From: Synechococcus sp. PCC 7502 | GTDB taxonomy: Bacteria > Cyanobacteriota > Cyanobacteriia > Pseudanabaenales > Pseudanabaenaceae | DNA: 64,000 nucleotides | NCBI RefSeq assembly: GCF_000317085.1 | Contig: NC_019702.1 | Location: forward strand, 2,262,394-2,326,393 | Direction: 5' to 3' | In this document: piece by piece, positions 1 to 64,000 of the stretch | How the letters are laid out: each line of letters starts with the position of its first letter | Numbering within the stretch: the stretch's first letter is position 1 | Made by a program: the position numbers and the translations under genes | The notes under the pieces: model-generated | Told to the model about the DNA's origin: nothing | Databases searched by the model: none | What the model saw: the letters and a program-made list of their open reading frames with translations, nothing else

Positions 1-485
1 ACACTTGCAATGCGGCGATCACCAAAAAATGGTTAATAGAAGCAGGTAAATTTGATCCTGAATTCAATGAATACGGTTGGGAAGATTTAGAGTTAGGAGT
101 ACGCCTGAGAAAGCTAAACCTCAAGCTAATTAAGTGTGCCAAGGCATTGGGTTATCACTATCATGCCCCATTTAATTTAAGTCAAATCCCCCGCCTACTA
201 AATGCGGAAGAGCAAAGAGGCAGAATGGCAGTAAAGTTTTATCAAAAGCATCCTACCCTCAATGTGGCATTAATGATTCAAAGAACACCTTTACATTTAG
301 CACTGTGGGGTCTATTAACTCTAGGTGGTTTAATCAACGATCGCTCCCTTAGACCACTATTACAATGGTTAATCGCTAGTAATAAATCTGAAGTGGCAAT
401 GGAAATTTTCCGTATCTATATGAATTGGTACAATGTCTGCTGGATGTATGCCAACTGGGATCAAGAGCTAAAACGAGCAAATTAA
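1..485 (+). CDS. Glycosyltransferase family 2, C-terminal part (truncated by window edge)
   Basis: The open frame begins before the window and reads through codons starting at position 3. It transfers a sugar from a nucleotide-sugar donor, probably in cell-surface glycan synthesis. The visible part has the GWEDLELGVRLRK segment typical of the C-terminal lobe of GT2 enzymes with a galactosyltransferase-type extension. A weakly hydrophobic stretch (HLALWGLLTLGGLI) and a Trp/Tyr-rich tail ending in LKRAN follow. A TTG at 147 could be mistaken for a start, but the frame is conserved in character upstream of it. The catalytic DxD region lies outside the window, so donor and acceptor cannot be predicted. 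Confidence 0.75.
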   Translation, partial: TCNAAITKKWLIEAGKFDPEFNEYGWEDLELGVRLRKLNLKLIKCAKALGYHYHAPFNLSQIPRLLNAEEQRGRMAVKFYQKHPTLNVALMIQRTPLHLALWGLLTLGGLINDRSLRPLLQWLIASNKSEVAMEIFRIYMNWYNVCWMYANWDQELKRAN

Positions 486-648
486 CTTATCCAATATATT
501 TTTGAGCGGATAAAGTCAAAAAAGTGACCAAAAGGAATTTTGCATAATCAGAACTCTTAGAATTACTGGAATTGCAGAAATAAATTTGCTCTAATTCTAA
601 AAATTAGTTACTATAGTAAGCCGTCATAATTAAAGCTTTAAATTAAAC

Positions 649-954
649 ATGGCTAAGAAAAGCATGATCGAGCGCGAGAAAAAGCGCCAAAAATTAGTAG
701 ATAAATATGCCACTAAGCGGGCAACTCTTAAGGATCAACTAGAAGATTTAAGTTTGTCCCAGCAACAAAGAATAACATTGCATCGTGAACTGCAACAACT
801 ACCACGCAACAGTGCGCCGACTAGATTAAGAAATCGTTGCTGGCTAACTGGCAGGTCTCGTGGTTATTATAGAGATTTTGGCTTATCTCGCCATGTGCTG
901 CGGGAAATGGCACACCAAGGGCTTTTACCCGGTGTCACCAAATCTAGTTGGTAA
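649..954 (+). CDS. rpsN: 30S ribosomal protein S14
   Basis: This is a small-subunit ribosomal protein of 101 residues, the usual length of the long zinc-free S14 form found in cyanobacteria and chloroplasts. It starts [13 protein letters not shown], has a basic helical N-terminal half, and ends with the conserved block [21 protein letters not shown] followed by the SSW terminus. Only one cysteine is present in that block, so the CxxC zinc knuckle of the short form is absent. It stands alone rather than in the S10/spc operon, as is common in cyanobacteria. The stop lies 4 bp from the convergent HD-domain gene. Confidence 0.97.
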
Positions 955-958
955 GCAT

Positions 959-2170
959 CTAGTTAGCAAGTTTAGGGTGAATTAGCCACTTTTTTCGCAT
1001 GGGTTGAACTAAGGTTTTAACTAAAGATGATATTTGGCTAATTTCTTGCAATCCTTCATTTGTCTTAACCGCAATTCCCTGTTGATATAGGGTATATCCT
1101 TTAGTTAAAGCTTCACGAATTCCACAGTAATATTGAGGATCAAAGCCAATAGTTTCTAGCTTCTGCTGCCATTGCTGAATGTATTCTTCGATATCTTCAA
1201 GATTAGTGATTTCACTGCCTTTAAACAAGTCTCGGTCTTGAATCCGCCGACATAGATCAGCTAATATTTGATCCTCGTGATTTTTCCACAGGTGAATGTG
1301 ATACATAAAAACTATGTCATCTGCAGCTAAGTAATCTTTAATATCTAAGGTTTGCAGGTCTTGGGTCAGCCATGCAGTTACAGTTTTATCGGCGGGAAGA
1401 CTTTTAGTAGCTAGTACAACCCTCGCCCGTTCAAAGATTTTGCCTAAGCCAAACCTTGCCGCTAAATTTTTAGGATGGTTATACACCTGTACATACATAA
1501 AGTAACGCACAGTCAAATAATGTTCGATCGCTACTAGTCCCTTTTTTGTAATTACTAAACTTTGGGAATCTGGATCATAATTTAATGCTAGGAGAATGCG
1601 ATCCAAGTCTAAATGCCCGTACTGCGCTCCCGTAAAATAGCCATCCCGTTGTAAATAATCTAGGCGATCGCAATCAAGCTGACTGGAAACCAACTGGGAA
1701 ATTACGGTTACAGGATATTTTTTAGTAAAAACCAGTTCAAGGTTTGCTGGTAATTCGGGATCAAATGTATACAAAATATCGTAGATACTCGACTCTTGGA
1801 TCAGTTTTATAGTCCAAAATTCATGCTGACTACCAAATATTTCTTCCCCAGCGTGGCTAAATGCTCCATGTCCAAGATCATGTAATAAAGCTGCCACTAG
1901 GACGATACATCGATGCGGTTTTAAACTGGGATACTGATCGACTAGGTGATCAAATGCCCGTCTAGTCAAAGCCATCACCCCAAGGGAATGGGTAAACCTT
2001 GAGCCTTCGCCGCTATGAAAAGTGAGGTTAGCAGTATCTAGTTGCCGAATCCGCCTTAATCGCTGAAATTCTGGGGTATCAATTAATTTAATTAGCAGAG
2101 ATTCAACCTGATCACTCCCGTTGAGGGTAATCGCCCCATGTAAAGGATCATGATAGGTTCGAGATTTCAT
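959..2170 (-). CDS. HD-domain phosphohydrolase (SAMHD1/dNTPase-like)
   Basis: This is a 403-residue metal-dependent phosphohydrolase of the HD superfamily, in the branch related to dGTPases and SAMHD1. The N-terminus has DPLHGAI and the substrate-side FQRLRRIRQLDTA. The motif RFTHSLGVMALTRRA then supplies the first metal His, and LLHDLGHGAFSHAGE supplies the HD pair and following His. A conserved SSQLDCDRLDYLQRDG block provides the last metal Asp. The likely reaction is hydrolysis of dNTPs or a related nucleotide, but the substrate is not defined by sequence. It lies 4 bp downstream of hmpF on the same strand, so the two are probably co-transcribed. Confidence 0.85.
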   Translation of the reverse strand: MKSRTYHDPLHGAITLNGSDQVESLLIKLIDTPEFQRLRRIRQLDTANLTFHSGEGSRFTHSLGVMALTRRAFDHLVDQYPSLKPHRCIVLVAALLHDLGHGAFSHAGEEIFGSQHEFWTIKLIQESSIYDILYTFDPELPANLELVFTKKYPVTVISQLVSSQLDCDRLDYLQRDGYFTGAQYGHLDLDRILLALNYDPDSQSLVITKKGLVAIEHYLTVRYFMYVQVYNHPKNLAARFGLGKIFERARVVLATKSLPADKTVTAWLTQDLQTLDIKDYLAADDIVFMYHIHLWKNHEDQILADLCRRIQDRDLFKGSEITNLEDIEEYIQQWQQKLETIGFDPQYYCGIREALTKGYTLYQQGIAVKTNEGLQEISQISSLVKTLVQPMRKKWLIHPKLAN

Positions 2171-2174
2171 AGAG

Positions 2175-3827
2175 CTAACTAGGTACTAGGCTATTAATCA
2201 TTTGCTGAAGGTTTTCAATTAACTGCTGTGGAGCTTGTTCTGTTTGTGCTTGGTTGGCATCATGGACAATTGCCTCCATTTGCTGACGTAGGGTATCGAC
2301 AATATCCTGAACAGGTTGAAGAATTCGGTCATTTGTACCAACTTCGGTATTGATCCGCACTTTATCTCTCAGGGCTACTTCCGCTACTTCCAATTCTTGC
2401 TTTTGTTTTTCGTACTCAAGGGATAAACGACTAAATGCTTCTTGTTTTTGCCTAAATATAGACCTCGCATTGTCCAGTTCGTAGGTAACTTCTCGAAGTT
2501 TGGATTCTTGGTTGGATTTTTCCGCTTCGACCGTAGCTAAAATTGGCTTGAGCTTTTGGGCAGGGTCATCACTGGTATCTATCCCCTGACGACGATCAAG
2601 GATTGCCCTTTGTTGGTTTAAGATTGCCTGACGCTCTAGCATATTAGACCTCATCCCTGAGACACTAGCTTCCAAGAACTGATAATTTTCTTCAGCCAAT
2701 TCCTTGGAACCCTCTAGTTCAAACTTTTCAGCACCAGTAGCATTGTCAATTTGAATTTGGAGTTCGGCAATTTCGCCTTCTAGGGCAGCCAACTCATCTT
2801 CTTGTTCCCCAACAGCCCTAGCTGCCTTGTCAAATTCCTGCTGCAATAGATTAATTTCCATTTCCAAGTCATCGGTGGACATTTGCTCTAGTCGTCTTAC
2901 TTCAGCAGGATCAAGTACATCATCAACGGTACCTCCATAGCTGGCGATGAGTTGGTTTAATTGATCGGCAAGTCGTTGTTGTCCAATAATTTGCGATCGC
3001 AGGATCGATGCGGTTGATTCCCTAGCTTTTACTAATTCTTCATCAGCTTTTAATTCAGCTTGAAAATCTACTACCCGATTTTGGGTTTGGATCACTTGCT
3101 GTTTGCGATAGTTAAGTTCTTGAATTTCGCTGTCTAAATCAGTTTGAAAGTTACGAATGGAATCTAGGTAATGCCAAAAATCATTGAGGATGGATTGGCG
3201 ATCATAGAGCAAGTCCAAACAGGAGCCGATTTGATGGTACAGAAAATCAGTACCAATGAAAAAATTTGATATTCGAGTAGTTACATCCCTGAGATAATCT
3301 GCTTGCTCTTGGGTGATCACCGCCGACTCAATGTCAAATTCTCGTCGTTCTTTTTCTAGTTGCTGGCGCATTCTCTCGATTTCAGCCCTTTCTCCCTTAG
3401 CGATCGCCTGCGCTTCTTCTGCTTCTTTGCGACGGATTTCAATTTGCTCTAGCTCCTGCTCTCGATCTGCTAGTTCAACTTCTCGACGATGGAGTTCTTG
3501 GCTTTGATAGTTAAGGGATTGTTTCCATTGCTCAATTTCTTCTTCACCCTGTTTAAATTTATCTTGCAGTCGGGAAAAATTTTGTAAGAGTAGGACTAAA
3601 CGCTTAGAAGCGTCTTGGACATTTTGAATGTTTTTACCTGCAACATCTACTAATACCATTTGTCCATCTTTGAGGTCTCTCACCTGATTACTATCAGGGA
3701 TAGGAAGAGTTTCATCATTGCTGATGCCTTGCCAGTTATTGTCAGAAGTGTTACGTGCTAGAAGTTTAACCTCTGTTTTAACACCAACAAATGCCTTTTC
3801 TTTTTTGAGTTCCGCCAAGTACTGCAC
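2175..3827 (-). CDS. hmpF: Pilus motility/taxis coiled-coil protein HmpF-like
   Basis: This protein has 550 residues and starts at GTG (MQYLAELKKEK). Residues 1 to about 85 form a small globular head. The rest is almost entirely heptad-rich coiled coil with long Gln/Glu/Arg runs (for example EIEQWKQSLNYQSQEL). Head and coil match the cyanobacterial HmpF family, a coiled-coil protein that in Nostoc punctiforme localises with type IV pili and is needed for gliding and phototaxis. Here it should work at the cell poles or septa with the pilus motors. No signal peptide or membrane segment is present. The HD-domain gene follows immediately. Family assignment rests on the head sequence, since coiled coils align promiscuously. 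Confidence 0.8.
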   Translation of the reverse strand: MQYLAELKKEKAFVGVKTEVKLLARNTSDNNWQGISNDETLPIPDSNQVRDLKDGQMVLVDVAGKNIQNVQDASKRLVLLLQNFSRLQDKFKQGEEEIEQWKQSLNYQSQELHRREVELADREQELEQIEIRRKEAEEAQAIAKGERAEIERMRQQLEKERREFDIESAVITQEQADYLRDVTTRISNFFIGTDFLYHQIGSCLDLLYDRQSILNDFWHYLDSIRNFQTDLDSEIQELNYRKQQVIQTQNRVVDFQAELKADEELVKARESTASILRSQIIGQQRLADQLNQLIASYGGTVDDVLDPAEVRRLEQMSTDDLEMEINLLQQEFDKAARAVGEQEDELAALEGEIAELQIQIDNATGAEKFELEGSKELAEENYQFLEASVSGMRSNMLERQAILNQQRAILDRRQGIDTSDDPAQKLKPILATVEAEKSNQESKLREVTYELDNARSIFRQKQEAFSRLSLEYEKQKQELEVAEVALRDKVRINTEVGTNDRILQPVQDIVDTLRQQMEAIVHDANQAQTEQAPQQLIENLQQMINSLVPS

Positions 3828-3956
3828 GCTGCCTAATTCTCCTGTCTTTGCTATCTGGGGAGTACCTACATACTAACCAATGTACGTCAGTTTACACCAC
3901 TCATTCCAAAATTTTGTTTGGTATTGACTACTTTAAAGGAAAATTTTGAAGGAAAG

Positions 3957-5648
3957 TCACAGCTTCTGCCCTGATATATCTTTAGGTTTTGCCCAGTTTA
4001 GAATCATTTGTCCATTTAAAAAAGTTGTATCTGCCTCTGACACAATTTTAGTATTAGCAATCGCTAGACTTTGAATACGATTTTGTAAAAGACTCAAGGG
4101 CAAGATAGGTGGCTCTAGGGTTAAAAGACTGCGTAAATGTTGAGCGCTCAGATAAGCTAACCCGTTTTGAGTACCAATAACATTAGCGATCGCCTTAAAG
4201 ACGGGATCGGTTTCAAGGATCGAGGGCTGGGTTAGTGCCGCTTGAATAGTTGCGATCGAGTTGGAAATCAATACATACTTTTGAATAGCGGATTTATTAA
4301 TAGATTCAGTAGCAGAATTAAGTTCTGTGTGTGCTAAGGCTACCTTACCAGTGACAATTCGATCCGTGGCACTAGGGGCAAGCTTAGTCCAAAGGGTGAG
4401 TGGTTGATTATTGATTTGAATTTCACCAACGGTAAATTTAGATTTAGTGCGGGCATTATTATCAAGTTCTGCCAAGGCAGATGAAGCTTGCTGAAAATTT
4501 TTAGCTTCAATAACTAGGAGCCAGCTATTGGAGTTAGATTCCTTGGGAATGGCGATCGCATATTGATCCTGAATCCAACTTAAATTTTCGGGAGCAAGGA
4601 TAAAGTCTAGGCTTTGAGTGACCTTATCAATTCCTGTTTGAAGTCCTGCTGGAATCAGGGGCGGGCGATCAGAAATACTGGCTAAGGTTTGGGCTAAATT
4701 ATGACCCACTAATAAAGAACTACCACCGGAAATATATTTCAATATATCCATGTTGTCGTGGGAACCAGATGCAGAGATGGCAGTTTTTCCACCAAGGGCT
4801 AGAATTGTCTCGGCTTTTATCCCTAGATCATTACTTTGTAGTCCAATTGTCAGAGTTATGGGTAATTTTTCGGTTAAACCTTCTAATTTTTCTGATCCTA
4901 ATAAACCTTGAATTTCACTGGGATTGAGGTAAGCGATCGCAAATCCTTGATTGGTTAGTTGTTGGAGGCTATTTTGATATTCGGGACTGCTAGCTAGAGC
5001 AAGGCTAGGTGATTGGAGGTTATTAATAGCATTACGGATCACACTGACATCATTGGCAAATAATATAAACTTTCCTACTTTGGCATTAGCGATCGCTCGG
5101 CTATCGGTAGTAGAAATTGTCGTAGAAATCAAAGAAACACCTTGATACTGCTCAAAGGCTAGGTCTGCTCCAGATTTTGCTTGTTTTTGCCAAAACCGAT
5201 CTAAATACTTTTGTGCCAATTCTGGTTTCTGAGTAGCAAGGGCAATTAAGTATCCTGCCTGTAAGCCATTTTTGGGGTCTCGATCCAAATCTGGGGTGGT
5301 TACAGCAAGGGTAACTTCGGCACCGAGCCAAGGCTTAATATCTTGTTCGTAGTTTAGGTACCAAGTTTGTTGCAATTGTTTCTTTAATTGACTAATCTCT
5401 TGATCAAAATTACGCCGATCATTCACCTTGGTTGCTAGTTTTGCTGCTAGATTTAGCTGTTCAGGATTAAATAAAAATGAAGCAACTAGAGGCGATCGCT
5501 TGGGTAAAAATTGGGCAGCTTGGGGTTGCAGATTCGTAAATAAATTTTGAGGATTAGCACTAAATACTTTGGAGACACTGAATATACTCAGTACCGATAA
5601 TATTATTGCGGCGATCGTCAGACCAACAAAAAATGATTTTTGCTTCAT
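3957..5648 (-). CDS. DUF3352 family envelope protein
   Basis: This protein has 563 residues from the ATG at 5648. An upstream frame extension to 5810 exists but lacks a plausible signal, whereas MKQKSFFVGLTIAAIILSVL at this ATG is a clear N-terminal membrane anchor or signal. The rest is a soluble domain with repeated motifs (FLPKRSPLVASFLFNPEQL, GFAIAYLNPSEI, NGLAYLSAQHL) typical of cyanobacterial DUF3352 proteins, which have no established function. It probably sits on the periplasmic or lumenal side of a membrane. It is divergent from fbp with about 220 bp between starts. Confidence 0.75.
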   Translation of the reverse strand: MKQKSFFVGLTIAAIILSVLSIFSVSKVFSANPQNLFTNLQPQAAQFLPKRSPLVASFLFNPEQLNLAAKLATKVNDRRNFDQEISQLKKQLQQTWYLNYEQDIKPWLGAEVTLAVTTPDLDRDPKNGLQAGYLIALATQKPELAQKYLDRFWQKQAKSGADLAFEQYQGVSLISTTISTTDSRAIANAKVGKFILFANDVSVIRNAINNLQSPSLALASSPEYQNSLQQLTNQGFAIAYLNPSEIQGLLGSEKLEGLTEKLPITLTIGLQSNDLGIKAETILALGGKTAISASGSHDNMDILKYISGGSSLLVGHNLAQTLASISDRPPLIPAGLQTGIDKVTQSLDFILAPENLSWIQDQYAIAIPKESNSNSWLLVIEAKNFQQASSALAELDNNARTKSKFTVGEIQINNQPLTLWTKLAPSATDRIVTGKVALAHTELNSATESINKSAIQKYVLISNSIATIQAALTQPSILETDPVFKAIANVIGTQNGLAYLSAQHLRSLLTLEPPILPLSLLQNRIQSLAIANTKIVSEADTTFLNGQMILNWAKPKDISGQKL

Positions 5649-5869
5649 TGTTTGATTTTCCAGTTTTATTTCCCAGTTTGCCCGAGTGTAACCAATAATA
5701 CTAATTACTTTGCAAGATTTATCTAACAACAGTTTAGGTCGATTTGGCACTTTTAATACCCTCAACTTTTGAGATGAATGAAGGCTAAGGATTTCCTGAG
5801 GAAAACACAAGCTTTAAAGCCCACTGGTATAGTTAAGGAGAAAGTTAAGCAAATTAAGAGTTATTGATT

Positions 5870-6907
5870 ATGAGTAATATAGAACTTAACCAAGCTCAAG
5901 AAACAACCCTCAGTCGAGACTTCACCACCCTAACCCGTCACGTTTTATCCCAATCGGGAGACTTTTCTGCTGATGCTTACGATCTAAGCCTGTTAATGGG
6001 AAGAATTGCCCTAGCAGGTAAAATGATTGCCCGTGAACTCAGCCAAGCTGGACTGGCAGCAGATGCCCTCGGAGTCACTGGAGAGATCAATGTTCAAGGT
6101 GAGGCTGTAAAAAAAATGGATCAGTACGCCAACCGTGTATTTATCCGTGCCTTTGAACAAAGTGGGTTAGTATGTCGCCTTGCTTCCGAGGAAATGGAAA
6201 AACCTTACTATATCCCCGAAAACTGCCCTATTGGACGCTATACCCTACTTTTTGATCCCATTGATGGCTCTGGTAATATTGACACTAACTTGGCTGTAGG
6301 TACAATTTTTTCAATTCGGCAGCAACAGGGCATAGATGAGACAGGGGAGGCACTAGATTTACTCCAGTCAGGACATCAGCAAGTAGGAGCAGGTTATGTT
6401 CTCTATGGCTCTAGTACTATGTTTGTATATAGTATTGGCAAAGGAGTCCATGCGTTTACGCTCGATCCCAGCTTAGGTGAATTTATTTTATCTTCAGAAA
6501 ATATTCGTATTCCCGATCATGGCTCTACCTACAGTATTAACGAGGGCAACTTTTGGCAATGGGATGAGGGTATGCGTGAATATATCCGCCATGTACATAA
6601 ACAACCGGGTTACTCAGCAAGGTACTCAGGTGCATTAGTTGCTGATATTCACCGTATTTTATTTCAAGGTGGGGTATTTCTCTATCCAGGTTCCCAAGGA
6701 CATCCCGATGGCAAGCTGCGCCTACTCTATGAATCTGCCCCCTTAGCTTATTTAATCACCCAAGCGGGAGGTAAAGCCACTACTGGAACCGAAGCAATTT
6801 TGGACGTAATTCCAGATAGACTCCATGCCCGTACGCCCTTAATTATTGGTAGCACGAAGGATGTGGATTTAGTGTTGTCCTTTCTCCAAACCCGGGCTAA
6901 TGGCTAA
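5870..6907 (+). CDS. fbp: Class I fructose-1,6-bisphosphatase
   Basis: This enzyme hydrolyses fructose 1,6-bisphosphate to fructose 6-phosphate and phosphate in gluconeogenesis. It has 345 residues from the ATG at 5870; a TTG two codons earlier is less likely. Class I motifs are clear: the metal-binding [20 protein letters not shown] near residues 135-155, the EEMEKPYY region, and the substrate loop [14 protein letters not shown] near 265. An in-frame [11 protein letters not shown] block is also family-typical. Many cyanobacteria also have a bifunctional FBPase/SBPase (class II) for the Calvin cycle, so this copy is best read as the class I enzyme, used mainly for glycogen and sucrose precursors. 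Confidence 0.95.
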
Positions 6908-6934
6908 ATTCAAGACCTAGATTAAATACCCAGA

Positions 6935-7279
6935 TTAATATTTATCTAAAAGTCCACAGGTAATGGAGCCGTCCAATGAACCTTCCCCATCTATTAAACA
7001 GGCTACTCCAGATTTTGGATTTAGATTAAATAGGCGATCGCCCAAATCTTGGCGAAAGAAAATGTGTGATTTAATATTGTTTCCCACATTAATAAATATG
7101 GGAGCCATTTCCTCAACAAACTTAAATGATTGACATAGTTTTTGAGAGCAACCAATTTTAGCCATAGTCTGAGCGTTTGAGGTTGCCGCCGCCATTCCCA
7201 CTTCGGCTTTAGCAGGGGATATAGTCATTAAGTTCAAAATTAAAGCAAGCGTAGCTAATATAACCAGTCTGAGTCTCAT
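6935..7279 (-). CDS. Small secreted hypothetical protein
   Basis: This protein has 114 residues from the ATG at 7279. An earlier in-frame start at 7366 would add a tail before the signal and is less likely. MRLRLVILATLALILNLMTISPAKAEVG is a textbook signal peptide with a probable AKA cleavage site. The mature part has four cysteines (GCSQKLCQSF, SGVACLIDGEG, SITCGLLD) that could form disulfides in the periplasm or lumen. I do not recognise the family. It is convergent with fbp. Confidence 0.6.
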   Translation of the reverse strand: MRLRLVILATLALILNLMTISPAKAEVGMAAATSNAQTMAKIGCSQKLCQSFKFVEEMAPIFINVGNNIKSHIFFRQDLGDRLFNLNPKSGVACLIDGEGSLDGSITCGLLDKY

Positions 7280-7415
7280 TGCTTTTGTGTAATTGACTAA
7301 CATCAGCCAATTAAATCCTTGTATATATAGTCTATCAATTGCCCAAATTGTAGTGTGATTTTGCAATATAAGATCATGAGATTCTAAGCTGCGATTTGTG
7401 TGATTTAAATCATGG

Positions 7416-7886
7416 TCACTTCAAGCCTGCTTGAGATTTAGAAATCACTTGATCTCGCTTAAATTCAACTATGGCGTTGCTACCCTGAGGATTTTGCCAT
7501 TGATACAGTTTATCGTCATTGCTAGTGGTTACTAATTTTCCTGAGTTACCGATTAACTCTTGCACTTGCTGAATGGTCATGCCATTTTGGATTTGATTAA
7601 ACTTAGCCAAGGAGATGACATCAACTACATCAGAGGCAGATCGATCAGAGTTAGTATCAGAGTTTATTTTAACTAGTGATCCAACTTCAGAAGTGGAAGC
7701 TTTAGAATTTATCTCAGAGTTTAATGGTTGAGAAACCGTAAAAACTAATTTGATCACGGTACCTACCATCAATCCAAAAGTCACAATTACTAAACCCACC
7801 AGAAAGAATGGATAGCTGCGGTTGTAATTAGGAGTAATTTTAATTGGCTTTGGCTTGTTCTCAATTGGCTCGTAGGTTGGTTTCAT
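7416..7886 (-). CDS. Membrane-anchored SmpA/OmlA-like (DUF3862-type) protein
   Basis: This protein has 156 residues with one transmembrane helix at about 27-52 (FFLVGLVIVTFGLMVGTVI) and a Ser/Thr/Asp-rich linker. A small C-terminal domain of about 60 residues begins FNQIQNGMTIQQVQELIG. The pattern of F-x-x-I-x-x-G-M-T, then a helix, then strands (YQWQNPQGSNAIVEF) matches the BLIP-like/SmpA fold seen in DUF3862 and lipoprotein OmlA families, whose members bind other envelope proteins. Function is unknown. The start codon lies 2 bp from the stop of the upstream oxidoreductase gene, so the two are translationally adjacent. Confidence 0.65.
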   Translation of the reverse strand: MKPTYEPIENKPKPIKITPNYNRSYPFFLVGLVIVTFGLMVGTVIKLVFTVSQPLNSEINSKASTSEVGSLVKINSDTNSDRSASDVVDVISLAKFNQIQNGMTIQQVQELIGNSGKLVTTSNDDKLYQWQNPQGSNAIVEFKRDQVISKSQAGLK

Positions 7887-7888
7887 GC

Positions 7889-9034
7889 TTACCCCATACC
7901 CGGAATTAATCCCTTAGTTAAGCGTTTAATGGCAGCATCGGCAATATCTCGGTAGCGTTCTTCCCCCGATAGAAGTTTTCCCATGCGTTTAGTGGCAGCA
8001 GGTCGTTTAATCCCCACTTTATAGGCAAACTTGGGAACTCGATAAAATAACCCTGCTAGTCTTTGCGCCCATGCCATATCTGCTCCCCATTCTTCTTGCA
8101 CTCTTTTTGTATAGTTTTTTAGGGCTTCCCTATCACCATTTAAGCTGTGGGCGATCGCCTGTGCCGCTAACATCCCCGTAAATAAAGCAGGGCGGATACC
8201 TTCAGCTGTGAATGGATCGACAATACAGGCAGCTTCTCCGGTTAATAGGGCATTTTGAGTATGGAGTGGCATATCTCCATCCCAGAGACATAATGGATGA
8301 CCATATTGTTTAATCGCCGATAGGTCAACACCAAAAGTCTGAGCATATTCTTGAGCAATTTCTTTTAGGTTCTGTTTCTCTTCTCCACCCCTAAATGTGC
8401 CGATGCCAATGGAGTAGCCATCAGCTTTAGGAAAGTTCCAAATATAACCATTATTCACTGCACCAAAGTCAAAGTGGAGAGTGGCATCATTATTTGTATC
8501 TACTTTTGCCTCTACTTCTAGGGCAGCACCCATGCGTTTCTTGCGTTCTTTGAAACCTAGCCATTTTGCCATTGAACCCCTAGCCCCATCCGCAGCAATT
8601 AAATATTTTGCTTCTAAGACTTCAGTTTGATCAGCATTTTTAACTGTGACTAGCCAGCGATCGCTCTGCCATTTAATTCCTGTAACTTCGGTATTGTCTC
8701 TAACTTCTGCCCCTAGTTTCTGTGCCTCTTTAATTAGATGATGGTCAAATATATCCCGTCGTACCATCCACATTGGTTCAGCTAAACCTAACTCTACTAA
8801 CTGTGGATCACCCATTTGCCATGTATAGCGCACTTGATTGACAGTTAAAGAAACTGCGGGCTTAAAATCAAAATCAAACCAACGCTGGACAGAAGGCGGA
8901 ACCCCACCACCACAGGGTTTATAGCGAGGTAGCAACTCTTTTTCTAGCACTAATACGGAATGCTTGTGCTTTGCCAGATGGTAAGCGGCTGAACCACCGG
9001 ATGGACCTGCTCCAACAACGATACAATCGTACAT
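7889..9034 (-). CDS. Geranylgeranyl reductase family FAD-dependent oxidoreductase
   Basis: This flavoprotein has 381 residues. The N-terminal MYDCIVVGAGPSGGSAAYHLA is a Rossmann FAD-binding GxGxxG motif. It is followed by the family signature PRYKPCGGGVP, and a second FAD contact lies at ALLTGEAACIVDPFTAEGIRPAL near 265. The family reduces isoprenoid double bonds, such as geranylgeranyl to phytyl, or hydroxylates related substrates. The motif order matches ChlP relatives, but the sequence reads like the shorter paralogue present in many cyanobacteria, so I do not call it chlP. It is followed directly by the DUF3862-type gene. Confidence 0.85.
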   Translation of the reverse strand: MYDCIVVGAGPSGGSAAYHLAKHKHSVLVLEKELLPRYKPCGGGVPPSVQRWFDFDFKPAVSLTVNQVRYTWQMGDPQLVELGLAEPMWMVRRDIFDHHLIKEAQKLGAEVRDNTEVTGIKWQSDRWLVTVKNADQTEVLEAKYLIAADGARGSMAKWLGFKERKKRMGAALEVEAKVDTNNDATLHFDFGAVNNGYIWNFPKADGYSIGIGTFRGGEEKQNLKEIAQEYAQTFGVDLSAIKQYGHPLCLWDGDMPLHTQNALLTGEAACIVDPFTAEGIRPALFTGMLAAQAIAHSLNGDREALKNYTKRVQEEWGADMAWAQRLAGLFYRVPKFAYKVGIKRPAATKRMGKLLSGEERYRDIADAAIKRLTKGLIPGMG

Positions 9035-9293
9035 ACTTAAAAACTGCGTGAGGTCAATTTACTGGAGTTAACTAGGCTTAATAATTTATCAGTATAATCG
9101 ATCAATAGAGTATAGCTATATCTGGCAATTCAGCCAATAATGTTTTGGATTTATGTTCATTTTAAAGCTAAGGCCTAAAGCTTAGTGGTGCAGAAAAGTC
9201 TTAAAAGGGTTGACAGACACTGGTTTTCATAATGAGACAGGGAAAGGGGTAAAACATGAGATACTCAAGTTCTCCAACAAAAGTTCTAATGCA

Positions 9294-10104
9294 ATGCCCC
9301 ACCTCTATCTTCAGCTACAAACACAACTGCGTCAATGGATTAAGCCAAAAGATCAAAGACATCTCCAAGGATTTTCCGAGGCAGTAGCAGCCATACTCCA
9401 ATCAAAAAGTGCCTGCTTGAGCCATTGGCTACCGTACTTAAGCCATCGGAACTGCAAAGCAAGAAGTCAAATGGAAAGACTAAACTACCTTGTCCATAAC
9501 CCACACATTATCGCTGAAACATTTTATAACTCACTGCTGAAGAACTTTCTGCAAGCATTTGTAGGAGCATCGTTAGAACTAGTTCTAGACACAAGTGTAC
9601 TGTGGGATAAATTTTGTTTGATAGAAGTATGCTTAATTTGGGGAGGAAGATCGATAAGCCTAGCGCAAGTAGTTCTAGAACATGGTAGTGCCACAGTTGG
9701 GTTTGAGCATTATCGTCCAGTGCTAGAACAAGTCCTCACCGTATTACCAGCCCAGAGTAATGTCACTTTGCTAGCCGACCGAGGGTTTGAACACGGAGAA
9801 TTAATACGTTGGCTTCAGCACAATCAATGGTCATGGGCAATTCGGGCAAAGACTAATCTACAAGTGACTTTATCGAGAGGTAAGACTAAAAGTGTAGAAC
9901 AACTGATCCCACCTACAGAGCAAGCTTATTTGATTCCCAATGTCACAGTATTGAGTCATATTAATTGCCACCTAGTCACAGCAAATCTATCAATGGCTAA
10001 TGGTTCGTGGGTTGTCCTTAGCAATATTCCCCCCTCGTTGCTGACCTTTGCTCTCTATGGCAGACGCTTTGGGGGGATTGAACCTCATTTTAAGGATTAT
10101 AATA
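9294..10104 (+). pseudogene. IS4-family transposase gene, 3' end lost at IS630 insertion
   Basis: The ATG at 9294 (MPHLYLQLQTQLRQW) opens a transposase with the IS4-family DDE layout. The first Asp is in LVLDTSVLW, the second in LLADRGFEHGEL, and the Glu is in RRFGGIEPHFKD at the extreme end. The frame then runs into the left terminus of an IS630-family element and stops. Family members continue well past the Glu. Joining the two flanks across one TA target copy gives KDYN plus about a dozen codons and a stop, with no clear IS4 tail. The copy is therefore truncated and presumed inactive. Its outer left end was not located. Confidence 0.75.
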
Positions 10105-10111
10105 CCAAACT

Positions 10112-10678
10112 TTAAATACGAGCTACAGATAAAGCCTCTAAAATATAATCCCACCCAACAATCGAAGCAATTACCTCCTGAGTCATAACTTCTAACCTTT
10201 CCCGCATTAATGCACGCAACTGGTCAAGATCTTTTGGCAGTTTCCACCTCAACCCTAATTTGAAATGCTGCCACACTCTTTCAATGGGATTAGTCTCAGG
10301 TGCATGGGCAGGCTGAAATAGCAAAATAATATTTTTAGGAATCTTTAACCGTTTTGCTCTGTGTGCTCCTGCTTGATCCACTTGCATAACGATGATGTCA
10401 CCTTGAAAATATGCGCTTACTAAGTTCAGAAATACTTGGAAGCATTCACTATTAAGGTGAGTAAATTCATAGAAAAAGCTTTCCCCTGTTGATGGTTCTA
10501 CAATTCGATAGAGGTAAGTTGCCTTAAACTGCCACTGAACTTTACCTTTGGGTTTGACTCCTCTTGCTGTGATCTTCCTTCCACTAATTGTCTTTAACCC
10601 AATTCGTGTTTCATCTTGACAAAAGAATCTCACTTTGCCATTTAGTCCGATTATATTAATGCCGAACCAGGCAATCAT
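10112..10678 (-). CDS. IS630-family transposase, C-terminal DDE frame
   Basis: This 188-residue second frame holds the catalytic core. The DDE triad is intact: FFCQDETRIGLK gives the first Asp, MQVDQAGAHRA the second, and HAPETNPIERVWQHFK the Glu. It can start at its own ATG at 10678, but is more likely made as a fusion by a minus-one shift at the A7 run just upstream. With inverted repeats and TA duplications preserved, this looks like a potentially active copy. Confidence 0.8.
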   Translation of the reverse strand: MIAWFGINIIGLNGKVRFFCQDETRIGLKTISGRKITARGVKPKGKVQWQFKATYLYRIVEPSTGESFFYEFTHLNSECFQVFLNLVSAYFQGDIIVMQVDQAGAHRAKRLKIPKNIILLFQPAHAPETNPIERVWQHFKLGLRWKLPKDLDQLRALMRERLEVMTQEVIASIVGWDYILEALSVARI

Positions 10679-10680
10679 GC

Positions 10681-11181
10681 TTATAATACTGGCAAGGTTT
10701 TTTTATATGCTTCTACTTGCTCTTCTGACTTTCCTGCGCTGACTGGACGTGTCACTTTCGGTCTGGCTTTCAGCCGATATCGGACTAGATAATGCACAGT
10801 TTTATAGTTTGATTTGATTCCTAATTGGTTCTCTAACCATTGGCAGATCTGCCCATAACTTTCAAAGCCTTCTGCTTCTTCCAGCTTTTTTATCAATGCT
10901 TTCTGCGCCCATTGTGGAATACTCTGTTTTCGCCCTGTTCTAGGTTTATGTCCTAATAGTCCTACTATTCCCCCTTTGCGATAATTCCCTAACCAATCTT
11001 GCAATGTAACTCGATGCCGTCCCAGTATTGTCGATGCTGTCTGGATTGTGCTTGCTTGTTTTGTTTTTAACAGATACAGCATCTGAATTCTTTCTTTATC
11101 TGATGCGGTCTTTTGCACTCTCAGCATATGTTTTAGCTCTTCTTCACTTTCTTTGATCTCTAATTTGTATACTCCTGCCAT
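10681..11181 (-). CDS. IS630-family transposase, N-terminal frame (helix-turn-helix)
   Basis: This frame has 166 residues and carries the DNA-binding half of the transposase. A first helix-turn-helix lies around TIQTASTILGRHRVTLQDWLGNY. A GRKQSIP linker follows, then a second helical domain (GQICQWLENQLGIKSNYKTVHYLVR). It ends shortly after a run of seven A residues read in the sense strand (tat aaa aaa acc). A minus-one shift at that run continues as AYKKNLASIISMIAW, directly in frame with the downstream catalytic half. Two-frame transposases joined by slippage are known in IS630 elements. Confidence 0.8.
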   Translation of the reverse strand: MAGVYKLEIKESEEELKHMLRVQKTASDKERIQMLYLLKTKQASTIQTASTILGRHRVTLQDWLGNYRKGGIVGLLGHKPRTGRKQSIPQWAQKALIKKLEEAEGFESYGQICQWLENQLGIKSNYKTVHYLVRYRLKARPKVTRPVSAGKSEEQVEAYKKTLPVL

Positions 11182-11319
11182 TTTTTTCTTTGAACTCGGT
11201 TTATATATTTATACCATCTGTAGCCTATACTCTTCGATTTGGTATAATACCTAAAACTCATTCTAGTAATAAGAGATAAACCAAAATTTAGAGCTTAATT
11301 TGAATGTATTGTTTAAACT

Positions 11320-11361
11320 AGTTCTTAGCCTACCATCGTGATACTCTATGGTAATTTTCAT
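11320..11361 (-). pseudogene. Remnant of the 5' end of a second tyrosine integrase gene
   Basis: On the minus strand an ATG at 11361 opens MKITIEYHDGRLR, which closely matches the first codons of the integrase whose ATG is at 24354 (MKITIENHDGRLR). The upstream 130 bp up to the tRNA fragment also resemble the region upstream of that integrase. Similarity is lost within about 15 codons, and the rest of the gene is gone. This is a scar of an earlier, related integration at the same tRNA. Confidence 0.7.
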
Positions 11362-11432
11362 CGGGTCAAATATTGGGGTGATTTTACAACCCAAATCACC
11401 CTTAAAAGATCGTATTCATATGTCTTGTTGAA

Positions 11433-11541
11433 GAATGATCTTTTAGAAGTTACTTGGAACTCCCAAAAGCCTTACCAGTTATGGCTCCCCAGCCAATGGA
11501 GCTAAGCGGATTCGAACCGCTGACCCCCTCAATGCCATTGA
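11433..11541. repeat. Left copy (attL) of a 109-bp direct repeat bounding the integrated element
   Basis: By my reading the sequence is identical base for base to 24429-24537. It contains the 3' half of tRNA-Ala (anticodon arm to discriminator base) plus 64 bp downstream of the tRNA. After 11541 the two copies diverge abruptly, inside the anticodon stem. The repeat is the expected attachment-site duplication left by tyrosine-integrase insertion into a tRNA gene. Confidence 0.9.
11497..11541 (-). pseudogene. tRNA-Ala 3'-half fragment
   Basis: This is 45 nt matching the T arm, variable loop and 3' side of the anticodon arm of tRNA-Ala(GGC), ending at the discriminator A. The 5' half is missing, so it cannot fold as a tRNA. 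It is the displaced 3' end created by integration. Confidence 0.85.
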
Positions 11542-11601
11542 TGAGACATTATTGGCTAGGGGTATTAATAGGTATAGCTTTTGGGCATTGTCAATAAATG
11601 A

Positions 11602-11624
11602 ACGGGGTAGATTTCGGGGTAGTT
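11602..11624. promoter_or_regulatory. Paired CGGGGTA repeats, candidate integrase arm sites (left end)
   Basis: Two direct copies of CGGGGTA spaced by 11 bp lie about 60 bp inside the left attachment repeat. The same pair in the same orientation, with 20 of 23 bases matching, occurs at 24354-24376 at the other end. Arm-type binding sites near both ends are typical of tyrosine-integrase elements. The role is inferred from position and duplication. Confidence 0.5.
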
Positions 11625-11666
11625 ATGATTGATGTAAAAGTTAGGTTTTATTAGGTTTTGACTGGT

Positions 11667-11870
11667 TTAATTCTCGACATTCATTAACTCTTTCTTTGCC
11701 GCTTCAGTGATTACCCGCCGTAGCCATGCCGATCTATTAGGTAGTGATCGCACTAAAGCATCAATTTCTAATGGCAATCTAGCCCCTAAAGTTAAAGGGG
11801 ATAGTTTATCGGTTGTGTCGTCTTGCCTAGTGACGTATTGAAGATTATTTTTAGGATGTGGATTGCCCAT
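11667..11870 (-). CDS. Small ribbon-helix-helix-like protein
   Basis: This protein has 67 residues from the ATG at 11870. The core LGARLPLEIDALVRSLPNRSAWLRRVITEAAKKEL shows a short basic strand (LGARLPLE) followed by two helices. That is the pattern of a ribbon-helix-helix DNA-binding domain of the kind found on cyanobacterial plasmids. It is probably a small repressor or plasmid-maintenance regulator. An open extension to 12035 lies upstream but would run into the DUF2335 gene, so the short form is preferred. Confidence 0.6.
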   Translation of the reverse strand: MGNPHPKNNLQYVTRQDDTTDKLSPLTLGARLPLEIDALVRSLPNRSAWLRRVITEAAKKELMNVEN

Positions 11871-11976
11871 AAGCGTTATTTGTTTGTGAACAAAGATAAT
11901 ATATCTTACAAGATTAAGTACAGTCAAATAAAAGCCCCGTATTTGTACAGGGCTAGTAAGTTTAATTAGTAAAGTG

Positions 11977-12414
11977 TTAATTGTCTGTCTTTTTCTCGGC
12001 TTCTCTACCTTTGACAAAGATTGTAACACCGCCAATAAAAGCGGTGACTATACTCCCTATCGCCACGCCCTCACTACCAATCTTCAAAGAATATCCCGCA
12101 AAGCTAATCACAGCCAAGAAAAGGATGAATCCTAAAGTTTGTCCTCGCATTTCAAATGTACGAATTGTCTTTGTATCGCCTATTTGCGCTTGAGTCTCCA
12201 TGATTTCTATGGTGTGACGATGAGCTTGTTCTTTTTCGGTCAAAGTAACTATACGGTCAACCATCCCAGGAACAATATTTTCGTATTCTACTAAAATCGA
12301 AGGGTGAGGGAATTGTCCTGTATAAAATTCTAAAGTTTGTTCTTCATACTCTTGACTGTGAACTACATTAGATTCTTTTGGGTCAAGAGGTTGAATGTTC
12401 GTATCTTCAGACAT
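11977..12414 (-). CDS. DUF2335-type membrane protein
   Basis: This protein has 145 residues. The first half is soluble and acidic, with the recognisable segment LEFYTGQFPHPSILVEYENIVPGMVDRIV and then TLTEKEQAHRHTIE. The C-terminal half has two transmembrane helices (TLGFILFLAVISFAGYSL and GVAIGSIVTAFIGGVTIFV) and a basic tail. This architecture is that of DUF2335, a small membrane family common on phages and mobile elements and of unknown function. It follows a small unknown gene by 6 bp on the same strand. Confidence 0.75.
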   Translation of the reverse strand: MSEDTNIQPLDPKESNVVHSQEYEEQTLEFYTGQFPHPSILVEYENIVPGMVDRIVTLTEKEQAHRHTIEIMETQAQIGDTKTIRTFEMRGQTLGFILFLAVISFAGYSLKIGSEGVAIGSIVTAFIGGVTIFVKGREAEKKTDN

Positions 12415-12420
12415 GCTTTT

Positions 12421-12756
12421 TTATGGATCGATAGATTTTGCAATAGCTACACGAAAACATGAACTCACTTTTGACACGTCAGACTTTAACGCTTCAATAT
12501 CCTTGAAGTTTACTGTCTTGACAAATGATTTTCTAAGTGGATGCCCTAGGAAAATTTTACTTTTTCTTGGAGTTGGCATGATATTCAATACCGAACCCAT
12601 TCCAAGCACAAACGCGGCAGTTCTAGAAGGGAGAGGGCGAATTCTGGAAGGCAGAGCGTGAATTCCGGGGGGCAAGGCGGGAATTCCAGAAGGAACGGGT
12701 ACCTTTTGGATTGCTAGTACTTTTTGTAAAACAGAATTTGGTGTGTTGATTTCCAT
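12421..12756 (-). CDS. Hypothetical protein with four 7-residue Pro-rich repeats
   Basis: This protein has 111 residues from the ATG at 12756. The family is not recognised. The N-terminal third contains a tandem heptad, PSGIPAL, PPGIHAL, PSRIRPL, PSRTAAF, encoded by a 21-bp repeat. The remainder is basic. The stop lies 6 bp before the start of the DUF2335 gene, which argues for a shared transcript. A competing plus-strand frame covers part of it but has no supporting context. Coding status is moderate. Confidence 0.4.
   Translation of the reverse strand: MEINTPNSVLQKVLAIQKVPVPSGIPALPPGIHALPSRIRPLPSRTAAFVLGMGSVLNIMPTPRKSKIFLGHPLRKSFVKTVNFKDIEALKSDVSKVSSCFRVAIAKSIDP
12610..12693. repeat. Four tandem 21-bp repeats
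   Basis: Four adjacent 21-bp units, each with a GAATTC-like core (one is GTTCTA), run from 12610 to 12693. Each encodes one Pro-x-x-Ile-x-x-Leu heptad on the minus strand. The units have diverged at several bases but keep length and frame, which suggests selection on the peptide. Confidence 0.7.
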
Positions 12757-12848
12757 AAATTTAACCTGGTCCACACATGTACAAATATGTTTGGAAGTCG
12801 ATCTATATTATCTCATTTCGCAAACAAGCGATCGCTAAGGTTAATTCA

Positions 12849-12896
12849 GCGATCGCTAGTCCCCACTTATTAAAGTTAGTGGGGACTAGCGATCGC
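12849..12896. repeat. Perfect 19-bp inverted repeat built on two HIP1 octamers
   Basis: Left arm 12849-12867 (GCGATCGCTAGTCCCCACT), a 10-base loop, and the exact complement at 12878-12896. The outer bases of each arm are HIP1 octamers. No T run follows on either strand, so it does not look like an intrinsic terminator. It sits at the start of the 500-bp gene-free region that contains the iteron-like array. Confidence 0.8.
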
Positions 12897-12999
12897 AATC
12901 AAATCAACGATCGCATAATGCAATTCCTGAACTTGGTCGATCTAATCTTCGATTAAAAAGCGATCGCCACCAAGCTAAAATTCACGGGCGATAAAGAGG

Positions 13000-13240
13000 G
13001 ACAAATCTGTGGACATTCCCGTAGACACCTTGGGGACAATGTAAACCCTAAAAGCATTAATAGATAGGTATTTAAGCCTTTAGAATGTCCGATCAATGTC
13101 CGTAAACCTGTCCGTTAAAATGTCTGTTATTTTAGTCGGACAACCTGATAAAACCTGACATTTTACAGGCACCCAAAACCTAGCAAAACTTAGTATTTTG
13201 CCGACATTTCTACCGACACAAAACCGACACCTTACCGACA
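13000..13240. other. Iteron-like array, candidate replication origin
   Basis: Three groups of four short repeats share a GACA core and are phased at 11-12 bp. Group 1 has GACA at 13000, 13012, 13024 and 13035. Group 2 is in the opposite orientation, with TGTCCG at 13086, 13097 and 13109 and TGTCTG at 13121. Group 3 has CCGACA at 13201, 13213, 13224 and 13235. Phasing of one helical turn and opposed groups are typical of initiator-binding iterons. No gene overlaps the region, which lies in the longest gene-free stretch (12775-13288) of an element that encodes a replication protein and a partition pair. Confidence 0.6.
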
Positions 13241-13288
13241 TCTAAAACTATAAAACCCTCTAACAATGAGGGTTAGATGATATAGACT

Positions 13289-13483
13289 TTATTTGATTAG
13301 CTCTGGTAGTAATTCCTTATACGATCGCTCTATAACCGCTACTTGTTCGAGGGTATGAAGGTGTAGCAGTTTTAGCTCTTTAGCTACTGCTTGAGCTTGT
13401 TTAAGGCTCATTTTATCCACTTCCTTACTAAATTTGATGTAATCCATCTCGACATCAAACGGCAGTTTTTTAGGATTTAACAT
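13289..13483 (-). CDS. NblA-like small protein
   Basis: This protein has 64 residues. The core runs LPFDVEMDYIKFSKEVDKMSLKQAQAVAKELKLLHLHTLEQVAVIERSYKELL. That order (short hydrophobic start, E, F-x-x-x-V-x-x-MS-x-x-QAQ, L, and a C-terminal YKELL) matches NblA. NblA is a helical-hairpin adaptor that targets phycobilisomes to Clp protease when nutrients run short. The loop between helices is a little longer than in typical NblA. If correct, a mobile element carries a handle on light-harvesting antenna turnover. The assignment rests on motif pattern only. Confidence 0.5.
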   Translation of the reverse strand: MLNPKKLPFDVEMDYIKFSKEVDKMSLKQAQAVAKELKLLHLHTLEQVAVIERSYKELLPELIK

Positions 13484-13489
13484 TAGGAT

Positions 13490-13981
13490 TTATTTTTTAA
13501 TTGATTGGCAGTATAGGCGATCCGCCTCATCGTGCAGTTGTTCGATTTGGCTAAATAATAGTTCTAAACTTCCTGCGATCGCCTGACTTTCTGGCTCCCA
13601 GAGGTAAGCAAATAAATGTGATTTATCAAGTAGCATTGCCAGTGAGTGAGCTTTTAAGGCTACGTCATAATGTTCTTTAACCAGATTAGATTCAGTCTCT
13701 AGGCTTTTTAATTCAATACTGGTTACGTTTTTAACTTTGCTGTTATCTACTATCTCTAACCCTGATAATGCCTTGTGCAGACTAGCCACATCATTAATGA
13801 GAGTTTCAACTATATAGCTATCCCCGCCGTCTCCCAGATTTGATGTAAATAAGCTTTCATCATTGCCAGTGTCATCGATGGAGAGCGATCGCCAAAGTGT
13901 TTTTAATTTACCCGCAATAGCAACAGTCTGACTCTTGATTTTAGCTAGTTCTAAGTCTTTGTTTAGTTGTTCGATATTCAT
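13490..13981 (-). CDS. Hypothetical helical protein
   Basis: This protein has 163 residues, acidic and predicted largely helical (ELAKIKSQTVAIAGKLKTLWRSL; LKAHSLAMLLDKSHLF; SLELLFSQIEQLHDEADRLY). No family is recognised and no membrane segment or signal is present. It lies 6 bp upstream of the NblA-like gene on the same strand, so the two are likely co-expressed. Confidence 0.55.
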   Translation of the reverse strand: MNIEQLNKDLELAKIKSQTVAIAGKLKTLWRSLSIDDTGNDESLFTSNLGDGGDSYIVETLINDVASLHKALSGLEIVDNSKVKNVTSIELKSLETESNLVKEHYDVALKAHSLAMLLDKSHLFAYLWEPESQAIAGSLELLFSQIEQLHDEADRLYCQSIKK

Positions 13982-14078
13982 TGCTAATTCTCCTATTGGT
14001 TAATGTTTTGGTTAATTTGGTTGTTGCGATCGCATAAATAAGACTTTCTTAAAAACTGCGATCGCTATGGGGTAAAGG

Positions 14079-14207
14079 CTATAACTGACAGTCCCATTTA
14101 GTGCGGACAACTTGATCAAGTAATTTGCAGACTAGGCGATCGCCACCGAGCAATCGTGCATTGGGGCAGTTGCCACAAGTTTTGATTTTGGGTTCAGTGG
14201 TAATCAT
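14079..14207 (-). CDS. Small cysteine-containing protein (42 aa)
   Basis: The ATG at 14207 overlaps the TGA of the upstream 61-residue gene in an ATGA arrangement, indicating translational coupling. The product begins MITTEPKIKTCGNCPNARLL and has four cysteines in C-x2-C ... C ... C order, with the last two in RLVCKLL and KWDCQL. This suggests a small zinc-binding fold. Confidence 0.5.
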   Translation of the reverse strand: MITTEPKIKTCGNCPNARLLGGDRLVCKLLDQVVRTKWDCQL

Positions 14208-14389
14208 GATTCACCACCATCAAGGCGATCAAAGTATTGACTTCTTAACTGGGTGCGCTGATTGCTGGTTAAAGATTGCCAATATTGCTTAGTGAATCCC
14301 ATACGGGCATAGAGGGGAGATTCTTGATTGCTTGGACTCCAAGAGCCACAATCTTTGTAATGGTGTTTTAGGACTGTTCTTGATAGCAT
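14204..14389 (-). CDS. Hypothetical small protein
   Basis: This protein has 61 residues: a basic, aromatic-rich N-terminus (LKHHYKDCGSWSPSNQ) and a helical segment (GFTKQYWQSLTSNQRTQLRSQYFDRL). No family is recognised. Coding status is supported by the 4-bp overlap with the following small gene and by an operator-like promoter block about 75 bp upstream. Confidence 0.5.
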   Translation of the reverse strand: MLSRTVLKHHYKDCGSWSPSNQESPLYARMGFTKQYWQSLTSNQRTQLRSQYFDRLDGGES

Positions 14390-14462
14390 TGGATTAATTC
14401 CTTAATTGGGATTGTTTTGATAAGGTGATCGCTGTTTTCTTGGTCGGAAGTGCGATCGCCTT

Positions 14463-14505
14463 AACTTTTTATATAGTACTTTATTTATCAAATACTTGTC
14501 AAGTA
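14463..14505 (-). promoter_or_regulatory. Promoter/operator block, copy 1
   Basis: This 43-bp block matches 14943-14985 at 40 positions. It contains the perfect palindrome TACTTGTCAAGTA (14493-14505). Read on the minus strand, the palindrome holds TTGACA, a consensus -35 box. An AT-rich stretch with a weak -10 candidate follows 18 bp on. It precedes the leftward gene starting at 14389. Confidence 0.55.
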
Positions 14506-14535
14506 GTTTATAAAGTATTTTATTTGCAAATTACT

Positions 14536-14889
14536 TTAAGCAATTGCAAGCTTTTTGGGTCTGCCCCGTTTCTTATGGACTGTGATTGTATTTTGAGTCA
14601 TTGGTACTATGACAACCCCAGAACTAGGCAAAACAGGTGGGGTTATTAGGGTTCTAGGCTGCGTACCTGAAAGTAACCCAATCACATTAAATGCACTTAG
14701 AGCAAGGTTTTTGGGGTGCGTACTTGATTGATCGTCACACCAATCATTAAGTAACTTTATCCTGATAGTGATCGCCTTAATAGTGGCTGAAAGTATTTGG
14801 ATTACGCTAGAGATTAGAACTATTACAAGCAGTGCAAAACCAGTAAGAATAAGCTTTATAGCGGTTAAAGTTAATTTAGTATTGTTCAT
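14536..14889 (-). CDS. Membrane protein with AT-hook-like tail
   Basis: This protein has 117 residues. An N-terminal hydrophobic region (IKLILTGFALLVIVLISSVIQIL) is a transmembrane helix, and a short polar domain follows. The C-terminus is HKKRGRPKKLAIA, containing the GRP core of an AT-hook. A membrane protein with a DNA-binding tail could tether the element or its origin to the membrane, but that is speculation. It is preceded by the second operator block. Confidence 0.5.
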   Translation of the reverse strand: MNNTKLTLTAIKLILTGFALLVIVLISSVIQILSATIKAITIRIKLLNDWCDDQSSTHPKNLALSAFNVIGLLSGTQPRTLITPPVLPSSGVVIVPMTQNTITVHKKRGRPKKLAIA

Positions 14890-14942
14890 TGTTAGTTCCT
14901 GTGTAGAGGTTAGGAGTGGCTATCAGAGTGTAGAGATTGCTG

Positions 14943-14985
14943 AACTTTTTATATGGTACTTTATTTATAAACTACTTGTCAAGTA
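14943..14985 (-). promoter_or_regulatory. Promoter/operator block, copy 2
   Basis: This block repeats the one at 14463 and contains the same perfect 13-bp palindrome (14973-14985) with an embedded TTGACA on the minus strand. It lies between the leftward membrane-protein gene and the rightward ribbon-helix-helix gene, and so may control both. A further TACTTGG and AAGTACC pair lies at 15038-15063 just upstream of the rightward gene. Confidence 0.55.
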
Positions 14986-15078
14986 CTAAATAAGTACAAT
15001 ACTTTAGATATACTTTATATTGTGCTTTTATTTAAGGTACTTGGTATATACTTTATAAGTACCTTAGAAATAATTGAT

Positions 15079-15699
15079 ATGGCAAAACCTCTAAATATCA
15101 AGCCAGTGCAGATTTACCCAAGCCCTGAGCTTTATGATGCCATTAAAGAAACTGTCGATAATGGTACTTATAGAAGCATGAATGCTGCTGTGATTGCATT
15201 GGTGGAAAATGCTCTATTGGGGAGTAACAAAGCTGAAAATAATCAATCCTCTGTAGATATTGGTACTGTAAAGCAGTTAATTAAAAACGAAATCGCAGGG
15301 CTGAAACAGCAATTATTAGATGAGTTATCAATTCTGATCGCTAATTTTGGCAGTGGTCAGGCTGATACTGCGATCGCCAACAGTGAGACTAAACATAACC
15401 AAGTTGATTTAACGGATATTCCTGCTACTCAGGCGATCGCAGTTAGTCCAGAAATTACCCCAGATAATCCAAAACCCTCTCAAGATGGTTCAGAGCATCC
15501 TTACCCTATTGGGGCAGAAATAAGGCTTAAGGACTTGGCAGAATATCTAGGCTTTGATCGGGTTAACTACTCTACAAAGGCTAAAAAACAGGGGATAAGC
15601 CAAGAGGATTACATTAACAATATTGCTAGGGATAGAGGTGAAGTTTGGAAACGTGTAGAGCATTCTCAAAATAATGTAACGGTTATTAGAGTTAAATAA
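15079..15699 (+). CDS. Ribbon-helix-helix-type DNA-binding protein
   Basis: This protein has 206 residues from the ATG at 15079. Residues 1-45 (IKPVQIYPSPELYDAIKETVDNGTYRSMNAAVIALVENALL) have the strand-helix-helix pattern of plasmid CopG/ParD-like repressors. A coiled segment follows (VKQLIKNEIAGLKQQLLDEL), then a Pro-rich linker, then a C-terminal domain (IRLKDLAEYLGFDRVNYSTKAKKQGI) that resembles a second helix-turn-helix. It is divergent from the membrane-protein gene across a palindromic operator, which fits an autoregulator. Confidence 0.6.
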   Translation: MAKPLNIKPVQIYPSPELYDAIKETVDNGTYRSMNAAVIALVENALLGSNKAENNQSSVDIGTVKQLIKNEIAGLKQQLLDELSILIANFGSGQADTAIANSETKHNQVDLTDIPATQAIAVSPEITPDNPKPSQDGSEHPYPIGAEIRLKDLAEYLGFDRVNYSTKAKKQGISQEDYINNIARDRGEVWKRVEHSQNNVTVIRVK

Positions 15700-15715
15700 T
15701 GGAGCGATCGCCACT

Positions 15716-16237
15716 ATGGACAAAGAGCAAAAATTTAAGGAATTTTCAGAACGTAAACGACCACAAATCACCTATGGGGATGTAAAGGGGACTGGCAAGA
15801 TTGAAGCCGTTAGCATCTCTGGAGTTTTAGGGACTGGAGACGGTTCTATATCCCCATTCTCAAAAGAATTGAGTAAACCACTGAGCAATCATGAAATAGA
15901 AATGATGCTGTCAAATCAGGCGATCGTACTTAATGCCATTGGGAACAGACATCTTCAAATGAGTATTGATTTAGCAGAACTAACAAGCGGGTCTCAGGGT
16001 AGAGAACAATGTGAAATTTACCTTAAAAACAGTTTCAAAGCTTTTGAGCTATCCCGTAAATGTCTGACGGCTCTCAATGAAGTTCGTAATCCCAAGCGAT
16101 CAACATTTATCAAACAGCAAAATAATCAGCTTAATTTAGGTGATAAAGATGGGCAGAAAGTGGACAGACTCCCAGAAAGCAAGGCAATCCCAGTTAATTC
16201 GACAGTGGAAACCGTGGACAAAATCTACAGGGGCTAA
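15716..16237 (+). CDS. Conserved phage/plasmid-type hypothetical protein
   Basis: This protein has 173 residues. The helical centre (MMLSNQAIVLNAIGNRHLQMSIDLAE ... IYLKNSFKAFELSRKCLTALNEVRNPKRSTFIKQQNNQLNLG) resembles a conserved protein of plasmids and prophages in many bacteria. In those it is typically followed by a small protein with a GRKW...STG motif, as it is here. The function is not known. It begins 16 bp after the RHH gene and its last 89 bp overlap the next gene in another frame. Confidence 0.6.
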   Translation: MDKEQKFKEFSERKRPQITYGDVKGTGKIEAVSISGVLGTGDGSISPFSKELSKPLSNHEIEMMLSNQAIVLNAIGNRHLQMSIDLAELTSGSQGREQCEIYLKNSFKAFELSRKCLTALNEVRNPKRSTFIKQQNNQLNLGDKDGQKVDRLPESKAIPVNSTVETVDKIYRG

Positions 16238-16379
16238 GACTAAAGAAGGTAAGGCAATAGTTAGTAAAAATGCCTTAAGAAAATGTGAGTATATAAAACC
16301 TAAATCTGGGGGAGATATAGAGGCTTTTAGGGAGTTTTTAAGGCAAACCAGAGAGCTTTTAGCAAGGTACGGTAAATAG
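16149..16379 (+). CDS. Small basic protein of the GRKW/STG type
   Basis: This protein has 76 residues from the ATG at 16149. It begins MGRKWTDSQKARQSQLIRQWKPW, followed by KSTGAKTKEGKAIVSKNA, a combination I recognise from small proteins of phages and integrated elements. It is basic and probably binds nucleic acid. The first 89 bp overlap the end of the preceding gene in the next frame, and both frames stay open with recognisable conserved motifs, so the overlap appears real. Confidence 0.65.
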   Translation: MGRKWTDSQKARQSQLIRQWKPWTKSTGAKTKEGKAIVSKNALRKCEYIKPKSGGDIEAFREFLRQTRELLARYGK

Positions 16380-16497
16380 TTTGTTTTGTAATTTAGTGCA
16401 AGAAATATTTTGAGTTTTTAGCTAATCCTAGATGCGATCGCAACCATGAACCAAACTACTTAAATCGTTTCTAAATACTAGGTTTTCCGAGGTTTTA

Positions 16498-17019
16498 TTA
16501 ATTGATAACAAAATACTTTTCAAAAGTAGGAATTTTTGCCTCTCCTATTCCACTGCTAAGTTTAGTAAAAACTTTCAGATCATTTGATTTAGACCAATTG
16601 CTTCGCTTTTCCACAATTAACTTTGCTGCTTTTTTTGCATCTATTCTTTTGAAATCATGTAGTTTAATAATGTACTGGATCATTTCAAAGATTAAATCTT
16701 CTGAAGCGGTTAAAAGATCAATTTCAAATTTTTGTTTTGATTCAATATCGATCTGTTTTTTTCGTTCTTCATCAGCCAAAATACACCATACATAATCTAA
16801 CTTAGCCTCGATTGCCCCAGCTAAAATATCCCCATTTAGTAAGACCTTATAGCTATCATCGGTTTCTTGTTCAACAATTACAGGTAGAATATTACGCCCT
16901 GATTGGCTAAGTTTATCTGCGATCGCACTAATTATTACCTTGTCAGTATTAGTCCCTTCATATCTAATTTCATGACGTGGGATGCGAAGATATTTACCGA
17001 GGTCGCTAAAGTTTTCCAT
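16498..17019 (-). CDS. ParB/Srx-fold partition protein
   Basis: This protein has 173 residues. Near the N-terminus, RIPRHEIRYEGTNTDKVIISAIADKLSQSGRNILPVIVEQ and then YKVLLNGDILAGAIEAKLDYVWCIL reproduce the ParB N-terminal (sulfiredoxin-like) pattern, with G-D in place of the usual G-x-RR. The remaining residues are helical. It starts 2 bp after the ParA gene ends, so the two form a partition operon. It is shorter than chromosomal ParB and lacks a clear classical helix-turn-helix. Confidence 0.65.
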   Translation of the reverse strand: MENFSDLGKYLRIPRHEIRYEGTNTDKVIISAIADKLSQSGRNILPVIVEQETDDSYKVLLNGDILAGAIEAKLDYVWCILADEERKKQIDIESKQKFEIDLLTASEDLIFEMIQYIIKLHDFKRIDAKKAAKLIVEKRSNWSKSNDLKVFTKLSSGIGEAKIPTFEKYFVIN

Positions 17020-17021
17020 AG

Positions 17022-18185
17022 TTATTCGTAGATAAAGTTAGGGTTAATAAAAATTTCTTTAGTAAGTTCTTCGTAATCTCTGGATATTTTTGAGGTACTA
17101 ATTGAGATAACGGGGTGCCGTTTGAAAGTAGCTTGTCTAACAGCAGCAAATACTCCAAGCTTAGTTTTATAGACTTTCAAAGATGCTTTAGCCAGAAATT
17201 CTTCAACCGCTTTCTCTAACTTAGACCCCATATCAGTATGATTGCTGAATACAACCCCTAAAACCCTTGGATTTATATCAGCAATAGGTGTTTTGTTAAT
17301 ATCAGTTGTTCTAAGCGATCGTATTTTCTGAACTAATCCTTGGTTAATATCTTTGGCATGATGTAATGCCCTTTGATCGAAGTCAGCAGGAATCAACATA
17401 GCATCACAGGCAAATAATGAAGATACCGTAGCTATATCTGGGTCTGGGGAAGTATCAATAAAAATGTAGTCGTATTTTGGAGCGATCGCAGCTAGTAGCC
17501 TTTTTAGTAGGGTCTGCTTGTTTTTTATTTCATATTCATCACTACGAAATTTTTCAATGGTGTCTCGGTCAGTTGGTAAAACACTAATACTGTACTTGTC
17601 TTGACTACTAGGAAGGGGGAAATTACGTTCGACTATCAATTTCTCTAATAAATCTATAGCTTCTTGAGTTTTGCCTAAACCAATCTGGTCGAAACATTCA
17701 AGTATTTGGTATTTATAATCGCTTGGCTCAAGCCCTAACCCACGGGTTAAATCGCTTTGTCCATCAAAATCAACTACCAAAACCCGTTTACCCATTTTGG
17801 CTAAAACAGCAGAAATATTAATGACATTAGTTGTTTTGCCTACGCCGCCTTTACGATTCCAAAGGCTGATAATCAAGGCTCTTTGTGGATGTTCAAGATA
17901 ATATTGAAGCTGTGCAATCAGTTTAGGCAAGTTATCCTTGTTAACTCTATAAATATCCGTAAGTGGTAATACTAACCCGTCTACACGTCTAAACAATTGC
18001 CAAAATTCTCCACTAAATACCCACCCAAGGGGAGCAGAAGTAGGAAGAGTTAGATATTGTTGTATTCCTGCGCTAGTAATACCAAAAACAGCATCTCTGT
18101 ATAACGGGCAGTTAACAAAATTTTCAGTAGGCTGCTTCTTTTTAGTTTCGACATACAGCAAAGGCTTAGAGTTTTTACCATACAA
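17022..18185 (-). CDS. parA: ParA-family partition ATPase
   Basis: This protein has 387 residues if translation starts at the TTG at 18185. It is an ATPase that positions plasmid copies together with ParB and a centromere site. The deviant Walker A motif RKGGVGKTTN lies at 111-120, a VVDFDGQSDLTRGLG switch I region near 145, and DYIFIDTSPDPD (Walker B) near 240. The first 100 residues are not part of the ATPase. They begin with SKPLLYVETKKK, which continues upstream in the same frame as a nuclease-like domain cut by a TAA codon (18198-18200). The preserved partition half suggests that it still functions. Confidence 0.85.
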   Translation of the reverse strand: MYGKNSKPLLYVETKKKQPTENFVNCPLYRDAVFGITSAGIQQYLTLPTSAPLGWVFSGEFWQLFRRVDGLVLPLTDIYRVNKDNLPKLIAQLQYYLEHPQRALIISLWNRKGGVGKTTNVINISAVLAKMGKRVLVVDFDGQSDLTRGLGLEPSDYKYQILECFDQIGLGKTQEAIDLLEKLIVERNFPLPSSQDKYSISVLPTDRDTIEKFRSDEYEIKNKQTLLKRLLAAIAPKYDYIFIDTSPDPDIATVSSLFACDAMLIPADFDQRALHHAKDINQGLVQKIRSLRTTDINKTPIADINPRVLGVVFSNHTDMGSKLEKAVEEFLAKASLKVYKTKLGVFAAVRQATFKRHPVISISTSKISRDYEELTKEIFINPNFIYE

Positions 18186-18191
18186 GACAAA

Positions 18192-18210
18192 ATCAGGTTA
18201 TAAACCTGAT
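18192..18210. repeat. Perfect 8+3+8 palindrome at the parA start
   Basis: ATCAGGTTATAAACCTGAT lies 7 bp upstream of the TTG start of parA and contains the in-frame TAA of the broken N-terminal extension. It could be an operator or centromere half site for the partition proteins. I saw only this single copy. Confidence 0.5.
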
Positions 18211-18344
18211 CCGACATTCGGTTGAGTGAGATATCTATACCCCAAAAATTCTAATAGATGGTTAGTGAACAAAGAGTTTAAGTTAGGTTCGCTTATTTTT
18301 GTACCTAAATCCTTCCATTTTTCGACTAATTGTGATACTTCCAT
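18198..18344 (-). pseudogene. N-terminal HsdR-like (PD-(D/E)xK) extension of ParA, interrupted by TAA
   Basis: The ATG at 18344 opens 48 codons (MEVSQLVEKWKDLGTKISEP ... FTNHLLEFLGYRYLTQPNVGSGL), then TAA, then PDFVLYGKNSKPLLYVETKKK, in one frame with ParA. Ignoring the stop, the joined sequence has the order F-x-x-x-LLEFLGY, G-PD-FVLYG and LLYVETKK. That is the D...ExK layout of the type I restriction R-subunit N-terminal nuclease fold. A single base change (AAA to TAA) would explain the stop. A loss of six bases is equally possible. Confidence 0.55.
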
Positions 18345-18483
18345 TTGCGTTTTTTAGAAGAAATTCTGCCTTACCAAAAAGAATACCAAATTGGCTATAT
18401 TCAGCATAACAGTCGGCTGCTATATCCTGATCGCCAGTCCATCTAATTAATTTTTACCAGTAGTTTGATTTTTAGCCCTACGA
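18345..18483. other. Gap holding only an unsupported minus-strand frame
   Basis: On the minus strand a frame without a canonical start reads LIRWTGDQDIAADCYAEYSQFGILFGKAEFLLKNANGSITIS in part. It runs past the ATG at 18344 in another frame before stopping. Composition looks protein-like, so it may be a decayed gene, but I cannot identify it. Confidence 0.25.
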
Positions 18484-18912
18484 TTAAGTAAATCTTTGGT
18501 TGCTTGAGTTGTTATCGAAGATCGCCGTCAAAGGGTTATAACCTCTACGCTTTAACTCTTCAAACTCTTCCTTAGCCTTGGTTATTTTGGCTTCTAATTC
18601 GGCAATGGTTAAATGTTCCCCACTAATAGATTTTGTTTCTAGTGGCGGGTATAAAGCTTTAACCTTAGCTAAAGCTCTCTCTAATTCTTGCTCACTTGCG
18701 ATCGCTAACCTTTCTAACTGGACTAGATCGCAGTCGATTAACCCCGCTTCACATAGGACTTTTGAGACTTCATACTCCAATCTCTCCGCCCTTAAATTTG
18801 GGCTAGGTTCAAGATTAATCCCTAACTGTTTTAGATAGGCTTTGACAAGGGGATTAGTTTTATCCTGTTTCCACACTAATAGGAGTGATTTTAAGATTCT
18901 TTGGTTATTCAT
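18484..18912 (-). CDS. Hypothetical helical protein
   Basis: This protein has 142 residues, helical and charged (LRAERLEYEVSKVL; LTIAELEAKITKAKEEFEELKRRGYNP), with a probable coiled coil at 100-125. The family is not recognised. It starts 5 bp after the zinc-ribbon gene and belongs to the leftward replication-gene cluster. Confidence 0.55.
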   Translation of the reverse strand: MNNQRILKSLLLVWKQDKTNPLVKAYLKQLGINLEPSPNLRAERLEYEVSKVLCEAGLIDCDLVQLERLAIASEQELERALAKVKALYPPLETKSISGEHLTIAELEAKITKAKEEFEELKRRGYNPLTAIFDNNSSNQRFT

Positions 18913-18917
18913 GTTTT

Positions 18918-19226
18918 TTATAGTTGCTTAAAGTTAGGATTCCAAGTGGTTTTACAGGGTTCACAGAAGGAAAACCCGCCTATGCCTTGCTGTCTAGGTA
19001 CATAATCATTAGCGTTTTGATGGCATAACGGGCATTTTCCAAACCAATCGGATAGGCGATCGCATTTTGGTAACTTGCAGTCATCGAGTGGGTAAGGTTC
19101 ACCCTTTGAAAATAGGTAAACTTTTCCCTCTGGATTTTTAGCCCTACGTTCAACTCGATTAAATCCGTTGGGGAAAATTACACCCGCCCCAACTTCAGGA
19201 ATTTTAGAAATCGGTAAAGTCATCAT
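18918..19226 (-). CDS. Zinc-ribbon hypothetical protein
   Basis: This protein has about 102 residues. The ATG at 19226 is chosen because a GGA lies ten bases upstream; an ATG at 19241 is also open. The N-terminal half (VIFPNGFNRVERRAKNPEGKVYLFSKGEPYPLDDC) is unknown. The C-terminal half has CPLCHQNAND and SFCEPCKTTW, two C-x2-C knuckles of a zinc ribbon. The start overlaps the end of the replication gene by about 20 bp, suggesting coupling. Confidence 0.6.
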   Translation of the reverse strand: MMTLPISKIPEVGAGVIFPNGFNRVERRAKNPEGKVYLFSKGEPYPLDDCKLPKCDRLSDWFGKCPLCHQNANDYVPRQQGIGGFSFCEPCKTTWNPNFKQL

Positions 19227-21561
19227 GATTTTTAATTCCATTCTTAGAGTAGGCAGTCAATTCAGTCAACGATGTCTGTAAGTCTTTCTCTATCTCGATT
19301 TGACTATTGACTGGCACACAGTCAACTTGGCAGTCACCACAGTCAACTGGTTCAGTATCAAAACTAAAATCATTGACTGTCTTGACTGGGTTATTGACTG
19401 CTACACAGTCAACGGTTAACGCTATATCTAGCAAGGGTTCTATCTGTTGGTGACTGGATTGACTGCCTCTAGTAACAATAACTATGTAGTTAGATTGGGT
19501 TGGATCACCTTTGGCGATCGCATATCCAAGATTTACAACCTTGCTCATAAAGTCTCGAATTTCCTGTAACTTTGGTTTTTTAGTAGACCACCATGCCCTA
19601 ACCTGAACAGCCTTAATTTCTCCACAGTTCTGGAATCTGTTAACAAATTTGAGTATTCTTGACATTTCTGGGTTATCCCCAATACCAAACTCTGCATAAA
19701 GCTCTTTACTTTGGGCAATTAACCACCTAGTAAAGCTAATAGCCTTTTCCAATGTCTCTACTGATACCCCTACTAAGAGCCCATCCCGATGGCTAATACA
19801 ATGGGCTATTAGAGCTATCCGCCCCGCCCTTTCTTTCATCTTGGGATAAATTGCCCTAAGTATGGGTGAAGCCTCGACTAGCTTGATAGACTCCATTTCA
19901 TCATGCCAATCTGCCCAAAGCTGCTGTGCTTGTTTGCTAAGGGTGTAAGTAGCTGCTGGCAAATTGCTTAAGTCACAGTAAAGCCCTTTTAGTAAGTCAC
20001 CCACTAGATACTTACCGCCGCTAGGAGCAGGGGTTTTAGTTAATGGCAACCGTATCCATGAAAATCTAGCCCATAAGCCGTCTTCAGAGCTTAAATCATC
20101 GGTCATTATGTTTTGTAGAATAGAAGGCTGTATGCCTCCAATGATGCTTATCCCTGTCCGCTTGGCAAAAACTCTGGTGTCGTCACTCTTGCGGTTACTT
20201 TTCCAAGCCCCACCGTCGTATGCACTTAAGAATTTGGGGCGATCATTACCTTTGCCACTACGGTATTGGTTGAAACCTTGAAAGAAAGTTGCAAGCTCAT
20301 CCATATAGAGGGTAAACCCTTGTAACGGCTGCTTAGATATGGTTTGAGAAATATACTCTAGGGTAAAATCACTCAAATAATAATCCCGTCCTATTGGTTT
20401 TCTACCTGTGGATTCCCCTGCTTTTTCCTGCGCTTGCCATATCTCTAGTTCAGCTTTGTATATCTCCTCTGCATTGTATTGAAGTTCGATTAGGGGTGAA
20501 AGTATTGCCCGTGACTTGGGTGATTTCATTGCCCCTGTCTCTGCTACGGTGCCAACCCAAAAGATAGGCGGACAATGGTAGTCGGTTCCAGAATCGATTA
20601 ACAATGTGGTACCAATTGGGATTAGGCTCCCTGCTGCTGCCAATAAATCGGCATAGTAAAGCTCTGGGGAAAGTCCCATTTTCTGAGCTAGTCCAGTTAT
20701 TGCTCTTTCAAATATTTCTGGTAATAGTCCTCTCTGGGGCTTTGGATAGCTGGTTAGTGTGGCTAGATATTCAGCGTCTAGGGTTGAATTGTCATCATTG
20801 CCTTGATCTGCGAACTGAGCTAAATCAAAGGGTGCTATCGCAGATTCAATATCTTCTTTAGTGCATCCGTCAACTATCCAATCATAAACATCACGCCCAT
20901 CTTTAGCAGGGATATAGTCCCATTTACTAGGCTCTGCAAGCATCATTTTGATACTGGCTGCTACTGGTTTGAATGCCTCATAGTGGGCTAGTGCTTTTTT
21001 AATGCCTGTCTCATCACGATCGGGACAGATTATCAGATTGACACTTTTGAATAATTCCAAAGTTTCCAGAGTTGGCTTAGTCCTTAGATTTGTGGCAACT
21101 AAACCAAACCTGTTTACTAATTCATCTGCACCTAGTTCACCTTCTATTAGATAGATAGGTTTCTGATTGGCGATCGCCTCTTTGACTTCAGCCCATCGGT
21201 AAGGCAATAGTTCAGATTCTTTAATACCCAGTGGTTTAGCCCAAGTAGTAACTTTCTTACCGTCTGGTTTGTACTCACGATTAAATCGGTATTGGTTACC
21301 TTGCCTATCGCTGTAAATATGCTTAAAGTTTATTCCTACTGGTCTAGGAGACTTTTCACTGGGAATTACATAGATACCACACCGATCGTCAGAATTAGCC
21401 CCTATGTACTTCCAACCGTCCTTAGTTAAGTCTCCATTGATGCTTGAATGGCATAGAACCATAGAGCCGTTTTCACTGATTCTGCAATCTTTATCTTTTG
21501 TGCGATCGCATATCGGACAGGGGTTATTAATACCTGAATTTCTGAATTTTGAATTATTCAT
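19204..21561 (-). CDS. Replication protein: zinc-finger/TOPRIM primase-like with DUF3987 helicase-like domain
   Basis: This protein has 785 residues from the ATG at 21561, chosen for the strong GGGAGG ribosome-binding site 9 bp upstream. Residues 10-50 form a zinc finger (CPICDRTKDKDCRI ... MVLCH). Residues 130-210 carry TOPRIM-like motifs (IYLIEGELGADEL and LIICPDRDETG). From about 280 onward runs a DUF3987-type ATPase region (IFWVGTVAETGAMKSPKSRAI as degenerate Walker A; LYMDELATFF as Walker B). This architecture is typical of primase-helicase proteins of plasmids, phages and integrative elements. The last 85 residues are low-complexity and encoded by the TTGACTG repeat cluster. The next gene overlaps its end. 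Confidence 0.8.
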   Translation of the reverse strand: MNNSKFRNSGINNPCPICDRTKDKDCRISENGSMVLCHSSINGDLTKDGWKYIGANSDDRCGIYVIPSEKSPRPVGINFKHIYSDRQGNQYRFNREYKPDGKKVTTWAKPLGIKESELLPYRWAEVKEAIANQKPIYLIEGELGADELVNRFGLVATNLRTKPTLETLELFKSVNLIICPDRDETGIKKALAHYEAFKPVAASIKMMLAEPSKWDYIPAKDGRDVYDWIVDGCTKEDIESAIAPFDLAQFADQGNDDNSTLDAEYLATLTSYPKPQRGLLPEIFERAITGLAQKMGLSPELYYADLLAAAGSLIPIGTTLLIDSGTDYHCPPIFWVGTVAETGAMKSPKSRAILSPLIELQYNAEEIYKAELEIWQAQEKAGESTGRKPIGRDYYLSDFTLEYISQTISKQPLQGFTLYMDELATFFQGFNQYRSGKGNDRPKFLSAYDGGAWKSNRKSDDTRVFAKRTGISIIGGIQPSILQNIMTDDLSSEDGLWARFSWIRLPLTKTPAPSGGKYLVGDLLKGLYCDLSNLPAATYTLSKQAQQLWADWHDEMESIKLVEASPILRAIYPKMKERAGRIALIAHCISHRDGLLVGVSVETLEKAISFTRWLIAQSKELYAEFGIGDNPEMSRILKFVNRFQNCGEIKAVQVRAWWSTKKPKLQEIRDFMSKVVNLGYAIAKGDPTQSNYIVIVTRGSQSSHQQIEPLLDIALTVDCVAVNNPVKTVNDFSFDTEPVDCGDCQVDCVPVNSQIEIEKDLQTSLTELTAYSKNGIKNHDDFTDF
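19254..19465. repeat. Cluster of TTGACTG heptamers in both orientations
   Basis: Perfect heptamers lie at 19254, 19263, 19319, 19340 and 19406 (CAGTCAA) and at 19307, 19373, 19382, 19394 and 19459 (TTGACTG). Close variants lie near 19331 and 19451. Two pairs form identical-arm palindromes with 5-base centres: TTGACTGGCACACAGTCAA (19307-19325) and TTGACTGCTACACAGTCAA (19394-19412). All lie inside the 3' end of the replication gene, where they encode VDC and VN/VNN-type peptides. Confidence 0.75.
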
Positions 21562-21893
21562 TAGTTCGATCCTCCCGTAACTGGGCGATCGCATCTACAG
21601 CAAAGTAATTTACCTTTGAATAAATAACCACGTTTACAGCCACAGTGCTTACAAGATGGATTAATACCGACTGAGCGTATTTGAGGTTTGAATGATTGAA
21701 CTGGGAATAAATCTAATTGATCGTGATCAGCAAGGAAAGCATCAATTAATAATGAGCTTGGTTTAGTCCAAGTGTCTGAGGTAAGGCGATCTATGCTTGG
21801 GTGAAATATCAAGTTTGAGGTAGTATTAGTTCTAACAGTTGTTAAATTTTGTCCTACCCCTTTCCTGTCCAGAGAGGGATTTTTTTTACTCAT
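21561..21893 (-). CDS. Zinc-ribbon hypothetical protein
   Basis: This protein has 110 residues. The N-terminal part is polar and not recognised. The C-terminal part, CKHCGCKRGYLFKGKLLCCRCDRP, has the C-x2-C ... C-x2-C layout of a zinc ribbon. Its stop codon overlaps the ATG of the replication gene (TAATG), and its start abuts the stop of the preceding gene, so these three genes form one translationally coupled unit. Confidence 0.6.
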   Translation of the reverse strand: MSKKNPSLDRKGVGQNLTTVRTNTTSNLIFHPSIDRLTSDTWTKPSSLLIDAFLADHDQLDLFPVQSFKPQIRSVGINPSCKHCGCKRGYLFKGKLLCCRCDRPVTGGSN

Positions 21894-22166
21894 TTAACTA
21901 GCTCCTAATTTTTGGCTAGTAGGTAAGCTAGATAAATATTGCTCTATTAATCTTTGGTGGTCTGGGCGATCGCCATTGAGCAGATAATCTTTGACTAGAT
22001 GCAAATTCCACAGCACTTTACGCTCTGGTTTTATCCAATACAAAGGACTAGGTAATTTCTTTCTTAACTCTGATTCCCCAAACTTGCCGATCTCGAAATG
22101 TTGCGATCGCAAGGTAACACTACTGACATAGGGGAAAGTTTGAGGCATGATAGGTTTAATCGCCAT
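21894..22166 (-). CDS. Small excisionase/winged-helix-like protein
   Basis: This protein has 90 residues. The segment LRKKLPSPLYWIKPERKVLWNLHLVKDYLLNGDRPDHQRLIEQYL resembles small plasmid and integrated-element proteins. The YW-I-x-P-x-R-K-V-x-WN strand-turn-strand followed by a helix is the pattern of excisionase-type winged helices. It is a possible recombination directionality factor or regulator at the head of the replication operon. The function is inferred from the pattern only. Confidence 0.5.
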   Translation of the reverse strand: MAIKPIMPQTFPYVSSVTLRSQHFEIGKFGESELRKKLPSPLYWIKPERKVLWNLHLVKDYLLNGDRPDHQRLIEQYLSSLPTSQKLGAS

Positions 22167-22208
22167 AGGTTAAAAACTCCTAAGTTATTTAGTTTGTGGT
22201 CTGGTTAC

Positions 22209-22255
22209 GTCGGTAGCTTTCAGCTTCTAATTGATGAGCTACCGACTTCTTTTTT
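22209..22255 (+). terminator. Intrinsic-terminator-like hairpin facing right
   Basis: GTCGGTAGCT (22209-22218) pairs perfectly with AGCTACCGAC (22237-22246) across an 18-base loop. The run TTCTTTTTT follows on the plus strand. All nearby genes run leftward, and no T run follows on the minus strand, so this would end a rightward transcript antisense to the replication operon leader. Confidence 0.55.
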
Positions 22256-22378
22256 GGGTTGTTCTAATTGGTTTTAACGGCTTTAGGACGTTACAAGCCT
22301 AGAATTACATGAATAAAAAATGCCCGCTTGCTCAGGACAGCATAGGGAGTAGTACTTTATAAAACTTTATAATTACCG

Positions 22379-23245
22379 CTATTTACTTCCTAAAGGTGGT
22401 CTGCCTCCAGCCCTTTTAGTTTCGGGTTTAGGGGTATAAGTTTTTTTGTCTTTGCCCGTCCAGTGCAGATCATCACCCCTAATTGTGGGAATTTGGTAAT
22501 ATTTCAGTTCTTTAGTGAGCCTTTCGTAATCACGTTTATGGGATAACCAATTTTCTAAAAAGTCTTGTAAGGTTCGATCTCTTGTATCTATGGCTTGGTG
22601 TATCGCAAGAGTCCAAAGAACATCTGTGAATGCCTCTCCAAAGTAGTCATTTGAAGGTATTGGACGGCGCAAATCTTGTGGTAAGCAACCATAATTCTTA
22701 AGAGAATTAAGCAATTTAGTTAGTTCAGATGACTTAATCTTATAAATCTCACGTTTACCAAAAGTCTTACCTTTAGAATTAACAAGGGGCTCACCCCAAA
22801 AGCCATTAGCCTTAAGAGCATGAATACATTCACTCATCTCACAAGTAAGCCATAAAATATTAGGATCATTAGCGACGCTTTGAGCGAATGGAAGAAATAA
22901 CCAAAGTTGCCTACATAACTCATATCTATGTAAAGATAATTTTGCGAATGGTCTGTATCCAATATCCAAATCAGTTAAGAGTTCAATCTTTTGAGACCTA
23001 TACCATCTGAGCCACTTAGCGGAACCCTGATATAGTTCTTCACAAACATATACCATCTGCCTTTGCCCATAGTTTTTAGGCTCATTTTCTCGAAGGAATA
23101 TCTTAGGAAATCTACTATATTCCTCAAAAATATTTAATACTCTAGGTTCCTTATTGGCTTTATGACATCCTAATGCTTCAAGTCCCCTGATCATTGCATC
23201 AAGTGCTTGTTGCTCTGGTAGTTGTTTTAAGTTCTTCTTTTTCAT
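22379..23245 (-). CDS. Hypothetical protein with basic GRPP tail
   Basis: This protein has 288 residues from the ATG at 23245; a TTG three codons earlier is possible. The family is not recognised. It is soluble and aromatic-rich (EELYQGSAKWLRWYRSQKIELL; ELCRQLWLFLPFAQSV), and the C-terminus KRAGGRPPLGSK resembles an AT-hook. It lies immediately downstream of the integrase frame on the same strand, so it may be transcribed with it and have a role in recombination or control. Confidence 0.5.
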   Translation of the reverse strand: MKKKNLKQLPEQQALDAMIRGLEALGCHKANKEPRVLNIFEEYSRFPKIFLRENEPKNYGQRQMVYVCEELYQGSAKWLRWYRSQKIELLTDLDIGYRPFAKLSLHRYELCRQLWLFLPFAQSVANDPNILWLTCEMSECIHALKANGFWGEPLVNSKGKTFGKREIYKIKSSELTKLLNSLKNYGCLPQDLRRPIPSNDYFGEAFTDVLWTLAIHQAIDTRDRTLQDFLENWLSHKRDYERLTKELKYYQIPTIRGDDLHWTGKDKKTYTPKPETKRAGGRPPLGSK

Positions 23246-23250
23246 CTGCT

Positions 23251-24354
23251 TCAAAACTCCATAAATACAGATTGTTGATTAATCGAACTCGCATAATTTT
23301 GAAACATCACTTTTGGATTGTGACCAGATGCCTCTGCTACATCGATATAGTTCGCTCCATTAGCTAAGGCATGAGATATAGCTGAATGTCTTGTAGCGTA
23401 GGGTTTACGGTATTCAATTCCTATCTTGGAGATTATCGTTTTCTATGCCCTGCGATTGAAGTTATGGTCATCTAACGGGTTCCCTTGAGGTGATGAGAAC
23501 ACTAAATCATCTGGTTTATGGGGTTTTTCAGAATGCAGTTTAAGCATTGCCGAAATATTAGGACTAATAACCACTGTCCTAAATTTTCCCGTCTTGGTTG
23601 TATTCCGATGGGTTCCCCTGCTAATCGTTTCACAGAAAATAATGTGACTAAAATCATCAGCGACATTTCTCCATCTCAACCCCGCAGCTTCACCAAATCG
23701 ACACGCTACCCCAAATAAAAACTTAACTAATGGGTAATAGTGGGAATAGTAGCGATCGCCCTTAAAAGCATTCAGGATTAATTGAATTTCATTAGCTGTG
23801 AATGGTTTAATCCGTTTAGACTCACTGGGCTTTATACGTTTTAGATGATTCTCCCAAGGGTTAGATTCTGAGATGTGATACTTTCCTTTTGCCCAATTCC
23901 AAGCCCCTTGTAGTAGCCATAGGCGATCTTTTGCTGTTCGACTTGATGCCCTCTCTAAGAGCAAAGCCAAGAAATTACCCGCAGCAAATTCCGTAACCTT
24001 AAATGCAGGAATATTCAGAGACTTTTCTAATTGCCTAAACAGTGGGTTATACCTACCACTAATTGAGCGAGTGGTTAAACCCTTTTCTTTAATTAGGTGC
24101 TGTATATATTTCTGGAATAACTCTGGGGCAGTAATTTCAGTGGCAGTTTTACCCCTTGTGCGAGGTTTGTACTTTAGTAAGGTTGGGTCAAAATATCCTG
24201 CTTGAATATCTAGCTCAATCTGGGCTGCTTTCTGTTTTGCTACGGCTCTACCAGTTGGATCGTCATTAACACCACAAGACATTTGCAGACGTTTGCCTTG
24301 GTATATCCAACGTAGTCTTAACCTACCGTCATGATTTTCTATGGTAATTTTCAT
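23251..24354 (-). pseudogene. int: Tyrosine recombinase (integrase) interrupted by an amber codon
   Basis: The frame from the ATG at 24354 would give 367 residues. The N-terminal arm-binding domain (MKITIENHDGRLRLRW; QGKRLQMSCGV) is of the DUF3596 type. A core-binding domain follows, then the catalytic domain with the first Arg in GVACRFGEAAGLRW and the Lys hairpin TTKTGKFRTV. At codon 304 a TAG (23443-23445) follows NFNRRA, where relatives have Trp. The same frame then continues with PYATRHSAISHAL, ASGHNPKVMFQNYAS (catalytic His and Tyr region) and a TGA at 23251. Without suppression the protein lacks the catalytic tyrosine. Confidence 0.85.
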
Positions 24355-24376
24355 CGGGGTAAATATCGGGGTAGTT
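24354..24376. promoter_or_regulatory. Paired CGGGGTA repeats at the integrase start (right end)
   Basis: Two CGGGGTA copies lie immediately upstream of the integrase ATG, in the same spacing as at 11602-11624. Integrase binding here would also repress its own promoter. The inference comes from the match between element ends. Confidence 0.5.
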
Positions 24377-24428
24377 TTACAACCCAAATAACCCTTAAAA
24401 GCCCATATTTACATCTCTTGTTGAGAAT

Positions 24429-24537
24429 GAATGATCTTTTAGAAGTTACTTGGAACTCCCAAAAGCCTTACCAGTTATGGCTCCCCAGCCAATGGAGCTA
24501 AGCGGATTCGAACCGCTGACCCCCTCAATGCCATTGA
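24429..24537. repeat. Right copy (attR) of the 109-bp direct repeat
   Basis: It is identical to 11433-11541 and includes the 3' 45 nt of the intact tRNA-Ala gene. It lies between the integrase and the tRNA, the usual arrangement for tRNA-targeting elements. Confidence 0.9.
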
Positions 24538-24565
24538 GGTGCGCTACCAACTGCGCTATAACCCC
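24493..24565 (-). tRNA. tRNA-Ala(GGC)
   Basis: This is 73 nt with a full cloverleaf. The acceptor stem is GGGGTTA with TAGCTCC and discriminator A. The anticodon loop ATGGCAT gives anticodon GGC, and the T arm is AGCGG TTCGAAT CCGCT. The third acceptor pair is G-U, the alanine identity determinant. CCA is not encoded. This copy is intact and serves as the integration site. Confidence 0.95.
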
Positions 24566-24670
24566 TTAATACTTACATAGACATTTTAGCAGTAAAGCGA
24601 TCGCTTGCCAATTTTTTAATGCAAGTTAGACCGCTTTAGCTTAATTTTAAGTTATTTTTTTAGAGAGTTT

Positions 24671-25684
24671 TTATCTAACCCACTTCTGAGCTACCAATTC
24701 GGCAAGATCAACAACCCGTTGGCTATAACCCCATTCATTGTCATACCAAGCAATTACCTTAACCAAGTTGCCACCGATTACCATAGTCAGGGGTGCATCT
24801 ACGATTGATGAAGCATCAGTTCCTCTATAATCTATTGAGACTAGTGGTAGTTCGTTGTATTCCAAAATGCCCTTTAGATTACCTTCAGCCGCAGTTTTTA
24901 AGGCTTGATTCACTTCTTCGGCGATCGTGGATTTTTCGGTTTCAATTACAAAGTCAACAACAGAAACGTTAGGAGTCGGTACCCGTAAAGCAATCCCATT
25001 CAGCTTACCTTTGAGTTGAGGTAATACTAAAGCGACAGCCTTTGCTGCCCCAGTGGAAGTAGGAACAATGCTCAAAGCTGCTGCTCTAGCACGACGTAGA
25101 TCGCGGTGACTAGCATCTAGTAATCTTTGATCACCAGTGTAGCTGTGGGTAGTAGTCATTACGCCTTTGACAATGCCAAAGTTTTCATCAAGGACTTTAG
25201 CTACTGGAGCCAAGCAATTTGTGGTGCAACTGGCATTACTAATAATGTGATGTTTCTCATGATCGTAGATTGCATGGTTGACACCCATGACAAAGGTACC
25301 ATCTTCATTTTTACCAGGGGCAGTAATTAGGACTTTTTTAGCTCCTGCTTTTAAGTGTTTACTGGCGCCATCACGATCTACAAATACTCCAGTGGCTTCG
25401 ATAATTAAATCAACACCGAGAAGACCCCAAGGTAGATTTTCAGGATTGCGATCGGATGTAGTTTTAATACGATGTCCATTTACTGTAATTGAATCGGCAT
25501 CATGACTAATATCTGCTTTAAAAATGCCAAGCATAGAGTCATAACGCAGTAGGTGTGCGTTGGTGGCAGGGTCTGAGGTATCATTGATGGCAACGACCTC
25601 AATCTGGCTGTCCTTTCGATCTGCCCAACATCTAAGGAAATTACGTCCAATTCGCCCGAATCCATTAATTGCTACCTTAATCAC
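24671..25684 (-). CDS. gap2: Glyceraldehyde-3-phosphate dehydrogenase, NADP-type
   Basis: This enzyme has 337 residues and interconverts 1,3-bisphosphoglycerate and glyceraldehyde 3-phosphate in the Calvin cycle and gluconeogenesis. The N-terminal [13 protein letters not shown] is the NAD(P)-binding loop and [18 protein letters not shown] carries the catalytic cysteine. [12 protein letters not shown] near the end is the family C-terminal signature. VAINDTSD after the second strand lacks the Asp of NAD-specific enzymes and fits the photosynthetic gap2 form that accepts NADPH. A single gene with its own promoter, just outside the tRNA-bounded element. Confidence 0.93.
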
Positions 25685-25873
25685 AGCCTATGCCCTTTAT
25701 AGAATTATTTAATGAGTATGGAGCCTATGATACCGAAAAAAGGTAACTTTTAATTATCGATCTTAACAATTTAAAAATAGTCTAAATTTATACTAGTTCC
25801 GCAGGTTCTAGTAGAGTATAAAAACAAACAGGGTTGTCTATAGAATTTTGTGGAAGTATAGATTTAGATACCA

Positions 25874-26959
25874 ATGCCTACAATTTATGTTGCGATTACT
25901 GATCATGGGTTTGGTCATGCCACCCGTACTGCTGCGGTAGTTGCCGAGATTGAACAACAATGCCCAGATATTTCTATAATTGTAGCCACCACTTCACCAC
26001 GCTGGCTATTAGAATCTTACCTATCTAAAGATTTTATGCTGCGACATCGGGCATTTGATGTGGGCGTAGTCCAAGCTGACAGTATTCAAGTAGATAAGAC
26101 TGCTACCCTTGCCAAGGTTAACCAAATTCGCGATCGCTCTAAAGAAATTATTAGCGCAGAAGTCGAGTTTCTGAAGTCCCATCAAGTGGATTTAATTTTT
26201 GCTGATACGCCACCCCTTGTTGCTGGAATTGCCACTGCTGCTCAGATTCCCTGTTGGATGGCTGGTAACTTTGGTTGGGATTTTATCTATCGGGATTGGG
26301 GTCAAGATTATGCAGAAATTACTGATTGGTCGGCGGAACTGTATGGTCAATGCGATCGCCTATTCCGTTTACCTTTTTATGAGCCGATGACGAGTTTTAC
26401 TAAGGCACATGAGCATAATCAAGTATTTGATGTGGGTTTAACTGGAGGATTTCCCCGTTATACACCTGAAGCATTGCGATCGCTTTTAGGATTTAAAGAG
26501 CAGAAATTTACGGTACTGCTGACATTTGGAGGACTTAGTTTAAATGAAATCCCCTATCAGAATCTTGCTCTATTTCCCGATTGGCAATTTATTACCTTCG
26601 ATCGCCATGCCCCAGACTTACCAAATTTAACAAAAATTCAAAGCCAAACCCTCCGTCCTGTGGATATTATGCCGATTTGCGATCGGGTATTTTCTAAACC
26701 TGGATATAGTACCTTAGCGGAGGCGTATCGTACTGGGGTGCCTTTTATTTGCATTACCCGTGAGGGCTTTTTAGAAGCACAGACTTTAATTGCTGGAGTT
26801 CAAGACTATTTTGAGCATCTAGTAATTTCACCCGACGATTTTTATCAGACTAATTGGGAATTCTTGCGTGATCCTTTGATTCCTCCCTTAAAAGCCCCTA
26901 ACTTGGATATTCATGGTGAAGTAGCGATCGCCCAAGCAGTTAAAGCTTTTTTTAGCTGA
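25874..26959 (+). CDS. UDP-glycosyltransferase-like protein (GT-B fold)
   Basis: This protein has 361 residues. It starts MPTIYVAITDHGFGHATRTAAVVAEI, the G-x-GHxTR donor-side loop of GT-B enzymes of the MurG/MGT kind. A C-terminal donor-binding region runs CDRVFSKPGYSTLAEAYRTGVPFICITR. The same layout is found in the glycosyltransferase-like domain upstream of sugar kinases such as L-arabinokinase, but no kinase domain is fused here. Substrates are unknown. It stands alone between gap2 and the aldo/keto reductase. Confidence 0.7.
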   Translation: MPTIYVAITDHGFGHATRTAAVVAEIEQQCPDISIIVATTSPRWLLESYLSKDFMLRHRAFDVGVVQADSIQVDKTATLAKVNQIRDRSKEIISAEVEFLKSHQVDLIFADTPPLVAGIATAAQIPCWMAGNFGWDFIYRDWGQDYAEITDWSAELYGQCDRLFRLPFYEPMTSFTKAHEHNQVFDVGLTGGFPRYTPEALRSLLGFKEQKFTVLLTFGGLSLNEIPYQNLALFPDWQFITFDRHAPDLPNLTKIQSQTLRPVDIMPICDRVFSKPGYSTLAEAYRTGVPFICITREGFLEAQTLIAGVQDYFEHLVISPDDFYQTNWEFLRDPLIPPLKAPNLDIHGEVAIAQAVKAFFS

Positions 26960-27027
26960 GTTGCAGTAGAAGTAATCGATATAATGGCATTAGCTAGTAT
27001 CGAGGATCTAAAATTTGGGGATAGGTT

Positions 27028-27999
27028 ATGGAAAAACGCACTCTTGGTAGCACCGACATCGAAATTTCTCCGATCATTATGGGGACATGGCAGGCGGGCA
27101 AAAGAATGTGGGTAGGCATAGAAGATAGCGAAACCATTAAAGCGATTAGAGCGGGATTTGAAGCGGGAATTACGACTGTTGATACTGCTGAAGTTTATGG
27201 TACGGGACATTCGGAGCAAATTGTGGCACAGGCATTATCCGATGTGCGATCGCAGGTAGTCTATGCCACTAAGGTTTTTGCCAATCACCTGAAATATGAT
27301 CAAGTAATTGAAGCTTGCGATCGCTCCTTAGAAAACCTCAAGACGGATTACATTGATCTCTACCAAATTCATTGGCCCTCAGGCACTTGGAATAGTGAAA
27401 TCGTCCCCATTGCGGAAACCATGAGTGCCTTAAATAATCTTAAACAAGCGGGCAAAATTCGAGCGATCGGGGTATCTAACTTTTCTAAAGCACAACTAGA
27501 GGAGGCATCACAGTACGGCAGAATTGATAGTCTTCAGCCCCCCTATTCTCTATTTTGGCGGAAGATTGAACCAAGTTTAACTAACTATTGTCTTGAACAT
27601 AAAATCTCGATCTTGGCATATTCTCCCCTTGCCCAAGGATTACTTACGGGTAAATTCAAGCGGGGGCATCAATTTGTCGAAGGAGATCACCGTGTGGCTA
27701 ATAAATTATTCAATGGTGAAAATTATGAACGCGCTCAACGGGCATTGGAAAAGCTGCAACCAATCGCCGATCACTATCAAACTACCCTGGGAAACTTAGC
27801 CTTAGCATGGTTAATTTTTACTTCTGAAACTAGACCTCAAGTTCATGCGATCGCTGGTGCTAGAAATGCCGATCAGTCAGTCCAAAATGCCAAAGCCGCG
27901 GAGTTAAAGTTATCTGAATCAGACTGGTCAAAAATTGACGAGATCGGACGTTCAGTCACAGATTTCCTAGATGATGCTCCGATCATGTGGGATTTTTAG
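27028..27999 (+). CDS. Aldo/keto reductase
   Basis: This is a 323-residue NADPH-dependent oxidoreductase with the eight-stranded barrel pattern. The catalytic tetrad is visible: Asp in TVDTAEVYG, Tyr in the same motif, Lys in VYATKVF, and His in YQIHWPSG. The cofactor-binding loop IAGARNADQSVQNA lies near residue 285. Its closest resemblance is to the YajO/Gcy-type general aldehyde reductases. The substrate is not defined. Confidence 0.88.
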   Translation: MEKRTLGSTDIEISPIIMGTWQAGKRMWVGIEDSETIKAIRAGFEAGITTVDTAEVYGTGHSEQIVAQALSDVRSQVVYATKVFANHLKYDQVIEACDRSLENLKTDYIDLYQIHWPSGTWNSEIVPIAETMSALNNLKQAGKIRAIGVSNFSKAQLEEASQYGRIDSLQPPYSLFWRKIEPSLTNYCLEHKISILAYSPLAQGLLTGKFKRGHQFVEGDHRVANKLFNGENYERAQRALEKLQPIADHYQTTLGNLALAWLIFTSETRPQVHAIAGARNADQSVQNAKAAELKLSESDWSKIDEIGRSVTDFLDDAPIMWDF

Positions 28000-28003
28000 C
28001 TAG

Positions 28004-28378
28004 TTAATTAGCCATCATTCTAATTAAACGCTTGACAATGTCTATCAGTTCGGGTGGATTATAGGGCTTAGTAATGTAGGCATCTGCCCCCTGCTTCATC
28101 CCCCAGTACTTGTCAAATTCTTCACTCTTAGTTGTACACATAACTACAGGAACATTTTTGTTCTTAACGTTATTTTTAATCCAACGACATAGCTCATAGC
28201 CATTCATCCGAGGCATAACTACATCCGTAATTACTAAGTCAGGGACGCTAATCTTAATTTTTTCAGTGGCATCTAGTCCATCGAAAGCCTCAACTACGGC
28301 AATATTTTGCTGCCTCAGATGTTCTGAAACAAGCTCCCGTACTGTTGGACTATCATCAACGACTAAAACTGTGGTCAT
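28004..28378 (-). CDS. CheY-like response regulator (PilH type)
   Basis: This is a 124-residue single receiver domain with no output domain. The acidic pocket is VVDDS, the phospho-acceptor Asp lies in DLVITDVVMPRMNGYEL, the switch Thr in MCTTKSEE, and the Lys in YITKPYNP. The length and the WGMKQGADAYITKPY block resemble PilH/PatA-like regulators that act with chemotaxis clusters on type IV pili in cyanobacteria. No partner kinase is next to it. Confidence 0.85.
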   Translation of the reverse strand: MTTVLVVDDSPTVRELVSEHLRQQNIAVVEAFDGLDATEKIKISVPDLVITDVVMPRMNGYELCRWIKNNVKNKNVPVVMCTTKSEEFDKYWGMKQGADAYITKPYNPPELIDIVKRLIRMMAN

Positions 28379-28782
28379 ACTATAAGCTGTGTTTTTAAGT
28401 GTTTTTAAATGCGTTTAGTTTGTAATCTTATTAGTTGGGGTATGCTTACAACTTTTTTACTGCTGTTGAAACTATCATGTTTATAGTAACTAGATAAATT
28501 TCAATATAGGAAAAGTTTGTATATCGTAAACCGATAACTAAAACCTTAGTTAATTAAAATCTATAAGTTAAGATTTATTGATTAAAGTTTTGTTAAGTCA
28601 CTCATCCTAGATAGAAAGTATAGCAGAGTCTGTCTATGAATATTAGAAAAAGTAGTTAGCAGCATGAATTAACTGTTAGGCTTTGCCCACTGATATACAC
28701 CTGATATACAACAGATATACATAAGCCGCAGAATTTAAGTGAGTTTTTGGCACTACGCCGCATTTGTTAGAGTAGAAGGGCA
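28379..28782. other. 404-bp intergenic region with a tandem 11-bp repeat
   Basis: This AT-rich spacer lies upstream of the response-regulator gene and downstream of the SDR gene. It holds three tandem 11-bp units with core GATATACA at 28690-28722. Otherwise I see no gene or clear hairpin. Confidence 0.6.
28690..28722. repeat. Three tandem 11-bp GATATACA repeats
   Basis: The units CTGATATACAC, CTGATATACAA and CAGATATACAT follow without a gap, in phase with the DNA helix. This suggests a cooperative protein-binding site, but the binder is unknown. Confidence 0.6.
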
Positions 28783-29502
28783 CTAGAAAAACAGATGACT
28801 TTCGGGCTGAATATTAATTTCCATTGGTACGGTGAGTGGATCACTTTCTAGGGCATAGATAATTGCTTGGGCAGCTGTATTTGTGCTGAGCATTTTAGAT
28901 CGATCCACTTTTAAGCCCGCATGATCCCAAAAGGGTGAATCTATACCGCCTAAATAAAAAAGCGTGAATTTAATCCCGTACCGCTTGACTTCATCTGCCA
29001 TGCATTTACTAAAACCAACTACGCCATACTTTGAAGCACAGTAAGCTGATGCCATTGCCATTGAGTGTTTTCCCAATATGCCGATCACATTACAAATATG
29101 CCCGAATTTTTTATCTTTCATGACATTAATCGCAGCTTGGCAGGTATAGAAACTCCCCTTAAGATTAAGGTCTAGCATTTTATCCAAGTCCGATGGCTCA
29201 ATTTTGTTAAATTGCTTGAGTATGCCCGCACCCGCAGCATTGACCAAGGCATCTATTTTCCCATACTTGGCGATCGCTTTTTCCATCAGTACTAATACTT
29301 GATCTGGATCGGTAATATCGGTGGGAATGGTTAGATGGTCACATTCAGGTATTTGCGATCCAAGTTCAGAGGATAAATGATCAAGGCGATCGCTATTTTG
29401 GGCAGCTAAAACTAATCTTGCGCCCTTGGCAGCTAATTTTTTAGTCAAGGTACTCCCAATTCCCCCAGTTGCCCCCACAATCATTACAACCTTGTTTTCC
29501 AT
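28783..29502 (-). CDS. Short-chain dehydrogenase/reductase
   Basis: This protein has 239 residues. VVMIVGATGGIGSTLTKKLA is the TGxxxGxG-type cofactor loop, ALVNAAGAG the NNAG-equivalent, and YCASKYGVVGF the catalytic YxxxK. It acts on an unknown alcohol or ketone with NAD(P)H. A single gene. Confidence 0.85.
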   Translation of the reverse strand: MENKVVMIVGATGGIGSTLTKKLAAKGARLVLAAQNSDRLDHLSSELGSQIPECDHLTIPTDITDPDQVLVLMEKAIAKYGKIDALVNAAGAGILKQFNKIEPSDLDKMLDLNLKGSFYTCQAAINVMKDKKFGHICNVIGILGKHSMAMASAYCASKYGVVGFSKCMADEVKRYGIKFTLFYLGGIDSPFWDHAGLKVDRSKMLSTNTAAQAIIYALESDPLTVPMEINIQPESHLFF

Positions 29503-29553
29503 GCTTTACACTTCTTAACTATTTTTCTATCATACTTCCTTCCCACTATAAAA

Positions 29554-29955
29554 TTGGAAAAACAGATTGAAAGAGAAATCTTTGATACTAAAAAACATCT
29601 TGGACAATATCTAAATGTTCTTATGCGTAAACGATTCAACCCAAATTCGACAAAACTTCATTGGCAAACTTCTAGTTATCTCAAGCCACTTCCTTTTATA
29701 AAATCACAAAATATATCACTTATAATTGGGTTGGCGGTATTGGGAATTTTGTTGGTTGCAATATTTTTATCAAGTCACTCTGCTGTGATGGCATGTGGAG
29801 GATATGGAGGAGGTACTTGCAACCAAATGATTGCTAGTGGGATCGAAGATTTTTTCCATTGGATATTCGATATATTAATTAAAGGATTGATTTTGTTGGG
29901 AATATTGTTTGCAGGCATTCTTGGGTTGGTTAAGTTCCTTACTCGCAAATACTAG
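29554..29955 (+). CDS. Hypothetical membrane protein
   Basis: This protein has up to 133 residues from a TTG at 29554; an ATG at 29623 would give a shorter form. There are two transmembrane helices (LIIGLAVLGILLVAIFLSS and ILIKGLILLGILFAGILGLV) separated by a glycine- and cysteine-containing loop (MACGGYGGGTCNQM). The family is not recognised. Coding potential rests on the well-formed helices. Confidence 0.45.
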   Translation: MEKQIEREIFDTKKHLGQYLNVLMRKRFNPNSTKLHWQTSSYLKPLPFIKSQNISLIIGLAVLGILLVAIFLSSHSAVMACGGYGGGTCNQMIASGIEDFFHWIFDILIKGLILLGILFAGILGLVKFLTRKY

Positions 29956-30051
29956 AGAGGAGTGACATACTTCGCTATCCTAACCTAGCAGTTAGTCATT
30001 CCTCGATCGCCGCCAAAGCCTTCATTTTTAAAATGATCTCAGCCAAAATAC

Positions 30052-30741
30052 CTAAATTTCAAAATTAAATCCCTTTTGCCTCAAGTCCAAATACTTTTGT
30101 TCATCAAATTGATAGAGTCGAGCCGCACGGTGTTTTACATCCTTTTCCATTTCATCTAAGGGAATAAGTAAATCCATACTCAGAATTTTTTTACGAAAAT
30201 TACGTTTATCCAGATTTTGTCCCAAGATTGTTTCATAAAGCTTTTGCAATTGTGTGAGCGTAAATTTAGTTGGTAAAAGCTCAAACCCAATTGGCTCATA
30301 TCGAACTTTACCCTTAAGTCTATTCAAAGCTACCGACAGAATTTGCTCGTGATCAAAGGCTAAAGGTGGAGGATTAGCTACGGAAAACCATGCTGCAGCT
30401 TTGGCATCTGTAGTTGCTTGAATTTGATGTTCACTTAAATTAATTAAGGCATAGTAAGCAACTGTAATCACGCGATCGCGCGGGTCTCGCCCCACCGCCC
30501 CAAAGGTATAAAGCTGCTCTAAAAATACTTGAGTAATTCCCGTTTCTTCTTGTAATTCCCTTAAGGCTGCTGCTTCCAAGCATTCATCTAAAGCTACAAA
30601 TCCTCCCGGTAAAGCCCATTGCCCCTCAAAGGGTGGAACTCCTCGCTGGATCAGCATCACTTTTAGGTCTTGGTCATCTAAGCCGAAGACGACACAATCA
30701 ACTGTGAGTGAAGGTTTTGGGAATTTGTAGGTATAGATCAT
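30052..30741 (-). CDS. NrtR-type regulator: NUDIX domain plus winged helix
   Basis: This protein has 229 residues. The N-terminal half is a NUDIX domain: [24 protein letters not shown] is the Nudix box with the key residues retained, and [22 protein letters not shown] lies upstream. The C-terminal part ([40 protein letters not shown]) is the winged-helix DNA-binding domain typical of NrtR. NrtR proteins sense ADP-ribose or related NAD-derived ligands and repress NAD metabolism genes. It is divergent from a six-gene operon that contains three NAD/ADP-ribose enzymes, with two matching palindromes in the shared promoter region. Ligand and targets are inferred from the family and the context. Confidence 0.8.
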
Positions 30742-30761
30742 GGATTGGAATAAAAAAATAG

Positions 30762-30820
30762 TTGACTTAGTGTAGTAATCACACTATATTAATAAGTGTA
30801 ATAAATACACTATACAGTGA
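30762..30820 (+). promoter_or_regulatory. Operon promoter with two embedded operators
   Basis: TTGACT (30762-30767) and TATATT (30785-30790) are separated by 17 bp. The palindrome TAGTGT-N7-ACACTA (30768-30786) fills the spacer. A second copy, AGTGT-N7-ACACT (30795-30811), lies over the probable start region, 26 bp centre to centre. A third, shorter inverted pair (CACT-N4-AGTG) overlaps its end. Repressor binding to the first site would block RNA polymerase directly. The obvious candidate is the divergent NrtR-type protein. Confidence 0.65.
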
Positions 30821-30831
30821 GAGCTAAGGCA

Positions 30832-31647
30832 ATGTTAGAAAAGTTGGAAATAGCAGGAGGATCAATTACAGGTAGAAACCATACCGTGGTTGGTAAAAAT
30901 AACCAAGATGCTTATTTCAGCATTAGTAATGACCAGTTTGCGATCGCTGTAGTGTGTGATGGCTGCGGGAGTGGAAAAGATAGCGAAGTTGGCGCAAAAA
31001 TTGGCGTGCGTTTGGTCGTAGAGGAGGTCGCTGACCAATTACAAATTCAGCCTCAGCTTAATCAAGAATTCTGGGAACAGGTAAAGCTCAATGTATTAGA
31101 GCAACTGCAAGGAATTGCTAAATTACTCAGTGGGAATTGTTCTGAATTCATATCCCAAATTATTAATGACTATCTCTTATTTACGATTGTGGGCGTGGTA
31201 ATTACCCCGATAGAAACTGTAACTTTCTCCATTGGGGATGGCATAGTTTTCGTAAACGGGGAAGTTAGTTATGCTGGAAAATTTCCAGATAATGCTCCGC
31301 CCTATCTCGCCTATGGTTTATACCATGCCGATTTGATCGATTTTCACATTCACGATCGCTTACCCACAGGTGAAGTTAAATCCATTCTGATCGGAACTGA
31401 TGGAGTAGCAGATTTAATAGCAGCGGAATTCAGTCATCTTCCGAAAAAAGCAGAATGTGTGGGATCAATTTCTCAATTTTGGCAAGATGATCGATACTTC
31501 TCCAATCCTGATCAGATTCGGCGCAGGTTATCTCAAGTTAACTATGAGTTCATTAAACCTAACTGGAGTAATCGCACACTCACAAAGGAAACAGGGCTTT
31601 TACCAGATGATACGACTCTGATTGTAATTCGGAAGAAATCTTCTTAG
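30832..31647 (+). CDS. PP2C-type protein phosphatase (TerY-P-like triad)
   Basis: This protein has 271 residues from the ATG at 30832; a GTG five codons upstream is also open. PP2C motifs: NQDAYF and VVCDGCGSGKDSEVGA (first metal Asp), FSIGDGIVFVNG, LIGTDGVADLI, and LLPDDTTLIVI at the end. It lacks membrane segments. This compact PP2C followed by a zinc-ribbon kinase and a vWA protein is the TerY-P arrangement described in tellurium-resistance-linked stress systems, where phosphatase and kinase are thought to reset the phosphorylation state of the vWA partner. Confidence 0.8.
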   Translation: MLEKLEIAGGSITGRNHTVVGKNNQDAYFSISNDQFAIAVVCDGCGSGKDSEVGAKIGVRLVVEEVADQLQIQPQLNQEFWEQVKLNVLEQLQGIAKLLSGNCSEFISQIINDYLLFTIVGVVITPIETVTFSIGDGIVFVNGEVSYAGKFPDNAPPYLAYGLYHADLIDFHIHDRLPTGEVKSILIGTDGVADLIAAEFSHLPKKAECVGSISQFWQDDRYFSNPDQIRRRLSQVNYEFIKPNWSNRTLTKETGLLPDDTTLIVIRKKSS

Positions 31648-31689
31648 TGGTTTTGGAATTAATTTGTAATTAATGGATGGTGGGTAATT

Positions 31690-33564
31690 GTGGATGTTTA
31701 TATAAAGGGAAAAAAGGCAAATTTGAAGCCAAGTCAAGCAATTGGGAAAGGAGGAGAAGCGGATGTATTTGAGATTGCAGGCAATAAGGCTGTAAAAGTA
31801 TTTAAACAGAGTAACCATCCTGATTATCAAGGCTTACCTGAGGAACAACAAATGGCGATTGCCCGCTTAGCAGTGCATCAAACTAAGTTACAAGCATTCC
31901 CGCAGAATTTACCCAATCGGATTATCAAACCCGAACAATTGGCAACGGATCGCTGGGGAAAAAAGATATTAGGCTACACCATGCCTTTATTAAAAGGAGT
32001 TGATTCTTTACTGAAATATAGCGATCGCAATTTCCGTAATGTTAATGGAATTAGTAATCAGGTCGTAATAAACATATTCCAAAACTTACATGAAACTGTG
32101 AAGCAAATCCATGCTCAGAATGTGGTGATTGGGGATTTTAATGACTTGAATATTCTGGTTCTTAAAGATGAAGCCTATCTAATTGATGCCGATTCCTTTC
32201 AATATGGACAATATTCTTGTCAAGTTTTTACCCAACGCTTTGTCGATCCATTGCTTTGCGATCCTTTGCTCAGTAAGCCTGAATTAGTGCGATCGCATAA
32301 TCCGAACTCCGATTGGTATGCCTTTGCAGTGATGTTGATGCAGAGTTTATTATTTGTTGATCCCTACGGTGGTGTTTACAAGCCTAAAGCTTCTCAGGTT
32401 AATAGTTCTGGTAAAGTTTTGCCAAAGATTCTCCATGAAGGGCGATCGCTGCATCGGATTACGGTCTTCCATCCTGATGTCAAATATCCTAAACCTGCGA
32501 TTCCCTATGGCGTGTTACCTGATGATTTATTGAATTATTTCCATCGTTGCTTCATCCAAGATCAGCGTGGTGAATTTCCTAATCACTTGCTTGCAAATTT
32601 ACATTGGTCAAAATGTTCAGGTTGTGGGATTGAGTATGCTCGAAATACTTGTCCAATCTGTCGAAATCCGCTGCTATCCATGCCGATAATTCCTATCCAA
32701 GGAATAAATATTACGGTAACGCAAATATTCCAAACTGAGGGAGTAATTTTACAAGCATCATTACAGGGTGATCGGCTTCATTGGTTATCCTACGAACAAG
32801 GAGAATTTAAGAGGGAAGATGGAAATGTAATTCTTAAGGGGGATTTAGGCTCAATGCGGGTTTGGTTGCATGGTAAATCCACATTAGTCGGAAAGCAGGG
32901 ACAGGTAATTACTCTAGGAGAACCTAATTCTCGTCTGGCGGTGGATAGTTATCGAGATTTACCTATGTGCGATCGCAATAGCTATGGGCGTTACTGGCTC
33001 CACAATGGACAATTGATGCGGGATGGACTTCTAGGTTCAGAATACATTGGTGATGTCCTCATAAATCAAACTCAATTTTGGGTCGGTGAGCATTTTGGAT
33101 TTGGATTCTATCGAGCGGGGAATCTTCAAGTTGCCTTTGTATTTGATGCTAAAGGTCAGAGCCTTAACGATAATGTCAAACTTCCATCATGGAATGGAGA
33201 ACTGATTGCCGCCAATTGTGTTTTTAGTGAGAAATATTGCTGGCTCTCTCTGGCAATACAAGCTAACGGAACCAGACAGGATCTTATCTATATGATTTCA
33301 GCCACTGGGGAAGTTATAGCGGAGAGTTCATCCCATGATTTTCAGTTATCTAATATTCATGGAAGTTATGCCGTAGGAAATTTTCTACTTATAGCAACCG
33401 ATGAAGGAATTATCAAACTGGAACCACAGGGAAGAAAAGTTATCAAAGTGAAAGATTTCCTCAATACCGAACCATATATTGATGCTAACTGCCAGATATT
33501 TGCTAGTAAACAAGGGTTATATGCTGTAAGTGACCATGAAATTCTCAAGATTGTAATTCTCTAA
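31690..33564 (+). CDS. Zinc-ribbon protein kinase (TerY-P-like triad)
   Basis: This protein has 624 residues from a GTG. The kinase domain covers about 1-290. AIGKGGEADVFEI is the glycine loop and KAVKVF carries the Lys. NVVIGDFNDLNILV near 145 is the catalytic loop, with GDFND in place of HRDLKPxN, and LIDADSFQYG takes the place of DFG. A zinc ribbon follows at 309-324 (CSGCGIEYARNTCPIC). The C-terminal 290 residues are strand-rich, like a beta-propeller sensor. The atypical catalytic loop and the ribbon are hallmarks of the kinase in TerY-P systems. The gene starts about 40 bp after the PP2C gene. Confidence 0.75.
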   Translation: MDVYIKGKKANLKPSQAIGKGGEADVFEIAGNKAVKVFKQSNHPDYQGLPEEQQMAIARLAVHQTKLQAFPQNLPNRIIKPEQLATDRWGKKILGYTMPLLKGVDSLLKYSDRNFRNVNGISNQVVINIFQNLHETVKQIHAQNVVIGDFNDLNILVLKDEAYLIDADSFQYGQYSCQVFTQRFVDPLLCDPLLSKPELVRSHNPNSDWYAFAVMLMQSLLFVDPYGGVYKPKASQVNSSGKVLPKILHEGRSLHRITVFHPDVKYPKPAIPYGVLPDDLLNYFHRCFIQDQRGEFPNHLLANLHWSKCSGCGIEYARNTCPICRNPLLSMPIIPIQGINITVTQIFQTEGVILQASLQGDRLHWLSYEQGEFKREDGNVILKGDLGSMRVWLHGKSTLVGKQGQVITLGEPNSRLAVDSYRDLPMCDRNSYGRYWLHNGQLMRDGLLGSEYIGDVLINQTQFWVGEHFGFGFYRAGNLQVAFVFDAKGQSLNDNVKLPSWNGELIAANCVFSEKYCWLSLAIQANGTRQDLIYMISATGEVIAESSSHDFQLSNIHGSYAVGNFLLIATDEGIIKLEPQGRKVIKVKDFLNTEPYIDANCQIFASKQGLYAVSDHEILKIVIL

Positions 33565-33583
33565 AAATAATGAGGTTAAAAAT

Positions 33584-35311
33584 ATGATTGATCCTATGAT
33601 TTCTCTCGCTTTTTCGATACACAGTAATAAAGGAGTCTATGCCCTTTTATTAGGTTCAGGGGTTTCTCGATCTGCGGGAATACCAACTGGTTGGGAGGTA
33701 GTTTTAGATCTCATTAAAAAGCTGGCAGTTCTTGATAATCAAATCTGTGATGATCCTGCGGCTTGGTACAGAGAAAAATTTGACAAGGAGCCTGATTATT
33801 CTGAATTGCTGGAGAATCTTGCTAAAACCCCATCTGAGAGGAGCAAACTTCTTAGAGGATATTTTGAGCCTACTGAGGAAGAGCGAGAAGAAGGAAAGAA
33901 ATTACCGACACTTGCACATAAATCAATAGCCGAGCTGGTTTCTAGTGGTCATATTAAAGTAATTCTAACTACCAACTTCGATCATCTTATGGAAGATGCT
34001 TTGAGGGCTATTGGTATTGAACCCACTGTAATCAGTACCATTGATGCAATTGATGGAGCATTTCCCCTTATTCATACACCATGTACAGTGATTAAGGTGA
34101 ATGGCGATTACTTAGATAGTCGAATTAGAAATACTCCAGATGAATTAGCACAGTATGATGATCGCCTAAATAGGCTACTAGATAGAGTATTTGATGATTT
34201 TGGACTAATCGTCTGTGGATGGTCGGCTGATTATGATATTGCTTTAAGAGCAGCGATCGAAAGATGCCCAAATCGAAGGTTTACAAACTATTGGTCGGTT
34301 AGGAGTGAATTGCGAGAAGATGCCAAGCGATTAATTAATTTCAGAAAAGCTGAAGTAATTAACAATTATGATGCAGATTCTTTCTTTCAAGAACTTGCAG
34401 AAAAGGTTTCCGCTTTAAGTGAATTTGATAAACCGCACCCTCTATCAGCTAAAGTTGCTGTTGCTACCTTAAAAAAATATATTCCTGAAGATCGTTATAT
34501 AATTCGCCTTCATGACTTAGTTCAAGAAGAAACGGAGAAACTTCATAGTTCTCTATCTCCTGACAATTTTCCTTTAGGGATTGAATTCGGTAAAGATGAA
34601 TTTATTAAAAGAGTTAAACATTATGAATCTCTAGTTGAAATTCCTTTAGCATTGATGGCAATAGGATGCTACTGGGGTAACGAAAAGCATGAATCAATTT
34701 GGGCAAAATGTCTCGAAAGAATTGCTAATCCACTATCATATATCTCCTATAGTTCGTATTGTCTAGAATGGAAGAATTTGAGCTACTACCCCTCACTTTT
34801 ACTGTTTTATGCTGGAGGTATAGCTGCGATCGCTGCTGGAAGATTTAGAAACTTGAACATTCTTATGACTCAACAGACTAATAGAAGTGTAAAACCCTTG
34901 GCATTATATCTAAATACCTATTCAGTTATAAATAGGGATACTTGGAACCAGATTTATGGAACAAATTTTTATACACCTATAAGTGATCACCTCTATGATC
35001 TACTTCGAGCCACTTTTCAAGAATTACTTCCCGAAGATAGCTACTATCAAAAATACTTTGATTGTTTTGAGTATCTATTAGCACTGACCTATGCTGATCT
35101 CTCGATAAAGGCAAATAACTCTTGCGATTGGGTTCCAATGGGAAGTTTTATGTGGCGAGGCGGTATAGATAAAGAGATTGAAATGGAAGTTAAAGAGTCT
35201 AACTCAAATTGGGCACCCCTTAAAGCTGGAATGTTTGAAGGTTCAATGCAACGTTTTCAGTCTGCAAAAGCTATTTGTGATCGGATTATACCTAAATCGC
35301 CGTTCATATAA
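33584..35311 (+). CDS. SIR2-like NAD-binding protein with helical C-terminus
   Basis: This protein has 575 residues. The SIR2 fold occupies about 1-270: ALLLGSGVSRSAGIPTGW (NAD-binding loop), ILTTNFDHLMED with Asn131 and Asp133, and TVIKVNGDYLDSRIRNT near 168-184. SIR2-like NADases of defence systems carry His-Gly in the last motif. Here the His position is Asn173 (codon at 34100). The remaining 300 residues are helical, with no recognised domain, and may be a sensor. A GAGG ribosome-binding site precedes the ATG. It is probably an NAD-binding or NAD-degrading effector, but the Asn leaves activity in doubt. Confidence 0.7.
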   Translation: MIDPMISLAFSIHSNKGVYALLLGSGVSRSAGIPTGWEVVLDLIKKLAVLDNQICDDPAAWYREKFDKEPDYSELLENLAKTPSERSKLLRGYFEPTEEEREEGKKLPTLAHKSIAELVSSGHIKVILTTNFDHLMEDALRAIGIEPTVISTIDAIDGAFPLIHTPCTVIKVNGDYLDSRIRNTPDELAQYDDRLNRLLDRVFDDFGLIVCGWSADYDIALRAAIERCPNRRFTNYWSVRSELREDAKRLINFRKAEVINNYDADSFFQELAEKVSALSEFDKPHPLSAKVAVATLKKYIPEDRYIIRLHDLVQEETEKLHSSLSPDNFPLGIEFGKDEFIKRVKHYESLVEIPLALMAIGCYWGNEKHESIWAKCLERIANPLSYISYSSYCLEWKNLSYYPSLLLFYAGGIAAIAAGRFRNLNILMTQQTNRSVKPLALYLNTYSVINRDTWNQIYGTNFYTPISDHLYDLLRATFQELLPEDSYYQKYFDCFEYLLALTYADLSIKANNSCDWVPMGSFMWRGGIDKEIEMEVKESNSNWAPLKAGMFEGSMQRFQSAKAICDRIIPKSPFI

Positions 35312-35387
35312 CTACTTAAGACAATTTCATAATTCGAGACTTGAAATAAATCACACATCAATTAGCAATTAAATACGCATCAAAACT

Positions 35388-36431
35388 ATGAATACCAAAA
35401 CTATTACTCAATTTCCCATTCCTAACTTCTTCGATCGCGCTAAAGTCGGTGAGGTCTGGCGAGTTCCCTATCAAGATCGAGCAGTACAGGCAGAAACATG
35501 GGCAAAACAGCAACGGATTCTCCCTGCGGCAAAGGATAAAACTCGGATTTGCTTGATGGCGATCGATGTTCAGAATACTTTCTGCATTCCCAACTATGAA
35601 TTATTTGTGGGCGGGCGATCGGGGATGGGGGCAGTTGATGACAATATCCGTCTTTGTGAATTTATCTATCGCAACTTGGGCGTAATTACCGAAATTGCCC
35701 CAACAATGGATACCCATACCGCCATGCAGATTTTTCACCCTACCTTTTGGATCAACGATAATGGCGAACATCCCATTCCGATCGCTACGATAATTACTCT
35801 AGATGATGTTAAACAAGGCAAATGGAAAGTCAATCCTGCTGTGTCTTATAGTTTAGCTAGAGGCAACTACATGGCAATCCAAAGACACGCCCTCCACTAT
35901 GTCCAAAAGCTTAGCGATAATGGCAAATATCCCTTAATTATCTGGTGCTATCACTCCATGCTGGGTGGAATCGGTCACGCTTTGGTTTCGGCAGTGGAAG
36001 AAGCAATGTTCTTTCATAACCTGGTGCGGCATAGTCAGACTAATTTTGAGATTAAAGGCGGGAATCCCCTGACTGAGAACTATTCGGTATTACGTCCTGA
36101 AGTAATGGATGGTTCCGATGGCAGACCGATCGCTCAAAAAAATGCACGGTTTATTCAAAAACTTCTGGAATTTGATGCTGTAATTATTGCTGGTCAAGCT
36201 AAAAGTCACTGTGTGGCATGGACGATTGATGATTTACTTTCCGAGATTATGGCTCAAGACCCCAAACTGGCAAAAAAAGTCTATCTATTAGAGGATTGCA
36301 CTTCACCTGTGGTTGTACCTGGGGTTGTGGATTTTACTCCCCAAGCTGATGCTGCGTTCCAACGCTTTGCTGATGCAGGAATGCACCTAATTAAGTCCAC
36401 CGATCCTATTCAAAATTGGATATCTATATGA
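35388..36431 (+). CDS. Isochorismatase/nicotinamidase-family hydrolase
   Basis: This protein has 347 residues, much longer than the roughly 200 of PncA. The Asp of the triad is in MAIDVQNTFC, a metal-site-like DTHTAMQIFHPTFW lies near 105, and the nucleophilic Cys is in IIAGQAKSHCVAWTIDDL. A long insert separates the first two from the last. The family splits amides such as nicotinamide or related substrates. In this operon, nicotinamide released by NAD cleavage is the natural guess. The extended N-terminus (residues 1-50) and the insert are unusual and could define another substrate. Confidence 0.75.
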   Translation: MNTKTITQFPIPNFFDRAKVGEVWRVPYQDRAVQAETWAKQQRILPAAKDKTRICLMAIDVQNTFCIPNYELFVGGRSGMGAVDDNIRLCEFIYRNLGVITEIAPTMDTHTAMQIFHPTFWINDNGEHPIPIATIITLDDVKQGKWKVNPAVSYSLARGNYMAIQRHALHYVQKLSDNGKYPLIIWCYHSMLGGIGHALVSAVEEAMFFHNLVRHSQTNFEIKGGNPLTENYSVLRPEVMDGSDGRPIAQKNARFIQKLLEFDAVIIAGQAKSHCVAWTIDDLLSEIMAQDPKLAKKVYLLEDCTSPVVVPGVVDFTPQADAAFQRFADAGMHLIKSTDPIQNWISI

Positions 36432-36489
36432 ACTATAAACCTTCAGGGCGTGAGATTAAAATTAGGAAATTATTAAATCAGGAGGAAGT

Positions 36490-37260
36490 ATGTTAGGAGC
36501 GATCGCAGGTGACATTATCGGTTCGGTATATGAATTATGGAATATCAAAACTAAAGATTTTCCACTCTTTAAATTCGGCTCCCACTTTAGTGATGATTCT
36601 GCTCTGACTGTGGCGATCGCTGATAGTATCTTGCATGGACAAAGCTATCAACAAAACCTAAGAAGATATTTTCGCCGCTATCCACTCGCAGGATTTGGTA
36701 AAAACTTTACCCTATGGGCTTTATCACCCATGCCAAAACCCTATAATAGTTGGGGTAATGGTTCCGCTATGAGAGTTAGTCCTGTGGGATTTGCTTTTAA
36801 TGACTTAGATACGGTTTTACAAGAAGCAAAGCGAACTGCTGAAGTTACCCACAATCATCCTGAAGGCATTAAGGGGGCGCAAGCAACAGCCTCAGCAATA
36901 TTTCTAGGCAGAACTGGAAAAACCAAAGCTGAAATCAAATCATATATCGAGAATACCTTTGGATATAATTTATCGCGATCGCTAGCTCAAATTCGTCCAA
37001 ATTATAAGTTTGATGTTTCTTGTCAAGGCACAGTTCCGCAGGCAATTATCGCCTTTTTAGAATCCACTGATTTTGAAGATGCCATTCGTAATGCGGTTTC
37101 CCTCGGTGGAGATAGTGACACACTTACTTGTATTACAGGTGGAATCGCTGAAGCTTTTTATGGAGGGGTTCCCGAAGCGATCGCTAAGCAAACCCTTAAT
37201 CATCTTGATCAAAACCTGCGATCGGTAACAGAAAGGTTTAGAGCTAAGTTCCCACTTTGA
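36490..37260 (+). CDS. ADP-ribosylglycohydrolase (DraG-like)
   Basis: This protein has 256 residues and starts MLGAIAGDIIGSVYE, the classic ADP-ribosylglycohydrolase start. Two-metal-site motifs are complete: HFSDDSALTVAIADS and AVSLGGDSDTLTCITGGIAEAFYGG. It removes ADP-ribose from modified proteins or nucleic acids or hydrolyses related ADP-ribose conjugates. A GGAGG ribosome-binding site precedes the ATG. Its neighbours suggest that the cell modifies a target with ADP-ribose and this enzyme reverses it. The transferase is not visible in the window. Confidence 0.88.
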   Translation: MLGAIAGDIIGSVYELWNIKTKDFPLFKFGSHFSDDSALTVAIADSILHGQSYQQNLRRYFRRYPLAGFGKNFTLWALSPMPKPYNSWGNGSAMRVSPVGFAFNDLDTVLQEAKRTAEVTHNHPEGIKGAQATASAIFLGRTGKTKAEIKSYIENTFGYNLSRSLAQIRPNYKFDVSCQGTVPQAIIAFLESTDFEDAIRNAVSLGGDSDTLTCITGGIAEAFYGGVPEAIAKQTLNHLDQNLRSVTERFRAKFPL

Positions 37261-37310
37261 TTTTTTCTCTCATTAATTACTTATTCCCAAGTCAACTTAA
37301 GGATAAAAAT

Positions 37311-38084
37311 ATGAACACTCCCAATATTAACGATCTATTCCAATCTGCCCACGATGACGGACTGCTCTCCAATGCCTCCATGCAGGCTCTGAATGTATTT
37401 GATATTGGGGCTCAGATTCAAGCAGGACTGGGTATTTATGTCGATGATGTCATAGCAAGTGAAGTTGTGTTAGTCACAATTATGCCCGATGATTCTGGGT
37501 CTATTTCCTCTGGAGGTAATACCCAAGCGGTGCGTGGTGGTCACAATTCTGTTTTAGATGCTCTCGCTGCTTCTAATCAAAAAGATAATATTCTTGTCCA
37601 TAATCGTTATCTCAATGGCAATGTCTTATACCCTTACTGCCCTCTGGATCAATCTATACGCATGGATACTAAAAACTATCATCCGAATCAGGGTACGCCC
37701 CTCTATGATCAGGTTGTCGTGCTTTTAGGAACCGTGCTGGCAAAATCTCAAGAATTTTCTGATAATGGTGTACCCGTGAGAACTGTAACCCTTTTAATTA
37801 CCGATGGGGCGGACTGTCATTCTACTCGTGCTTCTGCTAAAACAGTGGCGGCGATCGCTAAAGATATGCAAATGGCAGAAAACCATATTATTGCGGCTAT
37901 GGGTATTAATGATGGCTATACGGATTTTCGGCAGATATTTAAAGACATGGGGATTAGCGATCGCTGGATTCTCACCCCTGGGAATAGTGACACTGAAATC
38001 CGTCAAGCTTTTCAAGTATTTTCGCAGTCAGCCGTAAGGGTTAGCCAAGGCGCAACTGGTCTAGGCGGCTTTGGGAATCCGTAG
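37311..38084 (+). CDS. vWA-domain protein (TerY-P-like triad)
   Basis: This protein has 257 residues from the ATG at 37311, chosen for its AAGG site and the normal domain start; an earlier frame start at 37257 overlaps the upstream stop. The metal-ion-dependent adhesion site is complete: MPDDSGSISSGG (DxSxS), QGTPLYDQ (Thr), and LITDGADCHS (Asp). Between them are VLDALAASNQKDNILVH and a C-terminal Gly-rich tail. It is the probable target of the operon kinase and phosphatase. The last 57 residues are duplicated, with divergence, in a gene fragment at 44.2 kb. Confidence 0.8.
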   Translation: MNTPNINDLFQSAHDDGLLSNASMQALNVFDIGAQIQAGLGIYVDDVIASEVVLVTIMPDDSGSISSGGNTQAVRGGHNSVLDALAASNQKDNILVHNRYLNGNVLYPYCPLDQSIRMDTKNYHPNQGTPLYDQVVVLLGTVLAKSQEFSDNGVPVRTVTLLITDGADCHSTRASAKTVAAIAKDMQMAENHIIAAMGINDGYTDFRQIFKDMGISDRWILTPGNSDTEIRQAFQVFSQSAVRVSQGATGLGGFGNP

Positions 38085-38196
38085 ATGATCTAGGTTCCAA
38101 ATTCCCATCCCAGCACATAGTCACCAGATAGAGCAGTTTGAGAAATCACTTCTAAAAGTTGAGCAACATCTTGGCGTTCTAAGTCTGAATTTTTAG

Positions 38197-38328
38197 TGTC
38201 TGCAATCAATCGGTTTTGATGCTTATGATTTGCAGATCGCTTTGGCAAATAATTTAATTTTGGTGACACAAAATACAAGAGAGTTTAAGCGTGTGGATGG
38301 GTTACAACTTGAGGATTGGGAAGTATAA
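38197..38328 (+). pseudogene. 3' fragment of a VapC/PIN-domain toxin gene
   Basis: The plus-strand frame reads DAYDLQIALANNLILVTQNTREFKRVDGLQLEDW before its stop. This is the familiar C-terminal third of VapC (D-x2-IA, NL-LVT-NTREF-RV-GL--EDW). No start codon or N-terminal PIN core precedes it, so it is a remnant. It lies between the vWA gene and the TrlF-like gene and marks the region as a site of repeated insertion. Confidence 0.65.
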
Positions 38329-38419
38329 ATCCCAGAGATATTAATTTTTATAATCTATCGTAAGAACCGAAATAAGGATTTCCTGATAATTCTGCGAAAT
38401 ATTTACTTAATAAATTCAC

Positions 38420-38439
38420 ACCTAAAGATATTTTTAGGT
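38420..38439. repeat. Perfect 7+6+7 inverted repeat upstream of the TrlF-like gene
   Basis: ACCTAAA-N6-TTTAGGT lies about 105 bp before the ATG of the PHP-SMC gene. No T run follows, so an operator is more likely than a terminator. The rest of 38329-38544 shows no gene. Confidence 0.5.
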
Positions 38440-38544
38440 AGTAAAGTAATACTCAAAGGGGCAATTTTGTTGTGACGCTCGCGCGACTCACAAACCTGAT
38501 GCTTTCTTTAAGAGTCCAGAAATTGCATTTACTTAAATTACTAT

Positions 38545-41500
38545 ATGTCAGGCAATCCACGCGGTTCACTCTGGAATAAATGGGATCTTCATGTTCATAC
38601 TCCTTTATCCATTGTTCAAAACTATGGCGGAGATGATGACGCAACTTGGGAACAATTCTTTACTGATATAGAGCGGTTGCCTGAAGAGTTTAAGGTTATT
38701 GGGGTAAACGATTATATATTTATTGATGGACACAAAAGGGTTTTACGGGCTCATGAAAATGGAAGAATGGCAAATATTAAATTGTTTTTGCCTGTTATTG
38801 AGCTTCGATTAGATAAATTTGGTCAAAGTGGAGGAAAGTTAAGCTGTGTAAATTACCATATTATTTTCTCTAACGAGGTGAAATTAGAGGATATTCAAGA
38901 AAATTTTCTGAATAGACTCTCTAAAAGGTATGCCCCATCTATATCTTCTGAATGTGAAGTCTTTGCTAAAAGGGAAAGTCTTATAGATTTTGGCAAGAAA
39001 ATGTATGAGGCTACTCCAGATAGGAAAAAAGCCAATGAAGACGAGAAGGGTCAATCTCCTGAAAAGAGCGACAAAGAACTATTAGAGATTGGCTTCAATA
39101 ACTTTCATCTTAGTATAGAAACAATTTCAAATGGCTTAAAATCATTATGTTTTGAGTCTAAGTTTTTAACCGCAGTGGGGAAAGCTGAATGGGAAGACAT
39201 TCGATGGGGTGAATACGGACAAGGTGCTGCAGAGAAAAAAACTATCATAAATAATGTTCATTTTGTGTTTACATCTGCAAAAACAATAGATGCTGCAATT
39301 AGATCAAAAAAATCATTGTTTGAAGAAAAGGTTAATGATTTATTGTTTGATTGCAGTGACGCTCACTATTTTTCTGATCACCCCACAGACCCCATAAAAA
39401 AAGTACACAATCGAATTGGCAAATGCTTTACGTGGATTAAAGCTGATTTGACTTTTGCAGGTTTAAAGATGGCTTTAAAGGAAGCAGAAGAAAGGTGCTA
39501 TCTAGGGGAAAAACCAGACATCATTAGTCGAGTAAAGTCCAATAAAACAAAGTATATAAAATCAATATCTATTCAGAAAATTGATAAATCAAGTATAGGA
39601 GAGTCTTGGTTTGACAATGTTTCTATTCCATTTAATCACGGACTTATTACAATTATAGGCAATAAGGGCAATGGCAAAAGTGCTTTAACAGATATAATTG
39701 CATTACTCTCTAATCACTCTAGTGGATTTAGTTTTCTTACTAAAGATAAATTTCGCAATCCTAAAGACAATAAAGCAAAACATTTTGAAGCTAGTTTAAC
39801 TTGGGAAGATGGAAATACAACACTTTTACTAAACCTGAATGACTCATTTCCAAATAATTCTGCCACTAAAGTAAAATATATTCCGCAAGATTTTTTTGAG
39901 ACAGTTTGTAACGAAACAAATGTCTCCATCCAAAGTCAATTTGGAAAAGAGCTAAAGGATGTAATTTTTTCTCATGTTCCCTATGACGAGAGAAATAATT
40001 GTGATTCTTTGGATGACTTGATTAGTTATCGTACAAATGAAATTAGTAAAAACCTTGATGATTTACGAGCAGAATTAAAAGCAATTAACAGAGATATTGT
40101 AAATTTAGAGAAGTTCATTTCAGATGAATATAGACAAAATATCAATAATAAACTAAGTGAAAAACAAAGTGAATTAGAATCTCGTCGACAAAATCAGCCA
40201 TCAGAAAAATCTAAGCCACAAACAAATAATGATCTTCAGTCTGAGATTGAGAAATTGCAGAAAGAGATTGATTTTTTGGCGGCAAGTATTAAGCAATCAG
40301 AAATTCAGTTAACAAAACAGAAAAATCTCAAGGTTCAAATTGATAAAGCCTTTTTAAAATTAGATAAATTTGAGAGAGATTACAAAAATCTTGAAGATGA
40401 GTGGGAAAAGGACTGTATTTTGATTGAATTAAAAATTCATGACATTATAAAGCTAGAAATAGACAAGAAGAAACTGGAAACAAAAAAAGAACTATGTCTA
40501 AAAACGATTGAAGACATCACTCAAGAATTGAAAGTTAAGCAAAGACAAAAGCTTGATTACGAAGAAAATATCAAATTAAAAAAAGAAACATTAAATGAGC
40601 CAGAAAAAAATTATCAGGCTTCCTTAGCACAGTTTCAAGAATGGCAAAACAAAGAAAAAGTTCTCATTGGTTCTTGCGATGAATCTGAGTCAGTTGAATA
40701 TTATCAGGGATTATTGGATAAAGCCCAAAATATTTTCCCTAGTCAACTGCAAGATGAGAAAAATAAAAGATTAGAGAAATCTAAAGAAATATTCTGTTTT
40801 ATAGAGAAGTTGGTTAATCTTTATAAAGAATTGTATAAGCCAGTTCAGGATTTTATTGATAGTAATGATTTATTAAAGCAAGAATACAGATTGACTTTTG
40901 AAGTCTCGATAATTATCAATAAATTTCATGATAAGTTCTTTGAGTATATCAATCAGAGTGTTAAAGGTACTTTCAGAGGTTCTTCTGAAGGACATACCAA
41001 ACTTTCTAGCATTATCGAGTCGTCTAAATTCGATCAAGAAGACGATGTTAAAACATTTTTGACAGAAATCATCCATAGGCTTGAGTTTGAGGACAGACAC
41101 ACTGATAAACCTGTAAAGATAGAAAAGCAACTGAAAACTACTAAAAATTTAGAAGATCTCTACAATTTTTTGTTTGCTCTTGAATATCTTGAACCAACAT
41201 ACTCACTTAAGCTTAGTGGGAAGGAAATCAAACAACTTTCCCCTGGTGAGCGAGGTGCTTTACTATTAATTTTCTATCTATTGGTAGACAAGTCTAATAT
41301 TCCTATCATCATTGATCAACCAGAGCATAACTTAGATGGTGAGTCAGTTTATAGGCTTTTACTCCCATGTGTCAGGGAAGCAAAAACAAGACGGCAAGTT
41401 TTTATGGTTACGCACAATCCTAATCTTGCTGTCGTTTGTGATGCTGAACAGGTTATTCATTCGGATATTGACAAGAAAAATGGAAACTTAGTAACTTATA

Positions 41501-41604
41501 CTTCTGGATCGCTTGAAAACCCTGATATCAATCAGAAGGTTATTAACGTCTTAGAAGGTACTCTTCCAGCATTCAAGAACCGTGAGTCAAAATATCGGAT
41601 TTGA
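38545..41604 (+). CDS. TrlF-type PHP domain plus SMC-like ATPase
   Basis: This protein has 1019 residues. The PHP phosphoesterase half has WDLHVHTP at 14-20, GVNDY near 54, EWEDIRWGEYG near 214 and DCSDAHYFSDH near 275, metal-ligand motifs in the usual order. The ATPase half has Walker A IIGNKGNGKSALTDI at about 370. A long coiled coil covers about 490-760, and an ABC signature LSPGERGALLL lies near 900. Walker B PIIIDQPEHNLDG follows near 920, then the H-loop MVTHNPNLAVV. The combination matches TrlF-type proteins found in defence and accessory islands, probably a nucleotide-gated nuclease or phosphoesterase. It is not co-directionally close to a partner gene, so it may work alone. Confidence 0.8.
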   Translation: MSGNPRGSLWNKWDLHVHTPLSIVQNYGGDDDATWEQFFTDIERLPEEFKVIGVNDYIFIDGHKRVLRAHENGRMANIKLFLPVIELRLDKFGQSGGKLSCVNYHIIFSNEVKLEDIQENFLNRLSKRYAPSISSECEVFAKRESLIDFGKKMYEATPDRKKANEDEKGQSPEKSDKELLEIGFNNFHLSIETISNGLKSLCFESKFLTAVGKAEWEDIRWGEYGQGAAEKKTIINNVHFVFTSAKTIDAAIRSKKSLFEEKVNDLLFDCSDAHYFSDHPTDPIKKVHNRIGKCFTWIKADLTFAGLKMALKEAEERCYLGEKPDIISRVKSNKTKYIKSISIQKIDKSSIGESWFDNVSIPFNHGLITIIGNKGNGKSALTDIIALLSNHSSGFSFLTKDKFRNPKDNKAKHFEASLTWEDGNTTLLLNLNDSFPNNSATKVKYIPQDFFETVCNETNVSIQSQFGKELKDVIFSHVPYDERNNCDSLDDLISYRTNEISKNLDDLRAELKAINRDIVNLEKFISDEYRQNINNKLSEKQSELESRRQNQPSEKSKPQTNNDLQSEIEKLQKEIDFLAASIKQSEIQLTKQKNLKVQIDKAFLKLDKFERDYKNLEDEWEKDCILIELKIHDIIKLEIDKKKLETKKELCLKTIEDITQELKVKQRQKLDYEENIKLKKETLNEPEKNYQASLAQFQEWQNKEKVLIGSCDESESVEYYQGLLDKAQNIFPSQLQDEKNKRLEKSKEIFCFIEKLVNLYKELYKPVQDFIDSNDLLKQEYRLTFEVSIIINKFHDKFFEYINQSVKGTFRGSSEGHTKLSSIIESSKFDQEDDVKTFLTEIIHRLEFEDRHTDKPVKIEKQLKTTKNLEDLYNFLFALEYLEPTYSLKLSGKEIKQLSPGERGALLLIFYLLVDKSNIPIIIDQPEHNLDGESVYRLLLPCVREAKTRRQVFMVTHNPNLAVVCDAEQVIHSDIDKKNGNLVTYTSGSLENPDINQKVINVLEGTLPAFKNRESKYRI

Positions 41605-41640
41605 TATACTTCTAGCAAATAAAATTATCAATCAAAAAAA

Positions 41641-41904
41641 ATGCTATCAATCAACCTAGATCGAGAAACAGAAAGCTACTTAGCAGAGATTATTGCTCAA
41701 GAAAATAGCACATCCGAAGAGCTTCTCAAAAAGCTAATCTATCAACATTGGCAGACCCTAAAACCTCGCCAAACCCTCGCCCAAAGAAGAGGTGGACATC
41801 CTAAAAATTTGTTGGAAGATGCCGCCCCTGATGCCTCACTACGCGAAAATCGCAAACAAATTATCCTAGAACACATCCAAAATCATCATCAAAAATCCAA
41901 TTAA
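41641..41904 (+). CDS. Putative antitoxin (VapB-like)
   Basis: This protein has 87 residues. The N-terminal part MLSINLDRETESYLAEIIAQENSTSEELLKKLIYQHW has the strand-helix-helix pattern of ribbon-helix-helix antitoxins, followed by a disordered polar tail that would bind the toxin. Its TAA overlaps the ATG of the toxin gene (TAATG). The toxin gene is broken by an insertion 25 bp downstream, so this antitoxin is now unpaired. Confidence 0.65.
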   Translation: MLSINLDRETESYLAEIIAQENSTSEELLKKLIYQHWQTLKPRQTLAQRRGGHPKNLLEDAAPDASLRENRKQIILEHIQNHHQKSN

Positions 41905-42622
41905 TGAAGGAATATCCGCCCATTATTCGGTAGTGCGTCAAAGTAAAGTAGAGTAGGTGCAAATATTATCCCAAGTCCACTTTCTATTGGTTAAATTAGC
42001 TCTCTGGGCAGCAGTTGTCTTTTTTCGAGAGTGAATCCATATCCAATTAAAAAATGTGACTAATAATCTGACTGCTATTTCAGTCCACTCCCATAACTTG
42101 CTGAATTTATGCTGTCGTCGATGAAATCTACCTGTCTGTTGCCTTAAAATACCATTCGTCCTCTCTATTCTTTGAGTGCGATCTTTGCCGATATAGTGTT
42201 CTACATATTCTGCCAACACTCTCTCATATCCTCCCCACCCATCAGTATTCCAATGCTGGCAATCGGTCTTTCCTAACTATCTCCTCAATTAATTCATCCG
42301 TATGTTTTCCTACTCTTGCCGCTAAAATCAATCCACTATCATTACCTATGCTTACCCCAATCCAACAGTCTCCTGACTCAAGTTCTGTTGGTAAGCAGTT
42401 TTTCTGTTTTTTCCTACGAATGACCACATTTCATCACTACTGATTTCTTCTGTCTCTACTGCTTTAACTTCTTGGTTATGAACTATTTGGGCTTTCTGTG
42501 AGGCTTGTCTAATTATGCTAACCACTGTGTTATATGCTAATCCACTCAATCTTGCTATACCTCGTAAGCTTACTCCTTCACTTTGGCTTTGCAGGACTAA
42601 ATGAATCTTTTCTGCATCTATA

Positions 42623-43512
42623 GAGCCTGTTTCATATCTCATGAGTAGCAATTCTTTTTAGCATCAAACGAATAAAGCAAAGATTGAGTTTAGCTGTAGC
42701 ATTAACGAGAGTTCTCTCAAAGTTCTTAACTAAGATTTTGCATCTTTCAACCCAAGCATTTGACCTTTCAATTACCCACCTTGTCGGCACAACTACAAAC
42801 CCAGACAGACCTTTTTCTGCCTTCTGTTGCTTTGATACCTTAGGAGAAATTTCAAACCTAATCTTAGTCATAATCTCAGGATAAACCTTCTGTAAATCAG
42901 TCGTCAATTTTTCGATATGATAACCACTATCCAGCAATATCGTAGTTAGGGTAATGTCATCTGGCTTCGATTTGAAGTAATCAATGTTAAACGTTAACAT
43001 CTCAATCAGTCCTTGGTCATCTGATACATTTGCTCTTGTTAAATACCCAGAGTGTCAACGGCTAAATGTCTTTTGATCCCGTTAGTTGCTTTGTAGGAGC
43101 AGAAGCCCTTGGATTCTATACTTGCATTACAAGTATTTTTCACTGCTTGTGAGTCAATGATGATTAAAGTTGTCCATTTTGATTTTTTTTGACTGTTCAC
43201 GGGCTGTTGAATGCAAAGCTTCCATAATCGCAGTAAATGTACCTGTATCTTTCCACTCCTTGTAGTATCGATACACTGTAGAGAATGGTGGTAAGTCTCG
43301 GGGCATATCTCGCCAATTACAACCGTTTTTGAGTTGGTAGAGTATGCCGTCTAAAATTTGTCTTTTTGTCCATGTTGGCGGTCTAGTTTGCTTTTTCTTT
43401 GGGAGCAATGGTTCTATAATTTCCCATTCTTTATCTGTTAGGCTACTTGAGTATGGATTTAGCATTTTCTAAGTATCATACATCTTGCTCATAATAGATA
43501 TGAAACAGGCTC
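42623..43512 (-). mobile_element. IS5-family insertion sequence nested in the IS1 element
   Basis: The terminal inverted repeats begin GAGCCTGTTTCATATCT at both ends. The flanks are TATA on both sides (42619-42622 and 43513-43516). Removing 42623-43512 and one TATA restores the IS1 transposase frame exactly. The element is 890 bp. Confidence 0.85.
42632..43465 (-). pseudogene. IS5-family transposase with frameshifts
   Basis: The first frame (43465 to 43154) starts MLNPYSSSLTDKEWEIIEPLLPKKK, an IS5-type N-terminus. A run of eight A residues near 43190 requires a minus-one shift to reach KSKWTTLIIIDSQAVKNTCNASIESKGF. A further one-base loss near 43060 (LAVDTLG to LTRANVSD) is needed to enter the last frame, which holds VVPTRWVIERSNAWVERCKIL with the catalytic Glu. 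The first shift could be programmed; the second looks like decay. Confidence 0.8.
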
Positions 43513-44180
43513 TATATGCCGATGATAGTAAATCGTATCCAAGGTCTCCACAAATGTCTTCTTACATTTAGGACATTCATACCTGACGTTGCCTTTGCTG
43601 GTTGTACCATGTCCATAAACTTTATGATGTCCACACAATAGGCATTCCATGTCTTTATCTACTATCTCTTTTCTCTATACTACCTCATCTTGATGCACTA
43701 CCCATTATTCTTACGGATAGCAGCATTTTGTTCGCATACTACAGTGCTAGAGATGACTACCACGGATCAGTTTGTAACTTCTTTGAAGAATGCTCAAGCG
43801 AACTGATTACCACCACAGCTTGCGTAACTGAAGTGATGTATCTATTGAGCAAAAACTATCGCACTCAAAATGAATTCCTCAATGACTTAGCCCAACAACT
43901 TTATCGATGTATTCCACTTATACCCGAAGACTTTAGCCGCATTAGAGAACTCAATGAACAATATGCAGACCTACCAGCAGACTTTGCGGATCTATCTCTA
44001 ATTTCAATCTCTGAAAGACTCAATATTTCCGCAATCATCACATTAGACAGTGATTTTGACATTTACCGTCGTTATCGTAAACAGCCATTTGAACGCATTT
44101 TTTTATCATAAATTCTTAATGACACTTACGAACAAGCTACATGAGAATATCCATAGATCAGCATTTAATCTCCAATACTC

Positions 44181-44364
44181 TACTAATGATGGCTATACGG
44201 ATTTTCAGCAGATATTTAAAGAAATGGGGATTAGCGATCGCTGGATTCTCACCCCTGGAAATAGTGACAGTGAAATCCGTCAAGCGTTTCAAGTATTTTC
44301 GCAGTCTGCAGTGCGGGTTAGTCAAGGGGCAACTGGTCTTGGTGGGTTTGGTAATCCGAAGTAG
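44181..44364 (+). pseudogene. 3' stub of a second vWA gene
   Basis: The frame NDGYTDFQQIFKEMGISDRWILTPGNSDSEIRQAFQVFSQSAVRVSQGATGLGGFGNPK matches the last 57 codons of the vWA gene at 37311-38084, with scattered base differences. The rest of this second copy is missing. It is joined to sequence just after the split PIN toxin. Divergence of the two copies suggests an old paralogue rather than a recent duplication. Confidence 0.85.
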
Positions 44365-44480
44365 TCGATGCCGATTAAGAATTCTGCTCTCAATTGTTTT
44401 ACCATTGAGTTTGAAGTTCGGCATTAAGATTAACTTTCAGACTTTACACAATTCCCTTGCCCCCCTTTTTCCAGACATTA

Positions 44481-45551
44481 CTAGGACTCTTCAGTTACAC
44501 CAAAGACTTGACTGAATATTTTCTGTACTTTGTAACCAGAATCAATCGACTCTAGGGGGTCTTTGCGTAAGCGATGGCGTAGGCACAAAGTAATTACCCG
44601 TTTAATATCATTCACTGTAACTTCAGTTCTTCCCTCTAATGCAGCGATCGCCTTAGCAGCCCGATTAGTGACAATATCACCCCTAAGTCCATCCACATCT
44701 AGCTCCGAGCAAACCTGAGAAATATTGAGGCGCAGTTCCAAATCAATGGTTACAGATTTCAATAGTTCCATTGCCCGCACCAGCTTAGATTGAATTTCTG
44801 ACTGTTGAGGATTATAGGTTTCTAAAAATTTACGGGGTGCTTGATCAAACTCTGTGCGTTGTTCCACAATTTTTACCCGTAGGGCTGGCTCTTTGACTGT
44901 GCGAATTTCGGCGTGCATCCCAAACCGATCTAATAGTTGCGGACGTAATTCTCCTTCTTCGGGGTTACCTGACCCAACTAACACAAATTTAGCAGGGTGA
45001 CGAATGGAAATGCCCTCTCTTTCTACGGTATTCCAGCCCGATGCTGCGGAGTCTAGCAGGACATCAACTAAGTGATCGTCTAGGAGGTTAACTTCATCTA
45101 TATATAAAATGCCTCGGTTTGCCTTTGCTAGTAACCCAGGTTCAAATGCCTTTACCCCCTCAGAGAGTGCCTTTTCAATATCAATAGTGCCGCATACACG
45201 ATCTTCAGTAGCACCAAGGGGCAGATCAATCATGGTGACTTGCTTTTTAACTATGGGCAGGGATTCATTATGGCGGACTCTTTCCCTTACCTCATCACTC
45301 TGTAAATCTGCATCGAAGGGATGACTATTAAAGGGATCGTCAGCGACAACTTCAATTTCTGGAAGTAAATCTGTTAAGGCGCGGATAGTTGTGGATTTGC
45401 CTGTACCGCGATCGCCCATGATCATAACCCCGCCAATTTTAGGATCGATCACATTTAACATAAGTGCTAATTTCATTTCCTCTTGCCCAACGATCGCACT
45501 AAAAGGAAATACGGGGCGTTTGGTGGGTGTAGGTAAAAGATTTGTAGTCAA
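44481..45551 (-). CDS. chlI: Magnesium chelatase subunit I
   Basis: This AAA+ ATPase has 356 residues. With ChlD and ChlH it inserts Mg into protoporphyrin IX at the first committed step of chlorophyll synthesis. [19 protein letters not shown], Walker [16 protein letters not shown] near residue 46, Walker [18 protein letters not shown] near 145, and the sensor [18 protein letters not shown] are all present. It matches the cyanobacterial ChlI length. It is convergent with the accessory region and has its own promoter. Confidence 0.97.
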
Positions 45552-45866
45552 AATGAGATATTTATAGATTTGTGTACTTCTAGCAATATAGCCTAAATCG
45601 AGAGCAAGGTCATTAACAACTACTCAGTAATAATAAATTTAAGTTGCTCTAGATATATTGGTTGTGCCGCATATTTTTAGCTACGGTTATAATCCTTGCT
45701 ATTTACTCAAATACACCTAAACCAATCAGCGATCAGGATTGTATGGTTAGCGGCAACCTGTATCGTCATATTCTTGGGTTGGTGGTGGGCTTGATCCTAT
45801 TGCGGTTTTCAAATGAGAGCGGCACGAGCATCGACTTCAATAAAGTAGTCACGTTTAGGATAATGA
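45552..45866. other. 315-bp intergenic region
   Basis: This region lies upstream of chlI and downstream of the ClC gene. A plus-strand frame of 93 codons starting at 45662 covers part of it and the ClC 3' end, but has no family match or ribosome-binding site that I can see. I treat it as non-coding. Confidence 0.5.
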
Positions 45867-47168
45867 TTAGGGAACTAATTCCTCATTTTTGGGAGTTGAC
45901 GGAGAATGAGAATCTAAATTTAATTCCTCTTCCTTGGACATGAAATGATACTTGCCAGAGCCAATTTTCTGAGCACTATAAATACCCGCACGACCTGAAG
46001 AAAGATAGCTCATTGTACAGGCGATCGCAATAAATACCCCAGATTCTATGCCAAACAGCTCGATTCCCATTAACGTTGCTGAGATCGGCGTATTAGCTGC
46101 GCCACCAAAGACTGCGACAAATCCCATTCCTGCTAATAAAGGTGCAGATAACGGCAGGATTAATGACAAAGCATTTCCTAAAGTTGCACCGATAAAGAAT
46201 AAAGGAGTCACTTCGCCTCCCTTAAAACCTGCTCCCAGAGTTAAAGCCGTTAAACCGATTTTGGCGGCAAAATCCCAAGGTGGTAACTGCTGATTAAAGG
46301 CTTCAACAATTGTAGGAATCCCCAAACCGATATATTTTGTACCGATCTCCCAAACAATCAAAGCGATAATTAAACCCCCGATCGCAGGACGTAAAGGAGC
46401 ATAGGATATTTTCGATTTAAAAAAGTGGCTAAATCTATGTGTGAGTTTTGCAAAAAGCATCGCCGTAATCCCAAAAGCTAATCCAGCTAAAATTGCGGAA
46501 ATTAGCTCCATTAAGTTTATTGCTGGAATCAAGGTCGCATGACGATATGCCGTATGGTGCAGCCCTAAACTTAGAGTCATGCGATCACCCACAACTGCGG
46601 CAATTAGGCAGGGGAAAAGCGCATTATGGTTAATCGTACCGATTGCTAAAACTTCTAGACCAAAGATCGTTCCTGCTAAGGGAGTCCCAAAAACTGAAGC
46701 AAATCCACCACTGAGACCAGCCATTAATAAAATTCGGCGATCGCTCGATGTGAAGTTAAATATTTTTGTTAACTGATCGGCAAGGGAAGCGGCAATCTGA
46801 AGTGCAGTTCCTTCCCGACCTGCCGAACCTCCAAATAAGTGGGTTAAGATGGTTCCCAATAAAACCATTGGAGCCATCCGCAAAGGAATAATCTTTTTAG
46901 AGTTGTGAATCTCTTCTAATAAAAGATTATTTCCTGCTTCTACGGTTTTACCATAACGATAATAAAGCCAACCACTGAGGAATCCTCCCAAAGGAAGTAA
47001 GGCAATTATCCAAACATGCGATTCTCTCCAATCAGTTGCCCATTCTAGAGAAGCTAACAGAACGGCAGAACCTAGCCCCGAAAGAATACCAACAATGCAA
47101 GAAATAATAAACCACTTGCTGAGTTGGGAAAAAACAATAAACTGCCTAAGTTGATAAAGCCGTTTCAT
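45867..47168 (-). CDS. ClC-family anion channel/antiporter (fluoride-type motif)
   Basis: This protein has 433 residues from the ATG at 47168. It has about ten to eleven membrane helices. The signature GGSAGREGTALQIAASLA takes the place of the GKEGP motif of chloride ClCs; GREGT followed by Q is the form seen in the ClC-F clade, which exports fluoride. GAGFKGGEVTPLFFIGATLG and GGAANTPISATLMGIELFG match later ClC signatures. No fluoride riboswitch is apparent upstream. Transport of chloride remains possible. Confidence 0.8.
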   Translation of the reverse strand: MKRLYQLRQFIVFSQLSKWFIISCIVGILSGLGSAVLLASLEWATDWRESHVWIIALLPLGGFLSGWLYYRYGKTVEAGNNLLLEEIHNSKKIIPLRMAPMVLLGTILTHLFGGSAGREGTALQIAASLADQLTKIFNFTSSDRRILLMAGLSGGFASVFGTPLAGTIFGLEVLAIGTINHNALFPCLIAAVVGDRMTLSLGLHHTAYRHATLIPAINLMELISAILAGLAFGITAMLFAKLTHRFSHFFKSKISYAPLRPAIGGLIIALIVWEIGTKYIGLGIPTIVEAFNQQLPPWDFAAKIGLTALTLGAGFKGGEVTPLFFIGATLGNALSLILPLSAPLLAGMGFVAVFGGAANTPISATLMGIELFGIESGVFIAIACTMSYLSSGRAGIYSAQKIGSGKYHFMSKEEELNLDSHSPSTPKNEELVP

Positions 47169-47237
47169 AACTTTTATATCTCTCTTGTAGCCGTTTTCCA
47201 ACAAGTACGCGCTGATTTGAAAACAAAACTTTTGCTC

Positions 47238-48488
47238 TTAGCAAGCATTGCTTAAATAATTTTGCAATTGTTGGGCAATTTCTTGCCGATCTTGTTGACG
47301 ATGATATTTGATCGCTTCAGTAAACGCCATTTTGCTTGCTTCGATCTTTCCTGTTTGTTGTAAAGCCACAGCTAAGTTTTGATATGCTTCGGCATACTGA
47401 GGATTAATTTTTAGAGCTTCAATATAGGCGGCGATCGCTCCCGTAAAATCATGGACAGACTTCCGAGCAATCCCAAGATTAAAGTAACCCGTAGCAAAAT
47501 CTGGAGCAATGTCTAGGATTTTTTCATAGCAGGCGATCGCTTCGGCAAACTTAGATTCAGACTGCCAGAGGTTCCCTAGATTATTATAGGCAGGCAATTT
47601 GATCACATCCGCTACATCTAGTGCGATCGCATTTTGATAATGAGTTTTTGCTAATTCCCAGTTTTGTATATGACTGTAAGCAATGCCAAGATGATAGTTA
47701 AGCTCAAACTGCGTAGGTAAATTTTGGGGATCGGATTTCAGTATCGATAAACCTGTTTGTAATAGTGATAATCCTTGCTCGGCTGCACCAATTTCCACAT
47801 ACAATGCACCTAATTTACTATGGGTATAGGCATCATTGGGATCGGCGGCTAATTGCTTTTCCATTAAGCGTTGGGCAAATTCCTGCTTTTTACTCAATAA
47901 TTCGGGCTTGTAACCATAGTGATGAATGGCAACTTGGGGAATAGTGATCACTTGCTGGGAATCCTGGGGATGACTTTGCATCAGAGCTTCTACAGAATTA
48001 TCAATAGATTCATGATAAAAACCCGTGAAATAAATATCAAGACGGCGGCGAAATAATCTAGTAATTAAAGAATAAGGCGATCGCCCTGCCCCAATTTCCT
48101 CCCGATTAAGATTAATGGCTAGATATTCAGGATTATTTATCGCATTTTGTAAAATCGGAATAATTGCCTGTACCAAGACTTCATCGGCATCTAAAACTAA
48201 AATCCATTCTCCCCTTGCCTGCTCTAAGGAATAGTTACGGGCAGCAGCAAAATCATCACACCACTCAAACTTAAATATTTTGGCACCATATTTTTTAGCA
48301 ATATTGACAGTGCGATCTCTAGAACCAGTATCAACCAAAATAATCTCATCAACAAAACCTTTGACACTTTTGAGGCAATTTGCCAGTCTTTCTGCTTCAT
48401 TTTTGACAATCATGCAGAGACTCACTTTAATATGCACAGAACTTAAAGCTGTGGGTTTTGATAAATTATTAAATCCTTTACTGGTCAT
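47238..48488 (-). CDS. Glycosyltransferase family 2 with TPR repeats
   Basis: This protein has 416 residues. The GT2 part (residues 20-240) has VSLCMIVKNEAERLANCL, DTGSRDRTVNIAKKYGA, and the metal-binding LVLDADEVL. About five tetratricopeptide repeats follow (LPAYNNLGNLWQSESKFAEAIACYEKILDI; GYFNLGIARKSVHDFTGAIAAYIEALKI; AYQNLAVALQQTGKI). The architecture is common in cyanobacteria and resembles SunS-type enzymes that glycosylate peptides. The acceptor here is unknown. Confidence 0.85.
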   Translation of the reverse strand: MTSKGFNNLSKPTALSSVHIKVSLCMIVKNEAERLANCLKSVKGFVDEIILVDTGSRDRTVNIAKKYGAKIFKFEWCDDFAAARNYSLEQARGEWILVLDADEVLVQAIIPILQNAINNPEYLAINLNREEIGAGRSPYSLITRLFRRRLDIYFTGFYHESIDNSVEALMQSHPQDSQQVITIPQVAIHHYGYKPELLSKKQEFAQRLMEKQLAADPNDAYTHSKLGALYVEIGAAEQGLSLLQTGLSILKSDPQNLPTQFELNYHLGIAYSHIQNWELAKTHYQNAIALDVADVIKLPAYNNLGNLWQSESKFAEAIACYEKILDIAPDFATGYFNLGIARKSVHDFTGAIAAYIEALKINPQYAEAYQNLAVALQQTGKIEASKMAFTEAIKYHRQQDRQEIAQQLQNYLSNAC

Positions 48489-48606
48489 TGATTTTTGTTT
48501 TCAATTTCTAAAATAATATCTAAAGCCATAAAAGTAGATTAAAACAATATCACTTCGAGGCTTGTGAGCAACTGAGGTCGACTAAGGATTAAACTTCCAG
48601 ACTAGC

Positions 48607-49143
48607 TTATCCTGAACTGACATCCTGAGTTGACAAAGGTAACACATAGATTAAACCTGAAACTATGGTTAATATCACAGCTAACCAAAATAGAGCTAAG
48701 GCATAAGGTATTTCTAGCAATAAAGCAGCGATCGCCAGAATTTGACTTACGGTTTTAACCTTACCCCATATATTTGCTCCAATAATAGTTGGTGTACTGG
48801 CATCAGGTGCGCCCCGCCATGCCGTGATCAAAATTTCCCTAGCAATGATCACAAATACAGCCCAAGCAGGAATTTGTTCTAGCTCTAGCAAAATTAGCAA
48901 AGCTGCAATTACCAGTAACTTATCGACAAGGGGATCAAGAAATTTACCAAATTCACTGACCTGATTGAGTGTGCGAGCTAAATAACCATCTAGCCAATCG
49001 GTTAAAGCCGCAATTAAAAATGCAATTGTCGCTATTTGCCGAGTCATAGTGCTGTCGTTATTGCTTAGAACCATAAAAATAATCGGGATCGATAGCAGCC
49101 GAGACAAAGTTACCCAATTGGGAATAGTGTTTAGATTAGGCAT
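48607..49143 (-). CDS. pgsA: CDP-diacylglycerol-glycerol-3-phosphate 3-phosphatidyltransferase
   Basis: This is a 178-residue integral membrane enzyme that makes phosphatidylglycerol phosphate, a precursor of the essential thylakoid lipid phosphatidylglycerol. The CDP-alcohol phosphotransferase motif D-G-x2-A-R-x8-G-x3-D-x3-D is complete: DWLDGYLARTLNQVSEFGKFLDPLVDK. NIPNWVTLSRLLSIPIIF opens the protein. A single gene divergent from rpsU. Confidence 0.93.
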   Translation of the reverse strand: MPNLNTIPNWVTLSRLLSIPIIFMVLSNNDSTMTRQIATIAFLIAALTDWLDGYLARTLNQVSEFGKFLDPLVDKLLVIAALLILLELEQIPAWAVFVIIAREILITAWRGAPDASTPTIIGANIWGKVKTVSQILAIAALLLEIPYALALFWLAVILTIVSGLIYVLPLSTQDVSSG

Positions 49144-49209
49144 TTTCTTAAATCAAATATTTTGCTAGACTAAAAAAATCTGAAAATCTGAATACTCAAA
49201 TTACGGTTG

Positions 49210-49395
49210 ATGACTCAAATAATTGTTGGTGAAAATGAAGGGATCGAGTCTGCACTTCGCAGGTTCAAAAAGAAAATCCAAAGAGCTGGATTAATGGCAG
49301 ATGTCCGTCGCTGTCAATATCACGAAACTACTATTGAAAAGCGTAAGCGCAAAGCTGAAAACGCCAGAAGAAAAGTTAGGTTTCATCGCTCTTAG
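49210..49395 (+). CDS. rpsU: 30S ribosomal protein S21
   Basis: This protein has 61 residues from the ATG at 49210, with a TTG directly before it. [33 protein letters not shown] and the basic tail [17 protein letters not shown] are typical of S21. It ends 4 bp inside the convergent glycosyl-1-phosphate transferase gene. Confidence 0.96.
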
Positions 49396-50531
49396 GTTTC
49401 ATCGCTGTTTGGAGAAGCGGGATCGGGGGATGAAGACTCCGAAGAAGCATTAATATCTCTTTTATTAGGGGAACTTCTTTGGGTGACATTCCTCACCTTC
49501 CAGCAAGCATAAATTAGTACTAAGGTACTTACGGCGGCATAGGTTCCCCCTGCTGGCATTCCTGAAATTGCTAAGGCGAGGCAACCTGCCCAAATTGTTA
49601 AGGTATATATAAATAACACTGTATCTCGCTTAGAAATTCCTGCTCTAACTAGGCGATGATGCAGGTGATTTTTATCAGGAGACATTAAGGATTCTCGTTT
49701 TAGGAGCCTGCCAAGAATGACTACTACCCCATCCACAATTGGAACAGCCAAAATCAAGTAGGGCAAAATTACTGCTGCCACTGCTGCTGTTTTCACTAAG
49801 CCAATGACACTAACTCCAGCGAGGGTAAATCCTAGATAATATGCTCCGCCATCACCCATAAAAATTTCCGCAGAGCTAAAGGGCTTAAAGTTATAACGCA
49901 AGAAACCTAAACAGCCCCCCGATAAAGCCGCTGCAATTAATGCTGCCGCAGGCTGATCCATAAATAGACTTGTGATCAGAAGTACGGCTGAGGCGATCGT
50001 AGTTACCCCTGCTGCTAACCCGTCTAAGCCATCGATCCAGTTTATGGCATTCACCATGCCCGACAACCATACCATCGTGATCGGTAAGCTCAACCAGCCA
50101 AATTTAATAATGCCAAAGAAGGGAATAGAAATAAATTCGATGCGTACTCCTACCCACCAAGCGATACCTGAAATTAGTAACTGCATAAACAGTCGAAATA
50201 CGGCAGGCAGCTGAAATATATCGTCTGCTAAACCTAGAAGAAAAAATGCAACTCCGCCAATGGTTACGCCCCAGACTTCATATTCCTTGCTGGGCGGTAG
50301 GACTCCAAACCAGCCACCCCACCATACTAGTAATAAAGCACAGAGGGTACCTAAAAAGATCGAAACTCCCCCCAGCCTTACCACTGGAGTTGTGTGCATC
50401 TTGCGTTCATTAGGCTTATCGGTTAATCCTGCGATGAGTCCCAGTTTCCGCACTATGGGTGTACTAAACCAAACTACTAGGGCAGAAATGGTGAAAGCGG
50501 TAATAAAAGGGATGGCATCTTGATGGAACAT
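49392..50531 (-). CDS. Undecaprenyl-phosphate N-acetylhexosamine-1-phosphate transferase (WecA/TagO/MraY family)
   Basis: This protein has 379 residues from the ATG at 50531; a TTG at 50570 is possible. It has about ten membrane helices. [18 protein letters not shown] is the first conserved loop, followed by [16 protein letters not shown] with the catalytic Asp pair and by [12 protein letters not shown], the HxH loop of this family. Such enzymes load a sugar phosphate on undecaprenyl phosphate for polysaccharide or cell-wall synthesis. The LHHRL loop points to the WecA/TagO branch rather than MraY. Confidence 0.88.
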
Positions 50532-50741
50532 CTGCTTTTGCGGTTGGATCGCTCCAAGAATGACTTTCAAAATTAATTAGTGTCAGCATATCAGAGTTTT
50601 TAGTGAAAAATAGTGATCTCAATTCTTGATCAAAGTGCCACTAACAGGCAGAGATTAGGTTATATGAGGGGCTGATCGAGATCAAAAATTATGGTTAAGA
50701 TTATTGACTAAGTTTAGTAAATCGCTGCACCAATCTACTCT

Positions 50742-51263
50742 ATGCAATCATCAAATCCTATCTTTCTTGACGCTCAAGATTTAATCCTTGCTTTATCTGA
50801 AGTGTCTATTTCTAGTCAAAAAGCGATCGCAGTGTCAGATTTAATTACCACTATTTCTGATCTTTTAACATCTAAGCAACTGGAATTACTAAGTACCACT
50901 GGCATTGACTGTGAAATTAAGCAACTAGGGAAAGAATCACAAAAGGGTAAAATCAAAATCAATATCCAGTTTATTCCAGAACCAAGAGTTGCTGAAATTA
51001 GTAATTTTTTACAAATTCCCAAAGCCAAGAAAGACAAAGTTGCTGGTTGGGCTGAAACAGTTAGACTGGCAAGCAGAACCTATGATAGTGGTAAGCGTGA
51101 TCTGGCTTTCAAATTTCTCAAAACTGTATCGGCTCAAATTCAGAGTGATGAAGACAGAAAAAGACTTGATGATTTAGTAGGTAGCGAAATTAGAGATAAA
51201 AAGATTTGGGTACATTATCACTCATTAGTTTTTCAAGGGGGGAGTACAGCAATTAAACTCTAA
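50742..51263 (+). CDS. KGK-domain-like hypothetical protein
   Basis: This protein has 173 residues. TGIDCEIKQLGKESQKGKIKINIQFIPEP resembles the short cyanobacterial KGK domain, named for its KGK triplet. The C-terminal half is basic and helical (KRDLAFKFLKTVSAQIQSDEDRKRL). No known function. A single gene. Confidence 0.5.
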   Translation: MQSSNPIFLDAQDLILALSEVSISSQKAIAVSDLITTISDLLTSKQLELLSTTGIDCEIKQLGKESQKGKIKINIQFIPEPRVAEISNFLQIPKAKKDKVAGWAETVRLASRTYDSGKRDLAFKFLKTVSAQIQSDEDRKRLDDLVGSEIRDKKIWVHYHSLVFQGGSTAIKL

Positions 51264-51505
51264 AAAATCTAAGCACGTAAAGCTTCAAACATTTATCCCT
51301 TCAGGCTCAGACTTGGGTTTAGGACTTTTTTACAGAAAAAGTTGAAAAATCTAGGTGCTAAGGGCAAGATTTCAATCTGGTTAATACCAATCTAATAATT
51401 AAGCTCGTGATAACAACAAAATACAGTGGATTTTCTATACTATCTATACTGAATTCATGTAAGATCCCAGTGGTTAGCTGTACCACATAAAACTATATAA
51501 AAACT

Positions 51506-53272
51506 ATGTCAGATATGATCCGCAGGCAAGTTACAGATAACCTAGAGCAACTTTTGGAAATCCTGCCAATCAGTATTAAAACCAGTATTGAGGAATATGG
51601 GCAACTTGATCAATTAGTCGAAGTGGTTATGGACTTGGGGCGATCGCCAGAAGCAAGATACTTTAATGAAACCAGATATTTATCAGAAATCCCCATTAGT
51701 CAGGCTGATTTAAATAGTTGTATCGAAAAGGTGGGTGAATTTAGTGGTGATAATCGCGCAGGTATTGAGCGCACTCTGCATCGGATTAGTGCCATGCGTA
51801 ACCGTAAAGGTGTAATTGTGGGCTTAACTTGTCGGATTGGACGGGCAATTTATGGTACCAGTGCCATGATTCGCGATTTTGTGGAAACGGGTAAATCGAT
51901 CTTGCTCCTAGGTCGTCCGGGCATGGGTAAAACTACAGCATTACGGGAAATTGCCAGAGTTCTTGCCGATGAAATTAATAAACGGGTTGTGATCATTGAT
52001 ACCTCCAATGAAATTGCTGGGGATGGTGATATTCCTCATCCTGCCATTGGGCGATCGCGGCGGATGCAAGTGGCTACACCAGAATTACAACACCAAGTCA
52101 TGATTGAAGCTGTAGAAAATCACATGCCTGAAGTCATTGTCATTGATGAGATTGGCACAGAACTAGAAGCACTAGCAGCGAGAACGATCGCCGAACGAGG
52201 AGTACAGTTAATCGGCACAGCCCACGGCAACCAGTTAGCAAATTTAATTAAAAACCCAACTCTTTCGGATTTAGTCGGTGGCATTCAGTCTGTAACCCTT
52301 GGCGATGAAGAGGCACGCAGAAGAGGTACGCAAAAAAGTATTTTAGAACGTAAGGCTCCTCCCACCTTTGACATTGCGATCGAGATGACCGAGCGTTACA
52401 AGTGGATTGTCCATAAAGATGTAGCTGAAACCATTGACGGGCTTTTACGGGGAAGAGAGCCAGCTTTCCAAGTGCGAGCCGTTGACTTAGAAGGTAAGGT
52501 TAACGTTACGGAAGAAACACCAAAAATTCCTGAATTGGTGAAAAATCCGATCAGCCGAGGCTGGCGATCCACTGGACGGATGGAACCTTTGCCCCTAGAT
52601 TATCCAGCACCGAGAAAAGCTGTATCTATTAAGCACAGAGAATGGACTGACGATGAACCAGAAGAAGTAAATGGAAGCTTTAATAGTTCTCCCTTTAGTA
52701 GCTCAATTACCTCAATTAATGGGTCACTGGAGTTACTGAATGTCCATAAAGAAGAAAAAGAAGGCGAATTTGCCTATATTTATCTCTATGCTGTGAGTCG
52801 CCACCAAGCAGAAGAAGTTATAGATGCTCTGCATTTACCTGTAATCTTAACCAAAGATATGGATAATGCCGATATGATCTTAACTTTGCGATCGCATATC
52901 AGACAGCATTCCAAACTTCGGCAAGTGGCGCAAACACGCTCCCTACCCATTCATGTGATTAAAAGTAGTACTATTCCCCAGATTACTAGAGCTTTTCGGC
53001 GGATGCTCCAAATTGATGAACCTAATAGTATTTCCCCAGTCAATGATCTAACTTTATTTGCCTATGGAGACTCAGAAGATGAAATGGAGGCATTAGAAGA
53101 AGCAAGATTAGCTGTGGAGCAGATTGTGATTCCTAAAGGGCAACCCGTGGAGCTTTTACCTCGTTCCGCCGAAATCCGCAAAATGCAGCACGAATTAGTT
53201 GAACATTATCATTTGAAGTCATCTAGTTTTGGTACAGAGCCGAACCGTCGTTTACGCATTTATCCTAGTTAG
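51506..53272 (+). CDS. Ycf45-type AAA ATPase with R3H domain
   Basis: This protein has 588 residues. The ATPase core has Walker A LLGRPGMGKTTALREIARVL near 131, a MPEVIVIDEIGTELEA Walker B near 210, and GTAHGN. It is of the SpoIIIAA/Ycf45 kind, conserved across cyanobacteria and some plastids. The C-terminal LVEHYHLKSSSFGTEPNRRLRIYP is an R3H nucleic-acid-binding motif. A middle Ser-rich linker joins the two. It is suspected to act on RNA or DNA, but no defined function is established. Confidence 0.85.
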   Translation: MSDMIRRQVTDNLEQLLEILPISIKTSIEEYGQLDQLVEVVMDLGRSPEARYFNETRYLSEIPISQADLNSCIEKVGEFSGDNRAGIERTLHRISAMRNRKGVIVGLTCRIGRAIYGTSAMIRDFVETGKSILLLGRPGMGKTTALREIARVLADEINKRVVIIDTSNEIAGDGDIPHPAIGRSRRMQVATPELQHQVMIEAVENHMPEVIVIDEIGTELEALAARTIAERGVQLIGTAHGNQLANLIKNPTLSDLVGGIQSVTLGDEEARRRGTQKSILERKAPPTFDIAIEMTERYKWIVHKDVAETIDGLLRGREPAFQVRAVDLEGKVNVTEETPKIPELVKNPISRGWRSTGRMEPLPLDYPAPRKAVSIKHREWTDDEPEEVNGSFNSSPFSSSITSINGSLELLNVHKEEKEGEFAYIYLYAVSRHQAEEVIDALHLPVILTKDMDNADMILTLRSHIRQHSKLRQVAQTRSLPIHVIKSSTIPQITRAFRRMLQIDEPNSISPVNDLTLFAYGDSEDEMEALEEARLAVEQIVIPKGQPVELLPRSAEIRKMQHELVEHYHLKSSSFGTEPNRRLRIYPS

Positions 53273-53425
53273 TTCCAATAAGCGAGCTAAAAATAATCAA
53301 GCTCATCAAATTTAGTAGAATTAGTCAAATGTAAAATTAGCGAAATATTTAATACAGCTTTTTTTATTAGGTATTCTTTTATATAAATTCAAGCTAGAAA
53401 TTCAAGCTAGAAATTCAAGCAAATT

Positions 53426-55615
53426 ATGCAGCCTCTTAACTCACGGGTTCTAACTTTGCAGGCACAGGTGGCGGGTAGACTCAAAGCCAAGGCAAAGGTT
53501 CCTCGCCTCGAAATTTTCAAATCGGGACAAAAACGCCCAGAAGTCTATGATCTGGTTGGCGATCGCTATGTCTTAGGACGAAGTAGTGGTAAGTGTCAAA
53601 TTGTGATTCAAACTCCTGTGGTCAGTCAAGTCCATGCCGAAATCACCCGTAGAAATGCTAATAATTTTGTGATTTCCGATCAAGACTCTACCAATGGCAT
53701 CTACCGCGGACACCAACGCTTAAAGTCCATAACCCTGAAGCACAAAATGGTGATCACCCTTGGACCACCTGAACTAGAGGCAGCCGTAACCGTGCGTTAT
53801 ATTGATCCACCGCCTTGGTATATCAGGACATTGCAATATACAGGGTTCGGTATTCTTGGCTTAAGTACTCTCTTGATATTGGCGATCGCCATTGAATGGC
53901 AAAAATTTTCAGTTAAACCTCTACCCATTGCCCAACAGGGACAAATTGAAGTTTTGGCAGGGGATAAAACCACTTCCATCGCACCTCCAGATCGGGAAAA
54001 ACACACCGAGATAGGAAATCTATCGGAATTTGGCACCTATCTTCCCAATGCTGTCATTGCCTCCGAAGATAATGCCTATTACTACCACCTTGGGGTAAAT
54101 CCGGGGGGGATTCTGCGTGCCTTAGTCACAAATGTTAGTAGTGGTGAACTGCGCCAAGGGGGAAGTACAATTACCCAACAATTGGCAAGGTTACTATTAG
54201 GACAGACCTATGTTGGTACCAGTGACTCGGCTGGACGTAAATGGCGTGAGGCGGTAGCTGCAATCAAGCTTACCTTTACCTATAGCAAAAATGATCTGTT
54301 AACCATCTACCTAAATCGAGTCTATTTGGGCAATGGAGTCTATGGCTTTCAAGATGCGGCTCGACTTTACTTTAATAAGTCTTTACCTGAACTAGACCTT
54401 TCCGAAGCGGCAACCTTGGCGGGAATTTTACCTGCCCCTAATCTGATTAATCCATTTAAAAATAAAAAACTGGCATTGGAATATCGCGATCGCATTCTCA
54501 ATCGCATGGCAGAACTAGGCATGGTTAAACCCGAAGTCGCTGAACGAGCAAGACGATCTATTTTAAAGCTCAATCTTGATGCCCAAGGTAAAGTGCAAGG
54601 TACCGTTGCTCCCTACTACTACGGCTATGTCTATGATGAGTTAGAAAATATTGCACCGAATTTAGCACGGGAGGGTAATTTTGTCATTGAAACCAGCCTA
54701 GATATTGCGATGCAAAAAGCTGCGGATCAGTCTCTACGTCAAGCAGTAGCTACCCAAGGTGCCGCCTACAATTTTTCCCAAGGGGCGATCGTGACGATGG
54801 ATGCTAGTAATGGCTCCATTTTGACCATGACTGGGGGCGTAGATTTTCAGAAAAGTCAATTTAATCGAGCCACAAATGCCTATCGTCAACCTGGCTCAAC
54901 TTTTAAGCTTTTTACTTACCTAGCCGCGATCGCCCAAGGCATACCCCCAACCACCACTTTTTCCTGTAGTCCCCGCAGCGGAGTTGCTGGCTGTCACAAC
55001 GGCGGAAGCGGTTTTATTGATATGTATCATGGCTTTGCCCTTTCCGAAAATGTCATTGCCATTCAAGTAGCAGATGCGGCGGGTCTAGGAAATGTCTTGC
55101 AAACTGCCCGCAAGTTGGGAATTACCTCAAAATTGGAGGAAAACTATAACCTAGTCCTCGGTGGCTATGAAGTCAAAATGTTAGAAATGGTTGGGGCATA
55201 CGGTACGATTGCCAATCTCGGAATTTATAACACTCCCCATGCCATTCAGCGTATTTACGATACCAATTCCTGTAGCGATCGCAAAAATTACACCAGTTGT
55301 GAATTAATCTTTGATGCCAATACCTATTATCAGCCCAGTCCCAGAATTGATCCAAACATCGCAGACACCATGATTGATCTAATGGCAGGAGTAGTAAACT
55401 ACGGCACTGCTAGAGGCGCATCCTTGGCACAAGCTACCACCGTCGGTAAAACTGGTACCACCGATCAAGGGCGAGACCTCTGGTTCATTGGCTTTGCTCC
55501 ATCTTCCAAGCTTTTAGCCGCAGTGTGGTTAGGTAATGATGAAGGCATAACCGACAGTAGTAGTGTTTTGGCTGTGCAAGTTTGGAGTAATTATATGGCT
55601 AAGGTGATACGGTAG
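53426..55615 (+). CDS. Class A penicillin-binding protein with N-terminal FHA domain
   Basis: This protein has 729 residues. Residues 45-120 form a forkhead-associated domain (YVLGRSSGKCQIVI; VSQVHAEITRRNANNFVISDQDSTNGIYRGHQ). One membrane helix follows near 140-158. The glycosyltransferase (GT51) region includes AVIASEDNAYYYHLGVN, GGSTITQQLARLLL, and RKWREAVAAIKLTFTYSKNDLLTIYLNRVYLG. The transpeptidase part has S-T-F-K at 491-494, SEN, and KTGTT at 675. The cytoplasmic FHA domain would bind phosphothreonine, so cell-wall synthesis here may be linked to a Ser/Thr kinase. Confidence 0.93.
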   Translation: MQPLNSRVLTLQAQVAGRLKAKAKVPRLEIFKSGQKRPEVYDLVGDRYVLGRSSGKCQIVIQTPVVSQVHAEITRRNANNFVISDQDSTNGIYRGHQRLKSITLKHKMVITLGPPELEAAVTVRYIDPPPWYIRTLQYTGFGILGLSTLLILAIAIEWQKFSVKPLPIAQQGQIEVLAGDKTTSIAPPDREKHTEIGNLSEFGTYLPNAVIASEDNAYYYHLGVNPGGILRALVTNVSSGELRQGGSTITQQLARLLLGQTYVGTSDSAGRKWREAVAAIKLTFTYSKNDLLTIYLNRVYLGNGVYGFQDAARLYFNKSLPELDLSEAATLAGILPAPNLINPFKNKKLALEYRDRILNRMAELGMVKPEVAERARRSILKLNLDAQGKVQGTVAPYYYGYVYDELENIAPNLAREGNFVIETSLDIAMQKAADQSLRQAVATQGAAYNFSQGAIVTMDASNGSILTMTGGVDFQKSQFNRATNAYRQPGSTFKLFTYLAAIAQGIPPTTTFSCSPRSGVAGCHNGGSGFIDMYHGFALSENVIAIQVADAAGLGNVLQTARKLGITSKLEENYNLVLGGYEVKMLEMVGAYGTIANLGIYNTPHAIQRIYDTNSCSDRKNYTSCELIFDANTYYQPSPRIDPNIADTMIDLMAGVVNYGTARGASLAQATTVGKTGTTDQGRDLWFIGFAPSSKLLAAVWLGNDEGITDSSSVLAVQVWSNYMAKVIR

Positions 55616-55666
55616 AAATGTTAATAATGATAAAATAACCATAAAGTTTTATAAGGACGATAAAAT

Positions 55667-55786
55667 ATGACACCTTCTTTAATTAATTTCTTTTGGGGCT
55701 TAGGCTATGGAGCCACTTTCGTGATCATTGCCGTAACCGCATTAGTACTAGTTAGTCAAAAAGATAAAGTTAAGCGCCAAGGCTAA
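55667..55786 (+). CDS. psbX: Photosystem II protein PsbX
   Basis: This 39-residue protein starts MTPSLINFFWGLGYGATF, has one transmembrane helix, and ends VSQKDKVKRQG. The start, single helix and SQKDK end match the small PSII subunit PsbX, which sits near cytochrome b559 and aids quinone exchange. An AAGGACG ribosome-binding site precedes the ATG. It lies 50 bp after the PBP gene and is followed by a terminator hairpin. Confidence 0.9.
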   Translation: MTPSLINFFWGLGYGATFVIIAVTALVLVSQKDKVKRQG

Positions 55787-55806
55787 AAATTATAATTACC
55801 AAATTT

Positions 55807-55836
55807 AGGGGTTAAGTCTGGCTTGACCTCTTTTTT
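55807..55836 (+). terminator. Intrinsic terminator after psbX
   Basis: AGGGGTTAAG (55807-55816) pairs with CTTGACCTCT (55822-55831) across a 5-base loop with two G-U pairs. Six T residues follow. Confidence 0.75.
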
Positions 55837-56025
55837 AGTCCTAGCTTTAATCACTAAAATCTCGAATAAAAACTTGATTGGGGCAAAGCTGTCATTTTGT
55901 TAGAAATTTGTTAGAAATATTTAATACTTATTTTCATCCATGCCTATGATTAACTAGATTAGGGTTAGAATGAGCTAAATCACACCCCTGCATGGTACTT
56001 GCTGAAACGTTAGGAGAGATAAATC

Positions 56026-56730
56026 ATGATTAATATTGGCGGCAATCCGCTAATGATACTTTTGGCAATTATTGCAGCCCTTGGTGGTATCGGTTTGTAT
56101 TTTGTCCGTAGCTTTCGTCCTGAACTAGCAAGGGATCACGATATTTTCTTTTCGGCGATCGCCTTAGTTTACGGAATTATTCTCCTAGCTTTTAACTTTC
56201 GCATGGAAATTACTACCCAACTAGCACAGGTACTGGTAGTCGGGTTTGCGGGATGGTTTGCGGTGGAGTCATTAATTTTACGACAGGCTCTCTCTGCTCA
56301 AGCACGGCGATCGCCAATGAACCCCATTGAAGACGACCCTATTGACCCAGACTACCGAGGCTATCGGGCAGAAATTGATCCCAATCGCGAATTTGCCCCA
56401 CGGCGCACCAAAAGCACTCGCCAAATGCGTGGCACCTCCCCCCAACAAACTGAACTGAGAGGTGATGTGGAGCAACGCAAACCCCGCCGCCCCCGCCGTT
56501 CCTCTGATGCGGTAATAGATATTGACGAAGATGACATCCGCCCCATCGCCCCTAAGTCTCGTCGTCCTAAAACTGATCGCCCTGATCGCGACTCAGATCG
56601 TCCTACTTCTCCTTCTAATGAATCTCCCATTGATTCTGAGTGGAACCGAGATGTACCGCCCCGCCGACCCAAAAGACCGAGAAATTCTGAGCCATCTTCT
56701 AACTTTGAAACCGATGAACAAGATTGGTAG
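56026..56730 (+). CDS. ycf66: Ycf66-family membrane protein
   Basis: This protein has 234 residues. The first 95 hold three membrane helices (MILLAIIAALGGIGLYFV; IFFSAIALVYGIILLAF; LAQVLVVGFAGWFAVESLILR), the Ycf66 domain of cyanobacteria and plastids. The rest is a highly charged, disordered tail rich in Arg, Pro, Asp and Ser. Function is unknown. GGAGAG precedes the ATG. Confidence 0.85.
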   Translation: MINIGGNPLMILLAIIAALGGIGLYFVRSFRPELARDHDIFFSAIALVYGIILLAFNFRMEITTQLAQVLVVGFAGWFAVESLILRQALSAQARRSPMNPIEDDPIDPDYRGYRAEIDPNREFAPRRTKSTRQMRGTSPQQTELRGDVEQRKPRRPRRSSDAVIDIDEDDIRPIAPKSRRPKTDRPDRDSDRPTSPSNESPIDSEWNRDVPPRRPKRPRNSEPSSNFETDEQDW

Positions 56731-56890
56731 TTTTAAGTATCAATGATTCCAAACCATACCTTCAGTTCCTTTCTATAATTTTCTATATTTCTAAAGATAT
56801 TTGTATTTAAGCAAGTAATTTAGACTATTGTTGGATTACCCAACTCAATTTACTCAACTTAATTGATCAACCCTACTAGCAATACTAACT

Positions 56891-58582
56891 GTGAGCTATT
56901 GCGTTAACCCCAATTGTACTAGACCAGATAATCCAGATAAGGCAACGGTATGTCTTGCGTGTGGTGCTGCATTAAAGCTCAAAGGTAGTTTTTCCGCAAT
57001 TAGACCTCTAGGACGTGGCGGTTTTGGGGCAACTTATTTGGCAGTGGATGAAAGTTTACCCGGACATCCTCCGTGTGTTATTAAACAATTACGTCCTAAT
57101 ACCCAATCTGCCAGTGTGCTGAAAATGGCAAGGGAGTTATTTGAACGGGAAGCTACAACCCTTGGTAGAATTGGCAACCATCCACAAATCCCCCGACTAT
57201 TAGCATATTTTGAAGAGGCAGCAAATTTTTATCTGGTGCAAGAATATGTGGAAGGGGAAACCCTAAAGCAGGAATTTGAACGCAAAGGCAACTTCAAAGA
57301 GATTGATATTATTAAAGTCCTTTCCGAAATTCTGCCAGCTTTGGGGTTCATGCATCAAAATGGCGTAATTCACCGAGATATTAAGCCTGCTAATATTATT
57401 CGCCGTAAACAAGATGCTCAATTAGTTCTAATTGATTTTGGTGCAGTTTCAACTCAAACTAATAGGGCTACCGCTGAAGAAGAAGAGGGTGGGCTACTGA
57501 CCAGCTTTGCCATTGGTACCCCCGGTTTTGCTCCACCTGAACAGATGGCAATGCGCCCAGTTTACTCTAGTGACATCTATGCCACAGCTATGACCTGCCT
57601 ATATTTAATGACAGGTCGTTCTCCTAAGGATTTCCCCCATGATCCATATACGGGCGAGATTAATTGGCGATCAGAGGTAAATCTTAGTGAAAATATGGCT
57701 GCGATTTTCAATAAAATGCTGCAAATTTCAGTTTCCCAGCGGTTTCGTACAGCTGAGGAAGTAATTGCTGCCATGGGAGCCAAGTCAGCCCCAACAATCA
57801 CCGCATCCAGACCACCTGCCTCCAATCCCGTTACTCCTAAACGATCTACAACTAGTTTACGCACTTCTACCACTAGAGGCGGTTCCACCCAAGGAGCAGG
57901 TAAGTTTAGTACCCAAGATTTATCGGGTGGTTCTACTACTGGTAAAGCCATCACTCCTCGTACCCAATCAACTAGAGGCTGGACAAAGTCCCCAACTGGT
58001 GAAGACGATAGCTTTACGCGCACAAGGGATCAAACCTACATTGGTAAAGAACTAGGTAAAGAACTTAAAGGTGGTAGAAAAGTCATTGTTGAGTATGGTC
58101 ATGGAAAGCGCAACTTTGCCAACCTTGATCTATCTAAGGCATCCTTGGCAGGGACAAACCTGTCAGGAATCGTGATGAGTCGCTCTAAGCTGGTCGAAAC
58201 AGATTTTTGTCAGTCAGATTTAACCCACGCCAGCTTTACTGGAGCAATTATGACTCAAGTTAAATTAAATGGAGCTAATTTGGCTCAAGCGAAGATGCAA
58301 CGTGCCATTTTAACTAAAGCCGATTTAGGTGGTGCCTGCTTAAATCAGGCTGACTTGAGGGAAGCAAACCTCCAATCCGCCTATATGAGCAAAGCAGATT
58401 TATCAGGGGCAGATTTAACCGGTGCCAATCTTAAGGGCGCATACTTGAGTCAAGCTAATCTACGGGGCACTAATTTATCTGGGGCTGATTTAAAGGGAGC
58501 TAGGATTACGGATGAGCAAATAGCAACAGCCAAAACTAATTGGGCAACGGTTCGTCCCGATGGTAGTAAGAAAATATTTTAA
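56891..58582 (+). CDS. Ser/Thr protein kinase with zinc ribbon and pentapeptide repeats
   Basis: This protein has 563 residues from a GTG. The N-terminal ribbon is YCVNPNCTRPDNPDKATVCLACGA. The kinase domain (about 33-300) has PLGRGGFGATYLA, VIKQLRP, VIHRDIKPANIIR and LIDFGAV. A Ser/Thr-rich linker of about 100 residues follows, and then from about 410 a pentapeptide-repeat stretch (ANLDLSKASLAGTNLSG; ADLSGADLTGANLKGAYLSQANL). This is the SpkB-like layout of cyanobacterial kinases. It could supply the phosphothreonine for the FHA-linked PBP nearby, though only proximity supports this. Confidence 0.9.
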   Translation: MSYCVNPNCTRPDNPDKATVCLACGAALKLKGSFSAIRPLGRGGFGATYLAVDESLPGHPPCVIKQLRPNTQSASVLKMARELFEREATTLGRIGNHPQIPRLLAYFEEAANFYLVQEYVEGETLKQEFERKGNFKEIDIIKVLSEILPALGFMHQNGVIHRDIKPANIIRRKQDAQLVLIDFGAVSTQTNRATAEEEEGGLLTSFAIGTPGFAPPEQMAMRPVYSSDIYATAMTCLYLMTGRSPKDFPHDPYTGEINWRSEVNLSENMAAIFNKMLQISVSQRFRTAEEVIAAMGAKSAPTITASRPPASNPVTPKRSTTSLRTSTTRGGSTQGAGKFSTQDLSGGSTTGKAITPRTQSTRGWTKSPTGEDDSFTRTRDQTYIGKELGKELKGGRKVIVEYGHGKRNFANLDLSKASLAGTNLSGIVMSRSKLVETDFCQSDLTHASFTGAIMTQVKLNGANLAQAKMQRAILTKADLGGACLNQADLREANLQSAYMSKADLSGADLTGANLKGAYLSQANLRGTNLSGADLKGARITDEQIATAKTNWATVRPDGSKKIF

Positions 58583-58962
58583 TGGCTACTTGGCAATGTA
58601 TTCAAAATTGTGGTGCCTGTTGCCACCTTGACCCCAGCGATCGCCCCGATCTGGCAGAATATTTAACCCCAATCCAGTTAGAGCAGTATCTGAGTATGGT
58701 GGGGATTGACGGTTGGTGCATTAATTTTGATCAAGTCACTAGAGCCTGTAAAATTTACGCTGATCGCCCCCGATTTTGTCGTGTTGAATCAGAAATATTT
58801 TCAGAAATGTTTGGCATAACGGCAGAAGAATTAAATGACTTTGCGATAGACTGCTGCCGAGAACAAATTATGGATCGCTATGGGGACTATTCCTTAGAAA
58901 GCATTAGATTTGAGCAGGCAATAGGCAGTTCTAGTATAATTAGTACTAATAACCCATACTAA
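58582..58962 (+). CDS. YkgJ-family cysteine cluster protein
   Basis: This protein has 126 residues. WQCIQNCGACCHLDP, GWCINFDQVTRACKIYADRPRFCRVES and IDCCREQI provide the cysteine pattern of the YkgJ/Fe-S cluster family (zinc or iron-sulfur binding). The ATG overlaps the TAA of the kinase gene (TAATG), so the two genes are coupled. Confidence 0.85.
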   Translation: MATWQCIQNCGACCHLDPSDRPDLAEYLTPIQLEQYLSMVGIDGWCINFDQVTRACKIYADRPRFCRVESEIFSEMFGITAEELNDFAIDCCREQIMDRYGDYSLESIRFEQAIGSSSIISTNNPY

Positions 58963-59008
58963 CTAGCAAATAGCGTACAATGGGTCTGACTATATAGAGG
59001 CATCATGT

Positions 59009-59031
59009 GGTGGGAGCAGCCCACTTTTTTT
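59009..59031 (+). terminator. Attenuator-like hairpin in the rimP leader
   Basis: GTGGG (59010-59014) pairs with CCCAC (59020-59024) across a 5-base loop, flanked by a further G-T pair. Seven T residues follow (59025-59031). It ends upstream transcription or acts as a rimP leader attenuator, a kind of leader known in several bacteria. Confidence 0.65.
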
Positions 59032-59074
59032 GTTTCTTGATTTTATTTCTGTTTATATCCTAGAGCGATTTTAT

Positions 59075-59515
59075 ATGAGTCATCCCTTAATTCCCCCCGT
59101 CACGGAAATTGCTGAGGCGATCGCTATACCCCTGAATTTAGAGGTCGTAGAGGTTGCTATATATACCCATAAAAATCCAGCAATCCTGCGGATTGATATC
59201 CGTAATCTTAACGAACATACAGGACTTGAAGACTGTGAACGGATGAGTAAGGCATTAGAAGTCGCCCTAGACCAAACAGATATAATTCCCCATGCCTATG
59301 TCCTAGAAGTATCAAGTCCCGGTACGGATCGGGAAATTAAAACTGATCGAGAATTCATCGCCTTTAAGGGATTTAGCATCAAAGCGATCGCTGGCAATGA
59401 TACTTGGGTGGGACAGCTAGTTAGTCGTGATTCTGAACACATTACTATTAGTCAAAAAGGTCGTATAGTCACAATTCCCCGACAGGGTATTACCAAAGTA
59501 GAACTGGCAAACTAG
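59075..59515 (+). CDS. rimP: Ribosome maturation factor RimP
   Basis: This protein has 146 residues from the ATG at 59075; a longer frame from 59030 overlaps the leader hairpin and is rejected. RIDIRNLNEHTGLEDCERMSKALEVALDQ and YVLEVSSPGTDREIKTDREF are the conserved blocks. It is needed for maturation of the 30S subunit and lies next to nusA in the standard rimP-nusA-ylxR order. Confidence 0.93.
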   Translation: MSHPLIPPVTEIAEAIAIPLNLEVVEVAIYTHKNPAILRIDIRNLNEHTGLEDCERMSKALEVALDQTDIIPHAYVLEVSSPGTDREIKTDREFIAFKGFSIKAIAGNDTWVGQLVSRDSEHITISQKGRIVTIPRQGITKVELAN

Positions 59516-59567
59516 CCAATCTAGCCAATTAAATTATCTATAAATAAAATCAGGAGATATTAGCAGT

Positions 59568-60806
59568 ATGTCAATCGTAGATTTACCCGGTCTTGGCGGT
59601 ATGGTGGATGTGATTAGTAAGGAACGCAACCTACCCAAGCACGCTGTTGAAAATGCTTTGCGTGAGGCTTTACTCAAAGGCTATGAAAAATATCGCAAAA
59701 CCTATCGTACTGATGGTGGTAGCTTTGAAGAAGAATATTTTGAGAACTTTGATGTTGAGCTAGATGCGGAAAATGAGGGCTTTCGTGTCCTAGCTACTAA
59801 AACCATTGTCGATAATGTGGAAAATTCCGATCACCAAATTTCCTTAGCAGAGGTACAGGAAGTCGCTCCCGAAGCACAGGCGGGAGGAACCGTAGTTGTG
59901 GATGTAACTCCTAAACAGGGTGACTTTGGACGGATGGCAGCTATGCAAACTAAGCAAGTATTAGCGCAAAAATTACTTGATCAGCAACGGCGACTCATTC
60001 GCGAAGAGTTCCAAGACCTTGAAGGTACAGTTTTACAGGCAAGGGTATTACGGTTTGAAAATGATTCAGTCATTATGTCGATTAGCAGTGGCATCGGACA
60101 GCCAGAAGTAGAAGCGGAATTACCTCGGCGGGAGCAGTTACCGGGGGAAAGACCCTATCGCCCTAACTCTACCCTGAAGGTATACTTGAAAAAAATCCAT
60201 GAGGAACCCCGTCGCAAACCCCAATTATTGGTTTCCCGTGCCGATGCGGGACTGGTTGTGGATTTATTTGCCAATGAAGTTCCTGAAATAGAAGATGAAA
60301 TTGTGCGAATTGTGGCAGTTGCCCGTGAAGCTAATCCTCCTTCTCCATCAATGGGGGCAAGAACCAAAATCGCCGTAGATACCCTAGAACGAGATGTTGA
60401 TCCTGTAGGTGCCTGTATTGGAGCTAAGGGTTCTCGGATTCAGGCTGTGGTGTCAGAGTTAAGGGGCGAGAAAATTGATGTAATTGCTTGGTCTCCCGAT
60501 CCCGCTACCTATATTGCCCATGCTTTAAGTCCAGCCAAAATTCAAGAAGTCAGACTGGTGAATGCCGAAGGTCGTCAGGCACATGTATTAGTTCCTGTGG
60601 ATCAATTAAGTTTAGCGATCGGGCGAGAAGGTCAAAACGTGCGCTTAGCAGCGAAGTTGACAGGCTGGAAGATTGATATTAAGGATGCTTCAAAGTACGA
60701 TTACGAAGCAGAGGATAAAAAGATTCAAGAGGAACTTACCTCCCGACAACTACGCTTCCAAGATTCCCAAGATTTTCAAGATGTAGAAGAAGAGGATGAA
60801 GCCTAA
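59568..60806 (+). CDS. nusA: Transcription termination/antitermination factor NusA
   Basis: This protein has 412 residues. An N-terminal NTD (LPKHAVENALREALLKGYEKYRK) is followed by S1 (EGTVLQARVLRFENDSVIMS). Two KH domains follow (VDPVGACIGAKGSRIQAVVSELRGEKIDVI; VPVDQLSLAIGREGQNVRLAAKLTGWKIDI). The acidic C-terminal repeats of longer NusA proteins are absent, as in other cyanobacteria. It binds RNA polymerase and nascent RNA. A GGAG site precedes the ATG, and the stop overlaps ylxR by 11 bp. Confidence 0.95.
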   Translation: MSIVDLPGLGGMVDVISKERNLPKHAVENALREALLKGYEKYRKTYRTDGGSFEEEYFENFDVELDAENEGFRVLATKTIVDNVENSDHQISLAEVQEVAPEAQAGGTVVVDVTPKQGDFGRMAAMQTKQVLAQKLLDQQRRLIREEFQDLEGTVLQARVLRFENDSVIMSISSGIGQPEVEAELPRREQLPGERPYRPNSTLKVYLKKIHEEPRRKPQLLVSRADAGLVVDLFANEVPEIEDEIVRIVAVAREANPPSPSMGARTKIAVDTLERDVDPVGACIGAKGSRIQAVVSELRGEKIDVIAWSPDPATYIAHALSPAKIQEVRLVNAEGRQAHVLVPVDQLSLAIGREGQNVRLAAKLTGWKIDIKDASKYDYEAEDKKIQEELTSRQLRFQDSQDFQDVEEEDEA

Positions 60807-61041
60807 CCTGCGACGGTGCCTGAGTTGCCAGAAAGTTGATCTTAAGCAGGAATTTTGGCGAGTAGTAAGAGTTGATAGTGCAGTTAAATTAGATGTGGGT
60901 ATGGGTCGCTCTGCCTATATTTGCCCTAATTTAAATTGCCTCCAACTGGCACAAAAAAAGAATCGCTTAGGGCGATCGCTCCGCACGCAAATTAATCCGG
61001 AAATCTATGAAATTCTGAAGCAGAGATTAAGTAATGCCTAG
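60796..61041 (+). CDS. ylxR: YlxR family RNA-binding protein
   Basis: This protein has 81 residues. It starts MKPNLRRCLSCQKVDLKQEFWRVVR and has RSAYICPNLNCLQLAQKKNRLGRSLR, the YlxR layout. It is usually followed by infB, but here the next gene, overlapping by 8 bp, is a CocE-type hydrolase. Confidence 0.9.
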   Translation: MKPNLRRCLSCQKVDLKQEFWRVVRVDSAVKLDVGMGRSAYICPNLNCLQLAQKKNRLGRSLRTQINPEIYEILKQRLSNA

Positions 61042-62692
61042 CAAAATTAAAGTAGATCGCCAAGTTAAGATTCCCATGCGGGATGGCATTAATCTCACCG
61101 CCGATATATACCGTCCGAGGGGTGTGGATATGCCCTTGCCCGTATTACTCATGCGACTTCCCTATGGTAGAGCGATCGCCTCCACGGTTACCTATGCTCA
61201 TCCCAGTTGGTATGCAGCCCAAGGGTATATAGTTGTGATCCAAGATGTCAGGGGTTGCGGCACCTCAGAGGGTGAGTTTTATCCTTTTCGTCATGAATAT
61301 GAAGATGGATACGATACTGTGACTTGGTGTGCAGAGAACCTAGAAGGTAGCAATGGCAAAGTGGGGATGTATGGATTTTCCTACCAAGGTGTTACCCAGT
61401 TGCAAGCGGCAGTGATGCAGCCTAGGGGATTAGTGACAATTTGTCCCGCCATGGCAGGTGCAGATTTATATGATGGTTGGTTTTATTTTGGTGGAGCGAT
61501 CGCCTTAGAGTTTACCCTCTCATGGGCATTACAGCTTACGCAAAATCAGGCATATTATCGGAAGTTAGAACCCCAATCAACTAATTTATGGCAAGCACAA
61601 CAGGAAGTTTCTCGATCGCTATCCAGCGTGCCATTAGATCAAGTTCCCATTCTTAAGTCCGACCCCCTAGGGCAGTTTTTCTTTGATTGGCTAAGAAATG
61701 ATCAAGCCGATGCTCCCTACTGGCAGGAGTTAAATCCCCTTAGTCGATTTGCCCAGTTTGATCTACCCGCTTTACACATTGCAGGGTGGGCAGACATTTT
61801 TATTGAAACTACAATCGCCACCTATGAAGCCGCTAAACAAGTTACAAATCAGCCTCAATTTTTAATTGGCAGTCCTTGGCAGCATTTACCTTGGCGCTCA
61901 CAGGTGGGGGAACTAAATTTTGGTGATGCCGCAATTCCACAAATTGATCAATTGCAAGTGGATTGGTTTGATTATTGGCTCAAAGGTATAGATAATGGCA
62001 TGATGGGGCGATCGCCTGTACAGTTATTTCTCATGGGGGAAAATCGGTGGCTTAATCTTAAAACATGGGAACAGGAACCCGAATATCAGAATTTTTACCT
62101 AGATTCTAATAGCAAGATTACTACAAATACTTCTGATTTATTACCTTCATCTCTTCCTGATATTTATATATACGATCCGCGCATTCCTACCCCTAGTACT
62201 AGCTACGGAGCATACGATCAATCTGCAATTAATCAGCGATCAGATGTCCTAACCTATAGCAGTCCGCCTTTAACCGCAAACTTAAGAATCACTGGAATAG
62301 CAGAATTTATTCTGTATGCAGAAACCTCTGCCCCTGATACTGATTGGGTTGTGAGGTTGTTGGATATTTATCCCGATGGTCGTCAGATGCTGGTAACAAT
62401 GGGAGTAATCAGGGCAAAATTCCGGAATGCCTTTAAGCAAACAGAGATACTGGAGCCAGAGATAGTTTTAGAATACAAAATTAAACTTCGTCCCACCTGT
62501 CATAGCTTTGAATTAGGGCATCGTCTTGGTATAGCGATCGCCTCGGCGGCTTTTCCATTAATTGAGAGACATACCAATACGGCAAAATCCCCATCTACTT
62601 GTACAGTTAGCGAGTTTTTTGAGGCAACCCAACAGATTTATCACGATCAACAATTTCCCTCCCACCTTAAGCTGCCATTATTAAAACTCTGA
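61034..62692 (+). CDS. CocE/NonD family hydrolase
   Basis: This protein has 552 residues. VKIPMRDGINLTADIYRP opens the alpha/beta-hydrolase domain. GMYGFSYQGVTQLQA holds the nucleophile Ser, ADIFIETT the Asp region, and GSPWQHLPW the His. A C-terminal beta domain of the X-Pro dipeptidyl-peptidase kind follows (LLDIYPDGRQMLVTMGVIRAKFRN). It hydrolyses esters or acyl-peptide bonds of unknown substrates. Overlap with ylxR shows that it is in the same transcript. Confidence 0.88.
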   Translation: MPSKIKVDRQVKIPMRDGINLTADIYRPRGVDMPLPVLLMRLPYGRAIASTVTYAHPSWYAAQGYIVVIQDVRGCGTSEGEFYPFRHEYEDGYDTVTWCAENLEGSNGKVGMYGFSYQGVTQLQAAVMQPRGLVTICPAMAGADLYDGWFYFGGAIALEFTLSWALQLTQNQAYYRKLEPQSTNLWQAQQEVSRSLSSVPLDQVPILKSDPLGQFFFDWLRNDQADAPYWQELNPLSRFAQFDLPALHIAGWADIFIETTIATYEAAKQVTNQPQFLIGSPWQHLPWRSQVGELNFGDAAIPQIDQLQVDWFDYWLKGIDNGMMGRSPVQLFLMGENRWLNLKTWEQEPEYQNFYLDSNSKITTNTSDLLPSSLPDIYIYDPRIPTPSTSYGAYDQSAINQRSDVLTYSSPPLTANLRITGIAEFILYAETSAPDTDWVVRLLDIYPDGRQMLVTMGVIRAKFRNAFKQTEILEPEIVLEYKIKLRPTCHSFELGHRLGIAIASAAFPLIERHTNTAKSPSTCTVSEFFEATQQIYHDQQFPSHLKLPLLKL

Positions 62693-62845
62693 GCTAGGAA
62701 CTATTAGGGTTTTTGATCGTGTTCAGAAAAAAAGGGTCGTAGCGATCGCCTTTTGCTTGGTGACAGGTTTATGAGTATGGCGATCACTGGCTGTGAAATT
62801 AGGCATAATGGGGTTAGCCGACAATTTCACTAGACGTAAAGTTTC

Positions 62846-64000
62846 ATGATCGTCAATAAGCTCGAACTAAAGCAAGTATTAAATAAGACGTATTCAAAAA
62901 TGAAGCCTGATGCTGAGAATATTCAGGGATTTAAGGCTAATTTGGATCGGATGCTTGCTTTGTGTGACAGCAAAAAGGATGAAGAGTTTAATAAAAATTT
63001 ACTGAGTGATTTTCTAAAAAAGAGCTTTTATGGCGATCGCTATTTTATTAATACGAAGGAAAATAGCGATCTAGTGATTCACAATGGCAAGGGGGTAGAT
63101 AGTGCGGTTGGGGTGATCTTTGAGACAAAGAAGCCAACTAAAACTAATAGTGTGGAGATGCCGAGGGTAGATAATCTCAATCGCAAGGCTTTTCAGCAGT
63201 TGGTTTTATATTTTTTGCGAGAGAGGGTGGCGCATGGCAATGTTGCGGTGAAGCATTTGGTGGTGACGAATATTTATGAGTGGTTTATTTTTGATGCGAA
63301 GATTTTTGAGGAGTTGTTTTTTGGTGATAAGGAGTTAGTTAAGAATTTTCAGGATTTTGGAGAGGGGCGGCTGAGTGGGACAAAGACGGACTTTTTTTAT
63401 AAGCAGATTTCGGAACCTGCGATCGCTAAGGTAATTGATCGCATTAAGTTCACGCATTTTGATTTGCGCGATCTTGAGAATCTAGATTTGACTGATCTTT
63501 ACAAGACTCTTTCTCCTGAGCATTTGTTGAAATTGCCCTTTGCTAATGACAGTAATAGTTTAAATAAGCCTTTTTATAATGAGTTGCTTTATATCATTGG
63601 TTTGACGGAAACAAAGTCAGGGGGCAAGAAGTTAATTGGGCGGATGACGGAAAGCGATCGCCATGATGGTTCTTTGATTGAGAATGCGATTAGTCGTTTG
63701 GATAGTTTGGATAAGATTTCGCAGTTAAAGAAGCCTGAAGAATTCGGGGATAGTTACGAAGAGAGGCTTTTTAATGTGGCGCTACGGCTGTCGATTAATC
63801 CAATTAATCGGATTTTGTTCTTGAAGTTATTGGAGGCGCAGTTAATTAAGTATCATCAAGGCGATCGCGATTTTGCCTTTCTGAATCTAGCCAAGGTGCA
63901 GAACTATGATGATCTGGATAGTTTGTTTTTTGATGTGTTGGCAAGGGAGCAGGACAAGCGCGAGGCAAAGGTTAAGGCAGCTTTTGCGAATGTGCCTTAT
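62846..64000 (+). CDS. Type IIG (Eco57I-like) restriction-modification enzyme, N-terminal part
   Basis: The frame starts at the ATG at 62846 and is open for 385 codons to the window edge. The N-terminal region has SDLVIHNG near residue 74 and GVIFETKKP near 92, the D...ExK motif of a PD-(D/E)xK nuclease. Helical segments follow (LNRKAFQQLVLYFLRERV; VKHLVVTNIYEWFIFDAKIFEEL). This matches the front of large single-chain restriction enzymes whose methyltransferase part would lie beyond the window. Recognition cannot be predicted. Confidence 0.75.
   Translation, partial: MIVNKLELKQVLNKTYSKMKPDAENIQGFKANLDRMLALCDSKKDEEFNKNLLSDFLKKSFYGDRYFINTKENSDLVIHNGKGVDSAVGVIFETKKPTKTNSVEMPRVDNLNRKAFQQLVLYFLRERVAHGNVAVKHLVVTNIYEWFIFDAKIFEELFFGDKELVKNFQDFGEGRLSGTKTDFFYKQISEPAIAKVIDRIKFTHFDLRDLENLDLTDLYKTLSPEHLLKLPFANDSNSLNKPFYNELLYIIGLTETKSGGKKLIGRMTESDRHDGSLIENAISRLDSLDKISQLKKPEEFGDSYEERLFNVALRLSINPINRILFLKLLEAQLIKYHQGDRDFAFLNLAKVQNYDDLDSLFFDVLAREQDKREAKVKAAFANVPY

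Follow-up and report, generated by a model that had tools for sequence, protein, structure and literature searches.

A phased GACA repeat array on a decaying integrative element of Synechococcus sp. PCC 7502 as a possible plasmid-type maintenance site

The analyzed window (the whole stretch of 64,000 nucleotides from Synechococcus sp. PCC 7502) harbours an integrative element of about 13 kb, which is embedded in chromosomal DNA and characterized by exact 109-bp direct repeats at a tRNA-Ala gene together with a (shortened) tyrosine integrase gene (Table 1). It encodes (i) a Rep protein of the DUF3987 type, agreeing with the initial annotation of an element with its own replication gene, (ii) a ParA ATPase and an adjoining small ParB-like protein, and (iii) two RHH-type proteins, one of them preceded by TACTTGTCAAGTA / ACTTTATT-type repeats that probably represent its operator. 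The stop codon within the integrase gene occupies the position of a tryptophan in the 81 % identical integrase of a sister element, and the C-terminal remainder behind this stop is still readable (23254–23445). The ATPase of ParA homologues is fused to an N-terminal region that is conserved and shows PD...ExK-like residues (18185–18344 in the window); the in-frame TAA of the window copy lies in a GL-x-PD stretch that is conserved in this region of the relatives. With integrase and ParA both interrupted by stops, this copy of the element is decaying. The sister element is located in the same genome at about 1494500–1501400 (G000:C3, L093) and shares 82–86 % identity over the integrase and RHH regions. 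It lacks rep, parA, parB and the repeat array, all absent together, and has 141 bp where the window element has 1.65 kb including the array.

Table 1. Features of the integrative element and of its two repeat clusters (positions refer to the window)
Feature	Position	Strand	Remarks
109-bp direct repeat, left end of element	11433..11541	+	
Second RHH-like small protein	11667..12035	-	Left of array; retained in sister element
Array group 1, four GACA	13000..13038	+	Cores at 13000, 13012, 13024, 13035; steps 12-12-11
Array group 2, inverted, four TGTC	13086..13124	-	Cores at 13086, 13097, 13109, 13121; steps 11-12-12
Two extra GACA cores	13139..13160	+	13139 CGGACA, 13157 CTGACA; 18 bp apart
AAAACCTAGC/AAAACTTAGT 10-11-mers	13168..13199	+	Precede group 3; like AAAACCTAGGT 11-mers adjoining the pPg_01 array
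Array group 3, four CCGACA	13203..13240	+	Cores at 13203, 13215, 13226, 13237; steps 12-11-11
TACTTGTCAAGTA / ACTTTATT-type repeats	14460..15060	.	Upstream of RHH gene (15022-15699); not GACA
RHH-type protein	15022..15699	+	Family common to all array-bearing loci; fold predicted from sequence
Small ParB-like protein	16498..17019	-	Neighbour of this ParA throughout the relatives seen; function predicted from position
ParA ATPase	17022..18185	-	Conserved N-terminal region upstream, same frame, behind TAA
Rep, DUF3987 protein (796 aa)	19204..21594	-	Sole Pfam match is DUF3987
Rep-internal cluster, 13 TTGACTG/CAGTCAA-type sites	19254..19466	.	3' coding end of rep; at most 1 mismatch
Tyrosine integrase (Arm-DNA-bind_2 + Phage_integrase)	23443..24387	-	Shortened by in-frame stop
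109-bp direct repeat, right end of element	24429..24537	+	Overlaps tRNA-Ala (24493-24565)

The array consists of 14 GACA cores, most commonly extended to C-S-GACA (CSGACA), which are arranged as three groups of four and two strays. Its initial description as three groups of four GACA repeats with 11–12 bp steps and an inverted middle group is borne out by the core positions; all twelve of these repeats are real, but the two further plus-strand cores had been overlooked. Group 1 is composed of the variants GGGACA, TGGACA, TAGACA and GGGACA, and group 2, read on the minus strand, of three CGGACA and one CAGACA. The supposed helical phasing holds with respect to the regular step, but the mean of 11.5 bp does not correspond to strict phase, since the deviation from 10.5 bp per turn adds up to about 3 bp over four sites. 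The region 12777–13288 looks non-coding, as previously stated, containing just three short overlapping ORFs (47–59 aa), one of which (53 aa) consists of the array repeats. To the left of the array, at 12849–12896, lies an inverted repeat of 19 bp that is perfect, encloses a loop of 10 bp and has HIP1 (GCGATCGC) at its ends. Within the 13-kb element, chains of four sites at 11–12 bp are confined to the array for any non-AT 4-mer (barring 4-mers overlapping array sites). Local shuffling of the element yielded 0.005 four-site chains per shuffle, none of 5000 dinucleotide shuffles of the 512-bp gap (12777–13288) contained even one such chain, and three-unit chains were found across the 3.58-Mb genome only in the array and in one unrelated place. 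The array thus displays multiple direct repeats in the non-coding DNA of a replicon, as expected for an iteron origin, and also the phased short repeats expected for an RHH/ParA centromere.

Scanning 390 cyanobacterial genomes with a pattern of three CSGACA units, followed by a second family scan and inspection of the matches, revealed four other real array loci in three Pseudanabaena genomes, bringing the array-bearing loci known to five: plasmid pPg_01 of P. galeata (L035), a 10.2-kb contig of Pseudanabaena sp. UBA1465 (L067) and two loci of one genome (L068 and L137 in G020). Hence, the phased repeats are kept in related elements, as the initial annotation had required of an origin. Most matches of the scan were judged by the matched sequence alone, and those inspected beyond these loci proved to be perfect tandem repeats, coding sequences (L069, L111, L118) or unrelated intergenic repeats; a 19-base pattern was uninformative in genome contigs, where about eight chance matches are expected. 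No such array was seen in CyRepA-like plasmids of Picosynechococcus. Searches with ParA in viral contigs and with the RHH protein in plasmids gave no match.

In the relatives, each cluster comprises 3–6 GACA sites, predominantly in the forms CSGACA and TGGACA and with steps of 11–12 bp, and the array is located between rep and the RHH gene, adjoining AT-rich 11-mers and flanked by convergent genes. In all four it is adjacent to rep or follows it closely on the downstream side, as opposed to a distance of 6 kb in the window. The interval from rep to the clusters contains AT-rich 11-mers (TATAGGGTTAA type), followed by TAGTTGA and GCATTTTGTCC. These AT-rich repeats are clear in the relatives and only partial in the window. 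An array downstream of rep with abutting AT-rich 11-mers, as present in four of the five loci, is an origin-like anatomy. The arrays of the window and pPg_01 align collinearly including their spacers (about 74 % identity over 50 bp between group 1 and a pPg_01 cluster), a score reached by one of 500 shuffles preserving all cores. A profile of the flanking module, built from six copies of module and repeats excluding the window array, recovered its own source loci with E-values of 2e-19 or better, as expected from its construction. At a threshold of 1e-4 it detected no further place in the 390 genomes save a partial copy in L067, indicating that the module is rare and specific to its loci. The full module (11-mers and TGTCC repeats) was not recognized in the window, where only the repeat part matched (12.4 bits). 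A reading of the array as relic of a mobile repeat was rejected, the rep-RHH position being too constant in the relatives. The pPg_01 region (NZ_CP112875.1, 60.1–75.2 kb) looks like a cointegrate, i.e., a 15-kb replicon between copies of a Tn3-type transposon. Cumulative GC skew did not mark the array as origin, which is uninformative because pPg_01 is apparently a Tn3 cointegrate and the skew maximum of the small plasmids lies at convergent genes.

A second repeat cluster is located inside the rep gene itself, with TTGACTG sites in both orientations and mostly at 9- or 12-bp steps. Since the sites occur in both orientations and several reading frames, they do not reflect an amino-acid repeat. 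A paralogous rep of the same genome (L095) contains ten GTGACTA sites in matching position (2286–2572 of rep). Altogether 11 cyanobacterial DUF3987 rep genes were sampled (the window rep, the L095 paralogue and nine from plasmids), ten of which carry an element-specific cluster, with shuffled maxima of 3–5: eight of the nine plasmid genes (L170–L174, L176–L178) have 7–16 copies of an element-specific 7-mer at 72–93 % of gene length, and the ninth (L175) has four copies only, no better than shuffles. Spacings are mostly 9–12 bp with groups of two to four sites, and the motif differs per element. The CyRepA-like genes examined showed no such internal cluster beyond HIP1 palindromes, and a shallow literature search retrieved no description of one. 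Repeats inside an initiator gene are familiar from the ori of phage lambda in gene O, from which the rep-internal cluster, as a candidate origin, differs by its element-specific 7-bp motifs, alternating clusters and location downstream of the DUF3987 domain. Judged on these grounds, the TTGACTG cluster is a better candidate for the Rep origin than the GACA array.

That the array represents the iterons of the element's own DUF3987 Rep, and hence its replication origin, is accordingly quite unlikely as an explanation. A Rep is indeed encoded on the element, and the layout of the array is similar to that of the in-gene clusters of DUF3987 genes (groups of 3–4, 9–12-bp steps, alternating orientation, 40–70 bp between groups), but the rep gene has a cluster of its own at the place where ten of the 11 genes have theirs, and CSGACA occurs with five different Reps: the DUF3987 protein of the window, a CyRepA-like DUF3854 protein (pPg_01), CyRepA1 (UBA1465), a P4-type primase (L068) and another, unclassified rep protein (L137). 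Moreover, the array is absent from L102, the Rep of which is 48 % identical to that of pPg_01, so that the motif is not specific to a cognate Rep; the reading of the array as Rep iterons was therefore rejected as the leading one. Binding of the array by an RHH protein (ParR, ParG or omega type) or the ParB-like protein, i.e., a function as partition centromere, seems unlikely, though less remote. RHH proteins of these types bind short phased repeats, the spacing of 11–12 bp is typical of RHH centromere proteins, an iterated profile places one RHH family in all five array loci (and also in array-less ones), and both ParA and the ParB-like protein are present in the window element and pPg_01. 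Against this, plasmid ABRG53g contains ParA and ParB-like proteins 92–94 % identical to the pPg_01 pair without the array, and relatives of the pair were found neither at the UBA1465 (L067) and L068 loci nor among the ORFs listed for L137; the array does not accompany parA/parB as a centromere would its cognate genes. Also the RHH genes are preceded by arrays of their own, which differ (TGTAAAACA in pPg_01 and L102, TATAGAT in L068 and L103, a TACTT-type in the window and sister elements, TGTAACAG in ABRG53g) while GACA remains constant, so that the motif does not follow RHH specificity as predicted from sequence, and the L102 RHH protein is 75 % identical, with the array missing. Thus, the suggested binding by the element's Rep or RHH proteins is not sustained, and an interpretation as RHH operator or parS is weakened by the separation of the array from these genes across replicons. 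In ABRG53g (L033, 401–700), the RHH gene is preceded by approximately 13 GTAACA repeats, which are probably the operator of the RHH protein or a centromere. A related element of genome G005 (L101, 10060–10400) has alternating groups of GTGACGAT repeats, which precede an RHH gene and lie close to a DUF3987 rep that is truncated.

A role as regulatory operator or other DNA-processing site (copy-number control, transfer, recombination) would fit the intergenic location of the array, which adjoins a terminator-like hairpin and lies upstream of a leftward gene (12421–12774), and its position between convergent genes in the relatives, a location likewise compatible with regulation or with the end of transcription. 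However, there is no relaxase or resolvase that every array locus possesses, and the convergent position leaves no annotated promoter to be regulated in the relatives, disfavouring such a role, which we regard as rather improbable. Finally, perfect tandem repeats of 12 bp with CCGACA occur commonly at other places in cyanobacteria, but an array arising by chance, or as a low-complexity tandem repeat of this common kind, is hardly conceivable: the cores are preserved between differing spacers, the orientation alternates, the arrangement recurs beside rep genes, and both the shuffles of element and gap and the core-preserving shuffles contradict it.

We tentatively favour, at somewhat less than even confidence, that the array is a plasmid-type maintenance site, i.e., a replication-control or accessory-origin site bound by a shared factor and possibly vestigial in the present element. 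Since the array tracks none of them across replicons, Rep, RHH and ParA/ParB-like protein of the element are all improbable as binders. The constant site amid changing neighbours suggests a shared factor that is not encoded by each locus, and a host-encoded or otherwise shared factor would be the simplest remaining reading, with the reservation that the loci sampled are few and that specificity can drift at 48 % identity. The idea of an origin is thus retained as far as the rep gene, the conservation and the origin-like anatomy in the relatives are concerned, but not in its assignment to the element's own Rep or RHH protein. Accordingly modified, the maintenance-site reading would imply that the element inherited the array as a cis-acting site from a Pseudanabaenaceae plasmid pool, most likely as a site for replication control or an accessory origin. 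Proteins of a single kind may occupy each cluster (three to six CSGACA at 11–12-bp steps) in a cooperative manner, and the adjacent AT-rich 11-mers of the Pseudanabaena relatives look like a putative strand-opening region, while the element's own Rep would more likely act at the TTGACTG cluster inside its gene. The stop codons in integrase and ParA suggest that the array may be vestigial in this copy. Counting against a maintenance site, it would be uncommon for an origin to lack an initiator of its own, the array lies 6 kb away from rep in this element, where the full module was not recognized, the cumulative GC skew gives no sign of an origin at the array, and the array-bearing loci number only five.

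Iteron-type origins of theta plasmids (F, P1, RK2, pSC101) resemble the array in that short direct repeats form clusters within non-coding DNA and adjoin AT-rich tandem repeats, and in the relatives also in the position beside rep. In contrast to the iterons of 17–22 bp at about 20 bp in these plasmids, the array has 6-bp cores at 11–12 bp; it is furthermore conserved across unrelated Reps, is separated from rep by 6 kb in the window, and would be bound by a merely putative protein partner. RHH-bound centromeres (parC of R1, parS of pSM19035) share the short cores, steps of about 11 bp, several clusters and nearby RHH genes, but differ from the array, which separates from parA/parB and RHH specificity and coexists with RHH genes having arrays of their own. 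Two of the array-bearing replicons have CyRepA1-type or CyRepA-like Reps and are in this respect comparable to the CyRepA1/CyRepA replicons dealt with in PMC9978351 and PMC10079941. Chromosomal copies of CyRepA1/CyRepA-type rep genes are known (PMC10899382). The passages searched in these three papers do not mention a repeat array, and none of the papers uses the term 'iteron'.

For cyanobacterial plasmids and integrated elements, the mapping of origins is poor, even in cases with a known Rep protein. One may speculate, albeit with considerable doubt, that cyanobacterial replicons combine two separable origin-type parts: a Rep-specific iteron cluster within the 3' coding end of DUF3987-type rep genes and an exchangeable module of CSGACA clusters and AT-rich 11-mers, recognized by a factor that the individual replicon does not encode and staying constant as the genes for Rep, RHH and Par proteins are replaced. 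Should the clusters inside rep be origins, one could read the origin of any DUF3987 replicon from its rep gene; should the CSGACA module be a maintenance site independent of Rep, it would point to a shared factor needed by the plasmids of one lineage.

Follow-up and report, generated by a model that had tools for sequence, protein, structure and literature searches.

In this study, we describe a gene from a 64,000-nucleotide stretch of the Synechococcus sp. PCC 7502 genome (contig NC_019702.1, positions 2,262,394 to 2,326,393; hereafter the window, to which all coordinates refer) as a copy, broken by a nonsense codon, of a two-gene cassette of cyanobacteria. The intact pair would act as a ParA/ParB couple with a ParA-gated nuclease, most likely in competition or quality control between replicons; we give this reading about an even chance of being right. 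The window copy itself is a decayed relic, and the interest lies in its family. ParA ATPases are known positioning motors, and a conserved catalytic nuclease fold joined to such an ATPase, with a ParB-like partner of its own, would tie DNA positioning to cutting and raises the question of whether the ParA cycle gates cleavage. The fusion may also help to explain the coexistence of many plasmids in one cyanobacterium, or the exclusion of others. No description of a nuclease-ParA fusion was found in the open-licence literature searched, within which the family is apparently undescribed.

Organisation of the interrupted gene

The fusion frame runs from an ATG at 18344 to 17022 on the minus strand (440 codons) and is open apart from one TAA at 18198-18200 (codon 49), where the relatives are open and after which 391 further codons lead to the end of the frame. 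The original prediction, made from this DNA alone, had read the frame upstream of ParA in the same way, and the three stretches that it quoted (LLEFLGY, PDFVLYG and LLYVETKK) are present exactly as given; a further residue of the motif, E19, precedes the stop. Residues are numbered by read-through with X at the stop, which places E19 before it and D51, E66 and K68 after it.

Codons 1-48, which encode the start of the nuclease-like domain with E19, lie at 18201-18344 (minus strand) and match the N-termini of the relatives. The best match, to a Mastigocoleus copy (L061), covered all 48 residues at 43.5 bits, against a maximum of 24.3 bits for 200 shuffled versions of the same residues. The remainder of the PD-(D/E)XK nuclease-like domain, with D51, E66 and K68, occupies 17877-18197 on the same strand, as indicated by alignments, an AlphaFold2 model and PDB matches, and is followed by the ParA-type ATPase domain with the terminal stop (17022-17876, minus strand). 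With X at the stop, the 440-residue chain could be aligned with unbroken homologues over nearly its whole length (residues 4-438, E 2.4e-86).

Nuclease-like N-terminal domain

The AlphaFold2 model of the N-domain, for which 19 relatives were aligned, had a pLDDT of 93.3 and a pTM of 0.88. All nine of its Foldseek matches at E<=0.001 were to DrdV and BpuSI; an HsdR came tenth. Z scores obtained with VIA-align were 13.3 for DrdV (128 residues, 2.5 A), 12.8 for BpuSI, 10.4 for HsdR of Vibrio vulnificus and 8.1 for EcoR124I HsdR. Mitoribosome chains also appeared in this comparison, at Z 9.0-9.7, from which nothing was inferred. According to the model, the N-domain is a PD-(D/E)XK nuclease fold of the HsdR/type IIG type; a nuclease core had been foreseen in the original prediction, and the model matches the nuclease domains of both type IIG enzymes and HsdR. 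The fold search was needed because a PDB sequence profile search with the N-domain was uninformative, returning unrelated weak rows only (best E 0.58). With Pfam HSDR_N (PF04313), the window N-domain scored 13.5 bits, below the curated cut-off of 25.1, and so falls outside this family.

All 20 sequences compared have E19, E66 and K68. D51 occurs in 18 of them; the two Mastigocoleus copies (L060 and L061) have K or N in its place. The four residues are present in every member of a wider set of 13 sequences, which includes relatives as distant as 26% identity. Such conservation of the catalytic pattern points to DNA cleavage by the intact members. As D51 is lost in Mastigocoleus and no partner gene occurs in the flanks read there, that branch appears able to do without the nuclease.

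The type IIG and type I nuclease domains (DrdV, BpuSI, HsdR) share with the N-domain both the fold and the E...D...ExK pattern. Their usual fusion partners are a methyltransferase or a translocating helicase, whereas the window N-domain is fused to a ParA ATPase, in a cassette that has neither a methyltransferase nor a specificity gene.

ParA ATPase domain and partner gene

By domain, the second part of the chain is a ParA-type partition ATPase of the ParA/MinD type (AAA_31, E=2.3e-33), with a profile match to solved ParA structures and a deviant Walker A motif, KGGVGKTT. K165, G166, G167, V168, K170, T171, T172, D192, D194 and D297 are invariant among 13 sequences.

Downstream, at 16498-17019 on the minus strand, lies a conserved partner gene for a protein of 173 amino acids, which combines a ParB N-terminal fold with a helical C-terminal part (helix-hairpin-helix-like in some relatives). 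An equivalent gene was located directly 3' of the fusion in 16 of 19 loci; the two Mastigocoleus loci have none in the flanks read, and locus L051 ends at a contig end. The partner gene of L049 is cut by a contig end. Four loci (L045, L047, L050 and L054) encode partner proteins with a second C-terminal repeat similar to the first.

Over residues 9-96, the model of the partner (pLDDT 85.8) matched the N-terminal domains of ParB proteins, with a Z score of 11.5. Pfam searches of 15 partner members at E<=1 found ParB_N in five (best 1.6e-4), HHH_3 in three and Rho_N in one, and HTH_ParB was absent from the 19 families matched. In the PDB sequence profile search, stathmin rows led the list (E 0.037), ahead of ParB at E 0.25; the identity of the partner was decided by the fold search. 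The letters of ParB Box I form a GERR-type motif, which is not kept in the partner, the profile consensus reading ntlilea opposite GERRWRA of a ParB. Because the ParB N-fold is present and the GERR-type box is not kept, the partner is, going by its model, a ParB-like protein and not a canonical ParB. The nucleotide-binding Box I is named in PMC12704722.

The cassette thus shares with type I ParABS systems a KGGVGKTT ParA ATPase and a downstream gene with the ParB N-fold, but differs in its nuclease-fold N-domain, in a partner without the GERR-type box and without an HTH_ParB match, and in that no common parS-like repeat was found in the six loci scanned. Locus L053 alone has a short tandem repeat, of 16-bp units shortly after the partner gene (L053:10139-10199), which is a putative binding site. 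In the ParATS system of Streptomyces plasmid SCP2, a ParA is paired with a ParB-like protein whose action does not need CTP, and ParT is presented there as having no CTPase domain (PMC12260392). In contrast to ParT, the partner described here keeps the ParB N-fold, and the portion of that paper available to us describes no nuclease (PMC12260392).

Homologues and clades

The joined architecture that the original prediction proposed was found unbroken in relatives. Among 38 genomes of the window's family, six open matches besides the window's own started before residue 60: those on G021 and G011 contigs were 42 and 41% identical over residues 4-438, and the remaining four (G011:C1, G009, G013 and G012) 31-33%. 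A sample of the phylum (386 genomes) gave nine matches at E<=1e-25, including the window's own. Scanning genome contigs with the N-domain alignment alone identified 19 loci, all cyanobacterial by record title, and in all 19 a ParA P-loop follows the N-domain in the same frame; an earlier scan of genome contigs with a single protein as query had returned no relative. Locus L046 loses the frame within the ATPase, and L051 is truncated near its contig end. In genome G120, a transposase gene separates the two parts of a split fusion copy (L036 and L043). The same N-domain alignment found no relative in the viral contig collection scanned, and a phage origin of the N-domain is unsupported by that collection.

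Five plasmid records (two from Pseudanabaena, one from Nostoc and two from Leptolyngbya boryana) carry the fusion at 98-99% query cover, annotated as 'AAA family ATPase' only. Six records reached a cover of at least 80%; the sixth (H9, from Persicobacter), 25% identical and matching from residue 75, is left out of the fusion count. Record H6, at 78% cover, holds a fusion of clade B (see below), and H1-H6 all carry the fusion.

In a tree of the ATPase domain, the window copy falls within clade A (16 rows, support 98/98), with Mastigocoleus nearest (91/93). Clade B (support 99/99) has an N-domain that can be aligned with that of clade A, and the same kind of partner. Clade C, a cyanobacterial pair of an HSDR_N_2-ParA gene and a ParB_N gene, forms a separate ATPase clade (95/97). 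The tree took part of the loci (15 other rows of clade A, five of B and five of C); L046, L051 and two canonical ParAs, whose Walker A was not matched by the script, were left out. Its outgroup branches are long and it does not give the order of the three clades among themselves, and either a single or a repeated origin of the fusion would be compatible with it.

HSDR_N_2 matches in clade C scored 29.6 and 31.5 bits (L018 and L024) against a cut-off of 25, and 24.8 and 16.5 bits in two others. A ParB-like gene stands directly downstream in five of five loci (L016, L018, L020, L024 and L027). Clade C is widespread, with matches in 54 of the 386 genomes at E<=1e-60, some of these matches covering the ATPase alone; the window's own genome gave no match at this threshold. 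Clade C resembles the window fusion in having a nuclease-like N-domain on ParA and a ParB-like gene directly downstream, and differs from it in its own ATPase clade, another linker and a larger partner. For this pair, likewise, no description was found in the open-licence literature searched.

Plasmid and chromosomal settings

Unbroken fusions also occur in chromosomes and are not specific to plasmids. That such a fusion couples the upkeep of plasmids to DNA cutting, as the original prediction has it, is a hypothesis. In three of the five chromosomal neighbourhoods read (L085, L086 and L087), the pair stands alone between other genes. In the other two it lies near a type III methyltransferase (R-M) gene and a NERD-UvrD gene (L089) and near Cas4-Cas1 (L088). 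Some of the flanking genes were searched, and the others we take to be housekeeping-like. The Nostoc plasmid of record H3 carries, besides the fusion, a canonical ParA and a ParB (ParB_N 114.6 bits, HTH_ParB 39.7), and the small plasmid ABRG53g has no other annotated partition gene. No model of a known anti-phage defence system in PADLOC-DB 2.0.0 was matched; four homologues and the ATPase of the window gave only weak hits, most of them P-loop matches, and two partner proteins gave none.

Proposed function

Gene 1 of an intact cassette is predicted to encode the nuclease-fold domain fused to the ParA ATPase, and gene 2 a small ParB N-fold protein, in some members with a helix-hairpin-helix or Rho_N part. 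The product of gene 2 would sit on DNA and drive the ATPase cycle of the gene 1 product, and this cycle may bring or license the active nuclease at DNA marked by gene 2. The use would be competition or quality control between replicons, by cutting DNA without, or with, the mark, which appears likelier than simple partition. A conflict or surveillance role is favoured by the Nostoc plasmid with its canonical ParA-ParB and by the chromosomal pairs that are solitary or adjacent to R-M or Cas genes, and on these comparisons we suggest, with moderate confidence, replicon conflict or surveillance with ParA-gated cleavage. The basis is five chromosomal neighbourhoods (two with close relatives) and one plasmid. 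Several observations weigh against this role: the six plasmid fusions (H1-H6) fit partition too, ABRG53g offers no other annotated partition gene, the Mastigocoleus copies, which are the nearest relatives, have neither D51 nor a partner in the flanks read, and the PADLOC match is limited to weak P-loop rows.

The main alternative, which is possible but doubtful, is a plain partition module, in which the nuclease fold has become a DNA-binding domain and gene 2 encodes the centromere-binding protein. Type Ia ParA proteins have an N-terminal helix-turn-helix, whose place the nuclease fold would here have taken. The occurrence of ParA and a ParB-fold partner in one operon, the copies on plasmids and the loss of D51 in Mastigocoleus all agree with such a module. 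DNA binding alone, however, would not need E19, E66, K68 and D51, which are kept in all or nearly all of the 20 sequences, and a canonical ParA-ParB pair is already present on the same Nostoc plasmid. The solitary chromosomal copies, and the lack of a common centromere-like repeat among the six loci scanned, also speak against partition alone.

Extending the ParA-gated reading to all clades, we tentatively suggest a two-gene class, on plasmids and chromosomes, in which the ParB-like, DNA-marking protein would drive a ParA cycle that guides the type IIG-like nuclease of the same chain to particular DNA. It would comprise at least three clades, of which two share an N-domain and a further one has HSDR_N_2. 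Such cleavage-coupled partition could, if true, be directed against competing plasmids, integrated elements or DNA that enters the cell, which it would expel or destroy.

Decay of the window copy and its element

The chain begun at the ATG ends after 48 residues, and a product restarted at a TTG at 18185 would be without E19 and D51; no nuclease is therefore expected, and the window copy is a decayed relic. We infer that no full-length protein is made; the most that could result would be a shortened ATPase that has neither E19 nor D51 and hence no nuclease activity. The N-domain is about as close to the nearest relative, L061, as the ATPase is (45 and 46% identity), and the break at 18198-18200 therefore looks recent. 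A second copy of the fusion was not found in the window's own genome.

It is rather unlikely that the gene works in two pieces, as a 48-residue leader peptide and an ATPase started from TTG 18185 or a later TTG, giving positioning without cleavage. In favour of it, the 387 codons downstream are uninterrupted and encode all ATPase motifs, and the partner gene is open as well. Inspection of the sequence, however, revealed no recognisable ribosome-binding site at TTG 18185 or at ATG 18344, the TTG codons in general have no clear one, the first in-frame ATG after the stop (17795) lies past the P-loop, and the surrounding element is decaying. The original prediction had the ATPase probably made alone from the TTG start; of that prediction as a whole, the nuclease fold, the fusion in relatives and the interruption in the window stood, whereas the ATPase made from a TTG and the link between plasmids and cleavage are conjectural.

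The decaying element is visible in the window as a 13-kb insertion (11433-24537) integrated at tRNA-Ala(GGC) (24493-24565, minus strand). An exact direct repeat of 109 bp marks its two ends; the tRNA-side copy, the attachment site (24429-24537), covers the last 45 bases of the tRNA, and the distal copy lies at 11433-11541. Within the element are a tyrosine integrase gene with an in-frame TAG at 23443-23445 (23254-24387, minus strand) and a gene for a DUF3987 (primase/helicase-like) protein (19204-21594, minus strand; Pfam E=1.6e-40). A paralogue of the integrase, 81% identical and open, is found at 1.50 Mb of the same contig. That integrase and fusion are both interrupted by stops in one element favours decay of the element and of its fusion copy over a sequencing error.

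An error of sequencing or assembly at 18198-18200, with an intact gene in the organism, is unlikely. A single defect in 440 codons, and an N-domain that has not decayed beyond the ATPase, would suit an error. Against it, besides the integrase, stand a near-complete assembly (99.93%, 3 contigs) and the breakage of other copies of the family, namely the transposase-split copy in G120, the frame loss in L046 and the truncation of L051. That the resemblance of the N-domain to nucleases is due to chance is next to impossible, being ruled out by the shuffle test, the alignments and the structure match, even though the window N-domain alone has no Pfam match above cut-off.

The partner gene and the broken integrase had both been absent from the original prediction. 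A related element in the same genome, without a nuclease-ParA gene (L083; G000:C3:1486000-1505500), shares several blocks of 72-88% identity with the element described here, the main ones at 82-86%.
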